This document shows positions 1 to 64,000 of a stretch of 64,000 nucleotides of DNA, one piece after another. Under the pieces are notes generated by a model. That model was not told the origin of the DNA and searched no databases. It saw only the letters and a list, made by a program, of their open reading frames with translations. The stretch is taken from assembly GCF_027944115.1 (NCBI RefSeq), contig NZ_JAPJZI010000001.1:3844001-3908000 (forward strand). Direction: 5' to 3'. How positions within the stretch are numbered: position 1 is the first letter of the stretch; each line of letters begins with the position of its first letter. The position numbers were made by a program, and so were the translations under genes. The DNA is from Hoeflea prorocentri. Lineage in GTDB: Bacteria; Pseudomonadota; Alphaproteobacteria; Rhizobiales; Rhizobiaceae.

Positions 1-796
1 TGCTGCGGTCGAGCACCTCGGACACAAGCGCCCCAGCATGCAAGGCAACAGCAGTTCCCGGTTCGAGTATAACGTGGAGACCGGTTCGGGATCTGAATTC
101 CTGTAGCCGACATATTAATTTATTAGCCGGGAAATTATCCTCAGTGACAAGCAACCCACCGCCAAGGTTGATCCAGTCAATGCTGCCGAAGAGATGTCCG
201 CAGTTTGTTTCAACCGCATCCAGCATCCGGTCAAAGGCGTCATAGTCATGGTCGCACAACATGTGAATGTGAATGCCGGACAGGCCTTCAAGGTCTTCAG
301 CCTTCAGCCCGGATGCCGGGGCGCCCAGCCTCGACCAGGGCGCGCAGGGATCATAGAGCGGGTTTTCCACTTCGTTGTGGCCGGGATTGACCCGCAGACC
401 GAAGGACTTGCCCGGCCTTGCCTCCAGTCGGCCTCGAAAGCGATGCCACTGGCCCAATGAGTTCAAGATCAGATGATCCGCATGGGTCAGCAGTTCGTCG
501 ACATCCTCATCCCTCAGGCCCGGCACATAGGCGTGCATTTGACCGCCAAACCGGGTCTTGCCGAGACGGGCCTCATAGAGCCCGCTTGCAGCGGTTCCGG
601 CAAGATATTTTGAAATCAGCTCCGCAACGGCGAAACAGGAAAAGGCCTTGAGAGCCAACAGGACCTCGGCACCGCTTTCATCAGCAACCCGTTTTAAAAG
701 CTTGAGATTGTCCTCAAGCCGCACCAGGTCGATCACATGACAGGGGCTTGGCAGGTGGGACGTGTCGAGACGCACAAAATTGTGGTTGCCGACCAC
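1..796 (-). CDS. nspC: Carboxynorspermidine decarboxylase (3' end outside window)
   Basis: A fold-type III PLP decarboxylase that removes CO2 from carboxynorspermidine or carboxyspermidine, the last step of the aspartate-semialdehyde route to norspermidine/spermidine. The reading frame is open from a GTG at 796 to the window edge, about 265 codons. Visible landmarks are the N-terminal HLPSPCHVID stretch, a LALKAFS segment carrying the presumed PLP lysine, GLRVNPG, and GGGLLVTE near the cut. The GTG lies just past the TGA of the upstream synthase, with GAGG about 6 nt before it, so the two genes should be co-translated. The C-terminal third, with the substrate-binding cysteine region, is missing from the window. 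Confidence 0.9.
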   Translation of the reverse strand, partial: MVGNHNFVRLDTSHLPSPCHVIDLVRLEDNLKLLKRVADESGAEVLLALKAFSCFAVAELISKYLAGTAASGLYEARLGKTRFGGQMHAYVPGLRDEDVDELLTHADHLILNSLGQWHRFRGRLEARPGKSFGLRVNPGHNEVENPLYDPCAPWSRLGAPASGLKAEDLEGLSGIHIHMLCDHDYDAFDRMLDAVETNCGHLFGSIDWINLGGGLLVTEDNFPANKLICRLQEFRSRTGLHVILEPGTAVALHAGALVSEVLDRS

Positions 797-797
797 G

Positions 798-2048
798 TCA
801 CACCTCGGCCGGATAGGGCCAACTGCCGTCGAGCGGAAGCTCTTGCATTTGCCATGCAATTCCCACGTCCGGCATCAGCGCCATGAACGGATCAGGGTCG
901 AGCTCCTCAACATGCACCATCGTCTGCGGGTTCCAGGTGCCGTTCGCGATCAGACGCGCCGCCGTGATCACCGGTATCCCGGTCGAATAGGAAATCGACT
1001 GGCTGCCGACCTCGCGGAAATTTTCCTGGTGATCGCAGTTCGACCAGATGAAAAAACGTTTCTCCTTGCCGTCCTTGCGCCCGCGCAGTTCGACACCGAT
1101 GCAGATCTTGCCGGTATAGCCTTCCGCCAACGATGCGGGATCGGGCAGCAGCGCCTTGACCAGCCGGTTCGGCGCGACCTTCACCCCATCGACCTCGACG
1201 GGCACGGATGAGGTGAGACCAAGATTGTCCAGAACGTTGAAGACATTGAGATAATGTTCGCCAAATCCCATCCAGAAGGTGATGCGGTGCGTATCCGGGA
1301 AATTGACCGCCAGCGACTGGATCTCGTCATGGCCCATGGAATAGACCCGGTGCGTGCCGACCTCGGGCAGCGAAACATCCATCCAGTGCGAATGTCGCGG
1401 TATGGTTTTCCAGGCCTTGTCTTCCCAGGTGATCGCATCTTCGCGGATTTCCCGCAGGTTGATGTCGGCATCGAAATTGGTGGCGAAGTAGCGTCCATGG
1501 CTGCCGGCATTCACGTCGATGATGTCGATTGTGTCGATCTCGTCCAGAAGGTGCTTGCGCCCGTAAGCGCAGAAGATATTGACGACACCCGGATCAAACC
1601 CCATGCCGAGAAAAGCGCTGATTTTCCTCTCCGCAAATTTCGGCCGGCGCGGCCACTCGATATAGGAATACCAGGGCGCTTCAATGTTCTCGATAAACTC
1701 GTCCTCGGCCAGCGCCGTGTCGAGATAATTCGCGCCCGTTTCCAGACAGGCATCCAGGATCGTCCTGTTGCAATAGGATGAGGCGACGTTGAGCACGAGC
1801 CCGGCATCGAGATCGCGGATAAGGGCGATCATCTCATCAAGATTGCGGGCATCCAAGGTGCGCACCGAAAGCACCTGTTCGCCGCCGGCCCAGCGCCCGC
1901 AAATCTCGGTTGCGATGCGGTTCAGCTTGTCCGCATTGCGCGCCGCCAGGGTAATGGTTCCGAAATCATCCCGGAACTGGACCGCCTTGTTGGCGGTGAC
2001 CTGACCGACGCCGCCGGCGCCGACAATCAACAGGTTGGGCTTTGCCAT
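798..2048 (-). CDS. Carboxynorspermidine/carboxyspermidine synthase (saccharopine dehydrogenase family)
   Basis: An NAD(P)H-dependent reductase that condenses aspartate semialdehyde with a diamine (putrescine or diaminopropane) to give the substrate of NspC. About 416 aa. A Rossmann GxGGVG motif lies at residues 10-15 and the C-terminal half is of the saccharopine-reductase type. The ATG at 2048 is preferred over an adjacent GTG at 2051 because a GGAG lies 8 nt upstream of it. Its direct coupling to nspC identifies it as the polyamine enzyme rather than lysine-pathway saccharopine dehydrogenase. It follows pyrE by about 30 nt, so it may share the pyrC-pyrE transcript. Confidence 0.88.
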   Translation of the reverse strand: MAKPNLLIVGAGGVGQVTANKAVQFRDDFGTITLAARNADKLNRIATEICGRWAGGEQVLSVRTLDARNLDEMIALIRDLDAGLVLNVASSYCNRTILDACLETGANYLDTALAEDEFIENIEAPWYSYIEWPRRPKFAERKISAFLGMGFDPGVVNIFCAYGRKHLLDEIDTIDIIDVNAGSHGRYFATNFDADINLREIREDAITWEDKAWKTIPRHSHWMDVSLPEVGTHRVYSMGHDEIQSLAVNFPDTHRITFWMGFGEHYLNVFNVLDNLGLTSSVPVEVDGVKVAPNRLVKALLPDPASLAEGYTGKICIGVELRGRKDGKEKRFFIWSNCDHQENFREVGSQSISYSTGIPVITAARLIANGTWNPQTMVHVEELDPDPFMALMPDVGIAWQMQELPLDGSWPYPAEV

Positions 2049-2081
2049 CACCGTCTCCCATAAGAAAATACCGAAGAGCCG

Positions 2082-2783
2082 TCAGGGTCTTTCGGGCAAT
2101 TCCGAAATACCACCATTGCGACTTGACCATTCAAGCGGCGCGTTGAGGAAGGCCTCAACCTCCGTGTTGGTTTTCTCGTCGAAATAGCCGTTTTTCCGCG
2201 ACAGCGCCAGCACGTCCCACCAGGTTGCGAGATAATGCAATTCCAGGCCGTTTTGCCGCAGCCGTTCCGGCGCATCCTTGAAGATGTCGTAGTAGAAGAT
2301 CGCGAAAGTGTGATCGATGGTGGCCCCGGTTTTACGGATCGCATCGGCGAACTTGATCTTGCTTCCACCGTCCGTCGTCAGATCCTCGACGAGGATGACC
2401 CGGCTGCCCTCGGGCATCTCTCCTTCGATCTGCGCATCGCGCCCGAAGCCTTTCGGTTTTTTACGGATATATTGCATGGGCAGGCCCATGCGTTCCGATA
2501 TCCAGGCGGCGAAGGGAATGCCCGCCGTCTCGCCGCCGGCAACGCCGTCAAAGCGCTCGAAGCCAGCCTCGCGCATGATCGTGCCGACGGCGAAATCCAT
2601 GATCGCCGAGCGGATGCGCGGAAAAGAAATGAGTTTGCGGCAGTCGATATAGACCGGGCTCGCAAGACCCGATGTAAACGTATAGGGCTCGTCTGCGCGG
2701 AAATGGACGGCCTCGATTTCAACCAGCATCTTGGCGACCAGCTCGGCTGTCAGCGCCCTGTCGGGGTATGTATTTGTGAACAT
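2082..2783 (-). CDS. pyrE: Orotate phosphoribosyltransferase
   Basis: Converts orotate and PRPP to orotidine 5'-phosphate in de novo pyrimidine synthesis. 233 aa, normal for the family. It has the [15 protein letters not shown]-terminal signature and the PRPP-binding acidic loop [13 protein letters not shown] around residues 129-141. The ATG at 2783 has AAGGA about 9 nt upstream. It lies 32 nt downstream of pyrC, giving two pyrimidine genes in one probable operon. Confidence 0.96.
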
Positions 2784-2815
2784 GAAAATTTCCTTCGTTT
2801 TCGCGCCTGCACTGC

Positions 2816-3853
2816 CTAGGCAACATCCCAGTAAAGCGGGAACATCGGATCGAAGACCGTCACTGGCCCGGATGCTGTCTCGATTCGCTCGGGATAATCG
2901 ACCGGCTGTTGCCGTCTGACCAACCTGATCGTCTCCTCATTGACCGGTAGCCCGTAAAATCCCGGCCCGTTGAGCGACACAAAGGCCTCGAGCCGGTCGA
3001 GGGCGTCCTCCTCCTCGAAAACATGTGCGAGGCAAGACAGCGTATTGATCGACGAGAATACACCGGCGCAGCCGCAGGCGCTTTCCTTGTCAGTGTCGAG
3101 ATGCGGCGCGGAATCGGTTCCGAGGAAAAAGCGCTTTTTTCCGGAGGTCGCGGCCCGGCGCAGCGCCAGCCGATGGCTTTCCCGCTTGGCGATCGGCAGG
3201 CAATAGTAGTGGGGCTTTATTCCGCCGACGAGGATGGCATTGCGGTTGATGATCAGATGGTGGGTCGTGATGGTGCCGGCGATGCCTTCCGGGCTGCTTT
3301 CCACATAGTCGATCCCGTCACTGGTGGTGATGTGCTCCATGATGATGCGCAGACCGGGAATGTGCTGCCTGATCGGATGAAGTACCCGCTCGATAAAGAC
3401 AGCCTCGCGGTCGAAAATGTCGATCTCGCTGTCTGTCACCTCGCCGTGGACGCAAAGCGGCACACCGGCCTCCGCCATGCGTTCCAGCACGGGATAGACC
3501 GCCTCGATATCGCGAACGCCATTATGGGAGTTGGTGGTCGCACCGGCGGGATAGAGTTTGACCGCGCTGATCGTACCTCCTTGGAAACCGGAGACAACGT
3601 CTTCGGCTTGCGTGTCTTCCGTCAGATACAGCGTCATTATGGGCGTGAAACTGTCGCCCTCAGGAAGAGCCTTTTCGATGCGCTGACGATAGGCTCTGGC
3701 ATCTGCCGTGGTCGCGACAGGCGGCACCAGATTGGGCATGACGATCGCGCGTGCGAAATGCCGGCTCGTATGCGGCAGCACCGATTCAAGCATGTCGCCG
3801 TCGCGAAGATGAAGGTGCCAGTCATCGGGTCGGCGGATTGTGAGTTCCTGCAT
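2816..3853 (-). CDS. pyrC: Dihydroorotase (class II)
   Basis: A zinc enzyme that cyclises carbamoyl-aspartate to dihydroorotate. 345 aa from the ATG at 3853, matching E. coli-type PyrC length. It has the metal-binding [10 protein letters not shown] near the N-terminus, the AVKLYPAG segment with the carbamylated lysine, the [10 protein letters not shown] histidine and the LGTDSAPH aspartate. The frame stays open about 370 nt further upstream, but that extension runs into the start of the divergent M42 gene and is not protein-like. The start has no strong ribosome-binding site. Confidence 0.95.
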
Positions 3854-4071
3854 GGGTGGCCCGTCTTTTTGGGGAGCATTCGGCGGCTTTGGAAGCGCGC
3901 GCGTTCCGCGATCTCCTTTACAAACAAATTGCGGTAAGAGCCAGAACGGAACACAGCTTTGTCCGTGTTTTCCGTTGTTTTTGCGCATGGGCGATTTTTC
4001 TGTCATCACCAATGTGTTGCTTCTATTGTAAGACCAATCCATCACAGAAGTTTTCAGGAGACCTTGCCGAC

Positions 4072-5109
4072 ATGAATGTGGACCTTCTTCGCCGTCTTTG
4101 CGAAACACCCGGCGTTCCGGGGCACGAGCACCGCGTCCGGGCATTGATTGAAGCCGAAGTCGGATCATTGTTCGATGAGATGGTTGTCGACCCGATGGGC
4201 TCGCTTTTGTGCAAACGCGATGCACGCAAAAAGGTGAAAGACCCGAAGAAGATCATGCTGCTGTGCCATATGGACGAGATCGGCTTTCTCGTCTCGCATA
4301 TCACCGAAAAGGGTTTCATCTACGTTCATCCGGTCGGCGGCTTCGACCCCCGCAACCTTTTTTCGCGTCGCGTTCTCGTCTCCACCGACGATGGTGACCT
4401 GAAGGGCGTCATGAATCCGGGCGGTCGCCCGATCCATATCTCCTCGCCGGAGGAGCGCAAGAAGGTGCCGGAGGTGACCGAATTCGTCATCGACCTGGGG
4501 CTCGGCGAGAAAACGCGCGAACAAGTCAAGGTCGGCGATATGGTCACAATGGACGAGCCGCTCATCGAGATGGGCGACAAGATCGTCTCCAAGGCGCTCG
4601 ACAATCGTGTTGCCTGCTGGCTCGGTATCGAGGCCATCCGTGCGCTCGGCAAGGTCAAGCATGGCTGCGAAATCCATGTCGCCTTCACCTGCCAGGAAGA
4701 GGTCGGGCTGCGCGGCGCGCGCACCGCTTCCTTCGCGGTCAAGCCGGATATCGGCATCGGGATCGACACGACGCTCGCCTGCGACACGCCGGGCGTTCCC
4801 GAACAGGACCGAACCACCGAACAGGGCAAGGGCTTCGGGCTGCATGTGAAGGATTCGAGCTTTATCGCCGACCGCGATCTTGTCGCCGATATCGAAGCCA
4901 TCGCCGTGAAAAACAAGATCCCCTATCAGCGCACCATGCTGCGCGCCGGAGGCCAGGACGGGGCGGCGGCCCAGCAGGCCGCAGCCGGTGCGAGGGCTGT
5001 CGGTGTTGTCGTGGGAACACGTTACATCCACACGGTGACGGAGATGATCGACCGCGACGACCTGGAAGCCGCGCGTGACGTTCTGGCGGCCTATCTCAAA
5101 CAGGCCTAG
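4072..5109 (+). CDS. M42 family metallopeptidase (glutamyl aminopeptidase / FrvX type)
   Basis: A cytosolic dinuclear-zinc aminopeptidase, 345 aa. Metal and catalytic signatures are [10 protein letters not shown] (HxD), [19 protein letters not shown] (glutamate pair) and [13 protein letters not shown]. The ATG at 4072 has CAGGAG about 11 nt upstream. Further in-frame codons upstream belong to the pyrC-M42 intergenic region. The gene is divergent from pyrC and convergent with the M19 dipeptidase, with 6 nt between their stops. Substrate preference cannot be read from the sequence. Confidence 0.9.
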
Positions 5110-5115
5110 AGCAAG

Positions 5116-6171
5116 TCAGGCACCCCAGGTCTTTTGCAGCACGCGCAGCCAGTTCTCATGGCAGAGCTTGGCAAGCAGCGCATCGTCATAGCCATGCGCC
5201 CGCATGGCCTCGACAAGGTTCGGCAATCCCGATGCGTCACCAATCTCCCTTGGAACGATCGCACCGTCGAAATCCGATCCGAAACCGACGCGGTCCTCGC
5301 CAAGCACATAAATGAGGTGGTCAAAGTGGCGCAGCATCTGGGCAAGCGGGACATCGGAGAGCATGCGGCCATCCTCACGCAGGAAGGCCGCGGCGAAGTT
5401 CACGCCGACCATGCCGTCGCTTTCGGCAATTGCCTTGAGCTGACGGTCGGTGAGGTTGCGCACATGCGGGCAAAGGGCATGGGCGTTCGAGTGGGTAGCG
5501 ACCAGCGGCGCGTCGCTGAGACGCGCAACGTCCCAAAAACCCTTTTCGGTGATGTGGGACAGGTCGATCATGATACCGAGTTCATTGCAGCGGCGCACCA
5601 GGCGCGTGCCCGCTTCGGTCAGACCGCCGCCGGTATCGGGTGATCCCGGAAACCGGAAAGGAACACCCTCTCCGAAGATCGTCGGACGACTCCAGACAGG
5701 ACCCAGCGAACGCAGCCCGGCGCGGTACATGACCTCCAGCGCATGCAGGTCAGCATCGATCGCCTCCGCGCCTTCCATGTGCATGATCGCGGCCATGGTG
5801 CCGTTCTCAAGGCAATTGCGAAGGTCCGCAGCGTTCCGGCAGACCTTCAATGCACCCAGTTCCTCAAGCCGGAAGAGGATCGCCGTCTCTTCCATGCAGA
5901 TCTGCAGCGCATTCTTGGGATTGGTCGCCGGCGGCAAAGCGATGTCGTATTGCGGCGCTTCCATGAGGGTCAGATCGTCGTCCAGATCCTCGATGGTCGG
6001 AATCCAGATGGCAAAGAAACCGCCGCCAAGATTGCCCGCCTTGGCCTTCGGCGCATCGATGTGACCCTTTACGCCGGCAAGAAACTTATCGGCCGCATCC
6101 ACACCGCCGGCTTTCAGGGTTCGCGTCAGGACATCGTTGTGACCATCAAATATGCGCGTCGTCGGTATCAT
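5116..6171 (-). CDS. Membrane dipeptidase (peptidase family M19)
   Basis: A zinc dipeptidase of the renal-dipeptidase family, 351 aa. The FDGHNDVL motif gives the HxD zinc ligands (H10, D12). MHMEGAEAI supplies the bridging glutamate, and [10 protein letters not shown] and ATHSNAHAL supply the ligand histidines. GFGSDFDGA near the C-terminus is also typical. There is no signal peptide or membrane anchor despite the family name, so a cytoplasmic enzyme acting on dipeptides (possibly D-amino-acid containing) is likely. It may follow the photolyase gene, 84 nt upstream. Confidence 0.92.
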   Translation of the reverse strand: MIPTTRIFDGHNDVLTRTLKAGGVDAADKFLAGVKGHIDAPKAKAGNLGGGFFAIWIPTIEDLDDDLTLMEAPQYDIALPPATNPKNALQICMEETAILFRLEELGALKVCRNAADLRNCLENGTMAAIMHMEGAEAIDADLHALEVMYRAGLRSLGPVWSRPTIFGEGVPFRFPGSPDTGGGLTEAGTRLVRRCNELGIMIDLSHITEKGFWDVARLSDAPLVATHSNAHALCPHVRNLTDRQLKAIAESDGMVGVNFAAAFLREDGRMLSDVPLAQMLRHFDHLIYVLGEDRVGFGSDFDGAIVPREIGDASGLPNLVEAMRAHGYDDALLAKLCHENWLRVLQKTWGA

Positions 6172-6255
6172 TTGCAGTGCCTTTCACCGGGAGCCGGACC
6201 TTTCCCTGCATTCACCAGCGCGGCGTCAAAATCAAGATCGATCTTGCCGGGATGA

Positions 6256-7686
6256 TCAGGAGGCCGCGGCTTTCATCTGCTTATAGGCTTCCAGAGCGCG
6301 CTCGCGGGATGCTTTCAGATCAACGATCGGCAGCGGATAGGTATCCCCCAGGCGCACACCGGCCTCGGAAAGAACGGATTGCGGCGCATCCCACGGGTTG
6401 AACAGCCATTGGTCCGGCAAAGCGGCCAATTCCGGAACGAAGCGGCGCGTATAGGCTCCATCGGCATCAAAGCGCTGACCCTGCGTCACCGGATTGAAAA
6501 TGCGGAAATAGGGCGCGGCGTCGGCACCGCAGCCGGCAATCCACTGCCAACCGGCGCTGTTATTGGCGAGATCGGCATCAACGAGGCAATCATAGAACCA
6601 GCGCTCGCCGGATCTCCAATCGAGCATCAGATTCTTGACAAGGAAGGAGCCGACAATCATGCGCACGCGATTGTGCACATAGCCGGTTTGCCAGAGCTCG
6701 CGCATCCCGGCATCAACGATCGGAATTCCGGTCTGGCCACGCTGCCATGCCTTCAAGGCCACATCATTCGTGTGCCAGGGAAAGGCTGAAAAGGATGCCT
6801 GAAGGTTCGTATCAGGCAGATCAGGAAAGTGATAAAGAAGGGAATGGGAAAACTCCCGCCAACCGAGCTCGGAACGGAAATGATCCAGATCGACCCCGCT
6901 GCCTGACTGCCCGGCCATATACCAGACGGCGTTGGGTGAGATTTCGCCGAAGTGCAAATGCGGCGACAGGCGCGAGACATTCGCACGGGCCGGAAAGTTC
7001 CTGCCTTCCTTGTAGTCTTCAAGTCCCTCTTCGAGGAACTCCTCAAGACGCGCGCGCGCGCCCTCCTCGCCGATCGTCCAGTGGCTGGCGAGCAATTCGT
7101 GCCACGGGATGGAAGGCAAGAGATCCAGGGCATCAAGCGACAGCGCGGCCGGATCGGTCAGCAGATCGGAAAGCTTCGGCGCGTCAAGAGGTTTGCGCGG
7201 CGCCGGCGCCTGAAGGCAGCCCTTTCTATAGAAGGGCGTGAACACACGATAGGGCGTCCCGTCGCCTTTCAACACCTCCCACGGCTCCCACAACAAAGAT
7301 GCATTGTCGCTGTGCGCGGCAACACCGCGATCGGTGAGTGCCGATTTGATGGCCGTGTCGCGTTCAACCCGCCAGGGTTCGTAGCAGCGGTTCCAGTAGA
7401 CGCCCGACGCCCGGTGGCGACCCACAAGCTCGGGAATGATCTCGCCCGCCCGGCCGCGATAGAGGTTGAGGCGGCCGTCAAGACTTTCGTTCAGCCGTGT
7501 GAGCGAATTGTGCAGCCACCAGCGGGATGCACCACCCGCCCTGTGGTCGCCGGCCGTTTCATCGTCGAGGATGAAGACACACAGTACCCGGCCCGCCTCG
7601 ACGGCGCGCAGCAGCGCCGGATTGTCGGCAAGCCGCAAGTCCTGGCGAAACCAGAATATGACGTTTTCATCGGGCGCCGCCATCAT
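6256..7686 (-). CDS. phrB: Deoxyribodipyrimidine photolyase
   Basis: A light-driven flavoprotein that repairs cyclobutane pyrimidine dimers. About 476 aa with an N-terminal antenna domain (FWFRQDLRLADNPAL) and a C-terminal FAD-binding helical domain (ELGWREFSH, WQRGQTGIPIVDAGMREL, SAGWQWIAG). The start ATG at 7686 overlaps the stop of the upstream dehydrogenase gene by 4 nt, so translational coupling is expected. Eleven further in-frame codons upstream lie inside that gene. Confidence 0.95.
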   Translation of the reverse strand: MMAAPDENVIFWFRQDLRLADNPALLRAVEAGRVLCVFILDDETAGDHRAGGASRWWLHNSLTRLNESLDGRLNLYRGRAGEIIPELVGRHRASGVYWNRCYEPWRVERDTAIKSALTDRGVAAHSDNASLLWEPWEVLKGDGTPYRVFTPFYRKGCLQAPAPRKPLDAPKLSDLLTDPAALSLDALDLLPSIPWHELLASHWTIGEEGARARLEEFLEEGLEDYKEGRNFPARANVSRLSPHLHFGEISPNAVWYMAGQSGSGVDLDHFRSELGWREFSHSLLYHFPDLPDTNLQASFSAFPWHTNDVALKAWQRGQTGIPIVDAGMRELWQTGYVHNRVRMIVGSFLVKNLMLDWRSGERWFYDCLVDADLANNSAGWQWIAGCGADAAPYFRIFNPVTQGQRFDADGAYTRRFVPELAALPDQWLFNPWDAPQSVLSEAGVRLGDTYPLPIVDLKASRERALEAYKQMKAAAS

Positions 7687-8414
7687 GCCGGCACCCTCTG
7701 GCCGTCCCACGCAAAACAATGACCGCTGTCTTCCGGCTGGAGGCCGTCCAGCACATCCAGCAGCTTGTGCGCGGCAAAATCCGGTGTGAAGAGCTTACCC
7801 GGCTTAACGCCCGACTGGAACGGCCCGGACAGCGGGCTGTCGACGGTGCCGGGGTGTAGGCCGGCGACAATCATCTCAGGGTTCCGACGCGCCAGTTCGA
7901 TGCTTGCGGTCTTGATCAGCATATTGAGTGCCGCCTTGGATGCGCGATAGCCATACCAGCCGCCGAGCCGGTTGTCGGAAATGCTTCCGACCCTTGCGGA
8001 CAGCGCGGCGAAGACCGCGCGCCCATCGCGCCGCAAAAGCGGACCCACATGTTTGAGGATCAATGCGGGGATGACGGCATTTTCGAAATAAAGCTGTTCA
8101 AGCGCCGGGGCGGAGATATCGCGCAAGGCCTTTTCGGGCCGGATGGCGGCATCATGAAGCCGTCCGGTCGCAACGATCGCCAAATCAATGGGCGCGTGCC
8201 GCGAGATGGCGGCCGCGACATCCCCAAGCGAGGTCTCATCACGGTAGTCTGCCCGGTGCCAGTGCACACGGTTGTCCTCATGTGCCGCCCCGGAGCGGGT
8301 CACGGCATGAAGATAAACCCGTGGATGACGCGCAAGAATCTCGCGTACGAAGGCACCCCCGATCGCGCCGGAAGCTCCAAAAACGGCAATATGCGGTTCG
8401 CTTGTTCCTGACAT
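7683..8414 (-). CDS. Short-chain dehydrogenase/reductase
   Basis: An NAD(P)-dependent oxidoreductase, 243 aa. The Rossmann motif GASGAIG is at about residues 14-20 and the catalytic YGYRASK is in the second half. The overall form resembles the CsgA/C-factor-like SDR group. The 4-nt overlap with the photolyase gene suggests one transcript, an arrangement seen with photolyases in other alphaproteobacteria. The substrate is unknown. Confidence 0.85.
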   Translation of the reverse strand: MSGTSEPHIAVFGASGAIGGAFVREILARHPRVYLHAVTRSGAAHEDNRVHWHRADYRDETSLGDVAAAISRHAPIDLAIVATGRLHDAAIRPEKALRDISAPALEQLYFENAVIPALILKHVGPLLRRDGRAVFAALSARVGSISDNRLGGWYGYRASKAALNMLIKTASIELARRNPEMIVAGLHPGTVDSPLSGPFQSGVKPGKLFTPDFAAHKLLDVLDGLQPEDSGHCFAWDGQRVPA

Positions 8415-8462
8415 TCATACCCTCTGCTTCGGCGACGTCAGATAGGCCGCTTCGCCGGACGA

Positions 8463-9221
8463 TCAAGACCGCAGGCCGAAACGGTCCGAACGCTCAAGGC
8501 CTAGCCGGCCGATGCCCGGCAGTTTTATGGCAGGCCGAAACAGATCGATCCCGAGTGTCTGACCAAGAACATGCAGCTCAATTCCCTCAACGCGTCCGAA
8601 CCCGATGCCGCCATAACCGGCAATGGAAATCTGCCAGCCCGTATTGGACGGCATTTCCATCACGGTCAGCCAACCGGAGGCATAGTCCTTGCCAATGGCA
8701 AGCGAAGGCAGGGAAACGGTGAGTTCCGGAACCTTGCGTGCGATCGCCGCGATGAAACTGTTGGAGTTCGGCCCTGGCCAAAGCGTATAGGATCCGTTGC
8801 CGGCATAGGGATAGGCCGCAATCGCCGCTTCGATCTGCGGGATCATCCGGGCGGCCACTGCACCGCGCGCCTCAAAGAGCAACTGGGGTGTGTTTCCGAC
8901 CCAGCGCCCATCCGGCGGTCCGATGCTCCGGCGCAGCGCCCTGCCCCAGCCGATGACATCGTAGCGGGTATAGTCCGAAGCGCCTTCTTCCTTCGTCGCC
9001 AGCCATGTGTGCACACCGAAAATGCCGCGCCAGCGATAGGCGCGGGCGGCATAAACCTGAACAATGGCGGCTTTTTCCTCTGCCGGCTCAGGAGCAAGGC
9101 CCGAGGCCGAGCGGTCGGCGCTGCGCCAGTGCGGCTGCGGTCCGCTCAGCGCATAGATCGTCATCTGCGCAAAGAGCGGGGCGACGAAAGCCAGGACCAG
9201 GGCAAGAAACACATATTTCAT
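8463..9221 (-). CDS. DUF3750 domain protein, exported or membrane-anchored
   Basis: 252 aa, function unknown. The protein begins with a hydrophobic helix (MKYVFLALVLAFVAPLF) that acts as signal or anchor. The body carries the DUF3750-type stretch WRGIFGVHTWLATK, then NSNSFIAAIA, possibly a papain/NlpC-like fold, and GYGGIGFGRVEG. The ATG at 9221 is chosen because the 96 in-frame codons upstream overlap the divergent regulator gene. It lies 49 nt upstream of the dehydrogenase and could be its operon partner. Confidence 0.75.
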   Translation of the reverse strand: MKYVFLALVLAFVAPLFAQMTIYALSGPQPHWRSADRSASGLAPEPAEEKAAIVQVYAARAYRWRGIFGVHTWLATKEEGASDYTRYDVIGWGRALRRSIGPPDGRWVGNTPQLLFEARGAVAARMIPQIEAAIAAYPYAGNGSYTLWPGPNSNSFIAAIARKVPELTVSLPSLAIGKDYASGWLTVMEMPSNTGWQISIAGYGGIGFGRVEGIELHVLGQTLGIDLFRPAIKLPGIGRLGLERSDRFGLRS

Positions 9222-9344
9222 ATTCAGAAGGTTAGAAAACGGTTCTGCAGCATGCAAGCCGCGCGATTGATGTACGGCGTTGTTCACCATCAATTGATCT
9301 TTGTGAAGAATCCGACTTAATTTGTTGCGGCAGGGAGGCAGGCC

Positions 9345-10112
9345 ATGGCGCAGATTTTGCAGCCGAGACAAATCGATATACTTGAAATCGCCCGGCGCGA
9401 CGGCCGCGTCGAGGTGGACAGCCTTGCCGCGCATTTTGACGTGACGCCGCAGACGATCCGCAAGGACCTGAACGAGCTGTGCGATCTTGAAAAGTTGCAG
9501 CGCGTTCATGGCGGTGCGGTTTTCCCGTCAAATACGGTCAACGTGGCCTATCAGGCCCGACGCGACATGGCGTCGGAAGGAAAGGCGCGGATCGCAGCGG
9601 CAGCAGCCGAGATCGTTCCCAACAATTCGTCAGTCATCCTCAATATCGGCACGACCACGGAGCAGGTTGCCCACGCGCTGCGCCGGCATAGCGGGCTCAT
9701 GGCGATCACCAACAATCTCAACGTCGCCTTCATCCTGTCGGAAGCCGAGGATGTCGAGGTCGTGATCACCGGCGGCATGGTGCGCAAGAGCGACCGCGGC
9801 ATCATCGGCGCGGCAGCGGTCGATCTCATTCGTCAGTTCAAGGTGGATTTTGCCATTATCGGCGCATCGGCCATTGATGCCAGCGGCGAACTGCTCGATT
9901 TTGATTATCGCGAGGTGCGCGTTGCCCAGGCGATTATCGAACAGTCGCGCCGCAAGATCCTTGTCGCAGACCACATGAAGTTCCAGCGGCGCGCACCGGT
10001 GCAGATCGGCCAACTGGCCGATATCGACTATTTCGTCACCGATGCAGCGCCGCCGAAATCCATCATGCAGATATGCCGCGAGGCCAATGTCGAGCTGATC
10101 GTCGCGACCTGA
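9345..10112 (+). CDS. glpR: DeoR/GlpR family transcriptional regulator
   Basis: 255 aa. An N-terminal winged HTH (RQIDILEIARRDGRVEVDSL, then DVTPQTIRKDLNEL) is followed by a sugar-phosphate-sensing DeoRC domain with the NIGTTTEQVA loop and TGGMVRKSD. The sequence looks closest to glycerol-3-phosphate repressors of Rhizobiales, but no glp genes are in the window, so the symbol is tentative. A GGGAGG lies about 8 nt before the ATG. The gene is divergent from the DUF3750 gene, 123 nt away. Confidence 0.82.
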   Translation: MAQILQPRQIDILEIARRDGRVEVDSLAAHFDVTPQTIRKDLNELCDLEKLQRVHGGAVFPSNTVNVAYQARRDMASEGKARIAAAAAEIVPNNSSVILNIGTTTEQVAHALRRHSGLMAITNNLNVAFILSEAEDVEVVITGGMVRKSDRGIIGAAAVDLIRQFKVDFAIIGASAIDASGELLDFDYREVRVAQAIIEQSRRKILVADHMKFQRRAPVQIGQLADIDYFVTDAAPPKSIMQICREANVELIVAT

Positions 10113-10126
10113 TCAGCCCTTTTGGA

Positions 10127-11302
10127 TCAGCTGCCTTCAGAAAGGCAGTCGCGCATCGAGGTTGCCATATTGTGCAGCAATGTGGGGTAAAGCTCCGGAC
10201 CATCCTCCAAGTTCGCGCCGAGCGGATCGAGCACGCCGGAAGCCGCTTCGGTTCCCTCTGTGACCGTGGCGACCAGCCTCGGCTCGAATTGCGGCTCCGA
10301 AAAGACACAGGTCGTTCCCAATTCGCCGATTTTCGCCTGGATTTCGCGAAGCCGCTCTGCTCCGGGCAGAACCTCCGGCGATACCGTTATCGAGCCGGCG
10401 GCCGCTACACCAAAGCGGTTCTCAAAATAACGGTAGGCATCATGGAAAACGATAAAGCCCTTGCCCTGAACCGGCTCGAGAATCTGTGAAATCTCAGTGG
10501 TCAGGCCATCCAGCTGGGCACTCAGGGCCGCGGCGTTTTCGCTGTACTTCGCAGCATTGTCAGGATCGGCGGCGCTTAGTGCTGCCTCGATCTCTACAAC
10601 CAGCACCTTTGCATTTTCAGGGTCCAGCCAGATGTGAGGATCGAAGGAGCCATGGGCGTGATCGTCATGCCCGGCTTCCTCCGCATGGGCGTGATCCTTG
10701 TCGTGGTCGCCGTGATCGTGGTCGTCATGGGCTTTCGCCTTGGCATGATCGTGGTCGTCGTGATCATGGTCGTCATGGGCTTCCGCCTTGGCATGATCAT
10801 GGTCATCGTGATCATGATCGTCATGGGCTTCCGCCTTGGCATGATCGTGGTCGTCGTGATCATGGTCGTCATGGGCTTCCGCCTTGGCATGATCGTGATC
10901 ATCGTGATCATGACCGGCGTGATGGTCATGATCATGCCCTTCAAAGGCCCCACCCTCGCGGAAATCGATCTTTATGAGACCAGGCGTATCGGCGAGTTCC
11001 ACGGACTTAGCCCCGGCGGCGATAGTCCCGACAGGTTTTTCGAGGAACGCCTCCAATCCCGGCCCGACCCAAAAAACGAGATCGGCCTGCTCCAAGTTGG
11101 CTGCCTGTGAGGGTTTCAACGCATAGGTATGCGGCGAGGCCGCACCCTCGACAATAAGTTCCGGAGTGCCGACACCTTGCATCACTGAGGCAACGAGGGA
11201 ATGAACCGGTTTGATCGATACAACCACATTTGGTTCTGCCTGGGCAGCAATCGCTGTGCCACCCAGCATCGAAGCGGAAAGAAATATCTTCATCAAACGC
11301 AT
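10127..11302 (-). CDS. znuA: Zinc ABC transporter substrate-binding protein with expanded His-rich loop
   Basis: Periplasmic zinc-binding lipocalin-type (cluster A-I) receptor for the ZnuBC permease, 391 aa. A Sec signal peptide ends near AAQAEP (residues 19-24). The metal-site histidines are visible in SIKPVHSLV, GSFDPHIWLDP and IVFHDAYRYFE. Between them, residues 122-218 form a loop with about 30 histidines, built mainly of four tandem 16-residue units. This makes it about 80 aa longer than ordinary ZnuA. It is divergent from znuC across a region with two Zur-like boxes, so it should be zinc-repressed. Confidence 0.95.
   Translation of the reverse strand: MRLMKIFLSASMLGGTAIAAQAEPNVVVSIKPVHSLVASVMQGVGTPELIVEGAASPHTYALKPSQAANLEQADLVFWVGPGLEAFLEKPVGTIAAGAKSVELADTPGLIKIDFREGGAFEGHDHDHHAGHDHDDHDHAKAEAHDDHDHDDHDHAKAEAHDDHDHDDHDHAKAEAHDDHDHDDHDHAKAKAHDDHDHGDHDKDHAHAEEAGHDDHAHGSFDPHIWLDPENAKVLVVEIEAALSAADPDNAAKYSENAAALSAQLDGLTTEISQILEPVQGKGFIVFHDAYRYFENRFGVAAAGSITVSPEVLPGAERLREIQAKIGELGTTCVFSEPQFEPRLVATVTEGTEAASGVLDPLGANLEDGPELYPTLLHNMATSMRDCLSEGS
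10721..10912 (-). repeat. Four tandem 48-bp units inside znuA
   Basis: On the minus strand, ZnuA residues 131-194 consist of four consecutive copies of a 16-residue unit (HDHDDHDHAKAEAHDD, the last copy with K for E). Each copy is encoded by 48 bp. At DNA level the copies are nearly identical, differing by scattered synonymous changes, as expected of recent expansion by slippage or unequal exchange. Confidence 0.9.
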
Positions 11303-11343
11303 ATCGGGACCGTTCCTCTAACCAAGCGTGCACGAATAGGCAC

Positions 11344-11387
11344 GTCATGTTATATGATTACACAATTGCGTAATGGTATAACGTGTG
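11344..11387. promoter_or_regulatory. Tandem Zur-like operators in the znuA-znuC divergent promoter
   Basis: Two AT-rich 18-bp sites lie at 11344-11361 and 11370-11387. From memory, the alphaproteobacterial Zur consensus is a palindrome of the form GTAATGTTATAACATTAC. The first site matches it at 15 of 18 positions, the second at 13 of 18. The two sites also form an imperfect inverted repeat with each other. They sit 42-85 nt upstream of the znuA start and 54-97 nt upstream of the chosen znuC start, and a zur gene ends the operon. Regulation by Zur is inferred. Confidence 0.75.
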
Positions 11388-11440
11388 CGATAAGCGCCCG
11401 CAACACCCGAACCATCAGTTTTTCAGGGTCCAGATCCACC

Positions 11441-12280
11441 GTGCTCGAAAACACCAATCCTTTGCTGTCTCTTAGTTCAGCCGGACTTTTCCGTGACGGC
11501 CGATGGCTTGTACGCGGCGTAGATCTTGAGGTGCGCCCTGGCGAGATCGTCACACTGATCGGGCCCAACGGATCAGGAAAATCAACGACGGCAAAGATGG
11601 CGCTCGGCATCATGAAACCGTCAGAGGGAGCGGCAAGCCGCCGCGACGGGCTTGTTGTCGGCTATGTTCCGCAACGGGTCTCCATCGACTGGACCTTGCC
11701 GCTCTCGGTCGAACGGTTCATGCGCCTGACAGGCAAGCTCGCCAAACGGGACGCGGACGATGCCATGGCTGCGACCGGCGTCGAGCACTTGAGGCGCTCC
11801 GAAGTGCGGACACTGTCGGGGGGCGAATTTCAGCGCGTGATGCTGGCGCGGGCGATCGCACGCAAACCGGATTTGCTGGTCCTGGATGAACCTGTCCAAG
11901 GCGTTGACTTCACAGGAGAAATCGCCCTTTACGAATTGATCGGCCAAATCCGCGACAAAATCCAATGCGGTATCCTGCTGATATCACACGATCTTCATGT
12001 CGTGATGGCAGCGACGGACCGTGTTATCTGCCTCAACGGGCATGTTTGCTGTTCGGGCACGCCGACCGCCGTCGCCTCAAGCGAGGCCTACCGTTCCTTG
12101 TTTGGCGGGCGGGCTGCCCCGGCGCTTGCCGTCTACGAGCACAGTCACGACCATACCCACCTGCCGGACGGACGGGTGCAACACGCGGACGGCACGATCA
12201 CCGATCATTGCCATCCGGAAGACGGCCATCATCGCCACGGCGAGACGAAACAGGAGAAGGAACACAGCGATGCTGGATGA
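11441..12280 (+). CDS. znuC: Zinc ABC transporter ATP-binding protein
   Basis: ATPase subunit driving zinc uptake, 279 aa from a GTG at 11441. Walker A is GPNGSGKSTT, the signature is LSGGEFQRVMLARAIA and Walker B is LLVLDEPVQGVD. An in-frame ATG at 11354 lies inside the first Zur-like box and is therefore unlikely to be the start. The C-terminal 40 or so residues are histidine-rich (HSHDHTHL, DHCHPEDGHHRHG), a zinc-binding tail seen in some ZnuC proteins. The gene overlaps znuB by 11 nt. Confidence 0.92.
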   Translation: MLENTNPLLSLSSAGLFRDGRWLVRGVDLEVRPGEIVTLIGPNGSGKSTTAKMALGIMKPSEGAASRRDGLVVGYVPQRVSIDWTLPLSVERFMRLTGKLAKRDADDAMAATGVEHLRRSEVRTLSGGEFQRVMLARAIARKPDLLVLDEPVQGVDFTGEIALYELIGQIRDKIQCGILLISHDLHVVMAATDRVICLNGHVCCSGTPTAVASSEAYRSLFGGRAAPALAVYEHSHDHTHLPDGRVQHADGTITDHCHPEDGHHRHGETKQEKEHSDAG

Positions 12281-13100
12281 TTTCTTCTCGCGCGCGCTGA
12301 TCGCCGGTATCGGCGTCGCCCTGATCGCCGGACCGCTGGGCTGCTTCATCGTATGGCGGCGACTGGCCTATTTCGGCGATACGCTGTCCCATGCCGCGCT
12401 TCTGGGTGTGGCACTGGCGTTTCTGTTAGAGGTCAATATTACACTGACCGTTTTTGTGGTGTCGGCATTCATATCCATTGCGCTTCTGCTCCTGCAGAAG
12501 CGCGCCACGCTTTCCGCCGACTCCCTTCTCGGGCTGCTTGCTCACTCGGCATTGGCGCTTGGCCTCGTGGTGCTCGCCTTCATGAGCTGGGTGCGCCTGG
12601 ATCTGATGGGTTTCCTGTTCGGCGACATCCTTGCTGTCTCGCGCAGCGACATCGCCGTCATCTATATCGGAGGCGCCGCGGTGCTCGGCGTGCTCGCGCT
12701 GGTATGGCGCCCGCTCTTTGCAGCAACGGTCAACAGGGAGATCGCCGATGCGGAGGGCACGCACCCTGAGCGCGCGAATTTTGTCTTCATGCTGCTGATG
12801 GCCGCCGTCATCGCCATGTCCATGAAAATAGTCGGCGTCCTCCTGATCACGGCCATGCTGATTATCCCGGCCGCAGCAGCACGGCGGTTTGCCACCGGAC
12901 CTGAACAGATGGCCGTACTCGCGGCAGTGATCGGGGCGGCCTGCGTGATCGCGGGTCTCTTCGGCTCGCTTGAATGGGACACGCCCTCCGGCCCCAGCAT
13001 CGTTGTGGCGGCGCTCGCCTTTTTCCTGATCAGCGTTTCGCCTATAGCCGGGGTTTTGCTGAAGCTGGTGCGTGCCGCACCCGTTTCTGATAAGGGGTAA
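12270..13100 (+). CDS. znuB: Zinc ABC transporter permease
   Basis: Inner-membrane channel subunit, 276 aa, with about eight hydrophobic helices and the family stretch RRLAYFGDTLSHAALLGVAL near the N-terminus. The ATG at 12270 lies within the end of znuC and has AGGAGAAGG about 10 nt upstream. It is followed immediately by zur, with no gap after its TAA. Confidence 0.94.
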   Translation: MLDDFFSRALIAGIGVALIAGPLGCFIVWRRLAYFGDTLSHAALLGVALAFLLEVNITLTVFVVSAFISIALLLLQKRATLSADSLLGLLAHSALALGLVVLAFMSWVRLDLMGFLFGDILAVSRSDIAVIYIGGAAVLGVLALVWRPLFAATVNREIADAEGTHPERANFVFMLLMAAVIAMSMKIVGVLLITAMLIIPAAAARRFATGPEQMAVLAAVIGAACVIAGLFGSLEWDTPSGPSIVVAALAFFLISVSPIAGVLLKLVRAAPVSDKG

Positions 13101-13514
13101 ATGATGGGTCACAGCGAACACGTCCATCCCGATCTTACCAAAAACCAGTCCCTGGTGATGGGAGCGCTGTCGCAGGCAAAAGTGCCAATGAGCGCCTATA
13201 CGATCCTCGACCAGCTGCGCGAGGAGGGTTTTCGAGCGCCGCTTCAGGTCTACCGGGCACTCGACAAGCTGGTGGAATTCGGAATGGTGCACAGGCTGGA
13301 AAGCCTTAATGCATTCGTTGCCTGCAGCCATCCCAATTGCGAAAGCCATGAAACCATCGCCTTCACCATCTGCGAGATCTGCGGTCAGGTCAGGGAGCTT
13401 TCAGATGACGATCTTTCGGACCGGTTGGACGAAATCGCCGGCAAAGCCAATTTCGCGCTTAAGCGCTCCGTTGTCGAGCTGAGTGGCATTTGCCGGTCCT
13501 GCGGCGATCACTGA
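13101..13514 (+). CDS. zur: Zinc-responsive Fur-family repressor
   Basis: 137 aa winged-helix metalloregulator. The HTH covers APLQVYRALDKLVEFGMVHRLE, and two structural-zinc cysteine pairs are visible: CEICGQV and CRSCGDH at the C-terminus. Two consecutive ATGs follow the znuB stop. The second (13104) has better spacing from AAGGGG. Its place as last gene of znuCB, behind two Zur-like operators, implies negative autoregulation. The 3' end overlaps the convergent cueR stop by 7 nt. Confidence 0.92.
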   Translation: MMGHSEHVHPDLTKNQSLVMGALSQAKVPMSAYTILDQLREEGFRAPLQVYRALDKLVEFGMVHRLESLNAFVACSHPNCESHETIAFTICEICGQVRELSDDDLSDRLDEIAGKANFALKRSVVELSGICRSCGDH

Positions 13515-13909
13515 AATGGGTCTTGCGTGCCGGCCAGATCGTCAATGATCGGGCAATCCGGTTTGTCGTCGCCGTGACATTTGTCGGCAAGAGCCGTCAG
13601 GGTGCGGCGCAGCGAACCGAGTTCGGTCATCTTGCGATCAATTTCCTGAATTTTCGACGTCGCCAATGCTTTGACGTCGGCGCTTGCGCGGTTGCTGTCC
13701 TGATAGAGCGAAAGCAGTGAGCGGCATTCGTCGATGGAAAAGCCGAGGCTTCTTGCGCGCTGCACAAAGCGCAGCCGGTGCACATCCTTGTCGGAGTAAT
13801 TGCGATAGCCGTTGGCGCTGCGCTCCGGCATAACCAGTTCGATATCCTCATAATAGCGGATCGTCTTGGCCGGCAGGTTGGATTGAAGCGCGGCTTCACC
13901 GATATTCAT
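13508..13909 (-). CDS. cueR: Cu(I)-responsive MerR-family regulator
   Basis: 133 aa. The N-terminal HTH (MNIGEAALQSNLPAKTIRYYEDI) and dimerisation helix are typical. The C-terminal metal loop CHGDDKPDC has the two cysteines that bind Cu(I) in CueR. It sits 24 nt downstream of copA on the same strand, and the copA promoter has the 19-bp spacer that MerR activators need, so it most likely activates copA and itself. Confidence 0.92.
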   Translation of the reverse strand: MNIGEAALQSNLPAKTIRYYEDIELVMPERSANGYRNYSDKDVHRLRFVQRARSLGFSIDECRSLLSLYQDSNRASADVKALATSKIQEIDRKMTELGSLRRTLTALADKCHGDDKPDCPIIDDLAGTQDPFQ

Positions 13910-13933
13910 GGACCTTCTCCGGATTCAACCGCC

Positions 13934-16300
13934 TCAGCCAAGCGGGGTACGGCGCAGCCGCAGCGCATTGCCGATCACCGAGACCGATGACAGGCTCATG
14001 GCCGCCGCCGCAACCATCGGCGACAGAAGCATGCCGGTCAGCGGGTACAGGATGCCGGCTGCAATCGGAACGCCGGCGGAATTATACACAAAGGCAAAAA
14101 ACAGGTTCTGTTTTATGTTGCGCATTGTCGCGAGCGCCAACCGCCGGGCCCTGACAATGCCGGTCAGATCGCCCTTGAGCAAGGTTATACCGGCGCTTTC
14201 GACCGCGACATCGGCTCCGGTTCCCATGGCGATACCCACATCGGCTGCCGCGAGCGCCGGAGCATCATTGACCCCGTCGCCGGCCATGGCGACCTTGTGA
14301 CCTTGCGCCTGCAATGCCCTGATCAGATCACTCTTGTCTTCAGGCAACACGCCCGCCCTGATCTCGTCGATTCCAAGCGTCGAAGCCACAGCTTTCGCCG
14401 TGCGTTCATTGTCTCCTGTGGCCATGATGACCTTCAGTCCGGCCCGATGCAGCTCGTCGATCGCCCCAGCGGTCGTCTGCTTGATTGGATCGGCAACGGC
14501 AACGATCCCTGCCAATTCGCCATCGACCCCGACATACATTGCCGTCTTTGCCTCGGTGCCAAAGTGATCCACAGTCTCACGCGCCGAAGCGGTATCGATC
14601 CTCTCGCCGCTCATCATCGCCTCGTTGCCGAGCACGACCGTTTTTCCGGCAACGATGCCTTTGACACCCTTTCCGGTGACGGCCTCAAAATCGACAACAT
14701 CGCCAATCTCGACACTGCGTGCTTGGGCCCCTTCGACAATCGCTTCGGCCAGCGGATGTTCAGACCCTTTTTCAAGCGCCGCAGCAAAAGACAGCACACC
14801 TGTCTCTTCATGTTCACCAAGGGCTATAACGTCGCAAAGAGCCGGGCGGCCCTCGGTCAGCGTCCCGGTCTTATCGACGACCAGAACATCGACCGCCGCC
14901 ATGCGCTCAAGGGCTTCGGCCTGCCTGATGAGCACGCCCGTCTGCGCCCCGCGCCCGGTTGCCGTCATGATCGACATGGGTGTCGCAAGCCCGAGTGCAC
15001 AGGGGCAGGCAATAATCAGCACCGAGACCGCAGCGACAATCGCATAGGTAAAGGCCGGGCTCGGGCCGAAGACAAGCCAGACAACAAAGGCAATGACCGC
15101 AACCGCCACGACGGTCGGTACAAAATAGGAGGCAACCTTGTCGGCCAATCCCTGGATCGGCGCGCGCGAGCGCTGAGCGGACGCGACCATGGCAACTATC
15201 TGCGACAGCACGGTTTCGTCTCCGACCCGGCTTGCCTCGACAATCAGGGTGCCGTTGCGGTTCAGCGTCCCGCCGGTGACCGCATCGCCAGCCGCCTTTT
15301 CATTCGGCACCGGTTCGCCGGTGAGCATGCTTTCATCCACCGCGCTCTGCCCGTCAACAACGGTCGCGTCGACCGGAACCGCTTCGCCGGGGCGAACACG
15401 CAGACGGTCGCCTTCGATGATGTTTTCCAGTGGCGCGTCATATTCGTCACCATCCGGCGTTATTCGCCGTGCCGTTTTCGGTGCGAGGTCAAGCAGTGCC
15501 TTGATCGCGTCGCCGGTGCGTTCACGGGCGCGCAATTCAAGCACCTGACCGACAAAGATGAGGGCAACAATGACAACCGCTGCCTCGAAATAAACGGGAA
15601 CGTGCCCGGCGTGCGTGCGGACTCCTTCCGGAAACAGATCGGGCAACACTATTGCCGCCACACTGTAGATATAGGCTGCGCCGACGCCGATCATGATCAG
15701 CGTCCACATGTTCAGGTTCCAGGTTTTGACTGAGGTCCAGCCGCGATGGAAAAAAGGTGCGGCCGCCCATAGGACAACAGGTGTGGCAAGCAAAAACTCC
15801 AGCCAGAGCGAAACGGTCTCGCCGAGCCAGGTGCGCACCGGCAACCCGACCATCGGCCCCATTGTCAGGATGAGCAAGGGGATCGCCGCCCCAACGGCAA
15901 TCCACAGCCGCCTGGAAAAATCGATCAGCTCATGATTGGGTTCATCGGATACGCCGCCCATCGGCTCCAGTGCCATGCCGCAGATGGGGCAGGTTCCGGG
16001 CCCGTCCTGAACGATTTCAGGGTCCATGGGGCAGGTGTAGCGCGTGTCGGCAGCCACCGGCTGCTTCTTTCTCGTGTTGTTTCCGGACAGATAGAAATAG
16101 GGGTCGGCCCCAAAACGGTCATGGCATTTCGGGTTGCAGAAATGATAGTCCTTTCCGCGATAGGAAAGAGTTGGTTTGCCCGCCGCCGGATCGACCGACA
16201 TGCCGCATACCGGGTCCGTGTAGCCCTCATTGAGTGCATCAGCCTTGCGGCCGCCGCTGCCGCCATGGCGGCCTTCATCATTCACGGTCCGCTGTTCCAT
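13934..16300 (-). CDS. copA: Copper-exporting P1B-type ATPase
   Basis: 788 aa. Instead of the usual CxxC HMA domains, the N-terminus has a YHS domain ([19 protein letters not shown]) and then a heavy-metal-binding module ([26 protein letters not shown] is split across two CP pairs). The transport core follows, with the membrane motif [12 protein letters not shown], actuator [11 protein letters not shown], phosphorylation site DKTGTLTEG and hinge [22 protein letters not shown]. The ATG at 16300 has GAAGGA about 8 nt upstream. Transcription should start from the CueR-type promoter at 16333-16363. Confidence 0.94.
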
Positions 16301-16332
16301 CTTTTCCTTCGCCCAAATCACTGACTGCAGCG

Positions 16333-16363
16333 GATATAAGGCTTCCAGCAACTGGAAGGTCAA
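16333..16363 (-). promoter_or_regulatory. CueR-type promoter of copA
   Basis: On the minus strand a -35 TTGACC (16358-16363) and -10 TATATC (16333-16338) are separated by 19 bp. The spacer holds the dyad TTCCAGTTGCTGGAA. An over-long 19-bp spacer with a TTCC/GGAA dyad is the hallmark of MerR/CueR-activated promoters. It reads into copA, whose downstream neighbour is cueR. Confidence 0.85.
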
Positions 16364-16401
16364 GCGTCCTTGCACTTATCGTGGTTTTTTTGGAGGTCTT
16401 C

Positions 16402-17307
16402 TCAGGCCGGTGGAAGCGTCCGATTGAAGAACGCTAGAACTTGCGACCGCATGCGGGGCGTTTCAACGTGGCCGGTATCCTGATCGGTCAGAACCGTCAG
16501 GTCTCCGTTCTCCCCATAGACATGCAAAAGATGCAGCAGCGCCGGCTCCAGAGCCGAGGCAGGCGTCAGCGGATCCTGCAAGCCCGATGCGACGAGCTGC
16601 GGCCGCGGCGCGATGAGGGCGGCAACGTCCTGCATGTCACCGTGCCGCAACAGGCCCGGCACCGTCAGATATGGGGCATGCAGATCGTGCCCATCGGCTG
16701 CGATCAGGCCGGAGAGGCTGGCAAAGCCGCACATATGGGCACAGGCTGCAAAGTCGGGGCGCAGCGCAGCCAGCCAGAAGGACAAAAACGCCCCCATCGA
16801 AAAGCCCGCCACGCCGCAGGGAGCACCCTGTGCGACCGGCAGGAAGGCGAGCGAGTCCCGCACCAGGCAGAGGTCCGCCAGCATCTGTCCGAGGAGTGTC
16901 CCGCCATGCCAATGCAGCGCCTTTGCCAGTGCGCTTTCCGTTCCCTCATCAACACGCTCGCCAAAACCCGGCATGTCCGGGCAGACCACGATGTGCCCGG
17001 CTTCCGCCAGGGCAACGCCCAATGGCGGATCCAGCAGCGCGGGCCGGCCTTCAAGGCACTCAGCTTTGCCGATGTCGTGGCGATGTCCGTGGGCATGGCA
17101 GTAGATCAGGACGCTTCCGCGCCGTGCCGCGGCACGTGGCAGCAACACGACGGTCGGCACCATGCGGCGCCCGTCCGAGATCCCGACCTTCTGTACAGTC
17201 AGATCACGAAGCCTATAGTCTTCCTCGACAACAACCTCACCACCCTTCACCGGCGGCCGGTCGTATCCGAGAAGGGACCACAACGTGTCACGCGTCAATT
17301 GTGCCAT
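16402..17307 (-). CDS. Alpha/beta hydrolase (dienelactone hydrolase / acetyl-esterase-like)
   Basis: 301 aa cytosolic serine hydrolase. The nucleophile elbow is GFSMGA in mid-protein. VLIYCHAHGHRHDIGK forms the oxyanion region, the acid is probably in SGLQDPLTP, and the catalytic histidine is probably in DTGHVETP near the C-terminus. There is no signal peptide. It lies 65 nt downstream of the dehydrogenase gene on the same strand. The substrate is not predictable. Confidence 0.8.
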   Translation of the reverse strand: MAQLTRDTLWSLLGYDRPPVKGGEVVVEEDYRLRDLTVQKVGISDGRRMVPTVVLLPRAAARRGSVLIYCHAHGHRHDIGKAECLEGRPALLDPPLGVALAEAGHIVVCPDMPGFGERVDEGTESALAKALHWHGGTLLGQMLADLCLVRDSLAFLPVAQGAPCGVAGFSMGAFLSFWLAALRPDFAACAHMCGFASLSGLIAADGHDLHAPYLTVPGLLRHGDMQDVAALIAPRPQLVASGLQDPLTPASALEPALLHLLHVYGENGDLTVLTDQDTGHVETPRMRSQVLAFFNRTLPPA

Positions 17308-17372
17308 GACAGGCTCATCTCATGCGCCAATGACCTTGTAAATGTTCGGGCGCGACGCATCTGTCCAGGATA

Positions 17373-18269
17373 TCACCGTGAATTGTCGTTTCGGCGCAAA
17401 AGGCGCGCCAGTTCAGGCAATATTGTCTCGGCTTCTCCGGCCTGTTCAGCCACCGAAAGCCCGTGAGAAATGGCGTCCGAAACGCCATCGGCAATACGGC
17501 ACCCGGAACCTGCCTCTGAGGCCATTGCACGGTAGTAGTCGATGTCCTTCTGCGCATTGCTCAATGCGAAGGGCAATGAATTGCGATCCTGCTCGGTCAA
17601 AAACGGCGCCATCCTGTCGAGCGCGACACCGCCGCCACCGCCGGATGCGAGCACGTCGACAAAGATTTTCGGATCGACCCCGCCATTCTCTGCTTCCGCG
17701 GCGGCTTCGGCCAGGAGCGAAATAAAGCCGATCGAGACATAATTGTGCAGAAGCTTAAGCCGGTGTCCGGTGCCTGTGCCGCCCACATGACGGACGTCTG
17801 CGGTGAACGAATCCAGCACCGGCTGAGCCTTCAGCAGCGCCTCGGCCGTTCCGCCGACCAGAAGGTTCAGCGTTCCCTCATGGGCGTGTTGGGCCGTTCG
17901 CGTCATAGGCGCGTCGAGAAAAAAGCCGCCCGCCTCAGCCACCAGCGCCGCCATGCGCTCTGTTGAGCCAGGCAGGGAGGTCGAACAATCAACAACCACC
18001 GTGCCCGCCCGCATGGCGGAAAGTACGCCATCAGGCTCCGTCAATACCGCCTCGACCTGCGGCGAGCCGGTGACACACAGAATCATCAGGTCCGTCGCCG
18101 CAGCAACCGCGGCCGTTGTGGAGCAGGGCGTGGCTCCAAGCTCCAGCAGTTCATCTGTCGGCTGGTTGCCGGGATGCTCGAGAAACCAGAGCTTAAAGCC
18201 GCCGCGCTTTAAGACGTTGCGCGCGATGCCGTGCCCCATCAGACCGACACCAATGATCCCAACATTCAT
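17373..18269 (-). CDS. Beta-hydroxyacid dehydrogenase (3-hydroxyisobutyrate dehydrogenase family)
   Basis: An NAD(P)-dependent oxidoreductase of 298 aa. The N-terminal Rossmann motif is GVGLMGHGIA, and DAPMTRTAQHAHEGTL is the substrate-binding signature, close to the family's DAPVSGG region but unusual. The catalytic lysine is expected in RLKLLHNYVS. The ATG at 18269 has GGAGGA about 10 nt upstream. Twenty-eight in-frame codons upstream look non-coding. Confidence 0.85.
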   Translation of the reverse strand: MNVGIIGVGLMGHGIARNVLKRGGFKLWFLEHPGNQPTDELLELGATPCSTTAAVAAATDLMILCVTGSPQVEAVLTEPDGVLSAMRAGTVVVDCSTSLPGSTERMAALVAEAGGFFLDAPMTRTAQHAHEGTLNLLVGGTAEALLKAQPVLDSFTADVRHVGGTGTGHRLKLLHNYVSIGFISLLAEAAAEAENGGVDPKIFVDVLASGGGGGVALDRMAPFLTEQDRNSLPFALSNAQKDIDYYRAMASEAGSGCRIADGVSDAISHGLSVAEQAGEAETILPELARLLRRNDNSR

Positions 18270-18416
18270 TGCCTGTTGTCCTCCTGCTGCAGAGGCCCGC
18301 GCGCACCGGTCTGACCCGCCGACTGCCTCTTTGCCGTGATTGTTTGCGCACATCCGCTTTCAATGTGCAAGCGCAACTGGAGGGGATAGGGTTTGAGTGT
18401 CGAGCCCGTGGGGCTC

Positions 18417-21038
18417 TCAGGGCTGCACTTTGGGCAGATTCGGAATTGCCTCCATCCGGACGGTCACCGTGGCACTTCCGGTATTGTTTTCGTAAAAAAT
18501 GCGCCGATCCCACATGATCAGGACATCGTTTACGTAGAGGTAGAGTTCGCCGCTTGCCGGTGCTTCAAATCGTGCCGAGAAGATCAGCGGAATTCCGACA
18601 TCGCCGCCAAAGGCCGTCGGCTTCTCGTTCAGCAGCAAAAGTTTTTCTTTGAAGCCCTTTCTGCTTTGCTCCGACAAGTTTTGCCACGTATCCGAAATGG
18701 CCAGTTTGTTGTCTGTTTCATATTCCAGACCGTCACGAGGGACCAGAAGCGGTGGCTGGCCGTCGATCGCCTTAAGCGGGAAGCTCTCCTCGGCGTGCGC
18801 ACCAATCTGGACGATCGGTTGGAACCAATCGGCCCCGGTCCAGCGGCGGAAAGTCGGCGCCATGAGACGATGGCGCCAGCCGCTCGATTTGAACGGGGCG
18901 GCACCGACCGGGATCGTATGATCAACAAACGGTTCATTATCCTCTGTCCGTTGGTCGATCCAGAGTGTGTAGGTTCGCCCCTCCACCACCTTTACACCCG
19001 TCGCCCAGCACCTTGAAGAAGGCAAGAAGCCGGCTTTCGAATGTGAAGAAGCATCCAAGCGGAGTTCGACCCAATTCAATTTCTGTTGCGGACAAAACCC
19101 GCCCGACGCCGTCTTGCCTGTGACAAACAACCAGTTTGCCGCAACTGCCACCGCAACAAGAAGGAGCGCAACAAAGGCAATGGCAGGAATGAGCGTGATT
19201 TTGAACTTTACGAGTATCTCCCCGACTTTGTGCAGGCGCAGTCTTCTGACCAGGTCAACAAAAAAACGAACACTCCCCGGCAATGCCGGCGAGCCTCGTT
19301 TGCTATCCCAGGCGCTCAGCGCCGTGTCCTTGATTCGATTGCTGAGCCGCGTGTTGAGTGAATAGAAGAGGGCAGCCAAACCTATGAGCAAAAGAGCCGA
19401 TATTGGATTTTCCCGAAAGGCATCCAGCCACGGCTGCAGGAAACCAGGCGTAAAATTCGCCACCCAGTCCAAAAGTATCCTCGCCCAGCTCCGAGCTCTG
19501 GTCTCCTCAAAATCCAAACCAAAATAGCTCAAGGCTCCGCCGAGCACGGGAAGAAACGCGAGATAAATGACGCAGATAATAAGCGCGTAATAGGCCAACC
19601 GGCGCAGGACAACCAGATTTCGAACGATATCGGCACCTTCCAGGCTCGGCCTTTGAGCTCGAAGCCGCTGCATGGCAGCAGCATCGGGCTTCAATTCCTC
19701 TTCTTGCTTCTTTTCACTCGACGCCGAGGACGGCTCCTGATCATCCGACCTTTCAACATACCTGATCGACTCGTCACTCATCTGAACTTCAAACGTGTCT
19801 GGCAGTGTGGTGGGCGCGTAACCTTCCGACCCGAAAACTATCTTTTGGATCACACTGTTGTGCACGACAGGGTCGCCGCCGTCGGCTTCCGTGGTGGTGA
19901 TGCGGCGCGGCGAATAGCGGTAGAACGCCTTCATGCCCTTGCGCGAATTGTGTATGTGGGCGAGTACAGAAGAATGTTCGTAAAAGTAATTCAGGTTATC
20001 GCACCGAAAACGCAGTTCCAGTGAGCGCGCTTCACGTGCCATCCAGCAAAGCGGTGTGAAAGCCAGTGAATCGTCCGGATAACCACCCCCCACGTCGGAG
20101 TGCATGCCGGAAAACCAGACCTCACTTATCTCCGTACCGGCACTGTCCCTTGGCGTCTGGTCAAAACGGACCGGGTGGAACGTCTTGCGTTCGTCGTCGA
20201 TCGACAGGGCGTGCCTGACCGTTTGGACCGCTTCACTGCAGATTCGGTTGCGGAACGACATTGGCCAGATCAGATAGTCGATCGGCTTACGCAATTCCTC
20301 GATCGGCACACCATAAGCCTCGACTGTATCGAACAGGCCCAGAAACCTGATCGAAACGGACCCGCCCAACCTTCGCGGTTGTTTGTCCTCCAGTATGGCC
20401 TCAACTTCGCGATGCGGCTTACGTCTCATGATCCTTCGGAAAACCCACACCAGGCCATCACGTACAAGGCGGGCTATTCCGACCGTGGGTGATACTTTCC
20501 AGATATCCGAACCGAGGTGTTGCCGGCGTAACTTCACCGTGTTGCTGCGGTATTGCCGCCAGGCCCCCATCGCATTGGCGCGCATATCGGCTCTTGAGAC
20601 AGGCTTGCCGTCAATTTCCGCCGGCATCAGACCCTGGTTGTGGATGAGGCTTGCCAAGGTGCGAATGGTGAACGATCCGCGACTAAAGCCGAACATGAAT
20701 ATCTCGTCGCCCGGCTCCCAATTCCAACAGATAAACCTGTAGAGCTTGCGTACATTGCTTGGAACACCGAAGCCCGTTGCTCCATCAAGCTTTGCCAAGA
20801 GGCTGTTTCCCGAAGTACCGACGCCTTGAATATACCGCGCAATCTGATCGGGTTTTGAGCGGTCCAGCGATTGATAAAGCCGCCAGACATTCGATTCCTG
20901 CTGAGTAAAGGCGTTACCGGTGCCGTCGGCGAAAACGACAATCCTCTTCCCTTTTTTTAAGACATCGGCATGCTGTGCCTCACCGGTCCCGGCACCGCCG
21001 GGTTTGGACCGGCTCCTTGTTTTGTTTTCCTCGCCCAC
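18417..21038 (-). CDS. DUF2235 alpha/beta hydrolase with transmembrane C-terminal half
   Basis: 873 aa. The N-terminal about 430 residues are a DUF2235 domain, the fold of Tle1-type phospholipases: VVFADGTGN start, nucleophile elbow GFSRGS (S119), and WFSGMHSDVGGGY (H313, D315). Three hydrophobic helices follow at about 482-506, 545-563 and 613-637, then a soluble C-terminal domain of about 230 aa that I do not recognise. The start is a GTG 13 nt after the stop of the peptidoglycan-hydrolase gene, so the two form an operon. No VgrG, PAAR or type VI secretion gene is present in the window, so a secreted effector role is not supported here. Confidence 0.82.
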   Translation of the reverse strand: MGEENKTRSRSKPGGAGTGEAQHADVLKKGKRIVVFADGTGNAFTQQESNVWRLYQSLDRSKPDQIARYIQGVGTSGNSLLAKLDGATGFGVPSNVRKLYRFICWNWEPGDEIFMFGFSRGSFTIRTLASLIHNQGLMPAEIDGKPVSRADMRANAMGAWRQYRSNTVKLRRQHLGSDIWKVSPTVGIARLVRDGLVWVFRRIMRRKPHREVEAILEDKQPRRLGGSVSIRFLGLFDTVEAYGVPIEELRKPIDYLIWPMSFRNRICSEAVQTVRHALSIDDERKTFHPVRFDQTPRDSAGTEISEVWFSGMHSDVGGGYPDDSLAFTPLCWMAREARSLELRFRCDNLNYFYEHSSVLAHIHNSRKGMKAFYRYSPRRITTTEADGGDPVVHNSVIQKIVFGSEGYAPTTLPDTFEVQMSDESIRYVERSDDQEPSSASSEKKQEEELKPDAAAMQRLRAQRPSLEGADIVRNLVVLRRLAYYALIICVIYLAFLPVLGGALSYFGLDFEETRARSWARILLDWVANFTPGFLQPWLDAFRENPISALLLIGLAALFYSLNTRLSNRIKDTALSAWDSKRGSPALPGSVRFFVDLVRRLRLHKVGEILVKFKITLIPAIAFVALLLVAVAVAANWLFVTGKTASGGFCPQQKLNWVELRLDASSHSKAGFLPSSRCWATGVKVVEGRTYTLWIDQRTEDNEPFVDHTIPVGAAPFKSSGWRHRLMAPTFRRWTGADWFQPIVQIGAHAEESFPLKAIDGQPPLLVPRDGLEYETDNKLAISDTWQNLSEQSRKGFKEKLLLLNEKPTAFGGDVGIPLIFSARFEAPASGELYLYVNDVLIMWDRRIFYENNTGSATVTVRMEAIPNLPKVQP

Positions 21039-21051
21039 GGGAATGACCTGG

Positions 21052-23292
21052 TCAATCCGCCGGAGGCGTCGCCATCGGTTGCCTTCGCCACTTGTCGAAC
21101 TTGCCCAAAACGCCCCAGATTATTAGGCCGAGAAAGATCGGCAGCATGGGTCCGCTCATGCCGGAAAGGAGCGGAATGCCCTTCAAAACGCCATTGACAA
21201 TCTGACCGAGAATTGAGTCGCCTTGGGACTGGCCAATAATGGCCGTGGCGACGGAGCCAATAAGACCTATCGCGGTTTTCTTGCCGTCCAACAACCGGCC
21301 AATGAACGTGCCGAGCGCGCCATTGACGGTCGTCAGTTCCGGTTTGAGGACGCCCTGCTTGATAAGCAACTGGCGTATGGCTTCGAAGTTTTCGAGTTCC
21401 GGAGGGATATCCTTGTCCACAGGCTCGGTTTTCCCCGCTCCGAATATTGCCAGAATTCGCTCCAACCGCTCCAGCCGGCCGCTAATTCTATCAGCATCGA
21501 TATTCATGTCATCACCTCCAGGCTTTGGCGCTTCGTGCTGCGGGATCCGATGGTCCTCTTTATCGGCACCCGCCGCGACGGCCCCGCGCACAGCGGTCTC
21601 GAAACTGCGCGCGTAGGCGGCGATCTTGCTCGCCTTATCCAATCTGTTGACGATCCTGCGCGCCTCAACATAGTCGCACCGATTGCCATCGATGAAATCC
21701 GACAGCTTGCGTCCGGTCCACAAGCCCTCTACGTGGCCGGTCACGGCGACTTCGGCATCAATTCGGGGTTCAAGCAGCAGGCCTGGATTGTTTACGAAAT
21801 CCCGATCGAACCGAACAGAAAGCCTGCGGTAGTTGTCAAGGTGGGTAACCTGTACCCGGCCACGACCAAAATAGCTTATTCCGCCAACCGGTTCCGCATA
21901 GTCGCGGCTGATCCTTCCATCGGCAAAAAGCTTGGCGACCGCCCGCCTTGCGCCTGCATCGCTGGTGGCAAAGCCTTCCCGCACAGGGACCATACGCCTA
22001 CCGGTCTCATGGTATATGGTGGCAAGAATGTAAGCGAGCCAGCGCGGATCTTCATCGCTGTATTCGCGCTCCCAAACATCCAGCACATCGTCTATGCCCT
22101 CAACCTGAGACTGACTAAGCGATCCGCTGAACAGGCTCTGCCTGACACCATCAAAGAAGGTACGTCGCGACAATCGCTCAGGGCCTGGATCAGTCTGTGA
22201 AGACGGTGATTGGTCGCTTGATGGTGACCGTGGCGATGCCCCGAAAAGCAGCGATACCAAATCGCGCAGACGATCGATTTCACCCTGGTCGAGATCCGTT
22301 TCATCCGGCAGGTCCTCGCGCGACACATCGGATTTTTCGGCTGAATCCTTCACCGGATCCAGAGCATTGGCCCCGTCAAGCAGCGGGAGATTGACTCCAA
22401 GGGCGGCGGCAGTCTTTGGCCCGCAAATTCCGTCGGCCTCAGCCGGCCCCAGCACAGCCTTCTGGAACGCCGTCAGCGCCATGAGCGACAAACGGCCAAA
22501 TTTGCCGTCCGCTTCACCCGTCAGATGCCCTGACGCGATCAGCGCCTGCTGCACGGCCTCAGACGTCGGACCATTTGATCCGAAACAAACAACTTGACGA
22601 AGGGCGGCAGGGTCCGCCTGCTCAACCAAAGCGATCTGATGCGCTTCGAACAGCAGGTAGACAAAAACGTCCTGCGCACGTGTATAGGCATTGTCGATAA
22701 ACACCTTCCACGGGCCCGTCTCAGCCGCGTTGCTGCGACCCGGCATGCCGCGCACGACCTGACAACCAGCGCTGGAATATCGAGCAGGGCTGTCGCTGTA
22801 GGCGGAATGCAGATTGTCCCAAATGAAATCCCCTGGCCCGGTACCGAAGTCAATCTCGTCAAAATTGTCATAGGAGGTGTCGTTGGCCGTCCGGCGGACG
22901 GGAAAAAATGCAGCTTGGCGAAAGGCGCGATGCGCTCCCGGCTTTCCACTTTTGTGGATGCCTTTTTGGTAACGGAGGCGCCCGGGCACCAGGCGGTTTG
23001 TGCCGCGACCTCCCTTTTCGCGAGCTTTGGCAATCATCCTCGCGGAAGGAACCGTTGAGCCCGGAAACAAAGCGACTTGCCCGCTGGACCGGTCCCACTG
23101 ACCAAGCGTACAGCGCATGTTCTGATAATCTATCGCTGCGAAATCAGCGTCATGCGCCTCACCAAAATTCAGACTGTTGGAACTCGCCGGCAAAGCGCCG
23201 CGGATGCCGAATAAAACCAGATCGTCTTCCGGTAGCGGGAAGCCAAAGCAAAGACACGCTTTCTCTAGAAGTTCTGACGAAATACTGATCAT
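21052..23292 (-). CDS. Multidomain peptidoglycan hydrolase (PG-binding + GH19-like) with membrane tail
   Basis: 746 aa. Four parts are visible: an N-terminal region of about 230 aa with a cysteine motif SAGCQV (about residue 175); a PG_binding_1 repeat (about 241-302); a GH19/endolysin-like lysozyme domain (about 376-569) with YHETG catalytic glutamate near 429 and SYFGRGRVQVTH; and a C-terminal segment with two hydrophobic helices (about 674-690, 716-730), reminiscent of a holin or of phage-lysin tails. The ATG at 23292 has GGAGGGGG 5-8 nt upstream. The upstream in-frame ATG at 23310 would place that sequence inside the gene. It is co-transcribed with the DUF2235 hydrolase. Confidence 0.78.
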   Translation of the reverse strand: MISISSELLEKACLCFGFPLPEDDLVLFGIRGALPASSNSLNFGEAHDADFAAIDYQNMRCTLGQWDRSSGQVALFPGSTVPSARMIAKAREKGGRGTNRLVPGRLRYQKGIHKSGKPGAHRAFRQAAFFPVRRTANDTSYDNFDEIDFGTGPGDFIWDNLHSAYSDSPARYSSAGCQVVRGMPGRSNAAETGPWKVFIDNAYTRAQDVFVYLLFEAHQIALVEQADPAALRQVVCFGSNGPTSEAVQQALIASGHLTGEADGKFGRLSLMALTAFQKAVLGPAEADGICGPKTAAALGVNLPLLDGANALDPVKDSAEKSDVSREDLPDETDLDQGEIDRLRDLVSLLFGASPRSPSSDQSPSSQTDPGPERLSRRTFFDGVRQSLFSGSLSQSQVEGIDDVLDVWEREYSDEDPRWLAYILATIYHETGRRMVPVREGFATSDAGARRAVAKLFADGRISRDYAEPVGGISYFGRGRVQVTHLDNYRRLSVRFDRDFVNNPGLLLEPRIDAEVAVTGHVEGLWTGRKLSDFIDGNRCDYVEARRIVNRLDKASKIAAYARSFETAVRGAVAAGADKEDHRIPQHEAPKPGGDDMNIDADRISGRLERLERILAIFGAGKTEPVDKDIPPELENFEAIRQLLIKQGVLKPELTTVNGALGTFIGRLLDGKKTAIGLIGSVATAIIGQSQGDSILGQIVNGVLKGIPLLSGMSGPMLPIFLGLIIWGVLGKFDKWRRQPMATPPAD

Positions 23293-23737
23293 GCGCACCC
23301 CCTCCCGCATTGCTATAATGCTTGTGCAATCACTACCTCAAGTTTAGATTACTTACAATTTGTTAACCAAGTCAAGTACGCCTCAAACATCAATTCTCAG
23401 ATTTTCTTGGGCATATTTTTCAGCAGCGACGCCACCTGATAAGGTTACTGAAAATACTGCATTTTTGACTTGCATACGTACCATGAAAGCATGGCCATTT
23501 AGGCTTTCGCGAGGCTTCTGGACGTCTCAAACCGATCAAAATATCCCGTCGTGCGAACATGACATGGAAAGGACGCCGACCATATTCAGCCGCTTGCATT
23601 CCAGCACTGAGATCCTGGGAAACCTTAAAGACGGGACGTGCGAACGAACCCGCTCAAGAGCCATTCGAGCCAAAAGTGTTTTCTATGTCACTGGTGTAGA
23701 CCGGTACCGATATGTCCGAAATGGACCATCAAGTGAA
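23293..23737. other. AT-richer intergenic region between hydrolase pair and tRNA-Arg
   Basis: About 445 nt without a credible gene. It is visibly richer in A/T than the flanks. A possible promoter for the hydrolase pair is on the minus strand: TTGACT (23370-23375), 18-bp spacer, TAATCT (23346-23351). An open frame at 23360-23782 runs into the tRNA and has no protein-like features. I see no direct repeat of the tRNA end. Confidence 0.5.
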
Positions 23738-23814
23738 TGGCGCGCTCGGGAAGATTCGAACTCCCGACCCCCAGATTCGTAGTCTGGTGCTCTATCCAGC
23801 TGAGCTACGAGCGC
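23738..23814 (-). tRNA. tRNA-Arg (anticodon ACG)
   Basis: A 77-nt cloverleaf including an encoded CCA. The acceptor stem GCGCTCG pairs with CGAGCGC. The D-stem GCTC/GAGC, anticodon stem CCAGA/TCTGG with loop CTACGAA (anticodon ACG), a five-base variable region and T-stem with TTCGAAT loop all fit. A34 would be converted to inosine to read CGU, CGC and CGA. Confidence 0.96.
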
Positions 23815-23949
23815 GCGGCGGATGGCAATAGCTGTCCGCGAGGCGTGTTCCTAATCCTTTCAGCGCGCGAATGCAAGCGCCATCCGGTCAAATTTCTCAC
23901 TGTTGCCGCGACTATTTCGAAAGCGCCGGAAGAGACGTGCCCATCTGCC

Positions 23950-25479
23950 CTACTCCCCGATCTCCTTGATCGGAAGCGGGACCAGCGGCTGGTGGCATTC
24001 CTGCTGTTCGGGCTGGTTCGGCAGGGTGATGCGGAAGTGTGTGCCGGAGCCCGATTTGTCGACAAGACCGATGGTGCCGCCATGGGCCCGGACCAACTCA
24101 TTGGCAATGGCAAGGCCAAGCCCCGTGCCACCCGATCGTGTCGAGCCGTGAAATGCCCTGAAGAGGTTTTCCAGCGCCTTGGGCGGCATGCCCGGGCCGG
24201 TGTCGTCGATATCAATCGTTGCCATGCCGTTTTCGACCCGCGCAGACACGGTGATACGGCGCACGATGGCAAGGTCATCCGATGCGTCCGCGGTTAAAGC
24301 CTGGATGGCGTTGCGGCAAAGATTGTGGATGGCGCGAAACAGTTGCTCGCTGTCGGCGTCCAGCTCCAGCCCTTCGGGCACATCTATTATGAAATCGATC
24401 GGGACGTTTTCATTGGCGTGATCCGGATCAGCATCGACAATGAGCATGTCGCGCACATCCTCGACCAGCGCGGCAAAATCAACCCTTCGCCGGTTGGGTT
24501 CCGCCTCACTGGCGCGGCCGTAGTCCAGCACCTCGCGGGTATAGTCCACCGCCCGGTCCACCGTCCGTATGAGTTTTGGCGCGAAACGCTTGACGACGGG
24601 ATCGTCCACCATCGACAGTCGGTCGGACATGAGCTGTGCCGAGGCCAGGATATTGCGCATATCGTGGTTGATCTTGGATACCGCCAGGCCGAGATTGGCC
24701 AGGTGCTGCTGCTTCTTCAGCGTGCCCTGCAATTCCTTCTGCATGGCCTCAAGGTGACGCTCGGCTATGCCGATCTCATCCTGGACATCACGCGGATGAA
24801 TGATGCGGGACGGATCGTCCGGTTCACGCGAGAAAACCTGCATGCTCGCGGTCATGCGGCGAATCGGGCTGATCATCATAGTGTTGATGGCCACGAAGAC
24901 GAGTCCCGCCGTAAACAGGGAAATCAATACTGAAAGGAAAAAGACGTTGCGGCCGTAGATCAGCATGGCGTTTCGCAACGGGTCTTCCTCCATGACCACG
25001 TCGATCATCATCGTGCTGCCTTCGACCGGCCCGTAAACGCGGATGACACGATCGTCCGAAAAGAGTGCGACAAAGGCATCACGGATCGCCGCAAAGGGCG
25101 AAACCGAGGACAGATCATATTGCTGATCCACACGGGGCGGCATGTCCGACGTGGCGATCAGACGGCTCATATTGCCGGTCTTCAGCGCAATCGATTTTGT
25201 GCCGGTTGCCATCAGGGCATCATCCTGGATCGGGCGCGGGAGCTCCATGTTCTCCCAACCCTCGACGACGAGACTGGCCGCAGCAGCAGTGCGCAGGCGA
25301 TCCTCCAGCCAGCGCATGCGCATGTTGGCGACTGACGGTACGAAAATGAGCACTTCGGCGATCATGACAAACAACACTGTCAGTAGAAGCAGCTTGCCTG
25401 AAAGGCTGTGCCACGGCCTCTTTTTGCCGTTGGTTTGCAGCCTGTTTTTTTGGCTATCGTTTTCGCCCGAGCCCATCAT
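23950..25479 (-). CDS. Membrane sensor histidine kinase (orphan)
   Basis: About 509 aa. It has TM1 (about 30-50), a periplasmic sensor of about 125 residues, TM2 (about 178-203), HAMP, a dimerisation domain whose histidine lies in SKINHDMRN, then an HATPase domain: N box HNLCRNAIQAL, G1 DTGPGMP, G2 GTGLGLAIANE. The H-box is not the usual HELRTP form. The ATG at 25479 is chosen for the GGGAAAA before it; a GTG at 25533 is possible. No response regulator lies nearby. It is 70 nt downstream of the FAD oxidoreductase, on the same strand. Confidence 0.85.
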   Translation of the reverse strand: MMGSGENDSQKNRLQTNGKKRPWHSLSGKLLLLTVLFVMIAEVLIFVPSVANMRMRWLEDRLRTAAAASLVVEGWENMELPRPIQDDALMATGTKSIALKTGNMSRLIATSDMPPRVDQQYDLSSVSPFAAIRDAFVALFSDDRVIRVYGPVEGSTMMIDVVMEEDPLRNAMLIYGRNVFFLSVLISLFTAGLVFVAINTMMISPIRRMTASMQVFSREPDDPSRIIHPRDVQDEIGIAERHLEAMQKELQGTLKKQQHLANLGLAVSKINHDMRNILASAQLMSDRLSMVDDPVVKRFAPKLIRTVDRAVDYTREVLDYGRASEAEPNRRRVDFAALVEDVRDMLIVDADPDHANENVPIDFIIDVPEGLELDADSEQLFRAIHNLCRNAIQALTADASDDLAIVRRITVSARVENGMATIDIDDTGPGMPPKALENLFRAFHGSTRSGGTGLGLAIANELVRAHGGTIGLVDKSGSGTHFRITLPNQPEQQECHQPLVPLPIKEIGE

Positions 25480-25549
25480 TTTTCCCGTGTCGCGGCAGCT
25501 TGCAGTCCCTGAAATCTGTCCAGGCTGCTGCACCGAAGGAGGCGCCTGC

Positions 25550-26977
25550 CTATCCGAATCGGCGTAGAAACCCGATAATACTGCGAATAAAGGGTTTTCG
25601 CGTCATCGGACTATAATAGGAAATCACCGCGCGCTTTCCAATCTCGGCCATTGTGGGATAGGGAGGCACATAGCCGCGAACATTGGACAGCCGCATCCCG
25701 TTGGCAATGGCCAGCGCCCACATATTGATCATCTCGCCGGCTCCCGCACCGGCAATGGACACCCCGGCGATCCGGCCTTTGCGGTCGGTCACGAGCTTGA
25801 TCAGCCCGTCGGTCTTTCGCTCTGCCAGCGCCCGGTCGTTTTCCGCATAGGGCCAGCGCAGGACATGGATCTGACCGAAGCGCTTGCGCGCCTCCTCCTC
25901 GCTGAGACCGACATGGGCCAGTTCGGGATCGGTATAGGTGGCCCAGGGGATGATGCGGGTGTTTTCCTTCGCGGGCGCACGGAACAGGATCTGCTGGATG
26001 ACAAGGCCGGCATGGTAGCCCGCGACATGGGTGAACTGCAGCCCGCCGGCAACATCGCCGATGGCGAAGACGCGCTTGTTCGTCGTCTTCATATTCGGCT
26101 TTACCTTGATCCCGCGTCGGTCATATTCGACGCCGGCCTCTGAAAGGCCCAGGCCCTCGACATTGGCTGCGCGCCCCGTCGCAACGAGTATATGCGAGCC
26201 GTCGACGGTCTTTTCCCCATCCGCAGTGTCGACGCTGACGCGAACGCCAGCACGGCCGAATTTCTTGACGCCGGTTACCGTGGCGCCCTCCATGATCTCG
26301 ACACCTTCCGCGCGGATACGGTCGAGAACGATGGCTGCGAGCTCGGGATCATCCTTGCCGAGCGCCTTCAATCCCTCGATCACCGTCACATCAGAGCCAA
26401 GGCGGCGGTGCGCCTGCGCCATTTCCATGCCGATCGGGCCACCGCCGACGACGATCAGATGACGCGCCCTTTGGGTGCGATCGAAGAGTGTCTCGTTGGT
26501 CAGATAATCAACCGTGTCGATACCGGGGATCGGCGGAACGAATGGCGATGATCCTGTTGCGATGACAAAGCGCCGCGCCTTGATCTCGTAGTCGCCGGCC
26601 ACCACGGTATTTGCATCTGTAAAGGCTCCCGCAGCCTCGATGACCTTGACACCCAGCGCTGTGAACCGTTCGACGGAATCGTTCGGGGCGATTGCATCGA
26701 TAACGGAGTGAATATGCGCGTGGACCTTCTTGTAGTCGACCTTCATGTCGCCGGCATGGACGCCGAAATGCGGCGCCTCGGCAATGGCGTGGGCGTGTTT
26801 GCCGGCGGCGATGATCGCCTTGGAGGGCACGCAGCCATAGTTGAGGCAATCGCCACCCATCTTGCCTTTTTCGATCAGCACGACATCCACACCGAACGAG
26901 GCGGCGGCAGCGGCAACCGTCAGACCGCCCGATCCCGCACCTATCACACATATGTCGGGACGTAGCGTGGTGGTCAT
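25550..26977 (-). CDS. FAD-dependent pyridine nucleotide-disulfide oxidoreductase (mercuric-reductase-like)
   Basis: 475 aa. The N-terminal FAD motif is GAGSGG, the redox-active disulfide is in GGDCLNYGCVPSKA, and the NAD(P)-binding motif is VGGGPIGMEMAQ. A second FAD contact is AIGDVAGG, and the dimerisation domain follows. The C-terminus lacks both the HPT.E active-site pair of lipoamide dehydrogenases and the Cys pair of MerA, so the physiological acceptor is open. The ATG at 26977 has GAGGAGGGG 5 nt upstream. The partner gene upstream is TVP38/TMEM64, a common pairing. Confidence 0.85.
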   Translation of the reverse strand: MTTTLRPDICVIGAGSGGLTVAAAAASFGVDVVLIEKGKMGGDCLNYGCVPSKAIIAAGKHAHAIAEAPHFGVHAGDMKVDYKKVHAHIHSVIDAIAPNDSVERFTALGVKVIEAAGAFTDANTVVAGDYEIKARRFVIATGSSPFVPPIPGIDTVDYLTNETLFDRTQRARHLIVVGGGPIGMEMAQAHRRLGSDVTVIEGLKALGKDDPELAAIVLDRIRAEGVEIMEGATVTGVKKFGRAGVRVSVDTADGEKTVDGSHILVATGRAANVEGLGLSEAGVEYDRRGIKVKPNMKTTNKRVFAIGDVAGGLQFTHVAGYHAGLVIQQILFRAPAKENTRIIPWATYTDPELAHVGLSEEEARKRFGQIHVLRWPYAENDRALAERKTDGLIKLVTDRKGRIAGVSIAGAGAGEMINMWALAIANGMRLSNVRGYVPPYPTMAEIGKRAVISYYSPMTRKPFIRSIIGFLRRFG

Positions 26978-27035
26978 GTCACCCCTCCTCAATCAATAAA
27001 GATAAAGCCCGGCAGGCCTGCCCGGCGCAGAATAA

Positions 27036-27848
27036 TCAGATTTCACGGCCGGCGCGGATTTTTTTGATCACAAAGGGGATCGCGGCGACAACGGCCAGCG
27101 CGGCAAAGGCAATGGTCAGTTCGGTCGTGACAAGGTCCGAAACCGAGATGTCACGGCCGGCGGCCTTGGCCGAAAGGATCACACTGTCCAGCCCCTGGCC
27201 AAGATAGGCATAGGCATAGGTGCCGGGCAGGATGCCGATGAAGGTGGCGGCCACATAGATGCGCAGCGGCACGTTGAACAATGCCGGCGCGATATTGATA
27301 ACAAAAAACGGGAAGACCGGTGCCAGCCGCAAAACGAGCAGGAAGCCGAACGCGTTTTCCTCAAAGCTGTGCGCCAGCTTCGACACTCCGGGTCCGGCCA
27401 TTTTTTTCAGGAAATCGCCCATGGCCGTGCGGGCGGCGAGAAAGATGATCGAAGCACCGATGGTCGCGGCGAACGCAGTCAGCGTGCCGCCCATGAACCA
27501 GCCGAACAGAAAACCGCCGAGGATCGTCAGCAAGGAGGCGGCCGGGAAGGAAAACGCCACGGCGGCGGTGTAGGCCAGCAGATAGATCAGACTTGCGACG
27601 ACGATGTTGTCCGTCACATAGGCCTTGAGCGCGTCGCGATGCTCAATCAGGGATTCGAAACTGAGATACTGGTGCAGGCCAAAATAATATCCAAGTGCCA
27701 GCCCGCCGACGATAACTCCGATCGGCGCAAAACGCCTTATCCGCCCGGCACTGTTTTGCGTTTTCATGGCTCCGTCTTCATCCATGGCGGCAGTGCGGTC
27801 AAGCCGCGCGCCTGCGGTCTCTCCTACGCGTCCCGTCTCGATTGCCAT
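27036..27848 (-). CDS. TVP38/TMEM64 family membrane protein (VTT domain)
   Basis: 270 aa polytopic inner-membrane protein. The VTT core is visible from FSFPAASLLTILGGFLFG through GFLLVLRLAPVFPFFVINIAPALF to the glycine-rich GILPGTYAYAYLGQG. The ATG at 27848 has GAGGAG 8 nt upstream. It lies 58 nt upstream of the FAD oxidoreductase. DedA/VTT proteins are linked to lipid scrambling or transport, but the role here is not established. Confidence 0.87.
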   Translation of the reverse strand: MAIETGRVGETAGARLDRTAAMDEDGAMKTQNSAGRIRRFAPIGVIVGGLALGYYFGLHQYLSFESLIEHRDALKAYVTDNIVVASLIYLLAYTAAVAFSFPAASLLTILGGFLFGWFMGGTLTAFAATIGASIIFLAARTAMGDFLKKMAGPGVSKLAHSFEENAFGFLLVLRLAPVFPFFVINIAPALFNVPLRIYVAATFIGILPGTYAYAYLGQGLDSVILSAKAAGRDISVSDLVTTELTIAFAALAVVAAIPFVIKKIRAGREI

Positions 27849-28018
27849 GGAATGCTCCTCGTTGTTAGGGGCGGGACCGGTGTGAGCCCGCGAGCCCTTT
27901 GAATCTAATGGTGGCATCGCCGGTGAGCCAATGAATTCAACTCGCGTTTTTGAACGTGTGTGTGACCGTGGACAGCACGGCGTTCACATCAGCGTGATGC
28001 TTGATGGTCACCAAAGGG

Positions 28019-28843
28019 TTAACTGATGTCATTCAAGGACCAGTCGTAAACGAAGCGACCGAGGCGCGCCGAATTGATATTTGCCTTGTGCTGCGGCTCG
28101 GCAAAGGCGCTCCAATGGCCCTTCAGCTGCCCCCTGCCGCCAAAGTCATCGGCGTACCAGGAGTAGATCTTGGAGGATGTAATCCGGCCCGATTTGACCG
28201 ACACGCCGCGTGAGTGATTGACATATTCACGGGCATTTTGCGCCAGCAGGCTGTTAAGGTTCGAGCCGGTAAAAGCGCGGACCGCGAGATTGGGACATGA
28301 ATAGGATGCGCAGTTCAGCCCGTAATGGGACATGGGATCTTCAAACAATCCCCGCACTATCCGGTGTTCGACATCGTCAAGCGAAAGCTCCTGGCCTTCA
28401 ACCGTCATGAGCTTCTTCGACCACGGGCCGGAGCCGAATAAACCGCCGCCGCCGAGCTTGATATCCTTGATCGATTTGACCGGGTAATAGTCGGCGACCA
28501 CATCCAGCGTGGCGGCGTTGTAGAGATTGATCCAATAGGCATGCGCCTCATCTGCCGAGAATGTCGTCGGACGCGCACTCTGCATGGCCACAAGATAGGC
28601 TTTGAGCTGGCCTTGCGCCGACGATTTCAGCCCGCGATAATCGAACCTGTTATATCCCTGTGCATCCGGTTTGACATAGGCCCTGAGCATTGCATCGAAG
28701 GCCGAATGATCAAAACCTGCACCGCCGCGCGGGCGTAATTTGGTGATCGGGCGCGCCGCCTGTGCGCTCTGGACACCGGTGGCATGTGCGACGGCAAGCG
28801 TTGTTCCTGCGATCAGAAAGGAGCGTCGGGATAAATCTGTCAT
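28019..28843 (-). CDS. DUF547 protein with Tat signal
   Basis: 274 aa. The N-terminus DLSRRSFLIAG plus a hydrophobic stretch ending near AQAARP is a twin-arginine signal. The mature part has the DUF547 pattern: AYWINLYNA, VEHRIVRGLF and HYGLNCASYSCPNL, the last with two cysteines. The family may have a papain-like fold, but its function is unknown. The ATG at 28843 has GAGGA about 8 nt upstream. It is first in a four-gene minus-strand series with TVP38, the oxidoreductase and the kinase. Confidence 0.83.
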   Translation of the reverse strand: MTDLSRRSFLIAGTTLAVAHATGVQSAQAARPITKLRPRGGAGFDHSAFDAMLRAYVKPDAQGYNRFDYRGLKSSAQGQLKAYLVAMQSARPTTFSADEAHAYWINLYNAATLDVVADYYPVKSIKDIKLGGGGLFGSGPWSKKLMTVEGQELSLDDVEHRIVRGLFEDPMSHYGLNCASYSCPNLAVRAFTGSNLNSLLAQNAREYVNHSRGVSVKSGRITSSKIYSWYADDFGGRGQLKGHWSAFAEPQHKANINSARLGRFVYDWSLNDIS

Positions 28844-29187
28844 GGGCATTCCTCAATTGTCTGGGTTGCGACAAGGCCGGGCAGTTGCATTGGCGGGAAA
28901 ATTGCGCGGCCATTCTTATGAGGCAAGAGCTTCGGCGGCGTTCTCACTGTCATGTGAAACAAGGTGATGGGCTGGCGGGCGGGCAAACGGCGCCAACAGA
29001 TGGGGCCGAAGCACCCGCGTAGGAGCAATGCGATTGACTTAAACGGGGCTTTCTGCGTATAAGCCGCGCACGTTCGGGTTCGATCGTCCGGCGCCTGTTT
29101 TTTGCGCCCTCGCCGCCCAGACAATAATCGCAACGCTACTGTTTTTGACAGTCCGAAGAAGGGCCGCACACCGCGGTGTTTAAATAA
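28844..29187. other. Intergenic region and leader upstream of rpmH
   Basis: About 340 nt between the DUF547 gene and rpmH, which point away from each other. It contains the probable rpmH promoter and about 120 nt of leader. A minus-strand open frame across this interval (28840-29397) covers rpmH in antisense and is not a gene. I see no other feature. Confidence 0.5.
29034..29063 (+). promoter_or_regulatory. Sigma-70-type promoter for rpmH-rnpA-yidC
   Basis: A -35 TTGACT (29034-29039) and -10 TATAAG (29058-29063) have an 18-bp spacer. They lie about 125 nt upstream of rpmH with no other gene between. The -35 matches the consensus closely and the -10 at four of six positions. Confidence 0.6.
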
Positions 29188-29325
29188 ATGACAAAGCGTA
29201 CCTTTCAACCGTCCAAAATCGTGCGCAAGCGCCGCCACGGCTTCCGCGCCCGCACCGCCACCAAGGGTGGCCGCAAGGTCCTCGCCGCTCGCCGCTCGCG
29301 TGGACGCAAGCGTCTGTCGGCCTGA
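29188..29325 (+). CDS. rpmH: 50S ribosomal protein L34
   Basis: 45 aa, highly basic, with the invariant KRTFQPS and KRRHGFRAR stretches and the ending [10 protein letters not shown]. It is a structural protein of the large ribosomal subunit. It starts the conserved rpmH-rnpA-yidC-engB order. Confidence 0.97.
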
Positions 29326-29353
29326 GCCGACCGGGAAACTCCTAAGAGGGCTC

Positions 29354-29755
29354 ATGCCGTCGACCGGGCTATCGCCGAAAATCGGACGTCTTCGCAAAAG
29401 GTCCGAATTTCTGGCCGTTCGTAAAGGTGAACGGCGCAGGGGTCCCTATTTCATTGTCGAGGTCCTGGATCGTGAACGGCCGCAGGATGCGCCGCGCATC
29501 GGCTATACGGTGACCAAACGGCAAGGCAATGCAGTCGAACGCAACCGGATCCGGCGACGGCTCAAGGAAGCTGTAAGAACCGGCGCCGGATTTGATATGA
29601 AGCCCGGTCATGATTATGTGGTGGTAGCGCGACGTGATGCGTTGAAAGCGCCTTTCGGGGCTTTGTCGGACGCGCTGGCGACCCGCATCAGAAAGACTGC
29701 CGGCGGACAACGCGGTACCGGCCGCTTCCCTGCTCCGAACAACGGAACCGAGTGA
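29354..29755 (+). CDS. rnpA: Ribonuclease P protein component
   Basis: 133 aa basic protein that supports the RNase P ribozyme in tRNA 5' maturation. Landmarks are [13 protein letters not shown] at the N-terminus and the RNR motif in [17 protein letters not shown]. The ATG at 29354 has AAGAGG about 8 nt upstream and lies 28 nt after rpmH. Its TGA overlaps the yidC start (TGATG). Confidence 0.95.
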
Positions 29756-31599
29756 TGGAACAGAACAAAAATTATTTCATAGCCATTGGCCTTTCAGTGC
29801 TGATCCTGATCGCCTGGCAGTTTCTGTACGTCAATCCGAAAATCGAGCAGGAGCGGGCCGCGCAGGAAGCGTTGCAGCAGCAGCAGCTCGAACAGCAGAC
29901 ACCGCAGACCGGTCAATCGGCAACGTCCACGGCAACCGGTTCTTCCGAACTGCCGCAGCAGGGTGGATCGAGCGCAACCAGCCTGCCCGGCGCTGCATCC
30001 GGAGGCACCGGGGTCGCCTCAACCATCAGCCGTGAGGCATCGCTCGGCCAGTCCCAGCGCATCTCAATCGAAACACCGGCCCTGACAGGATCGATCAACC
30101 TTGCCGGTGCCCGCTTCGACGATCTCAAGCTGAAAAACTACCATGAGACGGTGGACCCGACGAGCCCGATCATCGAGCTTCTGTCGCCGGCGTCGATGGA
30201 GGAAGGCTACTTTGCCGAATTCGGCTATGCGGGCAACGATATCAGCGGTGCGGTTCCGGGTCCCGAGACAGTCTGGCAGGTTGACGGGACACCGACACTT
30301 ACCCCCTCGACACCGGTGGTGCTGACCTGGACAAATGACAAGGGCCTTGCCTTCCAGCGCACGATCAGCATCGACGAGAACTATATGTTCGAGATCATCG
30401 ACGCGGTGACCAACAGCTCAGACAGTGCGGTTTCGGTTTCGCCCTACGGACGCGTCACCCGCATGTACAAACCGCAGCTGACAGGCATCTATGTTCTGCA
30501 TGAGGGTTTGCTCGGCGTGATTGGCGAGGACGGCCTGCAGGAAATCGACTATGACGATGTCGAGGAAGACAAAACGATCAGCCCCGCCAAGACCAGCGAC
30601 GGCTGGATGGGCATCACCGACAAATACTGGGCAACCGCTCTCATCCCGGCACAGGGCCGACCGTTTCAGGCACGATTTTCCTATTTCGACGACGGCCGGC
30701 CGCGCTACCAGACGGACTATCTCAGCGATGCGGTGACCGTGCAGCCCGGACAGACCCAGACCAGCGAGAAGCACCTCTTTGCCGGCGCCAAGCTGGTCCC
30801 GATCATTCAGGACTATGAGGTCACTTACAGCATCGACCGGTTCGACCTGATGATCGACTGGGGCTGGTTCTACTTCATCACCAAGCCGATGTTCCATCTG
30901 CTTGATTACTTCTACAAGTTCTTCGGCAATTTCGGCATCGCGATCCTGGCGACCACCGTTCTCTTGAAGCTTTTCTTCTTCCCCCTGGCCAACAAATCCT
31001 ACAAATCCATGGCCAATATGAAGAAGGTCCAGCCGCAGATGGAGGAGATCAAGGCCAAGCATGGCGACGACCGCCAGGCGATGCAGAAGGCCATGATGGA
31101 ACTCTACAAGAAGGAGAAGATCAATCCGGTGGCGGGCTGCTGGCCTGTCCTGTTGCAGATTCCGGTCTTCTTCGCGCTCTACAAGGTGCTGTACGTCACC
31201 ATCGAAATGCGCCATGCGCCGTTCTTCGGCTGGATCCAGGACCTTTCCGCGCCCGATCCGACCACTATCTTCAACCTCTTCGGACTGTTGCCGTTCACGC
31301 CGCCGCTGTTCCTGATGATCGGCATATGGCCGCTGCTGATGGGCATTACCATGTTCCTGCAGATGCGCATGAACCCGACACCGCCCGATCCGACCCAGGC
31401 CATGATCTTCAACTGGATGCCGGTCATCTTTACCTTCATGCTGGCGACGTTCCCGGCCGGTCTGGTGATCTACTGGGCATGGAACAACTTCCTGTCGATC
31501 ATCCAGCAGGGCGTGATCATGAAACGCCAGGGCGTAAAAATCGAGCTGTGGGACAATCTGATCAACATGTTCAAGAAGAAGCCGAAAGCGGCTGAATAG
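29755..31599 (+). CDS. yidC: Membrane protein insertase YidC
   Basis: 614 aa inner-membrane insertase and chaperone. It has an N-terminal TM helix (ISVL-type, about residues 7-23), a Gln/Ser/Thr-rich linker, the large periplasmic beta domain, then the conserved core of five helices. Core landmarks are LLKLFFFPLANKSYKSMANMKKVQPQ with the conserved basic residues, NPVAGCWPVLLQIPVFFALYK and IFNWMPVIFTFMLATFPAGLVIYWAWNN. The start overlaps the rnpA stop by 1 nt. A strong stem-loop spans its stop codon. Confidence 0.97.
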   Translation: MEQNKNYFIAIGLSVLILIAWQFLYVNPKIEQERAAQEALQQQQLEQQTPQTGQSATSTATGSSELPQQGGSSATSLPGAASGGTGVASTISREASLGQSQRISIETPALTGSINLAGARFDDLKLKNYHETVDPTSPIIELLSPASMEEGYFAEFGYAGNDISGAVPGPETVWQVDGTPTLTPSTPVVLTWTNDKGLAFQRTISIDENYMFEIIDAVTNSSDSAVSVSPYGRVTRMYKPQLTGIYVLHEGLLGVIGEDGLQEIDYDDVEEDKTISPAKTSDGWMGITDKYWATALIPAQGRPFQARFSYFDDGRPRYQTDYLSDAVTVQPGQTQTSEKHLFAGAKLVPIIQDYEVTYSIDRFDLMIDWGWFYFITKPMFHLLDYFYKFFGNFGIAILATTVLLKLFFFPLANKSYKSMANMKKVQPQMEEIKAKHGDDRQAMQKAMMELYKKEKINPVAGCWPVLLQIPVFFALYKVLYVTIEMRHAPFFGWIQDLSAPDPTTIFNLFGLLPFTPPLFLMIGIWPLLMGITMFLQMRMNPTPPDPTQAMIFNWMPVIFTFMLATFPAGLVIYWAWNNFLSIIQQGVIMKRQGVKIELWDNLINMFKKKPKAAE

Positions 31600-31607
31600 C
31601 CGCTTTC
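31584..31607 (+). other. 10-bp stem-loop across the yidC stop codon
   Basis: GAAAGCGGCT (31584-31593) and AGCCGCTTTC (31598-31607) pair perfectly around a 4-nt loop. The yidC TAG sits inside. It is followed by CCTG rather than a T-run, so it is not a canonical terminator. It lies just before the engB ribosome-binding site and could modulate readthrough or RNA stability. Confidence 0.55.
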
Positions 31608-31617
31608 CTGAAGGCAG

Positions 31618-32277
31618 ATGAACGAAACGCCGCCCAACGCGCCCGATGCCGCGACACTGTTCGCACGGCCGTGGGTTTTCATACGCGGCGTGCCGGCAAT
31701 GAAATTCCTGCCGCCCGAGGGGCCGCCTGAGGTCGCCTTTGCCGGGCGTTCGAATGTCGGCAAATCCTCCCTGATCAATGCACTGGTGCGTCAGAAGGGT
31801 CTTGCGCGTACGTCCAACACGCCGGGGCGCACGCAGGAGCTGAACTATTTCGTGCCCGACGGTTTTTCCGGGCAAGCCGGCGACCTGCCTCCCCTCGCCC
31901 TTGTCGACATGCCGGGTTACGGCTTTGCCAAAGCGCCAAAGGCACAGGTCAAGAAGTGGACCGAACTCGTCTTTGACTACCTGCGCGGCCGTTCGACGCT
32001 CAAACGCGTTTATGTGCTGATTGACGCCCGTCACGGCCTGAAGGCCAATGATGAGGATGTCCTGAAACTGCTGGATACAGCCGCCGTGTCCTACCAGATC
32101 GTTTTGACCAAGATCGACAAGATCAAGACCGCCGGCATCGACCGGCTGTTGCGCGAAACGGATGAGCGGATCAGAAAGCGGCCGGCTGCTTTTCCGCACA
32201 TCGTTGCCACATCTTCGGAAAAATCGATCGGTATGGATGAACTGCGGCAAGCGATCATGGACGCCACTCAGAGTTAG
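31618..32277 (+). CDS. engB: Ribosome-biogenesis GTP-binding protein EngB (YsxC/YihA)
   Basis: 219 aa TRAFAC-class GTPase involved in 50S subunit assembly. G1 is [10 protein letters not shown]3 is VDMPGYG and G4 is TKIDKIK. The start ATG has GAAGGCAG directly upstream. It is 18 nt after yidC. Confidence 0.95.
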
Positions 32278-32339
32278 CCGTTCATTTTCAAATATGTGTG
32301 CTATTGTCGGCGCACAAATGTCAGGAGAAGTGCGGTCTA

Positions 32340-33083
32340 ATGGGCGACAAGCATGAACCCCAACAGGTGGCAATGGCGTGGGCGGTGCACGCTTTTACCG
32401 CATCTGGCATCGTGCTTGGTTTTCTCGCGCTTGTCGCCATCCTGGACAACGATAAAACCGCGGTTTTCATGTGGCTTGGCCTGGCGCTGTTCGTCGACGG
32501 GATCGACGGAACACTGGCGCGCAAGGTGAAAGTGCGTGAGGTCACCCCTCAACTCGACGGCACCACACTCGACAATGTCATAGACTATTTCACCTATGTG
32601 GCCGTTCCGGCAATGATGGTTTACTGGTTCGGGCTTGTGCCCCAAGGCTGGGAAACGGTGACCGCGGCGACCATCATGGCCGTGTCGTGTTATACGTTCG
32701 CCAATACCGGCATGAAGACATCGGACTATTACTTCTCCGGATTTCCGGCGCTGTGGAATGTCGTCGTTCTCTATTTCCACATCCTGCAGACAAGCCCCTG
32801 GACCAATCTGATCGTCATTGCGATCTGCGCCATACTGACTTTCGTGCCACTCAAATATGTGCACCCGTTCCGCGTCGCGGACTGGCGCGGGGTGACAATA
32901 CCCATGACGGTGCTTTGGGCCGCAACCACCTTGAGACTGGTTCTCATTCCACCTGATGTCACGACGGAGCAGAAGGCCTCGTCCATATTCTTCTGGCTAT
33001 GGGTGCTCTCGACCCTCTACTTCATCGGGCTGTCGCTCTGGCGGTCCTTCCGGCCCGAGCCTGAAGACGATCAGGCGGCCTGA
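32340..33083 (+). CDS. pcs: Phosphatidylcholine synthase
   Basis: 247 aa inner-membrane CDP-alcohol phosphotransferase that condenses choline with CDP-diacylglycerol. The catalytic motif begins with DGTLAR and ends with LDGTTLDNVID (about residues 58-85), and about eight hydrophobic helices follow. ATG 32340 has AGGAGAAG about 10 nt upstream. The enzyme is characteristic of rhizobia, Brucella and some other host-associated bacteria. The 3' end overlaps the convergent msrB by 13 nt. Confidence 0.92.
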   Translation: MGDKHEPQQVAMAWAVHAFTASGIVLGFLALVAILDNDKTAVFMWLGLALFVDGIDGTLARKVKVREVTPQLDGTTLDNVIDYFTYVAVPAMMVYWFGLVPQGWETVTAATIMAVSCYTFANTGMKTSDYYFSGFPALWNVVVLYFHILQTSPWTNLIVIAICAILTFVPLKYVHPFRVADWRGVTIPMTVLWAATTLRLVLIPPDVTTEQKASSIFFWLWVLSTLYFIGLSLWRSFRPEPEDDQAA

Positions 33084-33568
33084 GCCTCAAACGTCAAAGC
33101 CAGACCGTTTATGCAATGTCGCATGCCCGTGGGCGGCGGTCCGTCATTGAAGATATGGCCGAGATGGCCGCCGCATCGGCTGCAATGAACCTCGGTGCGC
33201 GGCAGGACCAGCTTGAAATCACGTTTCGTCCCGACTGCGTCGGTCAAAGCCTCGTAGAAACTCGGCCATCCGGTGCCGCTGTCATATTTCGTTTCGGATG
33301 CATAGAGCGGCTGCGCGCATCCGGCGCAATTGTAGGTCCCTTCCCGCTTTTCATAGAGAAGCTCGCTTGTATAGGGGCGTTCCGTCGCCTCCTCGCGAAG
33401 AACGGCAAACTGGTTGGGGCTGAGACGCTCACGCCACTCGGCCTCGCTGTAGGTGATTTCAAACGTGCCTTCACTGGCCTCCGCAGGCACGTTAGAGGGC
33501 CTGAAGGCGTAAAGGCCGCCAAACGCGGCGACAGCAGCCCCGGAAAGCAGAAATGCACGGCGATTCAT
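33071..33568 (-). CDS. msrB: Exported peptide-methionine (R)-S-oxide reductase
   Basis: 165 aa. Repairs methionine-R-sulfoxide in proteins. Two zinc CxxC pairs (CAGC, CSRCGGH) and the catalytic RHCINGLAL cysteine are present, as is GTGWPSFYEAL. The N-terminus NRRAFLLSGAAVAAFGG is a twin-arginine-like signal, placing the enzyme in the periplasm. ATG 33568 has AAGGAG 7 nt upstream. No msrA or msrPQ is adjacent. Confidence 0.93.
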   Translation of the reverse strand: MNRRAFLLSGAAVAAFGGLYAFRPSNVPAEASEGTFEITYSEAEWRERLSPNQFAVLREEATERPYTSELLYEKREGTYNCAGCAQPLYASETKYDSGTGWPSFYEALTDAVGTKRDFKLVLPRTEVHCSRCGGHLGHIFNDGPPPTGMRHCINGLALTFEAQAA

Positions 33569-33631
33569 GAGCAACTCCTTCTTTGCCTTTAATATAGTCA
33601 CTCTGTTGCTGACATAGGCATGAACTTTTCG

Positions 33632-33680
33632 CGAGCAACTCCTATCAAGCAATGATTTTAGAGCCAGTCAGAGTTGCTCG
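33632..33680. repeat. Inverted repeat upstream of the amidase gene
   Basis: CGAGCAACTC (33632-33641) and GAGTTGCTCG (33671-33680) are a perfect 10-bp inverted repeat with a 29-nt spacer. The same GAGCAACTC core recurs at 33569-33577, over the msrB ribosome-binding site. It lies in an A/T-richer gap between msrB and the downstream amidase gene. Confidence 0.5.
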
Positions 33681-33783
33681 GCGCGCATGCGGCCGGATAT
33701 CGATAGGTCAGAGATATTTTTGCCATGACAGGCGGATTAAGTTCGTGCCGCTAGTAGGATAACATCACTTTGGAACAAAGATA

Positions 33784-34599
33784 TTGACAAAAACTGCTCG
33801 CATCTGCGCTGCGCAAACCCCGGAATTTATCGAGGATGTGCCGTCTGCGACAGCTTATCTAAAAGATCTTTCCGAAGCTGCCATCGGACAGGGTGCGTCT
33901 CTTCTCGTTTTTCCAGAAGGGTTTTTACAGGGTTACATTGTCGAAGAACGGCGCGCCAGGGATATTGCATTCAATGTCGCTTCGTCTGACTTTGAGAAAA
34001 CCCTGCAGAGTTTTCCCAAAACAGAACTAACGATCGTTGTCGGTATCATCGAAGTAGAAGACGGCAATTTATTCAACACAGCAATCATTGTCAGACAGAG
34101 GGCTCTTGTTGGCCAATACCGGAAGATGCACCTTTTGAAGTCCGAGAGAGCCTTCACACCGGGCACCAGGTGCCCCGTATTCGATGTGGGCGAGTTCAAA
34201 TTCGGCGTAAATATTTGCTACGACGCCAACTTTCCCGACCCTTCCAAAGAGGCGTCCAGGGCAGGCGCTTCTCTGATTGCGTGCTGTGCAAACAACATGC
34301 TCCGACGCAAAACGGCTGAAGAATATAAAGAGCGACACAACGCCATACGTGGCGAGCGTTGTCGCGAAGCGGGTCTTTGGATGATTTCGTCCGATGTGAC
34401 CGGTGAGCGTGAAGGTAAGGTCTCCTGGGGACCAACCTCCGTTATTGCGCCTGACGGAACGGTGATGAAACAACTACCGCTGGGAGAACGGGGCTTGCTG
34501 GGTTTTGACCTTCCGCTTGGCACAGTCGGTGTAGAAACAAAACTCAAGGCTGACGAAACAGGCAAAACAGCAATTGCCCTCGGCAGTCTTCGCCGATAG
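33784..34599 (+). CDS. Carbon-nitrogen hydrolase (nitrilase superfamily)
   Basis: 271 aa. The Glu-Lys-Cys triad can be read: E in LVFPEGFLQG, K in YRKMHLLKSE and C in NICYDANFP. The specific substrate (an amide, carbamoyl compound or nitrile) is unknown. The best start is a TTG at 33784 with no clear ribosome-binding site; no in-frame ATG lies close by. Codon use is more A/T-rich than its neighbours, suggesting a different origin. It lies 27 nt before argB on the same strand. Confidence 0.8.
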   Translation: MTKTARICAAQTPEFIEDVPSATAYLKDLSEAAIGQGASLLVFPEGFLQGYIVEERRARDIAFNVASSDFEKTLQSFPKTELTIVVGIIEVEDGNLFNTAIIVRQRALVGQYRKMHLLKSERAFTPGTRCPVFDVGEFKFGVNICYDANFPDPSKEASRAGASLIACCANNMLRRKTAEEYKERHNAIRGERCREAGLWMISSDVTGEREGKVSWGPTSVIAPDGTVMKQLPLGERGLLGFDLPLGTVGVETKLKADETGKTAIALGSLRR

Positions 34600-34626
34600 A
34601 ACTCTCGCAATTTTCAAGGAACAATC

Positions 34627-35532
34627 ATGGCCGACCAGCAACACGATCACAGCGAAGACAGCCAGAAGCAGGCGAAACTGCTCTCCCAGGCACTGCCCTT
34701 CATGCAGCGCTACGAGGACTGCACGATCGTCGTCAAATATGGCGGCAACGCCATGGGCGATGCAGAGCTTGGCCAGGCATTCGCGCGTGACGTGGCACTG
34801 CTCAAACAATCCGGGGTGAACCCGATCGTGGTGCATGGCGGCGGGCCGCAAATCGGCCGCATGCTCTCCGAAATGGGCATTGAATCGAAATTCGAGGGTG
34901 GTCTCAGGGTTACCGACGAACGGACGGTGGAGATAGTCGAGATGGTGCTCGCAGGCTCCATCAACAAGGACATCGTGGCGATGATCAATGCCGAGGGCGA
35001 ATGGGCGATCGGCCTGTGCGGCAAGGACGGCAATATGGTGTTTGCCGAAAAGGCGCACAAAACGTTTGTCGATCCCGATTCCAATATCGAGCGGATTCTG
35101 GATCTCGGCTTTGTCGGTGATATTGTCGAGGTTGACCGCACGCTTCTCGACCTCTTGGCGAAATCGGAGATGATACCGGTGATCGCGCCGGTCGCGCCGG
35201 GGCGCGACGGTCACACCTACAATATCAACGCCGATACTTTTGCCGGGGCGATTGCCGGAGCGCTGAACGCCACCCGCCTTTTGTTCCTCACGGATGTCCC
35301 CGGTGTGCTCGATGCCGACGGCAATCTGATCAAACAACTGACGGTGGATGAAGCCAAGGCGCTGATTGCCGATGGCACGGTATCAGGCGGCATGATCCCG
35401 AAAGTCGAGACATGTATTCATGCGATCGAGGCCGGTGTCGAAGGGGTTGTCATCCTCAATGGCAAGACAGCCCACGCTGTCCTGCTGGAGCTTTATACCA
35501 AGCACGGTGCGGGAACGCTCATCGTGCGCTGA
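34627..35532 (+). CDS. argB: Acetylglutamate kinase
   Basis: 301 aa. Phosphorylates N-acetylglutamate in arginine synthesis. It has [10 protein letters not shown] at the N-terminus, [11 protein letters not shown], and the C-terminal [10 protein letters not shown] and HGAGTLIV. An AAGGA lies about 7 nt before the ATG. The N-terminal helix with basic residues resembles arginine-sensitive family members, but feedback control cannot be concluded. Confidence 0.96.
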
Positions 35533-35556
35533 CAATCAACAATGCCAGCGGTCGCT

Positions 35557-36462
35557 TCAGGTCAGCAGGACAAGGAGAATGACGCCGCCAACGATCAAAA
35601 GGGTTCCGACGATCTCGAGGCGGGTGACCTTTTCGCGGAAGATGAAGACAGTCGACAAGAAGGTGAAAATGATCTCCACCTGCGCCAGGACCTTCACATA
35701 GGCCGCTTGCTGAAGCGTCATGGCCATGAACCAGCCAAAGGACGCCGTCGCACCGGCCAGACCGACGACTAGCGCCGGTTTCCAGGCTGCCACGATCCGG
35801 CCGATCTCGGCACGGTCGCGCAGCAGCATCCAGATCAGCATGACCACCGTTTGCAGGACAATGACAAAGGCCAATGTGACGGCGGCCTGCATCATGAAAT
35901 TCGGTCCGCCGAGCGACAGCGACGCTGCGCGATAGGCAACCGCCGCAATGCCGAAACCGACTCCAGAGGCAAGACCGATAAGCGCCGTGCGGCTGAATAC
36001 AGATGTAATCAGGCTTTTCCAGCTCACCGTGCCGTGGGCAACGGAAATCAGCATGACCCCGATGACCGATACCGCGATGGCAAACAGACTGCCGATACTG
36101 ACTGTTTCGCCAAGGAACAACAAACCGAACAGCGCCGCCTGCGCCGGTTCCGTGCGCGAATAAGCAGTGCCGACGGTGAAATTGCGGAACGAGAAGAGAT
36201 GGACCAGCAACTGTGTGCCTGCGATCTGGGCAAAGGCGCCAATAACGGCCCAGAAGAAAAAACTGCCATTGAAAGCCGGCAGCGACATGCCGAAGCCGAA
36301 ATGCAGAATGGCGACAAAAAGCAAGGCAAACGGAAAGCCGAAGCCGAAACGCACGAATGTCGCGCCGGTCGTGCCCATGACACCCTTGAGGTGCTTTTGC
36401 ATGGCAGACCGGATGTTCTGGAGAAAGGCCGCAGCAATGGTGATGGGAATCCACAATTCCAT
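35557..36462 (-). CDS. EamA/DMT family transporter
   Basis: 301 aa with about ten hydrophobic helices in two EamA repeats. The second begins near TALIGLASGVGFGIAAVAYR. It is convergent with argB and divergent from the HAD gene. The transported metabolite is unknown. Confidence 0.82.
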   Translation of the reverse strand: MELWIPITIAAAFLQNIRSAMQKHLKGVMGTTGATFVRFGFGFPFALLFVAILHFGFGMSLPAFNGSFFFWAVIGAFAQIAGTQLLVHLFSFRNFTVGTAYSRTEPAQAALFGLLFLGETVSIGSLFAIAVSVIGVMLISVAHGTVSWKSLITSVFSRTALIGLASGVGFGIAAVAYRAASLSLGGPNFMMQAAVTLAFVIVLQTVVMLIWMLLRDRAEIGRIVAAWKPALVVGLAGATASFGWFMAMTLQQAAYVKVLAQVEIIFTFLSTVFIFREKVTRLEIVGTLLIVGGVILLVLLT

Positions 36463-36542
36463 GCGCCGGCTTTATCACGGCCTTTTTTAAAGGCCAACGG
36501 GTTTGCGGATGCACGATGACGGCATCTGTGTCATAAGGCGGC

Positions 36543-37250
36543 ATGCTCAATAACATGCCAAACACTCTCGACTTCGACGACATCACCTCATGGGTCTTCG
36601 ACCTCGACAACACGCTCTATCCGCGTCACACGGATCTCTTCTCGCAGATTGACAAGAAGATGACGGCCTATGTGCAGAACCTTCTCAGCCTGCCGCGGGA
36701 TGAGGCGCGCAAGGTCCAGAAAGACTACTATCGCGACTACGGCACGACACTGAACGGCCTGATGAAAATTCACGGCATTGATCCGAACGATTTTCTGGAG
36801 AAGGTGCATGACATCGACTATTCGTGGATCAAGCCCCACCCGGAGCTCGGCGAGGCGATTCGCACCCTTCCGGGCCGCAAGTTCATCTTCACCAATGGCG
36901 ATGTCGGCCATGCGGAGCGTACGGCGACGGCACTCGGGATTCTCGACCATTTTGATGAGATATTCGACATCCTCGCCGCTGACCTGACGCCCAAGCCTGC
37001 GGCGGAAACCTATGACCGGTTTCTTTCGCTACACAGCATTGACGGGGCCAGTGCAGCGATGTTCGAGGACCTGCCGCGCAATCTGACCGTCCCGAAGTCG
37101 CTGGGTATGCGCACCGTTCTCATCGTGCCGCACAATATGGATGAAGCGCTTGGTGAAGTATGGGAAGAGGAAGGCAAAGACGGCGATCATATCGACTATG
37201 TCACCGATGACCTGGCCGGCTTCCTACAGACCTATCTCGACGCCAGGTAA
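36543..37250 (+). CDS. HAD-superfamily pyrimidine 5'-nucleotidase
   Basis: 235 aa. HAD motifs are FDLDNTLYP (I), FTNGD (II), a lysine in DLTPKPAAE (III) and MFEDLPRN (IV). A helical cap of the SDT1/pyrimidine-5'-nucleotidase type follows motif I. It probably dephosphorylates nucleoside monophosphates. AAGGCGGC precedes the ATG. Confidence 0.85.
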   Translation: MLNNMPNTLDFDDITSWVFDLDNTLYPRHTDLFSQIDKKMTAYVQNLLSLPRDEARKVQKDYYRDYGTTLNGLMKIHGIDPNDFLEKVHDIDYSWIKPHPELGEAIRTLPGRKFIFTNGDVGHAERTATALGILDHFDEIFDILAADLTPKPAAETYDRFLSLHSIDGASAAMFEDLPRNLTVPKSLGMRTVLIVPHNMDEALGEVWEEEGKDGDHIDYVTDDLAGFLQTYLDAR

Positions 37251-37290
37251 GATTACGGACCGGTCATGCCGGCCCGCAATCGCTTTGACC

Positions 37291-37818
37291 CTAGTTGGTC
37301 TTTTTTCCGTGATGCATCTTGCCATGATCCATGGCTTTGGTTCCGGCCGGCTTGACCGGTAGCGTGAGCTCCACGTCGCCGGCCTTCTCGAAGGTCAGGA
37401 CCACCGGCACCACCTCGCCTTCCTTGAAGGGCTCCGGCACCGCCATGAACATCAGGTGATAACCGCCGGGCTTCAGCTCAACGGTCTCGCCGGCCGGGAT
37501 GACAAGGCCGTCCGGCAGCGCCCGCATCTTCATCACATCGTCGACGATTGCCATTTCGTGGATTTCGGTTTTGTCGGTCCGGGGTGTCGTGACAGCGACC
37601 AGCCTGTCATCCTGCCCACCCTTGTTTTCAACGATCAGGAAGCCGCCGCCGACCTTCTGTCCCGAAAGCATGGCACGGGTCCAGGGCGCCGAGATGTGCA
37701 GGTCGCCGACCATGGCCATGGCCGGCTTCATTTCCATCTTGTCATCGGCAAGAACAGGGCTGGCGGCAAGTACGGCTGCACCGAGGGCAGCGGCGAGAAG
37801 TGTTTTGAGAATACGCAT
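37291..37818 (-). CDS. Periplasmic copper chaperone PCu(A)C
   Basis: 175 aa. A Sec signal peptide ends near PVLADD. The mature domain has the Cu(I)-binding pattern of the family: EIHEM, a methionine about 10 residues on, and GGYHLMFM. An extra His/Met-rich tail (MDHGKMHHGKK) could be a second copper site. It is thought to deliver copper to cytochrome oxidase. It lies 50 nt downstream of a DUF2946-like gene, a usual pairing. Confidence 0.92.
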   Translation of the reverse strand: MRILKTLLAAALGAAVLAASPVLADDKMEMKPAMAMVGDLHISAPWTRAMLSGQKVGGGFLIVENKGGQDDRLVAVTTPRTDKTEIHEMAIVDDVMKMRALPDGLVIPAGETVELKPGGYHLMFMAVPEPFKEGEVVPVVLTFEKAGDVELTLPVKPAGTKAMDHGKMHHGKKTN

Positions 37819-37868
37819 GAAAATCTCCGTTACGTCAGATCAATGTGCACCCAAAGCGGTGCGTTTCT

Positions 37869-38273
37869 TCAAGACCAGATGGAGAGCGGAGGACCTCTTA
37901 TCGTGCGCAGCGCACTGCGCGTTGAGCTGATGTTGAGTTCTTCATGTGCCGCGACGCGCCAGGTGAGAAGTGCACGAGCGCCAATCAGCGGCGGCGTCTC
38001 GGACGGATGAAGCGCCTTGACGTTCTTTTGCCCTGCAGACTGCCCACAGGCGACCAGGCAGGGACAGTTTTCGTGACCGCCACCCGGCTGGCCGGGCTCC
38101 GGAACGGCGCCGTTCGTGGTGCAGATGACGAGAGAAAGACCGTTTTGCTGGGCGCGCAGTTCGGAGACTGGCTGCAGCAACAACGCGCCAAGCACCATGA
38201 CGCACAAAACGGCGAAATACGCCCCTTCCGCACGTAGGCAAGCCATCAGTGACTTTTGGCGCGACCCGGTCAT
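37869..38273 (-). CDS. DUF2946-like small membrane protein
   Basis: 134 aa. One hydrophobic helix (YFAVLCVMVLGALLL) is followed by a cysteine-rich exported part: VICTTNG and CPCLVACGQ. The pattern resembles DUF2946/copper-associated proteins that sit beside PCu(A)C. ATG 38273 is chosen; the open frame upstream runs into the LOG gene. Function unknown, with a copper-handling role inferred from the neighbour. Confidence 0.7.
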   Translation of the reverse strand: MTGSRQKSLMACLRAEGAYFAVLCVMVLGALLLQPVSELRAQQNGLSLVICTTNGAVPEPGQPGGGHENCPCLVACGQSAGQKNVKALHPSETPPLIGARALLTWRVAAHEELNISSTRSALRTIRGPPLSIWS

Positions 38274-38350
38274 GGCGCCTGTATAGCGCGCCAGTGCAGG
38301 CGCGTAAAAGGACAAATTGCAGCAGGCCGCCAGGCGCAATCGCGCCGGAC

Positions 38351-39193
38351 CTAAAGCCCGTAGTGCCCCGCGATGATGTCCCAGGCCTCGTCCGCCGTTT
38401 CTACAAACTGGATGAGATCGAGATCGTCGGGCGAGATGGTGCCGAAATCGGCCAACTCCTGGAAATTGATGACCTTGTTCCAGAACTCCGCGCCAAAGAG
38501 GATGAACGGCACCCGCTCCATGCGACCGGTCTGGATCAGGGTGAGCGACTCGAACAGTTCGTCCATCGTGCCGAAGCCGCCCGGAAACACGGTGATCGCC
38601 TTGGCGCGCATCAGGAAATGCATCTTGCGGATAGCGAAATAGTGAAAGTTGAAGCACAGCTCCGGCGACACATATTCGTTCGGCGCCTGCTCGTGCGGCA
38701 GGATGATGTTAAGACCGATCGATGCGGCGGATTCCTCCGAAGCGCCGCGGTTTCCTGCTTCCATGACGCCGGGTCCGCCACCGGTCACAACAACGAATTC
38801 CCGGTTGTAGCTCTCCATCGAATGACGTGAGCAGATCTGAGCGAAACGGCGCGCTTCCTCATAGTATTTGGAGGCCGCCGACAGGTTCTTCTTCTGCGTC
38901 TCGTTGCGCGCGGCCCAGGGATCCGTGCCGGGCTCAGGGATACGGGCACCACCGAACATGACGACGGTGGAGCGGATGCCGCGCTCGCTCAGGAGAATTT
39001 CCGGCTTGAGAAGTTCAAGCTGAAGGCGAACCGGACGCAAATCCTCGCGGCACATGAAATCGTCATCGGCAAAGGCGAGCCGATAGGCCGGCGCTTCGGT
39101 TTGCGGCGTCCGCGGCACCTCTGCCGCGCGCATCCTGTCTGTTCGGTTATCGAACAGCGGATCCCAGACATCATCCTTGCGTTTTGCGACCAT
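38351..39193 (-). CDS. LOG family protein (TIGR00730-like)
   Basis: 280 aa. The Rossmann-like nucleotide-binding motifs are VVVTGGGPGVMEAGNRGA and PGGFGTMDELFE, the signature of cytokinin-riboside-monophosphate phosphoribohydrolases and bacterial nucleotide 5'-monophosphate nucleosidases. An N-terminal extension of about 80 residues precedes the core. ATG 39193 is preferred over earlier in-frame codons, which lack coding character. Confidence 0.85.
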   Translation of the reverse strand: MVAKRKDDVWDPLFDNRTDRMRAAEVPRTPQTEAPAYRLAFADDDFMCREDLRPVRLQLELLKPEILLSERGIRSTVVMFGGARIPEPGTDPWAARNETQKKNLSAASKYYEEARRFAQICSRHSMESYNREFVVVTGGGPGVMEAGNRGASEESAASIGLNIILPHEQAPNEYVSPELCFNFHYFAIRKMHFLMRAKAITVFPGGFGTMDELFESLTLIQTGRMERVPFILFGAEFWNKVINFQELADFGTISPDDLDLIQFVETADEAWDIIAGHYGL

Positions 39194-39432
39194 GACTACA
39201 CTTTCACTCCACTTGAGGGCATTTGCCGCCCCTTTGTACCGATTGACGGCCCGCCCTTCCTCGCTTAGAGCAAGAGCCGGCAGGCAAATTGCCCTTGCTG
39301 ACCACTGCAACGCCGCAGATGCAGACGCAAACTCGGCGCAGTACCACAGAATATGACATTGCCGGGAGGCAACAATGGCTGCCCCCTACACTAAAGCGTG
39401 ACCGTTAAAGAATAACTCCAAGGACATAGGCC

Positions 39433-40290
39433 ATGAACAAACCCGACCTCGCAGAGCTGGAATCCGTCATCGACGCCGCCTTCGACGACCGCGACAATGT
39501 GGATACCGCAACGCGCGGCCAAATCCGCGAGGCCGTCGATGAAGCCCTGAACCTTCTCGACCACGGCGAAGGCAGGGTGGCTGAAAAGGGCGCGGACGGC
39601 AATTGGAAGGTAAATCAATGGTTAAAAAAGGCCGTTCTTCTTTCGTTCCGCCTCAATCCGATGACTGTTATCAAGGGCGGCCCGAATGAAGCTAGCTGGT
39701 GGGACAAGGTCCCGTCCAAGTTTGACGGCTGGAGCGCCCACGAGTTCGAGAGGGCCGGTTTTCGCGCGGTGCCGAACTGCACGGTCCGCCGGTCGGCCTA
39801 TATCGCCCCGAACGTCGTTTTGATGCCGTCCTTCGTCAATCTCGGCGCCTATGTCGATGAAGGCACCATGGTCGACACATGGGCAACCGTCGGGTCCTGC
39901 GCACAGATCGGCAAGAATGTGCATCTGTCTGGCGGCGTTGGCATCGGCGGTGTCCTGGAGCCCCTGCAGGCCGGACCGGTGGTCATTGAGGACAATTGTT
40001 TCATCGGCGCGCGCTCCGAGGTAGTTGAAGGCTGTATCGTGCGCGAAGGGTCCGTCCTCGGCATGGGTGTCTATATCGGCCAGTCGACCAAGATCGTCGA
40101 CCGTGAGAGCGGCGAGGTGTTTTACGGCGAGGTTCCGCCCTACTCCGTTGTTGTCGCCGGCTCCATGCCCGGAAGCAAGCCGATGGGCAACGGCAATGCG
40201 GCGCCGCATCTTTACTGTGCGGTCATCGTCAAACGCGTCGACGAAAAGACGCGCTCCAAGACTGCCATCAACGATTTGCTGAGAGACTAA
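39433..40290 (+). CDS. dapD: Tetrahydrodipicolinate N-succinyltransferase
   Basis: 285 aa. Transfers succinyl from succinyl-CoA in the succinylase branch of lysine and meso-diaminopimelate synthesis. It has an N-terminal helical domain, then a left-handed beta helix of hexapeptide repeats (from [23 protein letters not shown] to [11 protein letters not shown]), and the family ending [10 protein letters not shown]. dapE follows about 500 nt downstream, with one small gene in between. Confidence 0.96.
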
Positions 40291-40305
40291 TCCTGTTTGA
40301 GGCCA

Positions 40306-40707
40306 ATGGGCGAAGAAACACCGGCTCCACCGAAACGACATACTCCGGCCATGGGCTGGTTCTTCTTCAGCCCGTCCGGCCGCATCGACCGGCTGCCTTA
40401 CATTCTCGGTCTTTTGTTCCTGACCGCCGTGAACGGCTTTCTGCTGAGCCGCCTTGCGGCCGTTCCGGAGGACAGCACGGAGTTTGTCTTCTGGAGCTTC
40501 GTGGGCTTCACCACCGCTCTCGGCTCCATCTGGTCCGCCATTGCCATTGCGGTGAAGCGGTTGCACGACATGAATGTGCCGGGCGCGGTCGCCGTGTGCC
40601 TCTTTATCGCGCCGATTGCCTTCCTGACCGTTCTTGTCCTGTGCTTGTGGCCGGGAAGCAGCGGGCCGAACCGTTTCGGTGAACACCGAAACCGTCCAAA
40701 ACCCTAG
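40306..40707 (+). CDS. DUF805 membrane protein
   Basis: 133 aa. It has the DUF805 start WFFFSPSGRIDRLPY and the motif VKRLHDMN, with three or four hydrophobic helices and the ending WPGSSGPNRFGE. TGAGG lies about 4 nt before the ATG. Function unknown. The position between dapD and dapE suggests the same transcript. Confidence 0.85.
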   Translation: MGEETPAPPKRHTPAMGWFFFSPSGRIDRLPYILGLLFLTAVNGFLLSRLAAVPEDSTEFVFWSFVGFTTALGSIWSAIAIAVKRLHDMNVPGAVAVCLFIAPIAFLTVLVLCLWPGSSGPNRFGEHRNRPKP

Positions 40708-40803
40708 TTGCGGCAATCGAGACGATGGCACTTTTCAATTTGTGAAGCGGTTGGGTTCCTCCATGCTTCCATTTGAGCCGGATACGCTCTAGAGCATTGC
40801 ATC

Positions 40804-41982
40804 ATGACCGATCCGATCGCAAATCTGACTGCCCTTATACGCTGCGCCTCCGTGACGCCTGCCGATAACGGTGCGCTGAGCGCGCTGGAAGCGATGCTTG
40901 AGCCGCTTGGGTTTACCGTCGACCAGGTCGCGTTTGAGGCGGCGGGCACGCCGACCATCAACAATCTTTACGCGCGCCTCGGCTCCGACGGACCGCATCT
41001 CATGTTTGCCGGCCACACCGATGTCGTTCCGCCGGGCAATGAGGCCGACTGGTCGCATCCGCCCTTTGATGCGGCCATTGACGATGGCATGCTCTTCGGC
41101 CGCGGCGCGGTCGATATGAAGGGCGGCATCGCCTGTTTCGTTGCGGCCATCGCGCGCCATATCTCCGCTCATGGATCGCCCCCCGGCTCCATCTCGCTGC
41201 TGATCACGGGCGATGAGGAAGGCCCGGCGATCAACGGTACGACCAAGGTGCTTGCCTGGGCTGCCGACCGCGGTGAGAAATGGGATGGCTGCATCGTCGG
41301 TGAGCCGACGAACCCCAACGCCCTAGGCGATATGATCAAGATCGGCCGCCGGGGCTCGCTCAGCGGTACGCTGACTGTGAGCGGCGTACAGGGCCATGCG
41401 GCCTATCCGCATTTGGCCGACAATCCGGTCAGGGCGCTCCTGCCAATGCTGGAAAGCCTGATCAGCCCGCCATTCGACGAGGGGACGGACGCATTTCCGG
41501 CGACAAATCTCGAACTGACGACGGTCGATGTCGGCAATCCGGCGAGAAACGTCATTCCTGCGCAAGCCTCAGCCGCCTTCAATGTGCGTTTCAACGACAC
41601 CTGGTCGACCGAAAGTCTCAAGGCGGAGATCGAACAACGGCTGGAGAGCGCTGCGGCCGACACGCGCTTCCGACCCGGGCGGAACAAGGCGGATTACGAG
41701 CTTTCGTGGCGCGACCCGGCCTCACCGGTGTTTTTGACCCGGGACGAACAGCTCATTGAAACCCTTGCCGGCGCGGTCGAGGCCAGAACCGGCAAGTGGC
41801 CCGAGCTTTCAACGACCGGCGGCACCTCGGACGCCCGCTTCATCAAGGATTATTGCCCGGTCGTCGAATTCGGATTGGTCGGCCAGACCATGCATATGGT
41901 GGATGAGCGCACTGCCCTCACCGATCTGGAAAACCTGACCGGCATCTATGAGGAGTTCCTGCAACGCTGGTTTGCCCCGTGA
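40804..41982 (+). CDS. dapE: Succinyl-diaminopimelate desuccinylase
   Basis: 392 aa di-zinc M20 amidohydrolase that yields LL-diaminopimelate. Metal ligands are seen in [23 protein letters not shown] and [12 protein letters not shown], and in the C-terminal HMVDE. The GTG of the next gene overlaps its stop by 4 nt. Confidence 0.96.
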
Positions 41983-42548
41983 CGGCACCTTCACTCAACC
42001 AGGTGTCTGCCTACATGACGGGCATCGTCAGGATGGTCCGGAACGAGCCGGACGGCCTGAACTATCTTGATCTTTCCACACGCGGTTTCTGGCAGTCATT
42101 CTGGTCCTATGCCTTTTCGCTGCCGGCTTACATCGCTCTCTGGCTTTCCAACCGCGCCGCGCAGCTTGCCGCAACGCCTGATAGTGACCTTGGGACCGGT
42201 CTTTTCCTCAGAGCGGCGCTGACGGATGCGACGGGTATCGCCGTTGGCATCTGCGCCGTGGCTGTCGTCGCCCGGCCGATGGGTATTGCCGATCGTTTCG
42301 TGCATCTCATTGTTTCGACAAACTGGCTGTCCCTGCCGCTCGTCTATGCCACCGCGATGACTACCCTGCTGACCATCGGAACAGGCGGTGAAAGCGGAGC
42401 TTTTCTGCAGCTCATCATCTTCCTGGCAGCGCTGACGATAAGCTGGCGGGTGATTCGGGTCGCGCTCGGCGGCGACGGGCTTATGGCCTTCGGCCTGCTC
42501 GTGCTGATGCAACTTGTTTTCGCCCTTACGAAGGTCGTTCTTGGCTAG
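41979..42548 (+). CDS. Conserved membrane protein, function unknown
   Basis: 189 aa with about five hydrophobic segments, starting at a GTG that overlaps the dapE stop (GTGA). An N-terminal amphipathic part ([17 protein letters not shown]) precedes the membrane region. The layout resembles small Yip1-like proteins of rhizobia. The overlap with dapE implies co-translation. I assign no function. Confidence 0.7.
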
Positions 42549-42553
42549 GACGC

Positions 42554-42880
42554 TCAAGCGTCCCTCATATCGCGCCGGGCGCTGAGGATTGCCCTCAATT
42601 CACCGGCCTTTTCATCAAGGTCAGCCAGGTCAGCCACCTTGAAGGATCGCGCTTCCCTGCCGTCGCCGACACGGTTGGGAAACATGCCCGCAATCTCCGC
42701 ACCCTTGTGGAACATCAGGCTGGCATGCTTCTTCGCCCTGGGAAAAAAGCCCGCTCGGAATTTCTGCTCATAGCGTCACTCCAGCACTGGTTCCGGCTGA
42801 TCCTTATAATCTTCGGCAAAGCAGGCTGTCATCGCCGGGACGCCGGCAAAATCGTCCCACTACCCAAACGGAACTGGCAT
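42554..42880 (-). pseudogene. Decayed small gene with two in-frame stops
   Basis: From an ATG at 42880 the minus strand encodes 109 codons that read as coherent protein (WDDFAGVPAMTACFAEDYK, then RYEQKFRAGFFPRAKKHAS, ending in an acidic/basic helix RAILSARRDMRDA). The frame is broken by TAG at codon 7 (42860-42862) and TGA at codon 35 (42776-42778). The C-terminal half faintly resembles DUF1801. No usable start lies between the second stop and an internal methionine. Confidence 0.45.
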
Positions 42881-42924
42881 GTTGGGGCGTCTGCGTCTAA
42901 AACCCTTGCGGCGAGGACTAGCAG

Positions 42925-44418
42925 ATGGCCGACGACGGCATATTGGACGTTCTGATCATCGGCGCCGGATTTTCCGGTGTGTGCGCGGCTATCAAGCTCA
43001 AACAGGCCGGCATCAAGGACTTTCGTATCTACGACAAGGCCGGCGGAATCGGCGGTACATGGTGGAATAATACCTATCCTGGCGCGGCCTGCGATATCCC
43101 TTCGCATTTTTATTGCTTCTCCTTCGAACCCAATGCGAACTGGTCGCGGCTTTATTCTCCGCAAGAAGAGATCCAGGCCTATATCGAGTATTGCGTCGAC
43201 AAATACGGTCTGCGTTCGCACCTCAATCTGCGCCGCGAGATTGTCTCGCTGACGTTCGATGATGCCTCCGGCACATGGACCACCCTCATGAAGGATGGCG
43301 AGCGCGTCCGAAGCCGTTTTGTGATCAACGGGTCCGGCGCGCTGCACAAACCATCGACGCCCGCATTCAAAGGTGCGGAGCGTTACAGCGGCATATCCAT
43401 GCATACGGCCGAGTGGGACAAGAGTTTTGAACCGTCGGACAAGACCATCGCGGTGATCGGCAGCGCAGCCAGCGCCATTCAGGTCATTCCGGCGATCGCC
43501 GAACAGGCGAAACATATCTGCCTTTACCAGCGCACCCCCAACTATATCCTGCCACGCAATGATTTTGCCTATTCGGAGACATGGAAAAAGAGGTTCCGCC
43601 GGTTCCCCCTGCTTGCCCGCCTGCACCGGCTGATGATCTTTTATTATCTGGAGCTGAAAGTCTTTCCGGTGATCACGCGCAGCGCCTACCGCGCCAAACG
43701 GGCCGAGGACGCCAAGCGCTACATCAAGGTCATGACGCGCGGCCGCAGGGTGCGCGAGAAGATGGTGCCGGACTACGAGATGGGTTGCAAACGCATCCTG
43801 ATATCCGACGACTTCTTCGACGCGCTGAACCGGGACAATGTTGAACTGGTCTCCGAGCCAATCGGGGAAATCACCGAAAAGGGCATTGTCAGCGCATCAG
43901 AAGAAAGACTGTTCGACGCCATCATCTATGCAACCGGGTTCGACCTCGAAGGACACATGCTCGGCATTGAGGTCACCGGAGAGCAGGGACAGACGCTGAA
44001 GGAAGCCTGGGAGAACGGGGCGCAGGCCTACAAAGGCGTGATGATCCCGGGCTTTCCGAACTATTTCCTGACGACCGGGCCCAATACGGGCGTCGGAACA
44101 ACATCCGTCGTGTTCATGATCGAACAGACAATCGGCTGGATCATGAAGTGTCTGCGCAAGGCGGGCCGCGACCGGATCGTCAGCGTGACCGAAGAGGCCA
44201 GCGAGGCCTACAATCGCGATTTACAGGCCGACTTCCCGGATACGGTCTGGACCTCGGGGTGCCAAAGCTGGTACCGCAACGCCGAAGGCCGAATGGAAAT
44301 TCTGTACCCCCACGATGCACGCACGTTCCGCAGGCAGATGAAACGCATTGATCCGCGCCATATCAAAATGCGCCGCGCCGCAAAAACGGCCACACCTCAA
44401 CGGCAGGCTGCGCAATGA
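42925..44418 (+). CDS. Flavin-containing (Baeyer-Villiger-type) monooxygenase
   Basis: 497 aa. The FAD-binding motif GAGFSG is near the N-terminus, with GGTWWNNTYPGAACDIPSH after it. The Baeyer-Villiger fingerprint FxGxxxHTxxW appears with slightly longer spacing as FKGAERYSGISMHTAEW, and the NADPH motif is VIGSAASAIQ. The C-terminal YATGFD is conserved. Such enzymes insert oxygen next to a ketone to make an ester or lactone. The stop overlaps the start of an esterase-like gene (ATGA). Confidence 0.87.
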   Translation: MADDGILDVLIIGAGFSGVCAAIKLKQAGIKDFRIYDKAGGIGGTWWNNTYPGAACDIPSHFYCFSFEPNANWSRLYSPQEEIQAYIEYCVDKYGLRSHLNLRREIVSLTFDDASGTWTTLMKDGERVRSRFVINGSGALHKPSTPAFKGAERYSGISMHTAEWDKSFEPSDKTIAVIGSAASAIQVIPAIAEQAKHICLYQRTPNYILPRNDFAYSETWKKRFRRFPLLARLHRLMIFYYLELKVFPVITRSAYRAKRAEDAKRYIKVMTRGRRVREKMVPDYEMGCKRILISDDFFDALNRDNVELVSEPIGEITEKGIVSASEERLFDAIIYATGFDLEGHMLGIEVTGEQGQTLKEAWENGAQAYKGVMIPGFPNYFLTTGPNTGVGTTSVVFMIEQTIGWIMKCLRKAGRDRIVSVTEEASEAYNRDLQADFPDTVWTSGCQSWYRNAEGRMEILYPHDARTFRRQMKRIDPRHIKMRRAAKTATPQRQAAQ

Positions 44419-45599
44419 ACATTGAGCGGTCCGTCAGCCACGGCGCGCGGATCGAGGGAATCTGCGACGAGCGGTTTGCGCCGGTGCTTGACGCATTCAC
44501 GGAAAATTTCGAGCGCCGGGACGAGGTCGGCGCCAGCCTCTGTGTGAACATCGACGGACAAACGACCGTCGATCTTTGGGGCGGTTATCGCGATATCGAT
44601 CGCCAACAGCCGTGGAACCGCGAGACTGTCGGCATCGTCTATTCCTGCACCAAGGCGGCAACGGCGCTATGCGCCCAAAGGCTTGTCGACCAGGGTCTTC
44701 TCGATCTTGATCGGACCGTTGCGCATTACTGGCCGGATTTTGCCGGAGACGGCAGGGAAGCGGCCATCGTCCGCATGGCGCTCAATCACACGCTGGGCCT
44801 TCCGGCGGTGCGCGAACCGGTCAAGAAGGGCGGCTTTTACGACCCGGATTACATGATCGCGCGCCTCGCCGACGAGGTTCTGTTCTGGCAGCCGGGCGAA
44901 AAAGTCGGCTATCACATGTTCACATTCGGATGGATTATCGGCGAGCTTGTCAGGAGGGTTTCGGGCAAATCCCTTGGCCGGTATTTTCAGGACGAGATTG
45001 CGGGCCCTCTGGAGCTGGATTTCTGGATCGGCTTGCCGCCTGACCGTAAGCCGGAGATCGCTCCGATCATTCCGTTCAAACCCGGGCCGGATACGGAACT
45101 GACCAGTTTCATGAAAGCCCTGATCGGCAACCGGGATTCCACCTCGTTTCTGGCCTATCTCAACACCGGGCGCTTCAACGCCAACAGTCCCGATGCACAT
45201 GCGGCCGAGATCGGAGCCGCCGGCGGCATTGCCAATGCCCGGGCGCTGGCCGCCATGTATGCACCCCTCGTCAACGGCGGGTCCCTGCTGTCGACCGAGC
45301 GCATAACAGACATGGCGCGACTTTCTTCCGAAACGCACAATGACGAGACATTGCTCATCCCGACCCGGTTCGGCCAGGGCTTCATGCTTTCCATGGACAA
45401 TCACGGCCTGCCGGAGGGAAGCTCAGCCATCATCGGTCCGAACGCCTTCGGGCATGTCGGAATGGGCGGCAGTATCGGTTTCGGCGACCCGGAAAACAGG
45501 CTCGCCTTCGGTTACACGATGAACAGGCTCGGCGGCGGTATCCTGCTCAATGAGCGGGGCCAGAGCCTCATCGATGCCGCCTATCGGTGTCTGGGCTAG
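44415..45599 (+). CDS. Serine hydrolase of the beta-lactamase family (EstB-like esterase)
   Basis: 394 aa. The SxxK nucleophile is SCTK (about residue 77). A tyrosine in GYHMFTFGW and the later HVGMGGS correspond to the second and third class C motifs. There is no signal peptide, so an intracellular esterase is more likely than a beta-lactamase or PBP. It overlaps the monooxygenase gene by 4 nt. The stop codon lies within a palindrome TGGGCTAGCCCA. Confidence 0.83.
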   Translation: MNIERSVSHGARIEGICDERFAPVLDAFTENFERRDEVGASLCVNIDGQTTVDLWGGYRDIDRQQPWNRETVGIVYSCTKAATALCAQRLVDQGLLDLDRTVAHYWPDFAGDGREAAIVRMALNHTLGLPAVREPVKKGGFYDPDYMIARLADEVLFWQPGEKVGYHMFTFGWIIGELVRRVSGKSLGRYFQDEIAGPLELDFWIGLPPDRKPEIAPIIPFKPGPDTELTSFMKALIGNRDSTSFLAYLNTGRFNANSPDAHAAEIGAAGGIANARALAAMYAPLVNGGSLLSTERITDMARLSSETHNDETLLIPTRFGQGFMLSMDNHGLPEGSSAIIGPNAFGHVGMGGSIGFGDPENRLAFGYTMNRLGGGILLNERGQSLIDAAYRCLG

Positions 45600-45660
45600 C
45601 CCATGCACAGTTCGGTACAAAAGCACCCCAACCTGATCAAAACCTGGAAACAGCAACATC

Positions 45661-46605
45661 ATGGATGACACGATCCGCATCATCGGGGCTTCGTCCCACC
45701 CGGCGCTGACCGCCAAAATCTGCGACTGTATCGGCGTCAAACCCACCGCGACCGAGGTCGTTCGCTTCTCGAACGAGAACATCATGGTCAAGATCGAGGA
45801 GAATGTGCGGGAAACCGATGCCTTTGTCATTCAGACGGCCAATACACCGGTTTCAGAAGGCATCATGGAATTGCTGATTACGATCGATGCGCTCAAACAC
45901 GCCTCGGCCAAGCGCATCACGGCTGTCATCCCCTATTTTCCCTATGCGCGGTCGGACAAGAAGGATCAGCCGCGCATCTCGATCACGGCAAGGCTGATGG
46001 CCGATCTGCTTGAAACGGCCGGTGCGGACCGCATCCTCAGCATGGATTTCCACTCTCCGCAGGTGCAGGGCTTTTTCCGCATCCCGACCGATCAGCTCAA
46101 GGCCGCGCCGCTGCTGTGCGATTACCTGAAACAGAACCGGGATCTTTCCAACTATGTGCTGGTGGCCGGCGATGTCGGCGAGGCGAAGGAGATCGGCTCC
46201 TACGCAAACCGGCTGGGCCTGCCGATCGCGATCGTCGACAAGCGCCGGGACGGCAATGATGAGAAGGCGCGCGCCGTTTCGATCATCGGCGAGGTCGCGG
46301 GCAAACACGCGCTGATCGTCGACGATGAGGTCGCCAGCGGCGGCACGCTGATGGAGGCTGCCGACTTTGTGATGCAGCAGGGCGCGCTCTCGGTTGAGGC
46401 CACCGCCGTGCACGGTGTTTTATCCGGTCAATCGGTTGAGAGGATCAAGGCCTCTTCACTGAAGTCCCTTGTCATCTCCGATACGATCCCGCTGTCGCAG
46501 GGAAAGCAGATCGACAAGATCGAAGTCTGCTCCGTCTCAAGGCTCTTTGCCGACGCCATCAAGGCCATTCACAGCGGCCAGAGCATTTCCTCGCTGTTTT
46601 TGTAG
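45661..46605 (+). CDS. prs: Ribose-phosphate pyrophosphokinase
   Basis: 314 aa. Makes PRPP from ribose 5-phosphate and ATP for nucleotide, histidine and tryptophan synthesis. Landmarks are VIPYFPYARSDKKDQPR (ATP loop), MDFHSPQVQGFF and the PRPP loop ALIVDDEVASGGT. The sequence is somewhat divergent from the main E. coli type but full length. Confidence 0.93.
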   Translation: MDDTIRIIGASSHPALTAKICDCIGVKPTATEVVRFSNENIMVKIEENVRETDAFVIQTANTPVSEGIMELLITIDALKHASAKRITAVIPYFPYARSDKKDQPRISITARLMADLLETAGADRILSMDFHSPQVQGFFRIPTDQLKAAPLLCDYLKQNRDLSNYVLVAGDVGEAKEIGSYANRLGLPIAIVDKRRDGNDEKARAVSIIGEVAGKHALIVDDEVASGGTLMEAADFVMQQGALSVEATAVHGVLSGQSVERIKASSLKSLVISDTIPLSQGKQIDKIEVCSVSRLFADAIKAIHSGQSISSLFL

Positions 46606-46669
46606 CGCCAGACGGCAATTCACAAATGCCCAGTTACAGATTTACGTGCCGTTCGGAGAATTTGCGCCG

Positions 46670-47209
46670 TTAAGGGCTGTCTGTAGGCGGCGGGTCCAGC
46701 ATATCCTCGAAGAACCAGGCTGCCAGCTCATTTCGGCTTGCGACTCCGGCTTTTCTGTAGACGCTGGAGGCCTGCTGCCGAACGGTCTTTTCACGCGTTT
46801 CCCGAAGTTCGGCGATTTCGCGAAATGACAATCCCTTCAGCAGCATGATGACAACCTCCTGCTCGCTGCCCGTAAGGCGCCAGGCATCAAACTGCTTTTG
46901 CATGACAGCACGGTACTGGCTGGCAAGGTATTGCGACCGGGGATCGAGTTGAGCAAGGCGTCCACGTGCCTTGTCCAATTGATTCTGCAAGTTGCCGAGC
47001 GCGCGATGCTGAGCACGGTATTCGAAACTGAAAACAGTTAAAACGATCAGGCTAAGGACGAACCTGAACACGTCATCGGCCATCGATCCAAGCGTCTCAC
47101 CGGCTGCAAACTCGGATATGATCTCAAACGCGCTAATGCAGAAGATGATCAGCACAAAAGCCGCAAACACCGCCCGCCAGTGGGGACTTTGTCCCGTCGC
47201 ATCAATCAT
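46670..47209 (-). CDS. Membrane-anchored LuxR-type transcriptional regulator
   Basis: 179 aa. Two hydrophobic helices (about residues 12-30 and 45-62) are followed by a coiled linker and a C-terminal LuxR/GerE HTH: LTGSEQEVVIMLLKGLSFREIAELRETREKTVRQQASSVYRKAGV is the relevant stretch in two parts. There is no receiver or autoinducer domain, so the sensing must occur in or near the membrane. The gene is divergent from the multicopper oxidase, with a perfect 18-bp palindrome between them. Confidence 0.82.
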   Translation of the reverse strand: MIDATGQSPHWRAVFAAFVLIIFCISAFEIISEFAAGETLGSMADDVFRFVLSLIVLTVFSFEYRAQHRALGNLQNQLDKARGRLAQLDPRSQYLASQYRAVMQKQFDAWRLTGSEQEVVIMLLKGLSFREIAELRETREKTVRQQASSVYRKAGVASRNELAAWFFEDMLDPPPTDSP

Positions 47210-47300
47210 GGCGCATTATCCAATCCTTGTCTCAAACAGCGTTCCGCCAACCGGTCGACCGGCCTGAGTTGACCTTATGCCTGATGTGTGAGGCTGGTCG

Positions 47301-47318
47301 ATCGGACAAGTGTCCGAT
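47301..47318. promoter_or_regulatory. Perfect 18-bp palindrome between regulator and multicopper oxidase
   Basis: ATCGGACA-AG-TGTCCGAT has 8-bp arms and a 2-bp centre. It lies 92 nt upstream of the LuxR-type gene start and 115 nt upstream of the oxidase start. Symmetry and position fit an operator shared by the two divergent genes. That the adjacent regulator binds it is inferred. Confidence 0.55.
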
Positions 47319-47432
47319 GGACGGCTGTGATGACGTTCGCCAATCACTGTTGTCACACGGATCATCACCCCGGTGACCGGAAATGACAACTCGGGCGCTG
47401 ATTTTCAACGTTCCCTCTGGCAGGAGATCTCC

Positions 47433-48923
47433 ATGTCGATCACTCTTTCACGCCGCCGATTTATCGCTGGTGGCACAGCTCTGCTGGGCTCCGGCATTTC
47501 CGGCGTTGCATGGCCGATGCAAGGATCGGTCAGTTTACCGATCCCGACCCTTGTTGACGGCACAAGGGGAGAGCCGATCGACTTGAGGATTCGCAACGGC
47601 GAATGGTCTTTCAAACCCGGCATCAAAACGCCAACGCTGGGAATCAACCAGGACTATTTGGGACCGACGATCCGAACGCGGCAGAACAGTCAGCTCAACC
47701 TGAGTTACCAAAATACGCTGAACGAACAGGTGGCGATTCACGGCCACGGCTTGCATGTACCCGGGGATGTGGACGGCGGGCCGCAATTGGCGATAGCGCC
47801 AGGTGACCGTTGGCAGCCAGCGTTAGATATTGTTCAGCCGGCGGCAACGTGCTGGTACCACTCCCACACGCATGGCAGCACCGGCCACCAGGTCTATCGC
47901 GGATTGGCCGGCATGATCATCATTGACGACGAGGTCAGTGACGAAGTCCCGCTTCCCCGGCAATATGGCATCGATGATTTGCCAGTCATCATTCAGGACC
48001 GCACATTCGATTCCCAAGGCCGCTTGGTCTATTCGCTGCAAGATGCGAGTGAAGACGGATGGCTTGGTGAAACCGTGGTCATCAACGGTGCGATATCGCC
48101 AGTAGCCAGAGTTCCGGCCGGGAAGGTGCGCCTGCGTCTGCTCAACGGAGCGAATGCGAGGTTTTATATCGTTGCCTTTTCCGACAACCGGGCCTTCCAC
48201 AAAATAGCCACCGACGGCGGTCTTCTGTCGGCGCCAGTCCCCCTGACACAAATGGAAATGTCACCCGGCGAACGGTGCGAGATCATTGTCGATCTGGCAG
48301 ACGGCGGGTCCGCCGAACTCCTGACATTGTTCGAAGATGAAATTGAGGATGCGGAAGGCATTGTCGGCAGTTTGCTGGACAAATTCTCTTTATCAAAAAC
48401 ACCCCAGCCGGAGCCCTCACTTACGCTCATCGTCGACAGGACCCTGCCGGCGCATACTGCTCCGTTGCCTGACAAACTGGCAACCATCGTTCGGCCCGAG
48501 CAAAGCGAAATTGTGGGTGTGCGCGACTTTATTCTCGACATGGAAGATGGCGGCAGCAATCACACAGGGCATGGGGGCCATGCTTTGATGGATATGACGA
48601 TCAACGGGGCGGCAATGGATATGAACGTGATCAATGAACGCCTTGAAATCGGCGTTTGGGAGCGCTGGCGTATTCGCTCAAACCAGGGCGCGCATCCGTT
48701 CCACGTGCATGGTTGCTCCTTCCTGATTGAACAGATGGAAGGCGCGGCCGCTCCACCCGATCAACAGGGCTGGAAAGACGTGGTGGTTCTGGATGATGAC
48801 GATTGGTCAGAGATTGTGGTTCGCTTTGATCACCCGGCAACTGATCAATATCCGTATATGTATCACTGTCACATTCTTGAACATGAAGATCGCGGCATGA
48901 TGGGCCAATTCACGGTCAACTGA
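47433..48923 (+). CDS. Tat-exported multicopper oxidase (CueO-like)
   Basis: 496 aa. The N-terminus SRRRFIAGGTALLGSG is a twin-arginine signal. All four copper-ligand motifs are present: HGHGLH, WYHSHTHG, HPFHVHG and HCHILEHEDRGM (type 1 Cys in HCH, axial Met). Such periplasmic oxidases turn Cu(I) into less toxic Cu(II), or oxidise Mn or phenols. A short Met/His segment (GHGGHALMDM) lies in domain 3. ATG 47433 is preferred because it places the Tat motif at the N-terminus. Confidence 0.92.
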   Translation: MSITLSRRRFIAGGTALLGSGISGVAWPMQGSVSLPIPTLVDGTRGEPIDLRIRNGEWSFKPGIKTPTLGINQDYLGPTIRTRQNSQLNLSYQNTLNEQVAIHGHGLHVPGDVDGGPQLAIAPGDRWQPALDIVQPAATCWYHSHTHGSTGHQVYRGLAGMIIIDDEVSDEVPLPRQYGIDDLPVIIQDRTFDSQGRLVYSLQDASEDGWLGETVVINGAISPVARVPAGKVRLRLLNGANARFYIVAFSDNRAFHKIATDGGLLSAPVPLTQMEMSPGERCEIIVDLADGGSAELLTLFEDEIEDAEGIVGSLLDKFSLSKTPQPEPSLTLIVDRTLPAHTAPLPDKLATIVRPEQSEIVGVRDFILDMEDGGSNHTGHGGHALMDMTINGAAMDMNVINERLEIGVWERWRIRSNQGAHPFHVHGCSFLIEQMEGAAAPPDQQGWKDVVVLDDDDWSEIVVRFDHPATDQYPYMYHCHILEHEDRGMMGQFTVN

Positions 48924-48957
48924 CCCTCTTGGAAGTGGATGGCCTCCCACCGGCCGA

Positions 48958-49695
48958 TCATCTGTTGGCACGGCGCTTTCTTGCGCGCCGCGCCAGAATG
49001 TTGAGGAGTTCGATCAGTCCGGAAAAACCCATCGCGGCATAGACATAGCCGCGCGGAATGTGGAAGCCGAAACCATCGGCGACCAGCGCGGTTCCGACCA
49101 ACAGCAGGAAGCCGAGCGCCAGCATCACCACGGTTGGGTTCTTTTCCACAAACGCCGCCAGCGGGTTCGCCGCGACCATCATGGCTCCGACTGCGACAAT
49201 GACGGCGATCATCATGATCGGAGTGTGCGGCGTCATCCCGACAGCTGTGACGATACTGTCGATCGAAAAGACCATGTCCAAAGCCAGTATCTGAACGATT
49301 ACGACTGTAAATCCGGCGGCAGCTGTGGCGACAGCGTGTTGCACGGGGTTGGAATCGACCAGTTCATGAATCTCGCGTGTTGCCTTCCAGACCAGAAACA
49401 GCCCGCCTGATATCAATATGATATCGCGCCACGACAGTTCGTTGCCAAAAATTGCGATAACCGGCTCCGTCAGACCCATGATCGCTGCGGTGATGGTCAG
49501 CAGAACAAGCCTGAGCACCAGCGCCAGAATGAGGCCGATCCGTCGCGCGTTGGATCGACGCGCCTCAGGCAGCCTGTTGGTCAACACGGTGATAAAGACC
49601 AGGTTATCGATGCCGAGGACAACCTCCATGACGATCAGAGCCATGAGGGCCGCCCAGGACACCGGATCCTGGAATACGGATATGAGTTCTTGCAT
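48958..49695 (-). CDS. TerC family integral membrane protein
   Basis: 245 aa with about seven hydrophobic helices. The TerC signatures are [21 protein letters not shown] and [17 protein letters not shown], each with paired acidic residues in a helix. The family is linked to tellurite resistance and, in some members, manganese or calcium export. ATG 49695 is chosen; the 45 upstream in-frame codons are not protein-like. Confidence 0.9.
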
Positions 49696-49876
49696 CGGGT
49701 GTTGTGCCGCCTGTTGATGCGGCCCGTCCGGACACGGTCCTATCACCGACGGTGACGCCTGGGACAAACCCCTCGCGGCAACCGTAATCCGGGCACGCGC
49801 CCCGATATGGGATGCGCACCCTTTCGGCACAACAGCCCGGACCGGTCACAAATTGGTGATCGCCGGAAGGCTGCAG

Positions 49877-50680
49877 TTAGACCGCGGTGGCTGTGACTAT
49901 GTGAATTTCGGCGGGCACTCTGATCGCTCCGTTCACACGCTGCCCTTTGGTGACATCCACCAATGCCGCCTCGATCTGCGCCAACGTGTCCTCACTCACC
50001 TCAACCCCGCGCAGCATCATGCCTGCCGTGACCTTCATGTGAAGCGCCGCAACATCTTCCGCGGTGCCGGGCGGTGTCAGGGATATATCCAGCGTTTCAA
50101 CGCTCGGGGCCCAGCCCGCGGATGTCAAAGCGGTGATGAGCGGTGCCGGGTCGCCAAATCGCATGGGACCCGGCCCCGCGGGATCAGGTCGTGGAACATC
50201 GGCAACGATCCGGTCCACCACCGCGCGTGGAACTGAAAACCATGGATTGTTCGCCGGCGGACCCCAGACCGATGCTGCCAGACGCGCTCCGGGGCGAGCC
50301 GCTTTCCGCAGGTTTGAAAAAGCGGCCGCATTGTCTTCGAAAAACATGATGCCGAAGTTTGACAGAACCACATCGAATTGTGCTTCCGAAAAGCTGTGAC
50401 TTCCCGCATCGGCGACCACCAGCTCCACATTGTCCGGCACCCGCGCGGCAGCGTGCGCCAGCAATGGCGGAGCTACGTCCACCCCTGTCACATGGCCGGT
50501 CGGACCTATAAGCCTGGCCGCCTCAATAAGGCTCGGGCCGGTCCCGGAGCCAACATCGAGGATCGCTTCACCCTCGCTCAATCGCGCCGCGTCAAGGAGC
50601 GCATCCAAAACCGGCTTATGCGTCATTTCCAGGCCGGGCGCAGCCTCAAGCCAGGGGCGTGCCATGTCGTCCCAGTCCAT
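49877..50680 (-). CDS. Class I SAM-dependent methyltransferase
   Basis: 267 aa. Motif I is ILDVGSGTGPSLIEAA, motif II VTGVDVAPPLL, and motif IV FDVVLSNFGIMFF. This is the UbiE-like methyltransferase fold. GAGGGG lies 7 nt before ATG 50680. Substrate unknown. Confidence 0.83.
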   Translation of the reverse strand: MDWDDMARPWLEAAPGLEMTHKPVLDALLDAARLSEGEAILDVGSGTGPSLIEAARLIGPTGHVTGVDVAPPLLAHAAARVPDNVELVVADAGSHSFSEAQFDVVLSNFGIMFFEDNAAAFSNLRKAARPGARLAASVWGPPANNPWFSVPRAVVDRIVADVPRPDPAGPGPMRFGDPAPLITALTSAGWAPSVETLDISLTPPGTAEDVAALHMKVTAGMMLRGVEVSEDTLAQIEAALVDVTKGQRVNGAIRVPAEIHIVTATAV

Positions 50681-50781
50681 GTTTGTCCCCTCTTTGTGTT
50701 CTTCAGCTGAGCGCAGCATCTTACTGGCTGCGCCCAATTGCAAGCAGACGGGAGTAACGCTTGTGTTGGCTGGGCCGCGCC

Positions 50782-51180
50782 TTAGCGCCCCGGCACAACC
50801 TCGCCATCTTCCTTGGTGAACGTGCCGATATCGCCGAGCAGATCAAGAACCTTTTCAGACGGGCGGCACAGCGCTGTGCCATGTTCAGACACGACGACAG
50901 GGCGGTTCATCAGGATCGGGTGTTCGACCATGAAATCGATCAGCTGGTCGTCCGTCCACTTGTCCTCGCCAAGGCCAAGCTCGTCATAGGGCGTGCCCTT
51001 CTGGCGCAGCAGGTCGCGCACCGGGATATCCATCGCGGCGATGAGTTCCACCAGCTTTTCGCGGCCGGGCGGTGTCTTCAGATATTCAATGACCTCGGGT
51101 TCGATCCCGGCCTGACGGATCATGGCCAGCGTATTGCGGGACGTGCCACACTTTGGATTGTGGTAGATGGTGATGCTCAT
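50782..51180 (-). CDS. arsC: Arsenate reductase (glutaredoxin-dependent, ArsC/YfgD family)
   Basis: 132 aa. The N-terminal catalytic cysteine is in YHNPKCGTSRNTL and the conserved arginine in NRPVVV. It reduces arsenate to arsenite using glutathione and glutaredoxin in characterised members. No arsR or arsenite exporter is nearby, so a housekeeping or alternative role is possible. The ATG lies just after the truA stop. Confidence 0.9.
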   Translation of the reverse strand: MSITIYHNPKCGTSRNTLAMIRQAGIEPEVIEYLKTPPGREKLVELIAAMDIPVRDLLRQKGTPYDELGLGEDKWTDDQLIDFMVEHPILMNRPVVVSEHGTALCRPSEKVLDLLGDIGTFTKEDGEVVPGR

Positions 51181-51181
51181 T

Positions 51182-51940
51182 TCAGCCCTCCTCATCGGGG
51201 TAATCGACTTTCATGAAATAAAGCCCCTGCGGCCCGGCGACCGGTCCGCAAGCCGTCCGGTCTTGCGCCTCCAGCGCGCCGGCGACATCGTCCGCAGTCC
51301 ACTCGCCTTCGCCGACAAGCCGCAACGTTCCGGCAAAGGATCGGATCTGATTGTGCAGGAAGGATTGCGCCGTCGCCTCGATCTCGATCAGGTCGCCCGT
51401 GCGCCGCACGTCCAGCCGGTCCAGCGTGCGCACCGGGTTCTTGGCCTGGCAGTGGACGGAGCGGAAGGTGGTAAAGTCATGTCGACCGACAAGGCGCTGC
51501 GCGGCCTCGTGCATACCATCGGCATCGAGCGGCTTTGCCACCCAAAGCGCCCGGTTCCGCTCAAGAGCGAGCGGTACGCGCCGGTTGATGATTCGATAGA
51601 GATAGTGGCGGCGCAGCGCGGAGAAGCGCGCGTCGAAATCATCTGCAACGCGATGCGCTGACAAAATGACCACCCGCTCCCCGGCCTGGCCGAGATAGGA
51701 GTTGAGCGCATTGCGCACCGTTTCGTCCGGCCAGTCCCTCTCAAAATCGATATGGGCGACCTGACCATATGCGTGGACGCCGGCATCGGTGCGCCCGGCG
51801 CCGCGAATGGAAATATCGTGGCCGCTGAACTGGCGGGCCGCGCTTTCGATTGCACCTTGTGCGGAGGGGCCGTTGGTCTGGCGCTGCCAGCCGACATAGG
51901 GCGTCCCGTCATATTCGATGGTCAGCTTGTAACGGGGCAT
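51182..51940 (-). CDS. truA: tRNA pseudouridine synthase A
   Basis: 252 aa. Modifies U38-U40 in the tRNA anticodon stem. The catalytic aspartate is in [28 protein letters not shown] at the N-terminus and [11 protein letters not shown] near the C-terminus are conserved. The ATG at 51940 begins 2 nt from the end of a palindromic element, and no Shine-Dalgarno-like sequence is present in the 20 nt before it. Confidence 0.95.
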
Positions 51941-51941
51941 A

Positions 51942-52242
51942 AGAGCAAGTCGGGCTTAGATTGAATCATTTGACCGAGGCGATTTTGTCCTCTGACAAGG
52001 CGGATTGCGCGCCGTGGTGTTATCCCACCACAAGCGCGAGCCAACGCAGTCAGAGGACAAAATCGCCCGGCCCATTCATCTGCGCATTTCAACACGATAG
52101 TCCTTTCAAAGGTGGCGGCAAATCGGCCCATCGGCTGCGTTGCGCCGCTTGCCCGATGCACCACATCGCGCTGCGCGACGCGCCTTGCCGAGTGAACCGA
52201 TTTTCCGCCATCAAATGCTTCAATCTAAGCCCGATTTGCTCT
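51942..52242. mobile_element. 301-bp palindromic MITE-like repeat element (no coding capacity)
   Basis: Terminal inverted repeats of 32 bp, 51942-51973 and 52211-52242, match at 30 of 32 positions. Inside are two more hairpin modules: a perfect 19-bp inverted repeat (51978-51996 with 52049-52067) and a 13-bp one differing by one base (52114-52126 with 52197-52209). A further small GTGGTG/CACCAC hairpin sits in the first loop. No transposase or ORF is present. The structure resembles RIME-type intergenic mosaics of rhizobia. It fills the whole fmt-truA gap, and its right end overlaps the fmt stop codon by 2 nt. Confidence 0.82.
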
Positions 52243-53170
52243 AACCAATAACCGTTCCGGGGGCAACCGGGCTGCCGCGCAGGAATTCGTCCGCATTCAT
52301 CACCTTGCCGCCTGCCTTTTGCAGCCGCAGCAAACGCACGGCATTGATGCCGCAGGCAACCGTCAGCCCGTCATCCAGAACCGTGCCCGCCGGGCCGACA
52401 GCTTCGACCGGCGCCGAGCGCAGAACCTTGACCCGCTCCTGTTTGCCGCCAAACGGCATCTCGCACCAGGCTCCGGGGAAAGGCGAAAGGCCGCGAATAT
52501 GATTGTGGACATCGAGATTGTCGCGCCCGAAGTCGATGCGGGTCTCGTCCTTGGTGATCTTGGCGGCATAGGTGACGCCGTCCTCGGGCTGCTGCGTCAG
52601 TGTCAATGAATCGCGCTCCAGAGCGGCCATCGCCCTTTGCATCAGATCGCCGCCAATCAGCATCAGTTTGTCGTGCAGCTCGCCGGCCGTCATGTCGACG
52701 GGAATGGCAACCCGCTCCTCCATGGCGATGGGACCGGTGTCGAGGCCCTTGTCCATCTTCATGACCATCATGCCAGTCTCAGTATCGCCGGCCATGATGG
52801 CGCGCTGGATCGGTGCGGCACCGCGCCAGCGCGGCAGAAGCGATGCATGACCGTTGTAACAGCCGAGCCGCGTGCCGGTGAGCACGGCCTCGGGAAGAAG
52901 CTGCCCATAGGCGACGACGACGGCGACATCGGCCTTCAGCTCACGGAACCGGCTTTGTTCTTCCGGATCTTTCATGCTTTCCGGCGTAAAAACCGGAAAA
53001 CCCAGGATCTCTGACTGCCTGTGAACCGGCGATTTGACCAGCTCCAGACCGCGTCGGCCGGCCGGCCGGGGCGGCTGCGTGTAGACGGCGGCAATCTCAT
53101 GGCCGTAGCCCGCGAGCGCGGCCAGCGTCGGCACGGCGAATTCCGGCGTTCCCATGAAGATGATGCGCAA
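52241..53170 (-). CDS. fmt: Methionyl-tRNA formyltransferase
   Basis: 309 aa. Formylates initiator Met-tRNA. Motifs are [14 protein letters not shown], the catalytic region [20 protein letters not shown] and the C-terminal OB-like domain. It lies 37 nt after def on the same strand, the usual def-fmt order. The TAG stop is within the terminal repeat of the palindromic element. Confidence 0.96.
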
Positions 53171-53207
53171 GACGTGCCTCCCGCGTGCGGATAGTAAGCT
53201 ATGCCCG

Positions 53208-53732
53208 TTAGAGACGCGTTCCGCCGCGGCTCTTGGCCAGCTTGGTGAATTTGCGAATGACCATGTCCCGTTTCAGCTTCGAGATATAGTCGATAAAGAG
53301 CACGCCGTTGAGATGGTCGATCTCATGCTGCAGGCAGGTCGCCAAAAGTCCGTCCGCCTCAATCTGCTGCTGATTGCCCTCCCGGTCCACATAATCGACC
53401 GTTACCTGCGCCGGGCGCTCGACCTCGGCGTAATAATCTGGGATCGACAGGCACCCCTCCTCATAGACCGAGCGTTCGTCGGAGCTCGCCACGACGTTGG
53501 GATTGATGAACACCATCGGCGCGCGTTCCTCGTCCTCCTTCGAGCAGTCGACCACCAATAGCCGGCGCGGAATGCCGACCTGGATGGCCGCAAGGCCGAT
53601 GCCGGGCGCGTCATACATGGTTTCCAGCATGTCGTCGGCGAGGGTCTGGATATCGTCGTCGACGCGCTCAACCGGTTCGGATTCGGTGCGCAATATGGGA
53701 TCCGGCAGGAGTACAAGCGATTTTAGGGTCAT
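53208..53732 (-). CDS. def: Peptide deformylase
   Basis: 174 aa metalloenzyme that removes N-terminal formyl groups. All three motifs are present: [19 protein letters not shown] and [12 protein letters not shown] 53732 gives [14 protein letters not shown], the family's normal N-terminus. The frame stays open upstream, antisense to rmuC. It is divergent from rmuC with about 100 nt between. Confidence 0.96.
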
Positions 53733-53834
53733 GGGCATGCATCTACGCATTCGCGGTCGGCAGGTCAATTCGGCATATTGCCCATGTTCCTGTTTTGATC
53801 TGGCAATCACGGAAGAATCATATAAGCTTGTGTC

Positions 53835-55082
53835 ATGGATGCGGTTGAGTTCACGTTCGGCACACCGGTTGCCCGGGTCGGCGAGGTCGTCATTACGGCC
53901 GGCGGGCTCATTTCGGGCGCCGCCGTGGTGCTTGGCCTGATCATTGTCATTGCTCTTTTTGCCGCGCGCGGCAGGGCGCGCAGCGCTGAGACCCAACGCC
54001 TTGCCCTGGAAGAAGCCTCCAGCCAGCGCGCCCGCGACATGGAGGCCCGGTTCGGCGAGATCATGGGTGCGCAGGCCGAGATGCAAGGCCGCATGGCGAC
54101 GATCGCCGAGGTCTTCGGCTCGCGGCAAAGTGAAATCAACAAATCGATCAATGAGCGGCTCGACGGCATGAGCCAGCGGATCGGCAATACGATCAGCGAG
54201 CAGACCAAGGCGACCCATGAGAACCTGTCGCGCCTGCAGGAGCGCCTCGCCGTGATCGATACGGCGCAAAACAATATCCAGGCGCTCGCCAAGGATGTTG
54301 TCGGTCTGCAGGCCATCCTGTCGAACAAGCAGACACGGGGCGCGTTCGGTCAGGCGCGTATGGAAACGATCATAGCCGATGCCCTGCCCTCCAACGGCTA
54401 TGCTTTCCAGCCAACACTTTCCAATGGCAGCCGTCCGGATTGCATGGTGCATATGCCGAACGGCGCGCCGGCGCTGGTGATCGATGCAAAATTCCCGCTG
54501 GAGGCCTGGAACCGCATTCGCGACGAGAAAGAAGCGGAGGCGCAAAAACAGGCAACACAGCAGTTCCGCAAGGATATTGAAGTCCATATCCGCGATATTG
54601 CCGACAAATATCTGTTAAAGGGCGAAACCCAGGATACGGCCTTCATGTTCGTGCCGTCGGAATCGATCTTCGCGGAAATTCACGAGAATTTCGAGGCTCT
54701 GGTGCAAAAGGCGCATCGCGCCCGTATCGTCATCGTCTCGCCGTCATTGCTGATGCTGTCGTTGCAGGTGGTGCAGGCGGTGTTGAAAGATGCGCGCATG
54801 CGCGAGCAGGCACACCTTATCCAGGGCGAGGTTGTCCGCCTGATGGAAGATGTCATGCGGCTCGACGAGCGGGTGCGCAAGCTGCAGACGCATTTTGGAC
54901 AGGCGCAACGCGATATCGACCAGATATTGACCTCGACCGACAAGGTGACCAAGCGCGGCGCGAAGATCGAAGCGCTGGAGATCGAGGCTGAAGGCGATGT
55001 TGCAACACCGGACAGCAAGGCGGAAAATGTCGCGCCTCTGCCGGAGCGAACCGGTCGCCTCAAGCTCCATGTGAATGATTAA
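53835..55082 (+). CDS. rmuC: DNA recombination protein RmuC
   Basis: 415 aa. One N-terminal TM helix (about 22-45) is followed by a long coiled coil (about 50-165) and the PD-(D/E)XK-like domain with [12 protein letters not shown] and [13 protein letters not shown]. RmuC limits inversions at short repeats in E. coli. The gene lies head to head with def. Confidence 0.93.
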
Positions 55083-55094
55083 AGGACACTCAAC

Positions 55095-55487
55095 ATGGAA
55101 CGTTTTACTGGCGGTTGCCTTTGCGGCAAGGTTCGGTTTGTGGCCTCGGGACGTCCCTACCGGGTCGGCCTTTGTCATTGTCTCGACTGCCGGAAACATC
55201 ACGGCGCGCTTTTTTATGCGGCGGCGGTATTCCCGCAAGACGCGGTCTCTGTCGAGGGCGAAACACGGGACTATGCCGGCCGGTTTTTTTGTCCTCAATG
55301 CGGCTCGTCGGTGTTCGCACGCAGTGGCGATGAAATCGAAGTGCATCTTGGTTCACTCGATGAACCGAACCGGCTGACACCAACCTACGAAAGCTGGGTC
55401 ACCCGGCGCGAAACATGGCTGCCGCCGTTCCCGCTCGCACACCGCTATGAGCGTGATCGGGAGCCCAAAAAAAGCCATGAGAATTAG
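55095..55487 (+). CDS. GFA family protein
   Basis: 130 aa zinc protein of the Mss4/glutathione-dependent formaldehyde-activating fold. Ligand cysteines are visible in GGCLCGKVRF, CHCLDCRKHHG and FCPQCGSSVF. It is only 12 nt after rmuC, so likely on the same transcript. True formaldehyde activation is doubtful for most members. Confidence 0.87.
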   Translation: MERFTGGCLCGKVRFVASGRPYRVGLCHCLDCRKHHGALFYAAAVFPQDAVSVEGETRDYAGRFFCPQCGSSVFARSGDEIEVHLGSLDEPNRLTPTYESWVTRRETWLPPFPLAHRYERDREPKKSHEN

Positions 55488-55519
55488 GCCGCCGCAAGGA
55501 TACAAATGATCAGCATGCG

Positions 55520-56734
55520 CTAGGACTTCTTGATTGCGACCGGAGATCTCAGCCGCATGATGAGCGGCACGATTGCCACGATGAGCAGTGCGGCGAGGAA
55601 AAACGGTGCGCCGGGAAGATAGAGCCCGTCATCATTGACGGACCATTCGAAGACACCCGTCAGGAGCAGCGGAGCGGCTACAGCCGCAACGGATGTCAAC
55701 GAAGCAATCACACCCTGTACGAGGCCTTGCTGGTCTTCACCGACCCGGTTGGCCGCAAATGCGGTCATCAATGGCGGCGCCATATCCGACAGGGCAGAGA
55801 TAGGCAGAAAGATAACTACAGCCCAGATCGCGGCGGTGAAACCAAAACCCACCATCCCGATCAATCCGGCCAGGATCGCTATGAACAAGGTGGTGTAGTC
55901 ACCCAGCCGTTTGGTCATCTGCGGCAACAACCCGGCCTGCACCGCCGCGATCAGGATGCCGTAGGCCGACAGGGTCAGCCCGATGGTAAATCCGTCCCAG
56001 CCGAATACCTCGCGGCCCCAGAAGGCCCAGAGCGTCGGGTAGATCATATTGGCGAATTCAAACACGAAAATGCAGATGAGCGGGATGGCGAGGCCCGGCA
56101 CGACGAAGGCCCGCGCGATTGTGCCGAAGGGGTTCATGTCCCGCTTGCCGAATGGCCTGCGGTTTTCCGGCTTGAGGGATTCCGGCAGAATGAAGAGACC
56201 AAAGGCAACGTTCAGTGCCGAAAGCGCCGCTGCAATCCAGAAGGGTGCGGTGATGTGCCAGCCGGAAGCCACACCGCCTATGGCTGGTCCGAGCACGAAG
56301 CCGATGCCGAAGGCTGCACCGATCATGCCGAAGCTTGCCCCGCGCTCTTCCGGCTTTGCAATGTCGGCAATATAGGCGGTTGCCGTGATATAGGTGGCCC
56401 CAGCCACCCCCGCGAGAATACGGCCTACGAGCAGCACCCAATAGGTCTCGGCCATTGCCATGATCACATAATCGATTGTCAGCGTCGCCAGCGCCAGGAT
56501 CAGGATCGGACGACGCCCATAGGCGTCTGACAGGCTGCCGATAACGGGACCGCAAAGAAACATGGCCCCCGCATAGGCCGACATCATGACACCGCCCCAG
56601 AACGCCCCTTCAGCCGTGCTGCCTGCACCGACGCGATCCATCAGGTCGGGCATGATCGGAAAGACGATACCGACGCCGATTGCGTCGATCATCAAGGTCG
56701 CGAGAATGAAGAGGAAAGGTCCGGACAGCTTCAT
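55520..56734 (-). CDS. MFS efflux transporter (TetA/DHA1-like)
   Basis: 404 aa with 12 hydrophobic helices. The A-motif is GSLSDAYGRRPILI between TM2 and TM3, and the N-terminal DAIGVGIVFPIMPDLM and VAGATYITATAYIADIAKPEERG resemble TetA-type drug:H+ antiporters. No TetR gene sits beside it. Many chromosomal members do not confer tetracycline resistance. Confidence 0.87.
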   Translation of the reverse strand: MKLSGPFLFILATLMIDAIGVGIVFPIMPDLMDRVGAGSTAEGAFWGGVMMSAYAGAMFLCGPVIGSLSDAYGRRPILILALATLTIDYVIMAMAETYWVLLVGRILAGVAGATYITATAYIADIAKPEERGASFGMIGAAFGIGFVLGPAIGGVASGWHITAPFWIAAALSALNVAFGLFILPESLKPENRRPFGKRDMNPFGTIARAFVVPGLAIPLICIFVFEFANMIYPTLWAFWGREVFGWDGFTIGLTLSAYGILIAAVQAGLLPQMTKRLGDYTTLFIAILAGLIGMVGFGFTAAIWAVVIFLPISALSDMAPPLMTAFAANRVGEDQQGLVQGVIASLTSVAAVAAPLLLTGVFEWSVNDDGLYLPGAPFFLAALLIVAIVPLIMRLRSPVAIKKS

Positions 56735-56978
56735 GCCGCCACAACTAACTGAAATCGCAGACCGGGCAAGCTGTTATTGGTGAAAACCACTGGCTGCGAC
56801 CTGTCTACGCCAGGAAACGATCGGATATCCGCGCCGACGCCGATGTGGCGGCAACTGGACTTTCCGTCACATATTGTCTCGGATAGTAATCGACTATGCC
56901 GGGAAGCACCTTATCTCGATGAGACCGCAGGCTTAACTTGCTGATTGGCCAACGCAGCCGGAAACGACAGGAAAGACC

Positions 56979-57656
56979 ATGAGCATCCTAGAGATGACAA
57001 AACAAAGGTGCCCTGAGCTTGCAGGGTTTCTTGAAGGCTGCTGTACCGCTCCGCTAAATTTCGATGGCGACCATCCCATTGAACACTCAAGACACAACCA
57101 CATTCATCTATGGGCTCTCGAATGGTGGGCCGATCATCATTCATGGATTGATCTTGAGTACCGTCTCGAATTCGTCCGGGAAATATTCAAACATTGGCGG
57201 GTCAGGATCAAAGGCATGCCTCCCTATCAGGATCGAGGCTACCGGCTTTATCTTTATGAGGCTATGGCTCCAACCATTTCTGTTGTCGCGGAGACCCCAT
57301 TTGGGTTTCCCTATTCCGGTCAGCCCACTTTTGTTGCGCAAAGGCGCGAAATCATGGAGCTTTATCTGGATCGCAGCTGGATATCCAATTTCGATTTCGA
57401 GCCGTTCGAATTCAGCGGGAAGGCCCTGTTGGACCAAATAGAAAAGTCGTCAGGCTCCATCGGCAAGCCCACAGCAAATGCCCTCGGGATCAAAGTTGGG
57501 GCGTTGCGAACCCTCATCGAGCAGATGGGGCTTCAATCATCCGTCAATGAAATTCGCAAGAAATACAAACGACGCCCGGCTCGGTTTTCGGATGAAGAAG
57601 AGTATCTACACAAATATCGCATACACGAACAAAGGATCGAACCAGGATTTGCATGA
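56979..57656 (+). CDS. Hypothetical protein, possible HTH near C-terminus
   Basis: 225 aa, not recognised. The N-terminal 150 residues are rich in Trp, His, Tyr and Phe. The C-terminal part has KPTANALGIKVGALRTLIEQMGL, which could fold as a helix-turn-helix, followed by a basic tail KKYKRRPARF. AGGAAAGACC precedes the ATG. Codon use is more A/T-rich than in the neighbours, suggesting acquisition from elsewhere. It has no obvious operon partner. Confidence 0.6.
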   Translation: MSILEMTKQRCPELAGFLEGCCTAPLNFDGDHPIEHSRHNHIHLWALEWWADHHSWIDLEYRLEFVREIFKHWRVRIKGMPPYQDRGYRLYLYEAMAPTISVVAETPFGFPYSGQPTFVAQRREIMELYLDRSWISNFDFEPFEFSGKALLDQIEKSSGSIGKPTANALGIKVGALRTLIEQMGLQSSVNEIRKKYKRRPARFSDEEEYLHKYRIHEQRIEPGFA

Positions 57657-57789
57657 TTGAGCCCACCCGCTGGGCGCGCCAGGCGATCATCGGATTTTGC
57701 GGGCGAACCCGGACCGTCGTGTACTGCGAAATGCACAATCTTCCGTTTTCAGCTAACGTTACGGATGAAACGGTGTTTGGAGACCTGTT

Positions 57790-58590
57790 TTGCTCTTATC
57801 CCGCGCGCCCAGGGACGCACGTCTCGCGCCTTATATTGATGCATTCTGGACCTGTGAAACCAGCCATGGAAACGAGCTGGAGCGGGTGCTGCCGAACGGC
57901 CGTACGCAGCTCTTCATAAACCTACACGAGGATGCCCTTCATCATTACGGGGTCGATGGATCGGTGCGGCAGAGCGCTTCCGGAATGGCGGTTCAGGGGC
58001 CGATGCTCAAGCCGACTGTTATCGATCGTGCCGAGCAGAGGAGCCTTTGCGGCGTTCTCTTCTCGCCCGGTGGAGCCTTTCCGTTTTTTCGCGGTCATTT
58101 GTCCGAGATCGGGTCGGACCTTGCAGATCTGGATTGCCTTTCCTGGAGCGATGGCTGGCGGACCCATGAATGTCTGCAAATGGCGCGCGCACCACAGGAG
58201 CGTCTGGACCTTCTGGAAGCGGCGTTCCTGGATCGTGCTCCGGTGGCCGATGAATGGGACCTTGCCGTTCGCAAGGCGGGCCATTTGCTGCGAAATGGAC
58301 ATCGCGTCCATACAGTCGCGGACCAATTGAATACGACCCGGCAAACGCTGATCACACGTTTTCGGGAGAGAACCGGAATGAAGCCCAAGACCTATTGCCG
58401 TATCGAGCGGTTCCAGCACCTTATTCGGACACGGTCGAACGCCGCTTCCTGGGCCGATGCAGCCTTTGACGCCGGTTACTCGGATCAATCTCATATGGCG
58501 CGGGAGTTCAGGCACTTCGGCGGCATCACACCGACTGAATACATGCCGGACAGACTTTCAGAACCCAATCATCTGCCTTTACGCGCTTGA
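57790..58590 (+). CDS. AraC family transcriptional regulator
   Basis: 266 aa. The N-terminal effector region (LAPYIDAFWTCE, LPNGRTQLFINL) is of the DUF6597/AraC type. Two HTHs follow: VHTVADQLNTTRQTLITRFRERTG and WADAAFDAGYSDQSHMAREFRHFGGITPTEY. The start is a TTG with GGAG 8 nt upstream; there is no nearby ATG. A VOC-family gene follows 34 nt later and may be its target. Confidence 0.85.
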   Translation: MLLSRAPRDARLAPYIDAFWTCETSHGNELERVLPNGRTQLFINLHEDALHHYGVDGSVRQSASGMAVQGPMLKPTVIDRAEQRSLCGVLFSPGGAFPFFRGHLSEIGSDLADLDCLSWSDGWRTHECLQMARAPQERLDLLEAAFLDRAPVADEWDLAVRKAGHLLRNGHRVHTVADQLNTTRQTLITRFRERTGMKPKTYCRIERFQHLIRTRSNAASWADAAFDAGYSDQSHMAREFRHFGGITPTEYMPDRLSEPNHLPLRA

Positions 58591-58624
58591 ATTTTCTTCA
58601 AGACGGGCTTGCGGTGAGGCGGTT

Positions 58625-59077
58625 ATGGCTCGTTGCATGACCTATACATCTGAACTCATCACACTCGAACCAAGGCTCATTGTCAGCGATGTCGATGCGG
58701 CCCTTGCCTTCTATCGCGATGCGTTCGGCGCGGAGCGCCTTGAACGCTTCACCGATCAATCCGGCCGCGTCGTCCATGCCGCGATGAGGCTCGGAAGGTC
58801 CGTTTTCACCATGACTGAGGCAGTTGCGGCGTGGGGGTTGTCCTCACCCGATGCGTCCTCCGGACCGGGCGTTTTGCTGCACCTTACGGTGCCTGATCCG
58901 GATATGACCGCCGACCGGATGCTCGCCCTCGGCGGCAGCACGGTCATTGAGATTGAAGATCGTCCCTATGGAAAGAGGGAAGGACGGGTTCTGGACCCGT
59001 TTGGGCATGCCTGGATCCTGAGCAAGACAATTGAGCAACTATCCAATGAGGAGATTGGAAAGCGTCTGAAGACATAA
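58625..59077 (+). CDS. VOC (glyoxalase/bleomycin-resistance fold) family protein
   Basis: 150 aa. It shows the paired beta-alpha-beta-beta-beta pattern: RLIVSDVDAALAFYRDAFGAE in the first half, and VPDPDMTADRMLALGG with DPFGHAWIL in the second. The last is a typical metal-side ending. GTGAGG precedes ATG 58625. The close link to the AraC gene is the only clue to its role. Confidence 0.82.
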   Translation: MARCMTYTSELITLEPRLIVSDVDAALAFYRDAFGAERLERFTDQSGRVVHAAMRLGRSVFTMTEAVAAWGLSSPDASSGPGVLLHLTVPDPDMTADRMLALGGSTVIEIEDRPYGKREGRVLDPFGHAWILSKTIEQLSNEEIGKRLKT

Positions 59078-59264
59078 CGCGCCAATCCACAAAACGGATC
59101 AGCTACCGGCCAACGGATTGCGGCTGGTGGGGCTGTCGGAATGACCGCTCCGGGCAAAAACTGACGGAATAATTTGCTTTGCGGATCAAAATTGCACACA
59201 CTCCACGTCCCGGACTGCATTGGCAACATCGCCGGTTAATGGACAGGATCGGAAGGAGAGTACA

Positions 59265-59753
59265 ATGTCTGATGCGGAGCAGCGATTGAAGGCCCTGGAC
59301 ATTACACTTCCCGCGCCCCTGAAATTGCCTCCCGGCATGGTCCTTCCATTCCCATGGGTGAATGTTCGGGGAGATCGAGCCTTCATATCAGGCCACGGAC
59401 CACAGGAAACCGACGGGGCTCCAGCGGGGCCTTTTGGCGCTTTGGGAGAGAGTGTGTCGGTGGAGGAAGGTTATGCGTCGGCACGCAAGGTCGGACTCTC
59501 GATGCTCGGCAGTCTGCAGCGCGAACTCGGCAGTCTAAATCGAATAACCGGATGGTGCCATGTCCATGGAATGATCAACTGTAACTCAGGTTTCAGCGAT
59601 ACACCCTCGGTTCTCAATGGCTTCACAGACCTGATAATTGAGGTTTTTGGAGAGGAAATTGGTCGTCATTCACGGACTGCAGTTGGAGTAGCCGGTCTAC
59701 CGATCAACTTCCCCGTTGAAGTTGAGGCAGAGGTTATGGTTTCACCGGCCTAG
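59265..59753 (+). CDS. RidA/YjgF family protein
   Basis: 162 aa. It has a chorismate-mutase-like fold with FISGHGPQETDG and the C-terminal region GVAGLPINFPVEVEAEVMV. Members remove reactive enamine or imine intermediates. The conserved arginine of true RidA (R105) is not in its usual context, so this may be a divergent subgroup. AAGGAG lies about 7 nt before the ATG. Confidence 0.8.
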   Translation: MSDAEQRLKALDITLPAPLKLPPGMVLPFPWVNVRGDRAFISGHGPQETDGAPAGPFGALGESVSVEEGYASARKVGLSMLGSLQRELGSLNRITGWCHVHGMINCNSGFSDTPSVLNGFTDLIIEVFGEEIGRHSRTAVGVAGLPINFPVEVEAEVMVSPA

Positions 59754-59939
59754 CTCATCGGTGATGGGGTTACCTGATTATCGTCGATCTGTAACCTTGA
59801 GCCCGCCAAAAGAGCCTACTTCGCAGGCAATCGCCAACACGACGTTCACTTGAACGAAACATGGCTACATCGTCCGCGCGGCTGCCCTGGATCAAATGCC
59901 AAGCGCATAATTGTCTATCATTTATAAATGTGAGGCCAG

Positions 59940-60377
59940 TCAGGAGCGCTTGCGGCGCAGACGTACGACGACGTCGATATGGGCAACTTCCATGCCCTCC
60001 GGGACTTCCGGAAGGCCGTTGACCGTCAGGCCGCCAGTCGGGATGTCCATGACCTCGTTTTCGCCTTCGATAAAGAAGTGCTGATGGTCGGAGGTGTTGG
60101 TGTCGAAATAGGTTTTGGACGATTCCACAGCCAGCACGCGCAGCATGCCGGCATCGGTGAACTGATGCAGCGTGTTGTAAACCGTTGCGAGCGAAACAGG
60201 TACGCCGGCGCCCACGGCCTCCTCATGCAGCTCCTCGGCCGTCAGGTGGCGGTCACCCTTGGCAAACAGCAGACCCGCCAGGGCAATTCTCTGGCGTGTT
60301 GGACGCAATCCTACGGACCGGAGGCGATCGCCGGCCATACGCGTGGGACAAGGTGTGTGTTCCGTTTCGCTATGCAT
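59940..60377 (-). CDS. irr: Iron response regulator Irr (Fur family)
   Basis: 145 aa. The winged HTH (GLRPTRQRIALAGLLF, SLATVYNTLHQFTDAGML) and the histidine-rich DHQHFF are typical of Irr. The N-terminus has a Cys-Pro dipeptide at residues 10-11, but not the full GCPWHD heme regulatory motif of Bradyrhizobium. Irr controls heme and iron genes in Rhizobiales. It is divergent from fabA, a conserved arrangement. Confidence 0.93.
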   Translation of the reverse strand: MHSETEHTPCPTRMAGDRLRSVGLRPTRQRIALAGLLFAKGDRHLTAEELHEEAVGAGVPVSLATVYNTLHQFTDAGMLRVLAVESSKTYFDTNTSDHQHFFIEGENEVMDIPTGGLTVNGLPEVPEGMEVAHIDVVVRLRRKRS

Positions 60378-60419
60378 CGCTCTGTCTTGACTGAGGCCCT
60401 CTGATGGGCAATTGGACGA

Positions 60420-60448
60420 TATATAACTTTAGACGGGGAATCTTTCAA
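60420..60448 (-). promoter_or_regulatory. Probable irr promoter
   Basis: On the minus strand TTGAAA (60443-60448) and TATATA (60420-60425) have a 17-bp spacer. They lie 43 nt upstream of the irr ATG in an A/T-rich patch. Confidence 0.6.
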
Positions 60449-60632
60449 TAGTGGAGTTTGAGTGTCCATTTTGATTTGCGCACAGGCGCAAACCGGACGT
60501 GGCATGATAGTGGTTGTAAGTTTCGCCTTAAGTCCATAATTGACAAGCGACGCTTTTCGCCAGCAAACAAGCTGTGGTAGGTTCTGGTGGGACAGGCCCA
60601 AAGCGCGTGGTATTCGGGAGTACAGTTTTTCA

Positions 60633-61148
60633 ATGAATGATCGGCCGTCGAGCTTCAGCTATGAAGACATTTTGACATGCGGGCATGGCACCATGTTCGG
60701 CCCGGGCAACGCGCAGCTTCCGCTTCCGCCCATGTTGATGTTTCACCGCATTACCGAGATATCGGAAACCGGCGGTGAGTATGACAAAGGCTTCATTAGA
60801 GCCGAATTTGATGTCACGCCCGATCTGTGGTTTTTCGGATGCCATTTCGAAGGCGATCCGGTGATGCCCGGCTGCCTTGGCCTTGATGCGCTCTGGCAGA
60901 TGACCGGCTTTTATCTCGGCTGGCTGGGCGAGCCTGGCAAGGGAAGGGCAATCTCGGTCGGCGAAGTCAAGCTTACGGAAATGATCACACCTGAAACCAA
61001 ACTCGTCGAGTTCGGGGTCGATTTCAAGCGGGTCATGCGTGGCCGGCTGGTACTCGGCACAGGCGATGGCTGGGCGAAAGCCGACGGCAAACCGGCCTAC
61101 AAGGCAACCGATCTCAGGGTCGGACTGTTCCAGGAAAAAGCGGACTAA
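60633..61148 (+). CDS. fabA: 3-hydroxydecanoyl-ACP dehydratase/isomerase
   Basis: 171 aa hot-dog-fold enzyme that dehydrates 3-hydroxyacyl-ACP and isomerises trans-2- to cis-3-decenoyl-ACP, the entry to unsaturated fatty acids. The catalytic histidine is in [15 protein letters not shown] and the aspartate in [15 protein letters not shown] 60633 gives the family's normal N-terminus. It starts the fabA-fabB-fabI series. Confidence 0.96.
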
Positions 61149-61218
61149 GTCCGGCGGCATCCGCGCCGTACGCCGCTTTTTGTCCCAATAACCGCAGTTT
61201 CTGTGGAAAGGAAACCGT

Positions 61219-62442
61219 ATGAAACGTGTTGTCGTCACCGGAATGGGGATCGTGTCATCCATTGGCAATGATGTCCAGGAAGTCACCCGGTCGCTGCGCG
61301 AGGCCAAATCCGGCATTACGTTCTCGGAAGAATTTGCTGAACATGGATTCCGCTGTCAGGTCTGGGGCGCTCCAACACTCGACCCGACAGATATGGTCGA
61401 CCGCCGCGCCATGCGCTTTCTGAGCAAGGGCGGTGCCTGGAACCATGTCGCCATGCAGCAGGCAATTGCCGATTCGGGCCTTGAGGAAGCAGAGATCACA
61501 CATGAACGCACGGGCATCGTGATGGGCTCGGGCGGGCCGTCGACCCGTACGATTGTCGATGCCGCGGATATCACGCGCGAGCGCGGCAGCCCGAAACGGA
61601 TCGGGCCTTTCGCCGTTCCGAAGGCCATGTCGTCGACGGCCTCGGCGACGCTTGCCACGTGGTTCAAGATCCACGGCGTGAACTACACAATCTCCTCGGC
61701 CTGCTCGACCTCGGCGCACTGTATCGGCAATGCCTACGAACTTATTCAGCTGGGCAAGCAGCAGATCGTCTTTGCCGGCGGACACGAGGATCTTGACTGG
61801 ACCATGTCGAACCTTTTCGACGCAATGGGCGCCATGTCGTCCAAATATAACGAGAACGGCCCTGAGACAGCCTCACGTGCCTACGACGTGGACCGCGACG
61901 GTTTTGTCATTGCGGGCGGCGCAGGCGTGCTGGTCCTCGAAGAACTCGAACACGCCAAGGCGCGGGGCGCGAAGATTTACGGCGAGATTGTCGGTTACGG
62001 CGCGACATCGGACGGACACGATATGGTGGCTCCATCCGGCGAAGGGGCAGTGCGCTGCATGAAGCTGGCCCTTTCGACGGTCGACGGATCCGTCGACTAT
62101 ATCAACACCCATGGCACCTCGACGCCGATCGGCGACAGCCGCGAAATCGGAGCGATCCGCGAGGTGTTCGGCGACGACATGCCTCACATTGCGTCGACCA
62201 AGTCCCTTACGGGACACTCGCTCGGCGCGACGGGCGTTCAGGAGTCGATCTATTCGCTGCTCATGATGAATGAGAGCTTTATCGGGGAAAGTGCGCATAT
62301 CAAGACGCTCGACCCCGAGTTCGAGGGCGTGCCGATTGTCCGCGAACGGATCGACAACGCAAAAATCGATACGGTTCTGTCCAACTCCTTCGGATTTGGC
62401 GGCACCAACGCAACACTGATATTCCGGCGCCACGAGGGGTAG
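61219..62442 (+). CDS. fabB: Beta-ketoacyl-ACP synthase I
   Basis: 407 aa condensing enzyme that extends the cis-3-decenoyl product of FabA. The Cys-His-His triad is in [21 protein letters not shown] and [10 protein letters not shown]. It lies 70 nt after fabA. GGAAAGG precedes the ATG. Confidence 0.96.
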
Positions 62443-62450
62443 ACGTCAAA

Positions 62451-63242
62451 ATGGGTCAACTGATCAAGGGGAAGCGCGGCCTCATCATGGGGGTCGCCAA
62501 CGATCATTCGATTGCCTGGGGGATTGCCCAGGCGCTTCATGCAGAAGGCGCTGAACTGGCATTCACCTACCAGGGCGAAGCCTTTGGGCGGCGCCTGAAG
62601 CCGCTGGCAGAACAGGTCAATTCTGATTTCATGATGAATTGCGACGTCGAGGATATCGAGACGGTGGACGCCGTTTTCGAGGCCCTCGCCGAGCGCTGGG
62701 GCAGCATTGACTTCCTCGTCCATGCCATCGGCTTTTCCGACCGCAATGAGTTGCGCGGCCTCTACGCCGACACGACGCGGGAGAACTTCTCGCGGACCAT
62801 GGTCATCTCATGTTTCTCATTTACCGAGATCGCCAAACGGGCCGCGGCCCTCATGCCGGATGGCGGGGCGATGATCACGCTGACCTATGGCGGCGCGACG
62901 CGTGTCATGCCGAACTACAACGTCATGGGCGTAGCGAAGGCCGGCCTTGAGGCGAGCGTGCGCTATCTCGCCGCCGATTACGGCCCGGACAATATTCGCG
63001 TCAACGCGATTTCGGCCGGCCCTGTGCGGACGCTTGCAGGCGCAGGCATATCCGGGGCGCGCGAGATGTACAATTATCAACAGAGAAATTCGCCGATGCG
63101 GCGCAATGTGACGATCGATGATGTGGGCGGGGCCGCCGTCTATCTTCTGTCAGACCTGTCACGCGGCGTCACCGGCGAGGTGCACTTTGTGGATTCAGGC
63201 TACCACATCACGTCGATGCCGGTTCTGGACGAATTGAAATAG
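62451..63242 (+). CDS. fabI: Enoyl-ACP reductase (NADH)
   Basis: 263 aa SDR-fold enzyme that completes each elongation cycle. It has the FabI N-terminus GLIMGVANDHSIAWGIA and the Tyr-(x)6-Lys catalytic pair YNVMGVAK. It is only 8 nt after fabB. A strong terminator follows about 35 nt downstream. Confidence 0.96.
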   Translation: MGQLIKGKRGLIMGVANDHSIAWGIAQALHAEGAELAFTYQGEAFGRRLKPLAEQVNSDFMMNCDVEDIETVDAVFEALAERWGSIDFLVHAIGFSDRNELRGLYADTTRENFSRTMVISCFSFTEIAKRAAALMPDGGAMITLTYGGATRVMPNYNVMGVAKAGLEASVRYLAADYGPDNIRVNAISAGPVRTLAGAGISGAREMYNYQQRNSPMRRNVTIDDVGGAAVYLLSDLSRGVTGEVHFVDSGYHITSMPVLDELK

Positions 63243-63276
63243 TACCGGCCGGAAAACACTAGATCCTGCAGAAACG

Positions 63277-63309
63277 AAAAACCCGCTGCGGCGACCGCAG
63301 CGGGTTTTT
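63277..63309. terminator. Bidirectional intrinsic terminator between fabI and pnp
   Basis: An 11-bp GC-rich stem, ACCCGCTGCGG with CCGCAGCGGGT around a CGA loop, is flanked by an A-run on the left and a T-run on the right. It can stop transcription from fabI (plus) and from pnp (minus), whose stop codon is 21 nt away. Confidence 0.93.
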
Positions 63310-63329
63310 CTTTGGCTATTCCTGGTCGA

Positions 63330-64000
63330 TCAGTCTGCCGGCTCGCGAGGAATTTCCTCGCCGGTTTCCTGGTTCACGACCTTCATCGACAGGCGCACCT
63401 TGCCGCGATCGTCAAAGCCGAGAAGCTTGACGAAGACCTTGTCGCCTTCCTTGACGACATCGGAGGTCTTGCCGACACGTTCCTGCGCAAGCTGGGAAAT
63501 ATGCACCAGACCGTCACGCGGGCCGAAGAAGTTCACGAAGGCACCGAAATCGGCGACCTTGACCACTGTGCCCTCGTAGATCACGCCGACTTCCGGCTCA
63601 GCAACGATGGAATGGACCCATTTCTTCGCCGCCTCGATTTCCTTGGCGGAGGAGGAAGCGAACTTGATGGTTCCGTCGTCGTCGATATTGATCTTGGCGC
63701 CGGTCTTTTCCACGATCTCGCGGATGACCTTGCCGCCGGAGCCGATGACGTCGCGGATCTTGTCGACCGGGATGTTCATCACTTCGATGCGCGGAGCGAA
63801 CTCGCCGAGTTCCTCGCGACTCTCATTGATGGCCTTGCCCATCTCGCCGAGAATATGGAGACGACCGCCCTTGGCCTGATCGAGAGCGATCTGCATGATC
63901 TCCTCGGTGATGCCGGTGATCTTGATGTCCATCTGCAGCGAAGTGATGCCGTCCTTGGTGCCGGCCACCTTGAAGTCCATGTCGCCGAGATGGTCTTCGT
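63330..64000 (-). CDS. pnp: Polyribonucleotide nucleotidyltransferase, C-terminal part (5' end outside window)
   Basis: 3'-to-5' phosphorolytic exoribonuclease of the degradosome. The window holds the last about 223 residues: the end of the second RNase PH domain ([14 protein letters not shown]), the KH domain ([19 protein letters not shown]) and the S1 domain ([34 protein letters not shown]). The frame is open to the window edge. Confidence 0.97.

What the first reader, a model, noticed from the sequence alone, without database searches (positions are those of the whole stretch)
51942..52242. A 301-bp palindromic MITE-like element fills the fmt-truA gap exactly
The sequence shows 32-bp terminal inverted repeats (30/32 identical) and two nested inverted-repeat modules, with no coding capacity. 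It runs from 2 nt before the truA ATG to inside the fmt stop codon. Such nested architecture is known from RIME/ABC-type intergenic repeats of rhizobia. Such copies spread using another element's transposase or through RNA/DNA-structure processing. No second copy is in the window, so multiplicity is untested.
Basis: partly seen in the sequence, partly recalled or inferred. Interest (0 to 1): 0.72.

Follow-up and report, generated by a model that had tools for sequence, protein, structure and literature searches.

The report
Mobile cloverleaf palindrome between fmt and truA
A 299-base non-coding palindrome between two genes of a marine alphaproteobacterium is a mobile DNA element: related copies are scattered through related genomes, most relatives have an empty site here, and its two ends differ widely between copies while staying mirror images of each other.

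Summary
In detail: inverted arms of 32 bp (30/32), strong two-hairpin fold, no convincing gene, exact fit between truA and fmt. Multiplicity is now shown: four full-length copies plus fragments in the own genome, at least 28 in congener G006 (Hoeflea poritis) and 12 in G007 (Nitratireductor sp. XY-223). Exact ends are GAGC...GCTC (299 bp) between TA dinucleotides; the target is Y-TA-R. Empty sites with a single TA exist in relatives at three other loci. Six of seven congeners have fmt and truA overlapping or 1 nt apart; the seventh holds what looks like a solo arm. Joining the flanks here with one TA, but not without it, gives fmt a stop codon. So this is a trans-mobilised MITE-like element; its transposase was not found. 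New here: (1) the two hairpins are homologous and inverted, a dyad of one ~105-bp module; (2) the architecture recurs across Alphaproteobacteria; (3) the 25-bp arms are hypervariable between copies but complementary within each, without G·U bias; (4) insertion into the TA of a stop codon recreates TAG, and junctions are enriched about twofold at ends of open frames. RIME membership is not supported; relation to CIR or Bru-RS is untested.

The parts
51943..52241 (.). whole element, GAGC...GCTC, 299 bp
   Evidence: ends shared by full copies at unrelated loci; empty sites
51941..51942 (.). left copy of the TA target duplication, here AA (one base off TA)
   Evidence: TA at this place in 42 of 54 full copies
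52242..52243 (.). right copy of the TA target duplication; forms part of the fmt stop codon TAG
   Evidence: TA at this place in 45 of 54 full copies
51943..51966 (+). left arm, variable part
   Evidence: inverted repeat; compensatory changes
51967..51976 (+). constant inner block CATTTGACCG
   Evidence: near-invariant in alignment A1; used as scan pattern
51967..52073 (-). hairpin module 1, inverted homologue of module 2
   Evidence: covariance model R1, built from module-2 stretches only: 52.7 bits, E 9.6e-12
51978..52067 (.). stem of hairpin 1 (19-bp arms 51978-51996 and 52049-52067)
52111..52217 (+). hairpin module 2, ending in the constant block CCATCAAATG
   Evidence: R1 121.9 bits; this copy is among the 30 sequences R1 was built from
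52218..52241 (+). right arm, variable part
   Evidence: inverted repeat
51182..51940 (-). truA (flanking gene)
52241..53170 (-). fmt (flanking gene), stop TAG completed by the element

Best explanation
A non-autonomous mobile element (MITE-like). SHOWN: an inverted dimer of a ~105-bp hairpin module between ~25-bp inverted arms; it inserts at Y-TA-R and duplicates TA; it is dispersed, absent at the same sites in relatives, and one pair of copies at unrelated loci is 99.7% identical. SHOWN by its ends: since it begins with G after TA, insertion into the TA of a TAA or TAG stop codon leaves TAG, so the upstream gene keeps its length. INFERRED: a TA-duplicating DDE transposase acting in trans (IS630/Tc1-mariner-like most likely, an IS5-type one possible; their target habits are recalled) moves it, recognising GAGC ends and perhaps the subterminal hairpins. 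INFERRED: core sequences are exchanged between copies by gene conversion or recombination, which would give nearly identical cores between different symmetrical arms.
For: Own genome: matches over 301, 301, 287 and 285 of 301 query bases plus fragments. 8 of 8 genus genomes, own included, and 22 of 101 genomes searched, own included and with few candidates scored in each, have matches. 54 of 64 copies examined are full length: TA at the left end 42/54, right 45/54, both 37/54; base before the left TA is C/T in 42/42, base after the right TA is A/G in 43/45 (background 34% and 40%). Joined-flank query, 8 loci: continuous unfilled matches for 7 of 8; no module in any of the 15 fetched stretches. 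A single TA at the junction for L003 (2 of 2 relatives), L061 (1 of 1), L066 (1 of 1), and 1 of 2 for L091. fmt-truA: 6 of 7 congeners have TGATG or TGA-N-ATG; no module in any of the 7. Copies L091 and L092 are 99.7% identical over aligned bases. Junction TAG ends an open frame of 80 or more codons on 36 of 84 sides, against 33 of 138 control YTAR sites (Fisher p 0.004).
Against: No transposase with matching ends was found: the unpaired arms looked at in G006 and G007 have no convincing mate within 2 kb, and the own genome has no IS630-type hit. Ends differ between copies more than I would expect one transposase to allow. At L002 (TA at the junction column in 1 of 7 relatives), L069 (0 of 1) and L089 (site deleted, 1 relative) the empty sites do not show the TA clearly. 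The left TA is mutated at the locus given. One congener (G004, L043) has what looks like a solo arm at the same fmt-truA site, so the history of this site need not be a single insertion.
Confidence: 0.92

Rival explanations
1. A local structured RNA or attenuator of the fmt-truA transcript.
For: Very stable fold on both strands; pairing conserved by compensatory changes; hairpin 1 shows a G·U excess on the + strand in the genus (21 against 5 cells).
Against: Dispersed copies; no element module at fmt-truA in 7 of 7 congeners; no Rfam family reaches its gathering score, two sub-threshold hits only; no G·U over A·C excess in the arms (13 against 22 cells) and little in the core across lineages (54 against 39).
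Confidence: 0.03
2. A REPIN/BIME-like palindrome dimer moved by a REP-associated Y1 (HUH) transposase.
For: Basic unit is an inverted dimer of palindromic modules, as in REP doublets; the own genome and G006 each hold two Y1_Tnp hits.
Against: G007 has 12 full copies but no Y1_Tnp match (98% complete); TA is duplicated, which HUH transposition does not do (recalled).
Confidence: 0.05
3. The element is a decayed relic, once mobile, now kept and spread mainly by recombination and gene conversion.
For: Own genome has few, diverged copies (75-87%) and solo arms or halves; no helper found.
Against: A 99.7% identical pair at different loci in G007 and many copies in G006 suggest recent spread there.
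Confidence: 0.2
4. Arms vary because different insertion sequences lend their ends: each arm type belongs to another transposase, the core is a shared passenger.
For: Discrete arm types shared between species, and TAGAGC and TATACC end types on the same core; copies with about 95% identical cores and 52% identical arms (L115/L119).
Against: No insertion sequence with the arm types tested was found: types AATTCTGAG, GTGTCTGGC, GAGTTGTGA and GTTTCATGG (coordinates read for G006 and G007 only). Other arm types were not tested.
Confidence: 0.35

Closest known systems
RUP of Streptococcus pneumoniae (MITE proposed to be moved by IS630-Spn1)
   Same: Small, non-coding, TIRs, TA at the ends, dispersed; TA target (PMC2229807, passages)
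   Different: RUP is 107 bp and its ends resemble those of its proposed helper; here ~300 bp, two homologous inverted hairpin modules, covarying arms, no helper found
Correia/NEMIS elements of Neisseria
   Same: TIR, target duplication, TA termini, dispersed, strong hairpins (PMC2229807, passages)
   Different: No inverted module pair is mentioned in the passages seen; not compared by sequence
CIR repeats (Caulobacter, Brucella; Chen and Shapiro 2003)
   Same: Alphaproteobacterial, intergenic, two long inverted repeats joined by a linker, as described in PMC2229807 (passages)
   Different: Described with GANTC at a loop and without end pairing; sequences could not be read, so relation is untested
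RIME / Sm / AB,C repeats of Sinorhizobium
   Same: Repeated intergenic elements or palindromes of a rhizobium (PMC2573895 and PMC2245857, passages)
   Different: No module match on pSymB; sequence and ends of RIME not available here
Bru-RS1/2 of Brucella
   Same: Related repetitive palindromic elements of 103 and 106 bp (PMC10800456, passages)
   Different: About the size of one module; sequence not compared
Br-REP1/Br-REP2 of Bradyrhizobium
   Same: Intergenic palindromes of Hyphomicrobiales, some with flanking palindromes (PMC5082802, passages)
   Different: Their quoted consensus sequences share no word of 8 bases with the window's element
REP / REPIN / BIME
   Same: Palindromic units, in inverted pairs
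   Different: 20-40 bp units with GTAG or CGTC tags (PMC3733652, start of abstract and passages); here ~105-bp modules and TA duplication

Membership tests
MITE | short and non-coding | tested here: met
   299 bp; ORF list only: three short overlapping ORFs, judged spurious, not tested further
MITE | terminal inverted repeats | tested here: met
   32 bp, 30/32; 94% of arm cells paired over 53 copies
MITE | target site duplication | tested here: met
   TA, single in empty sites of L003, L061, L066; unclear at L002, L069, L089
MITE | dispersed multi-copy | tested here: met
MITE | autonomous partner with the same ends | tested here: inconclusive
   none found, but congener assemblies are drafts, not all arm types were tested, and for most bacterial repeats of this kind no partner had been found or looked for (PMC2229807, passage)
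RIME | sequence similarity to RIME1/RIME2 | not testable with these tools
   paper not held
RIME | same module present in S. meliloti replicons | tested here: not met
   0 matches at E 0.01 on pSymB; that pSymB carries RIMEs is recalled; the chromosome was not searched
CIR | GANTC in a hairpin loop | not tested
   paper not held; no count was made
REPIN/RAYT | cognate Y1 transposase in genomes with many copies | tested here: not met
   G007: 12 full copies, 0 Y1_Tnp hits
Rfam RNA family | gathering score reached | tested here: not met
   only two sub-threshold hits (mir-3017, Xoo5)

The most novel reading that the evidence does not exclude
An ancient alphaproteobacterial superfamily of mobile DNA recognised largely by its folded shape: the enzyme that moves it would read the GAGC/TA ends, the constant CATTTGA/TCAAATG blocks and the paired hairpin modules, while the arm sequence is free as long as both arms match. 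This would explain arms that differ between copies yet are almost perfectly complementary in each, with no RNA wobble signature.
Probability: 0.22. Interest if true: 0.82.

Novelty: new variant of a known kind. Interest (0 to 1): 0.6.

Why it matters
A bacterial MITE is normally tied to one insertion sequence by the sequence of its ends (recalled). Here one structural core occurs across several orders of a class with many different, nearly always symmetrical ends. That makes a testable question: is transposase recognition by sequence, by shape, or by swapping of ends? The Y-TA-R target, together with an end that recreates TAG, also suggests how such elements could settle at gene boundaries and inside operons at low cost to the upstream gene.

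Tried and rejected
Helpers. IS630-type transposases (PF13358): 0 in the own genome, hits in 4 of 8 genus genomes, none with ends like the element. IS5/IS427-type (PF13340): hits in 8 of 8; L157 has GAGCC ends but with a TCA duplication; L158 looked like a TA-flanked pair of 18/22, but by eye the stretch holds an ABC transporter gene and a truncated transposase, and I read the two ends as separate element ends after TAG stops. L187: a far mate arm at 1.4 kb encloses no transposase that I recognised by eye. Y1 transposases: hits in 6 of 8 genus genomes, none in G007. Arms unpaired in the pattern list: 16 in G006 and 8 in G007 looked at over about 2 kb each way; two of the G007 ones proved paired at element distance; weaker hits were not fetched. 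In one search the list was cut; I read pairs by coordinates for G006 and G007 only.

RNA reading. The G·U against A·C test depends on the pair set. In A1, hairpin 1 shows G·U excess (21 to 5 on pairs common to both strands, 40 to 10 on the union), hairpin 2 shows 8 to 2 on common pairs but 41 to 40 on the union; only 4 of 53 copies fold better on the + strand. Across lineages it is 54 to 39 on common pairs and 193 to 270 on the union. So it does not establish an RNA on one strand, and does not exclude one for hairpin 1.

Control mended. The first stop-codon control (36 of 85 sides against 37 of 195 sites) counted sites with too little DNA upstream and so favoured my reading; one search repeats it with equal reach: 36 of 84 against 33 of 138, p 0.004. 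Only the latter is used.

Plasmids. A blastn of the element against 72,556 plasmid records found two, each over under 20% of the element: Thalassospira marina and Agrobacterium sp. MA01.

Rows dropped. 10 of 64 copies (L102, L103, L105, L106, L108-L113) because the best single alignment did not span both ends; L114 left out of A1; L250 left out and without a module match; 17 of 64 collection-scan hits below the arm-pairing limit, one of which (L229) does carry a module. For the module model, 9 of 47 scan loci were dropped before listing, and 30 of the 48 listed stretches were used.

Literature. Searches: I saw listings with the starts of abstracts, and passages of seven papers (PMC10800456, PMC5082802, PMC2229807, PMC10969869, PMC2573895, PMC2245857, PMC3733652), none read whole. 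None that I saw describes this element. The library holds open-licence papers only, and the key older ones were not held, so an earlier description cannot be ruled out.

Full report
Where it is. The window is G000:C1:3844001-3908000, a genome of 5.04 Mb in two contigs.

The sequence feature is real. No Rfam family reaches its gathering score.

It is a dispersed repeat. In the own genome, matches cover 301, 301, 287 and 285 of the 301 query bases at 100, 86, 87 and 75% identity, with shorter pieces elsewhere. 8 of 8 genus genomes hold matches, own included, and 22 of 101 genomes of the wider search at E 0.001, own included; that search scored few candidates per genome, so counts are lower bounds. 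I fetched 60 copies from congeners, chosen from the best hits, plus four of the own genome; 54 of these 64 align end to end: 4 from G000, 28 from G006, 12 from G007, 10 from others. With a model of module 2 (R1), G006 has 50 matches, G007 20, G000 7 at E 0.01; these counts include matches on the opposite strand of the same palindrome and matches to module 1.

Ends and target. The ends are exact: GAGC...GCTC between TA and TA. TA is intact at 42 of 54 left ends and 45 of 54 right ends, both at 37 of 54. The base before the left TA is a pyrimidine in 42 of 42 and the base after the right TA a purine in 43 of 45, against 34% and 40% at TA sites in the flanks. The target is thus Y-TA-R.

Empty sites. 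A query of joined flanks of 8 copies found continuous unfilled matches for 7 of 8; none of the 15 stretches fetched holds a module. The junction reads one TA in both relatives for L003 (an own-genome copy, empty in G006 and G007), and in one relative each for L061 and L066. For L091 one relative has TA and one reads TGA. For L002 TA stands at the junction column in 1 of 7 relatives, for L069 in 0 of 1, and for L089 the site is deleted in the one relative.

The fmt-truA site itself. In 6 of 7 congeners fmt and truA overlap (TGATG; L044, L045, L046, L047) or are 1 nt apart (L041, L042); none of the 7 holds a module. In the window, joining the flanks with one TA gives fmt TAA overlapping the truA ATG (TAATG); joining them without TA leaves no stop codon in fmt at that place (from the sequence). 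In the seventh congener (L043, G004) 46 bases stand between fmt TAG and the truA ATG, and by eye most of them read as a solo arm of another arm type. The site may have been hit twice, or an older insertion was lost in others; I cannot tell which.

Stop codons. Because the element begins with G, a TA target inside TAA or TAG yields TAG. At the junctions, TAG ends an open frame of at least 80 codons on 36 of 84 sides, against 33 of 138 YTAR sites in the same flanks with the same reach (p 0.004, which replaces a biased control). This is open-frame evidence, not annotated genes, and selection against damaging insertions may explain it as well as targeting.

Arms. Over 53 copies the 32 arm pairs are 94% paired; 272 cells have changed on both sides; 0 of 500 shuffles reach this, and sliding by one column drops pairing to 38-42%. 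Related rows can exceed such shuffles, but here cross-lineage arms tell the same story (below). The outer GAGC and the inner CATTTGA/TCAAATG are nearly constant; the ~20 positions between vary. Mismatches left in arm columns 1-25 are G·T 13, A·C 22 and other 21, so there is no sign of RNA wobble there. Copies with almost the same core can have quite different arms: L115 and L119, core 95%, arms 52%.

Spread over the class. A scan of one genome for each of 84,980 species for the two inner blocks at the shorter spacing gave 64 hits; 47 have arms paired at 15 or more of 25 positions, with titles naming Hyphomicrobiales, Rhizobiaceae, Hoeflea, Nitratireductor, Kiloniellales, Rhodospirillaceae, Pelagibius, Roseibium, Ahrensia, Anderseniella, 'Alphaproteobacteria' and one 'Proteobacteria bacterium'. 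The 17 others, many from unrelated phyla, are about as many as I reckoned by chance without a call. In 46 of the 47 (one arm is cut by a contig end), left and right arm agree at 22.7 of 25 positions within a copy and 13.0 between copies. Across 46 of 47 cores, 34 of 46 stem pairs common to both strands show two or more Watson-Crick types. R1 finds matches in 15 of 190 genomes drawn from the class, own included (stricter filters).

Dyad. R1, built from 30 module-2 stretches, also finds module 1 in the window, on the other strand (52.7 bits), and a direct alignment of one half with the reverse of the other supports it (score 10.5 against a best of 5.0 in 300 single-base shuffles and -3.0 in direct orientation). 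By my count, 27 of the 47 scan loci show two such modules in inverted, non-overlapping order; 16 of the 17 rejected loci have no match. (21 of the 47 gave their module 2 to R1, so only module 1 is independent there.) Shorter forms in G006 (213 bp, three seen) keep one module. Of four elements of G002 and G005 with other interiors, three are weak R1 matches (L147, L188, L192; not L187), L147 as an inverted pair.

Mechanism. A TA-duplicating DDE transposase acting in trans is the simplest account. No helper was found: the own genome has no IS630 hit, and arm-type searches and neighbourhoods in G006 and G007 show no insertion sequence with these ends. Assemblies of congeners are drafts and not every arm type was tested, so a helper could be missed.

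Comparison. It works like RUP or Correia elements and is best called MITE-like. It fails the one test of RIME kinship that I could run (pSymB). CIR and Bru-RS remain possible relatives, since they are alphaproteobacterial palindromic repeats and I could not compare sequences. If either turns out to share the module, the novelty shrinks to the architecture and spread.

Noticed in passing
L043 (G004), 2431-2476: 46 bases between fmt TAG and truA ATG, most of which look by eye like a solo element arm of a different type: possible second, independent hit of the same site.
   Followed up: partly
window 51938-51975: On truA's strand the element's left arm directly precedes the ATG and shows no Shine-Dalgarno-like run to my eye; in relatives truA overlaps or touches fmt. 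Translation of truA may be uncoupled here.
   Followed up: no
L147, L187, L188, L192 (G002, G005): A sister group of 193-284 bp elements with TAGAGCATGTCT ends and other inner blocks; three of the four are weak matches to module R1.
   Followed up: partly
G000:C1:3692028-3692098 and 3702032-3702119: Two half elements on the same strand, 10 kb apart, with their outer arms facing each other.
   Followed up: partly
G000:C1:910562-910590 (L279): By eye, a stretch of about 70 bp with both element ends and nearly no core, probably a deletion form.
   Followed up: no
G000:C2:25717-25743 (L186): A solo arm on the second contig.
   Followed up: partly
L158 (G001), 1130 and 2705: Two element-like ends directly after TAG stop codons, around what look like an ABC transporter gene and a truncated transposase.
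   Followed up: partly
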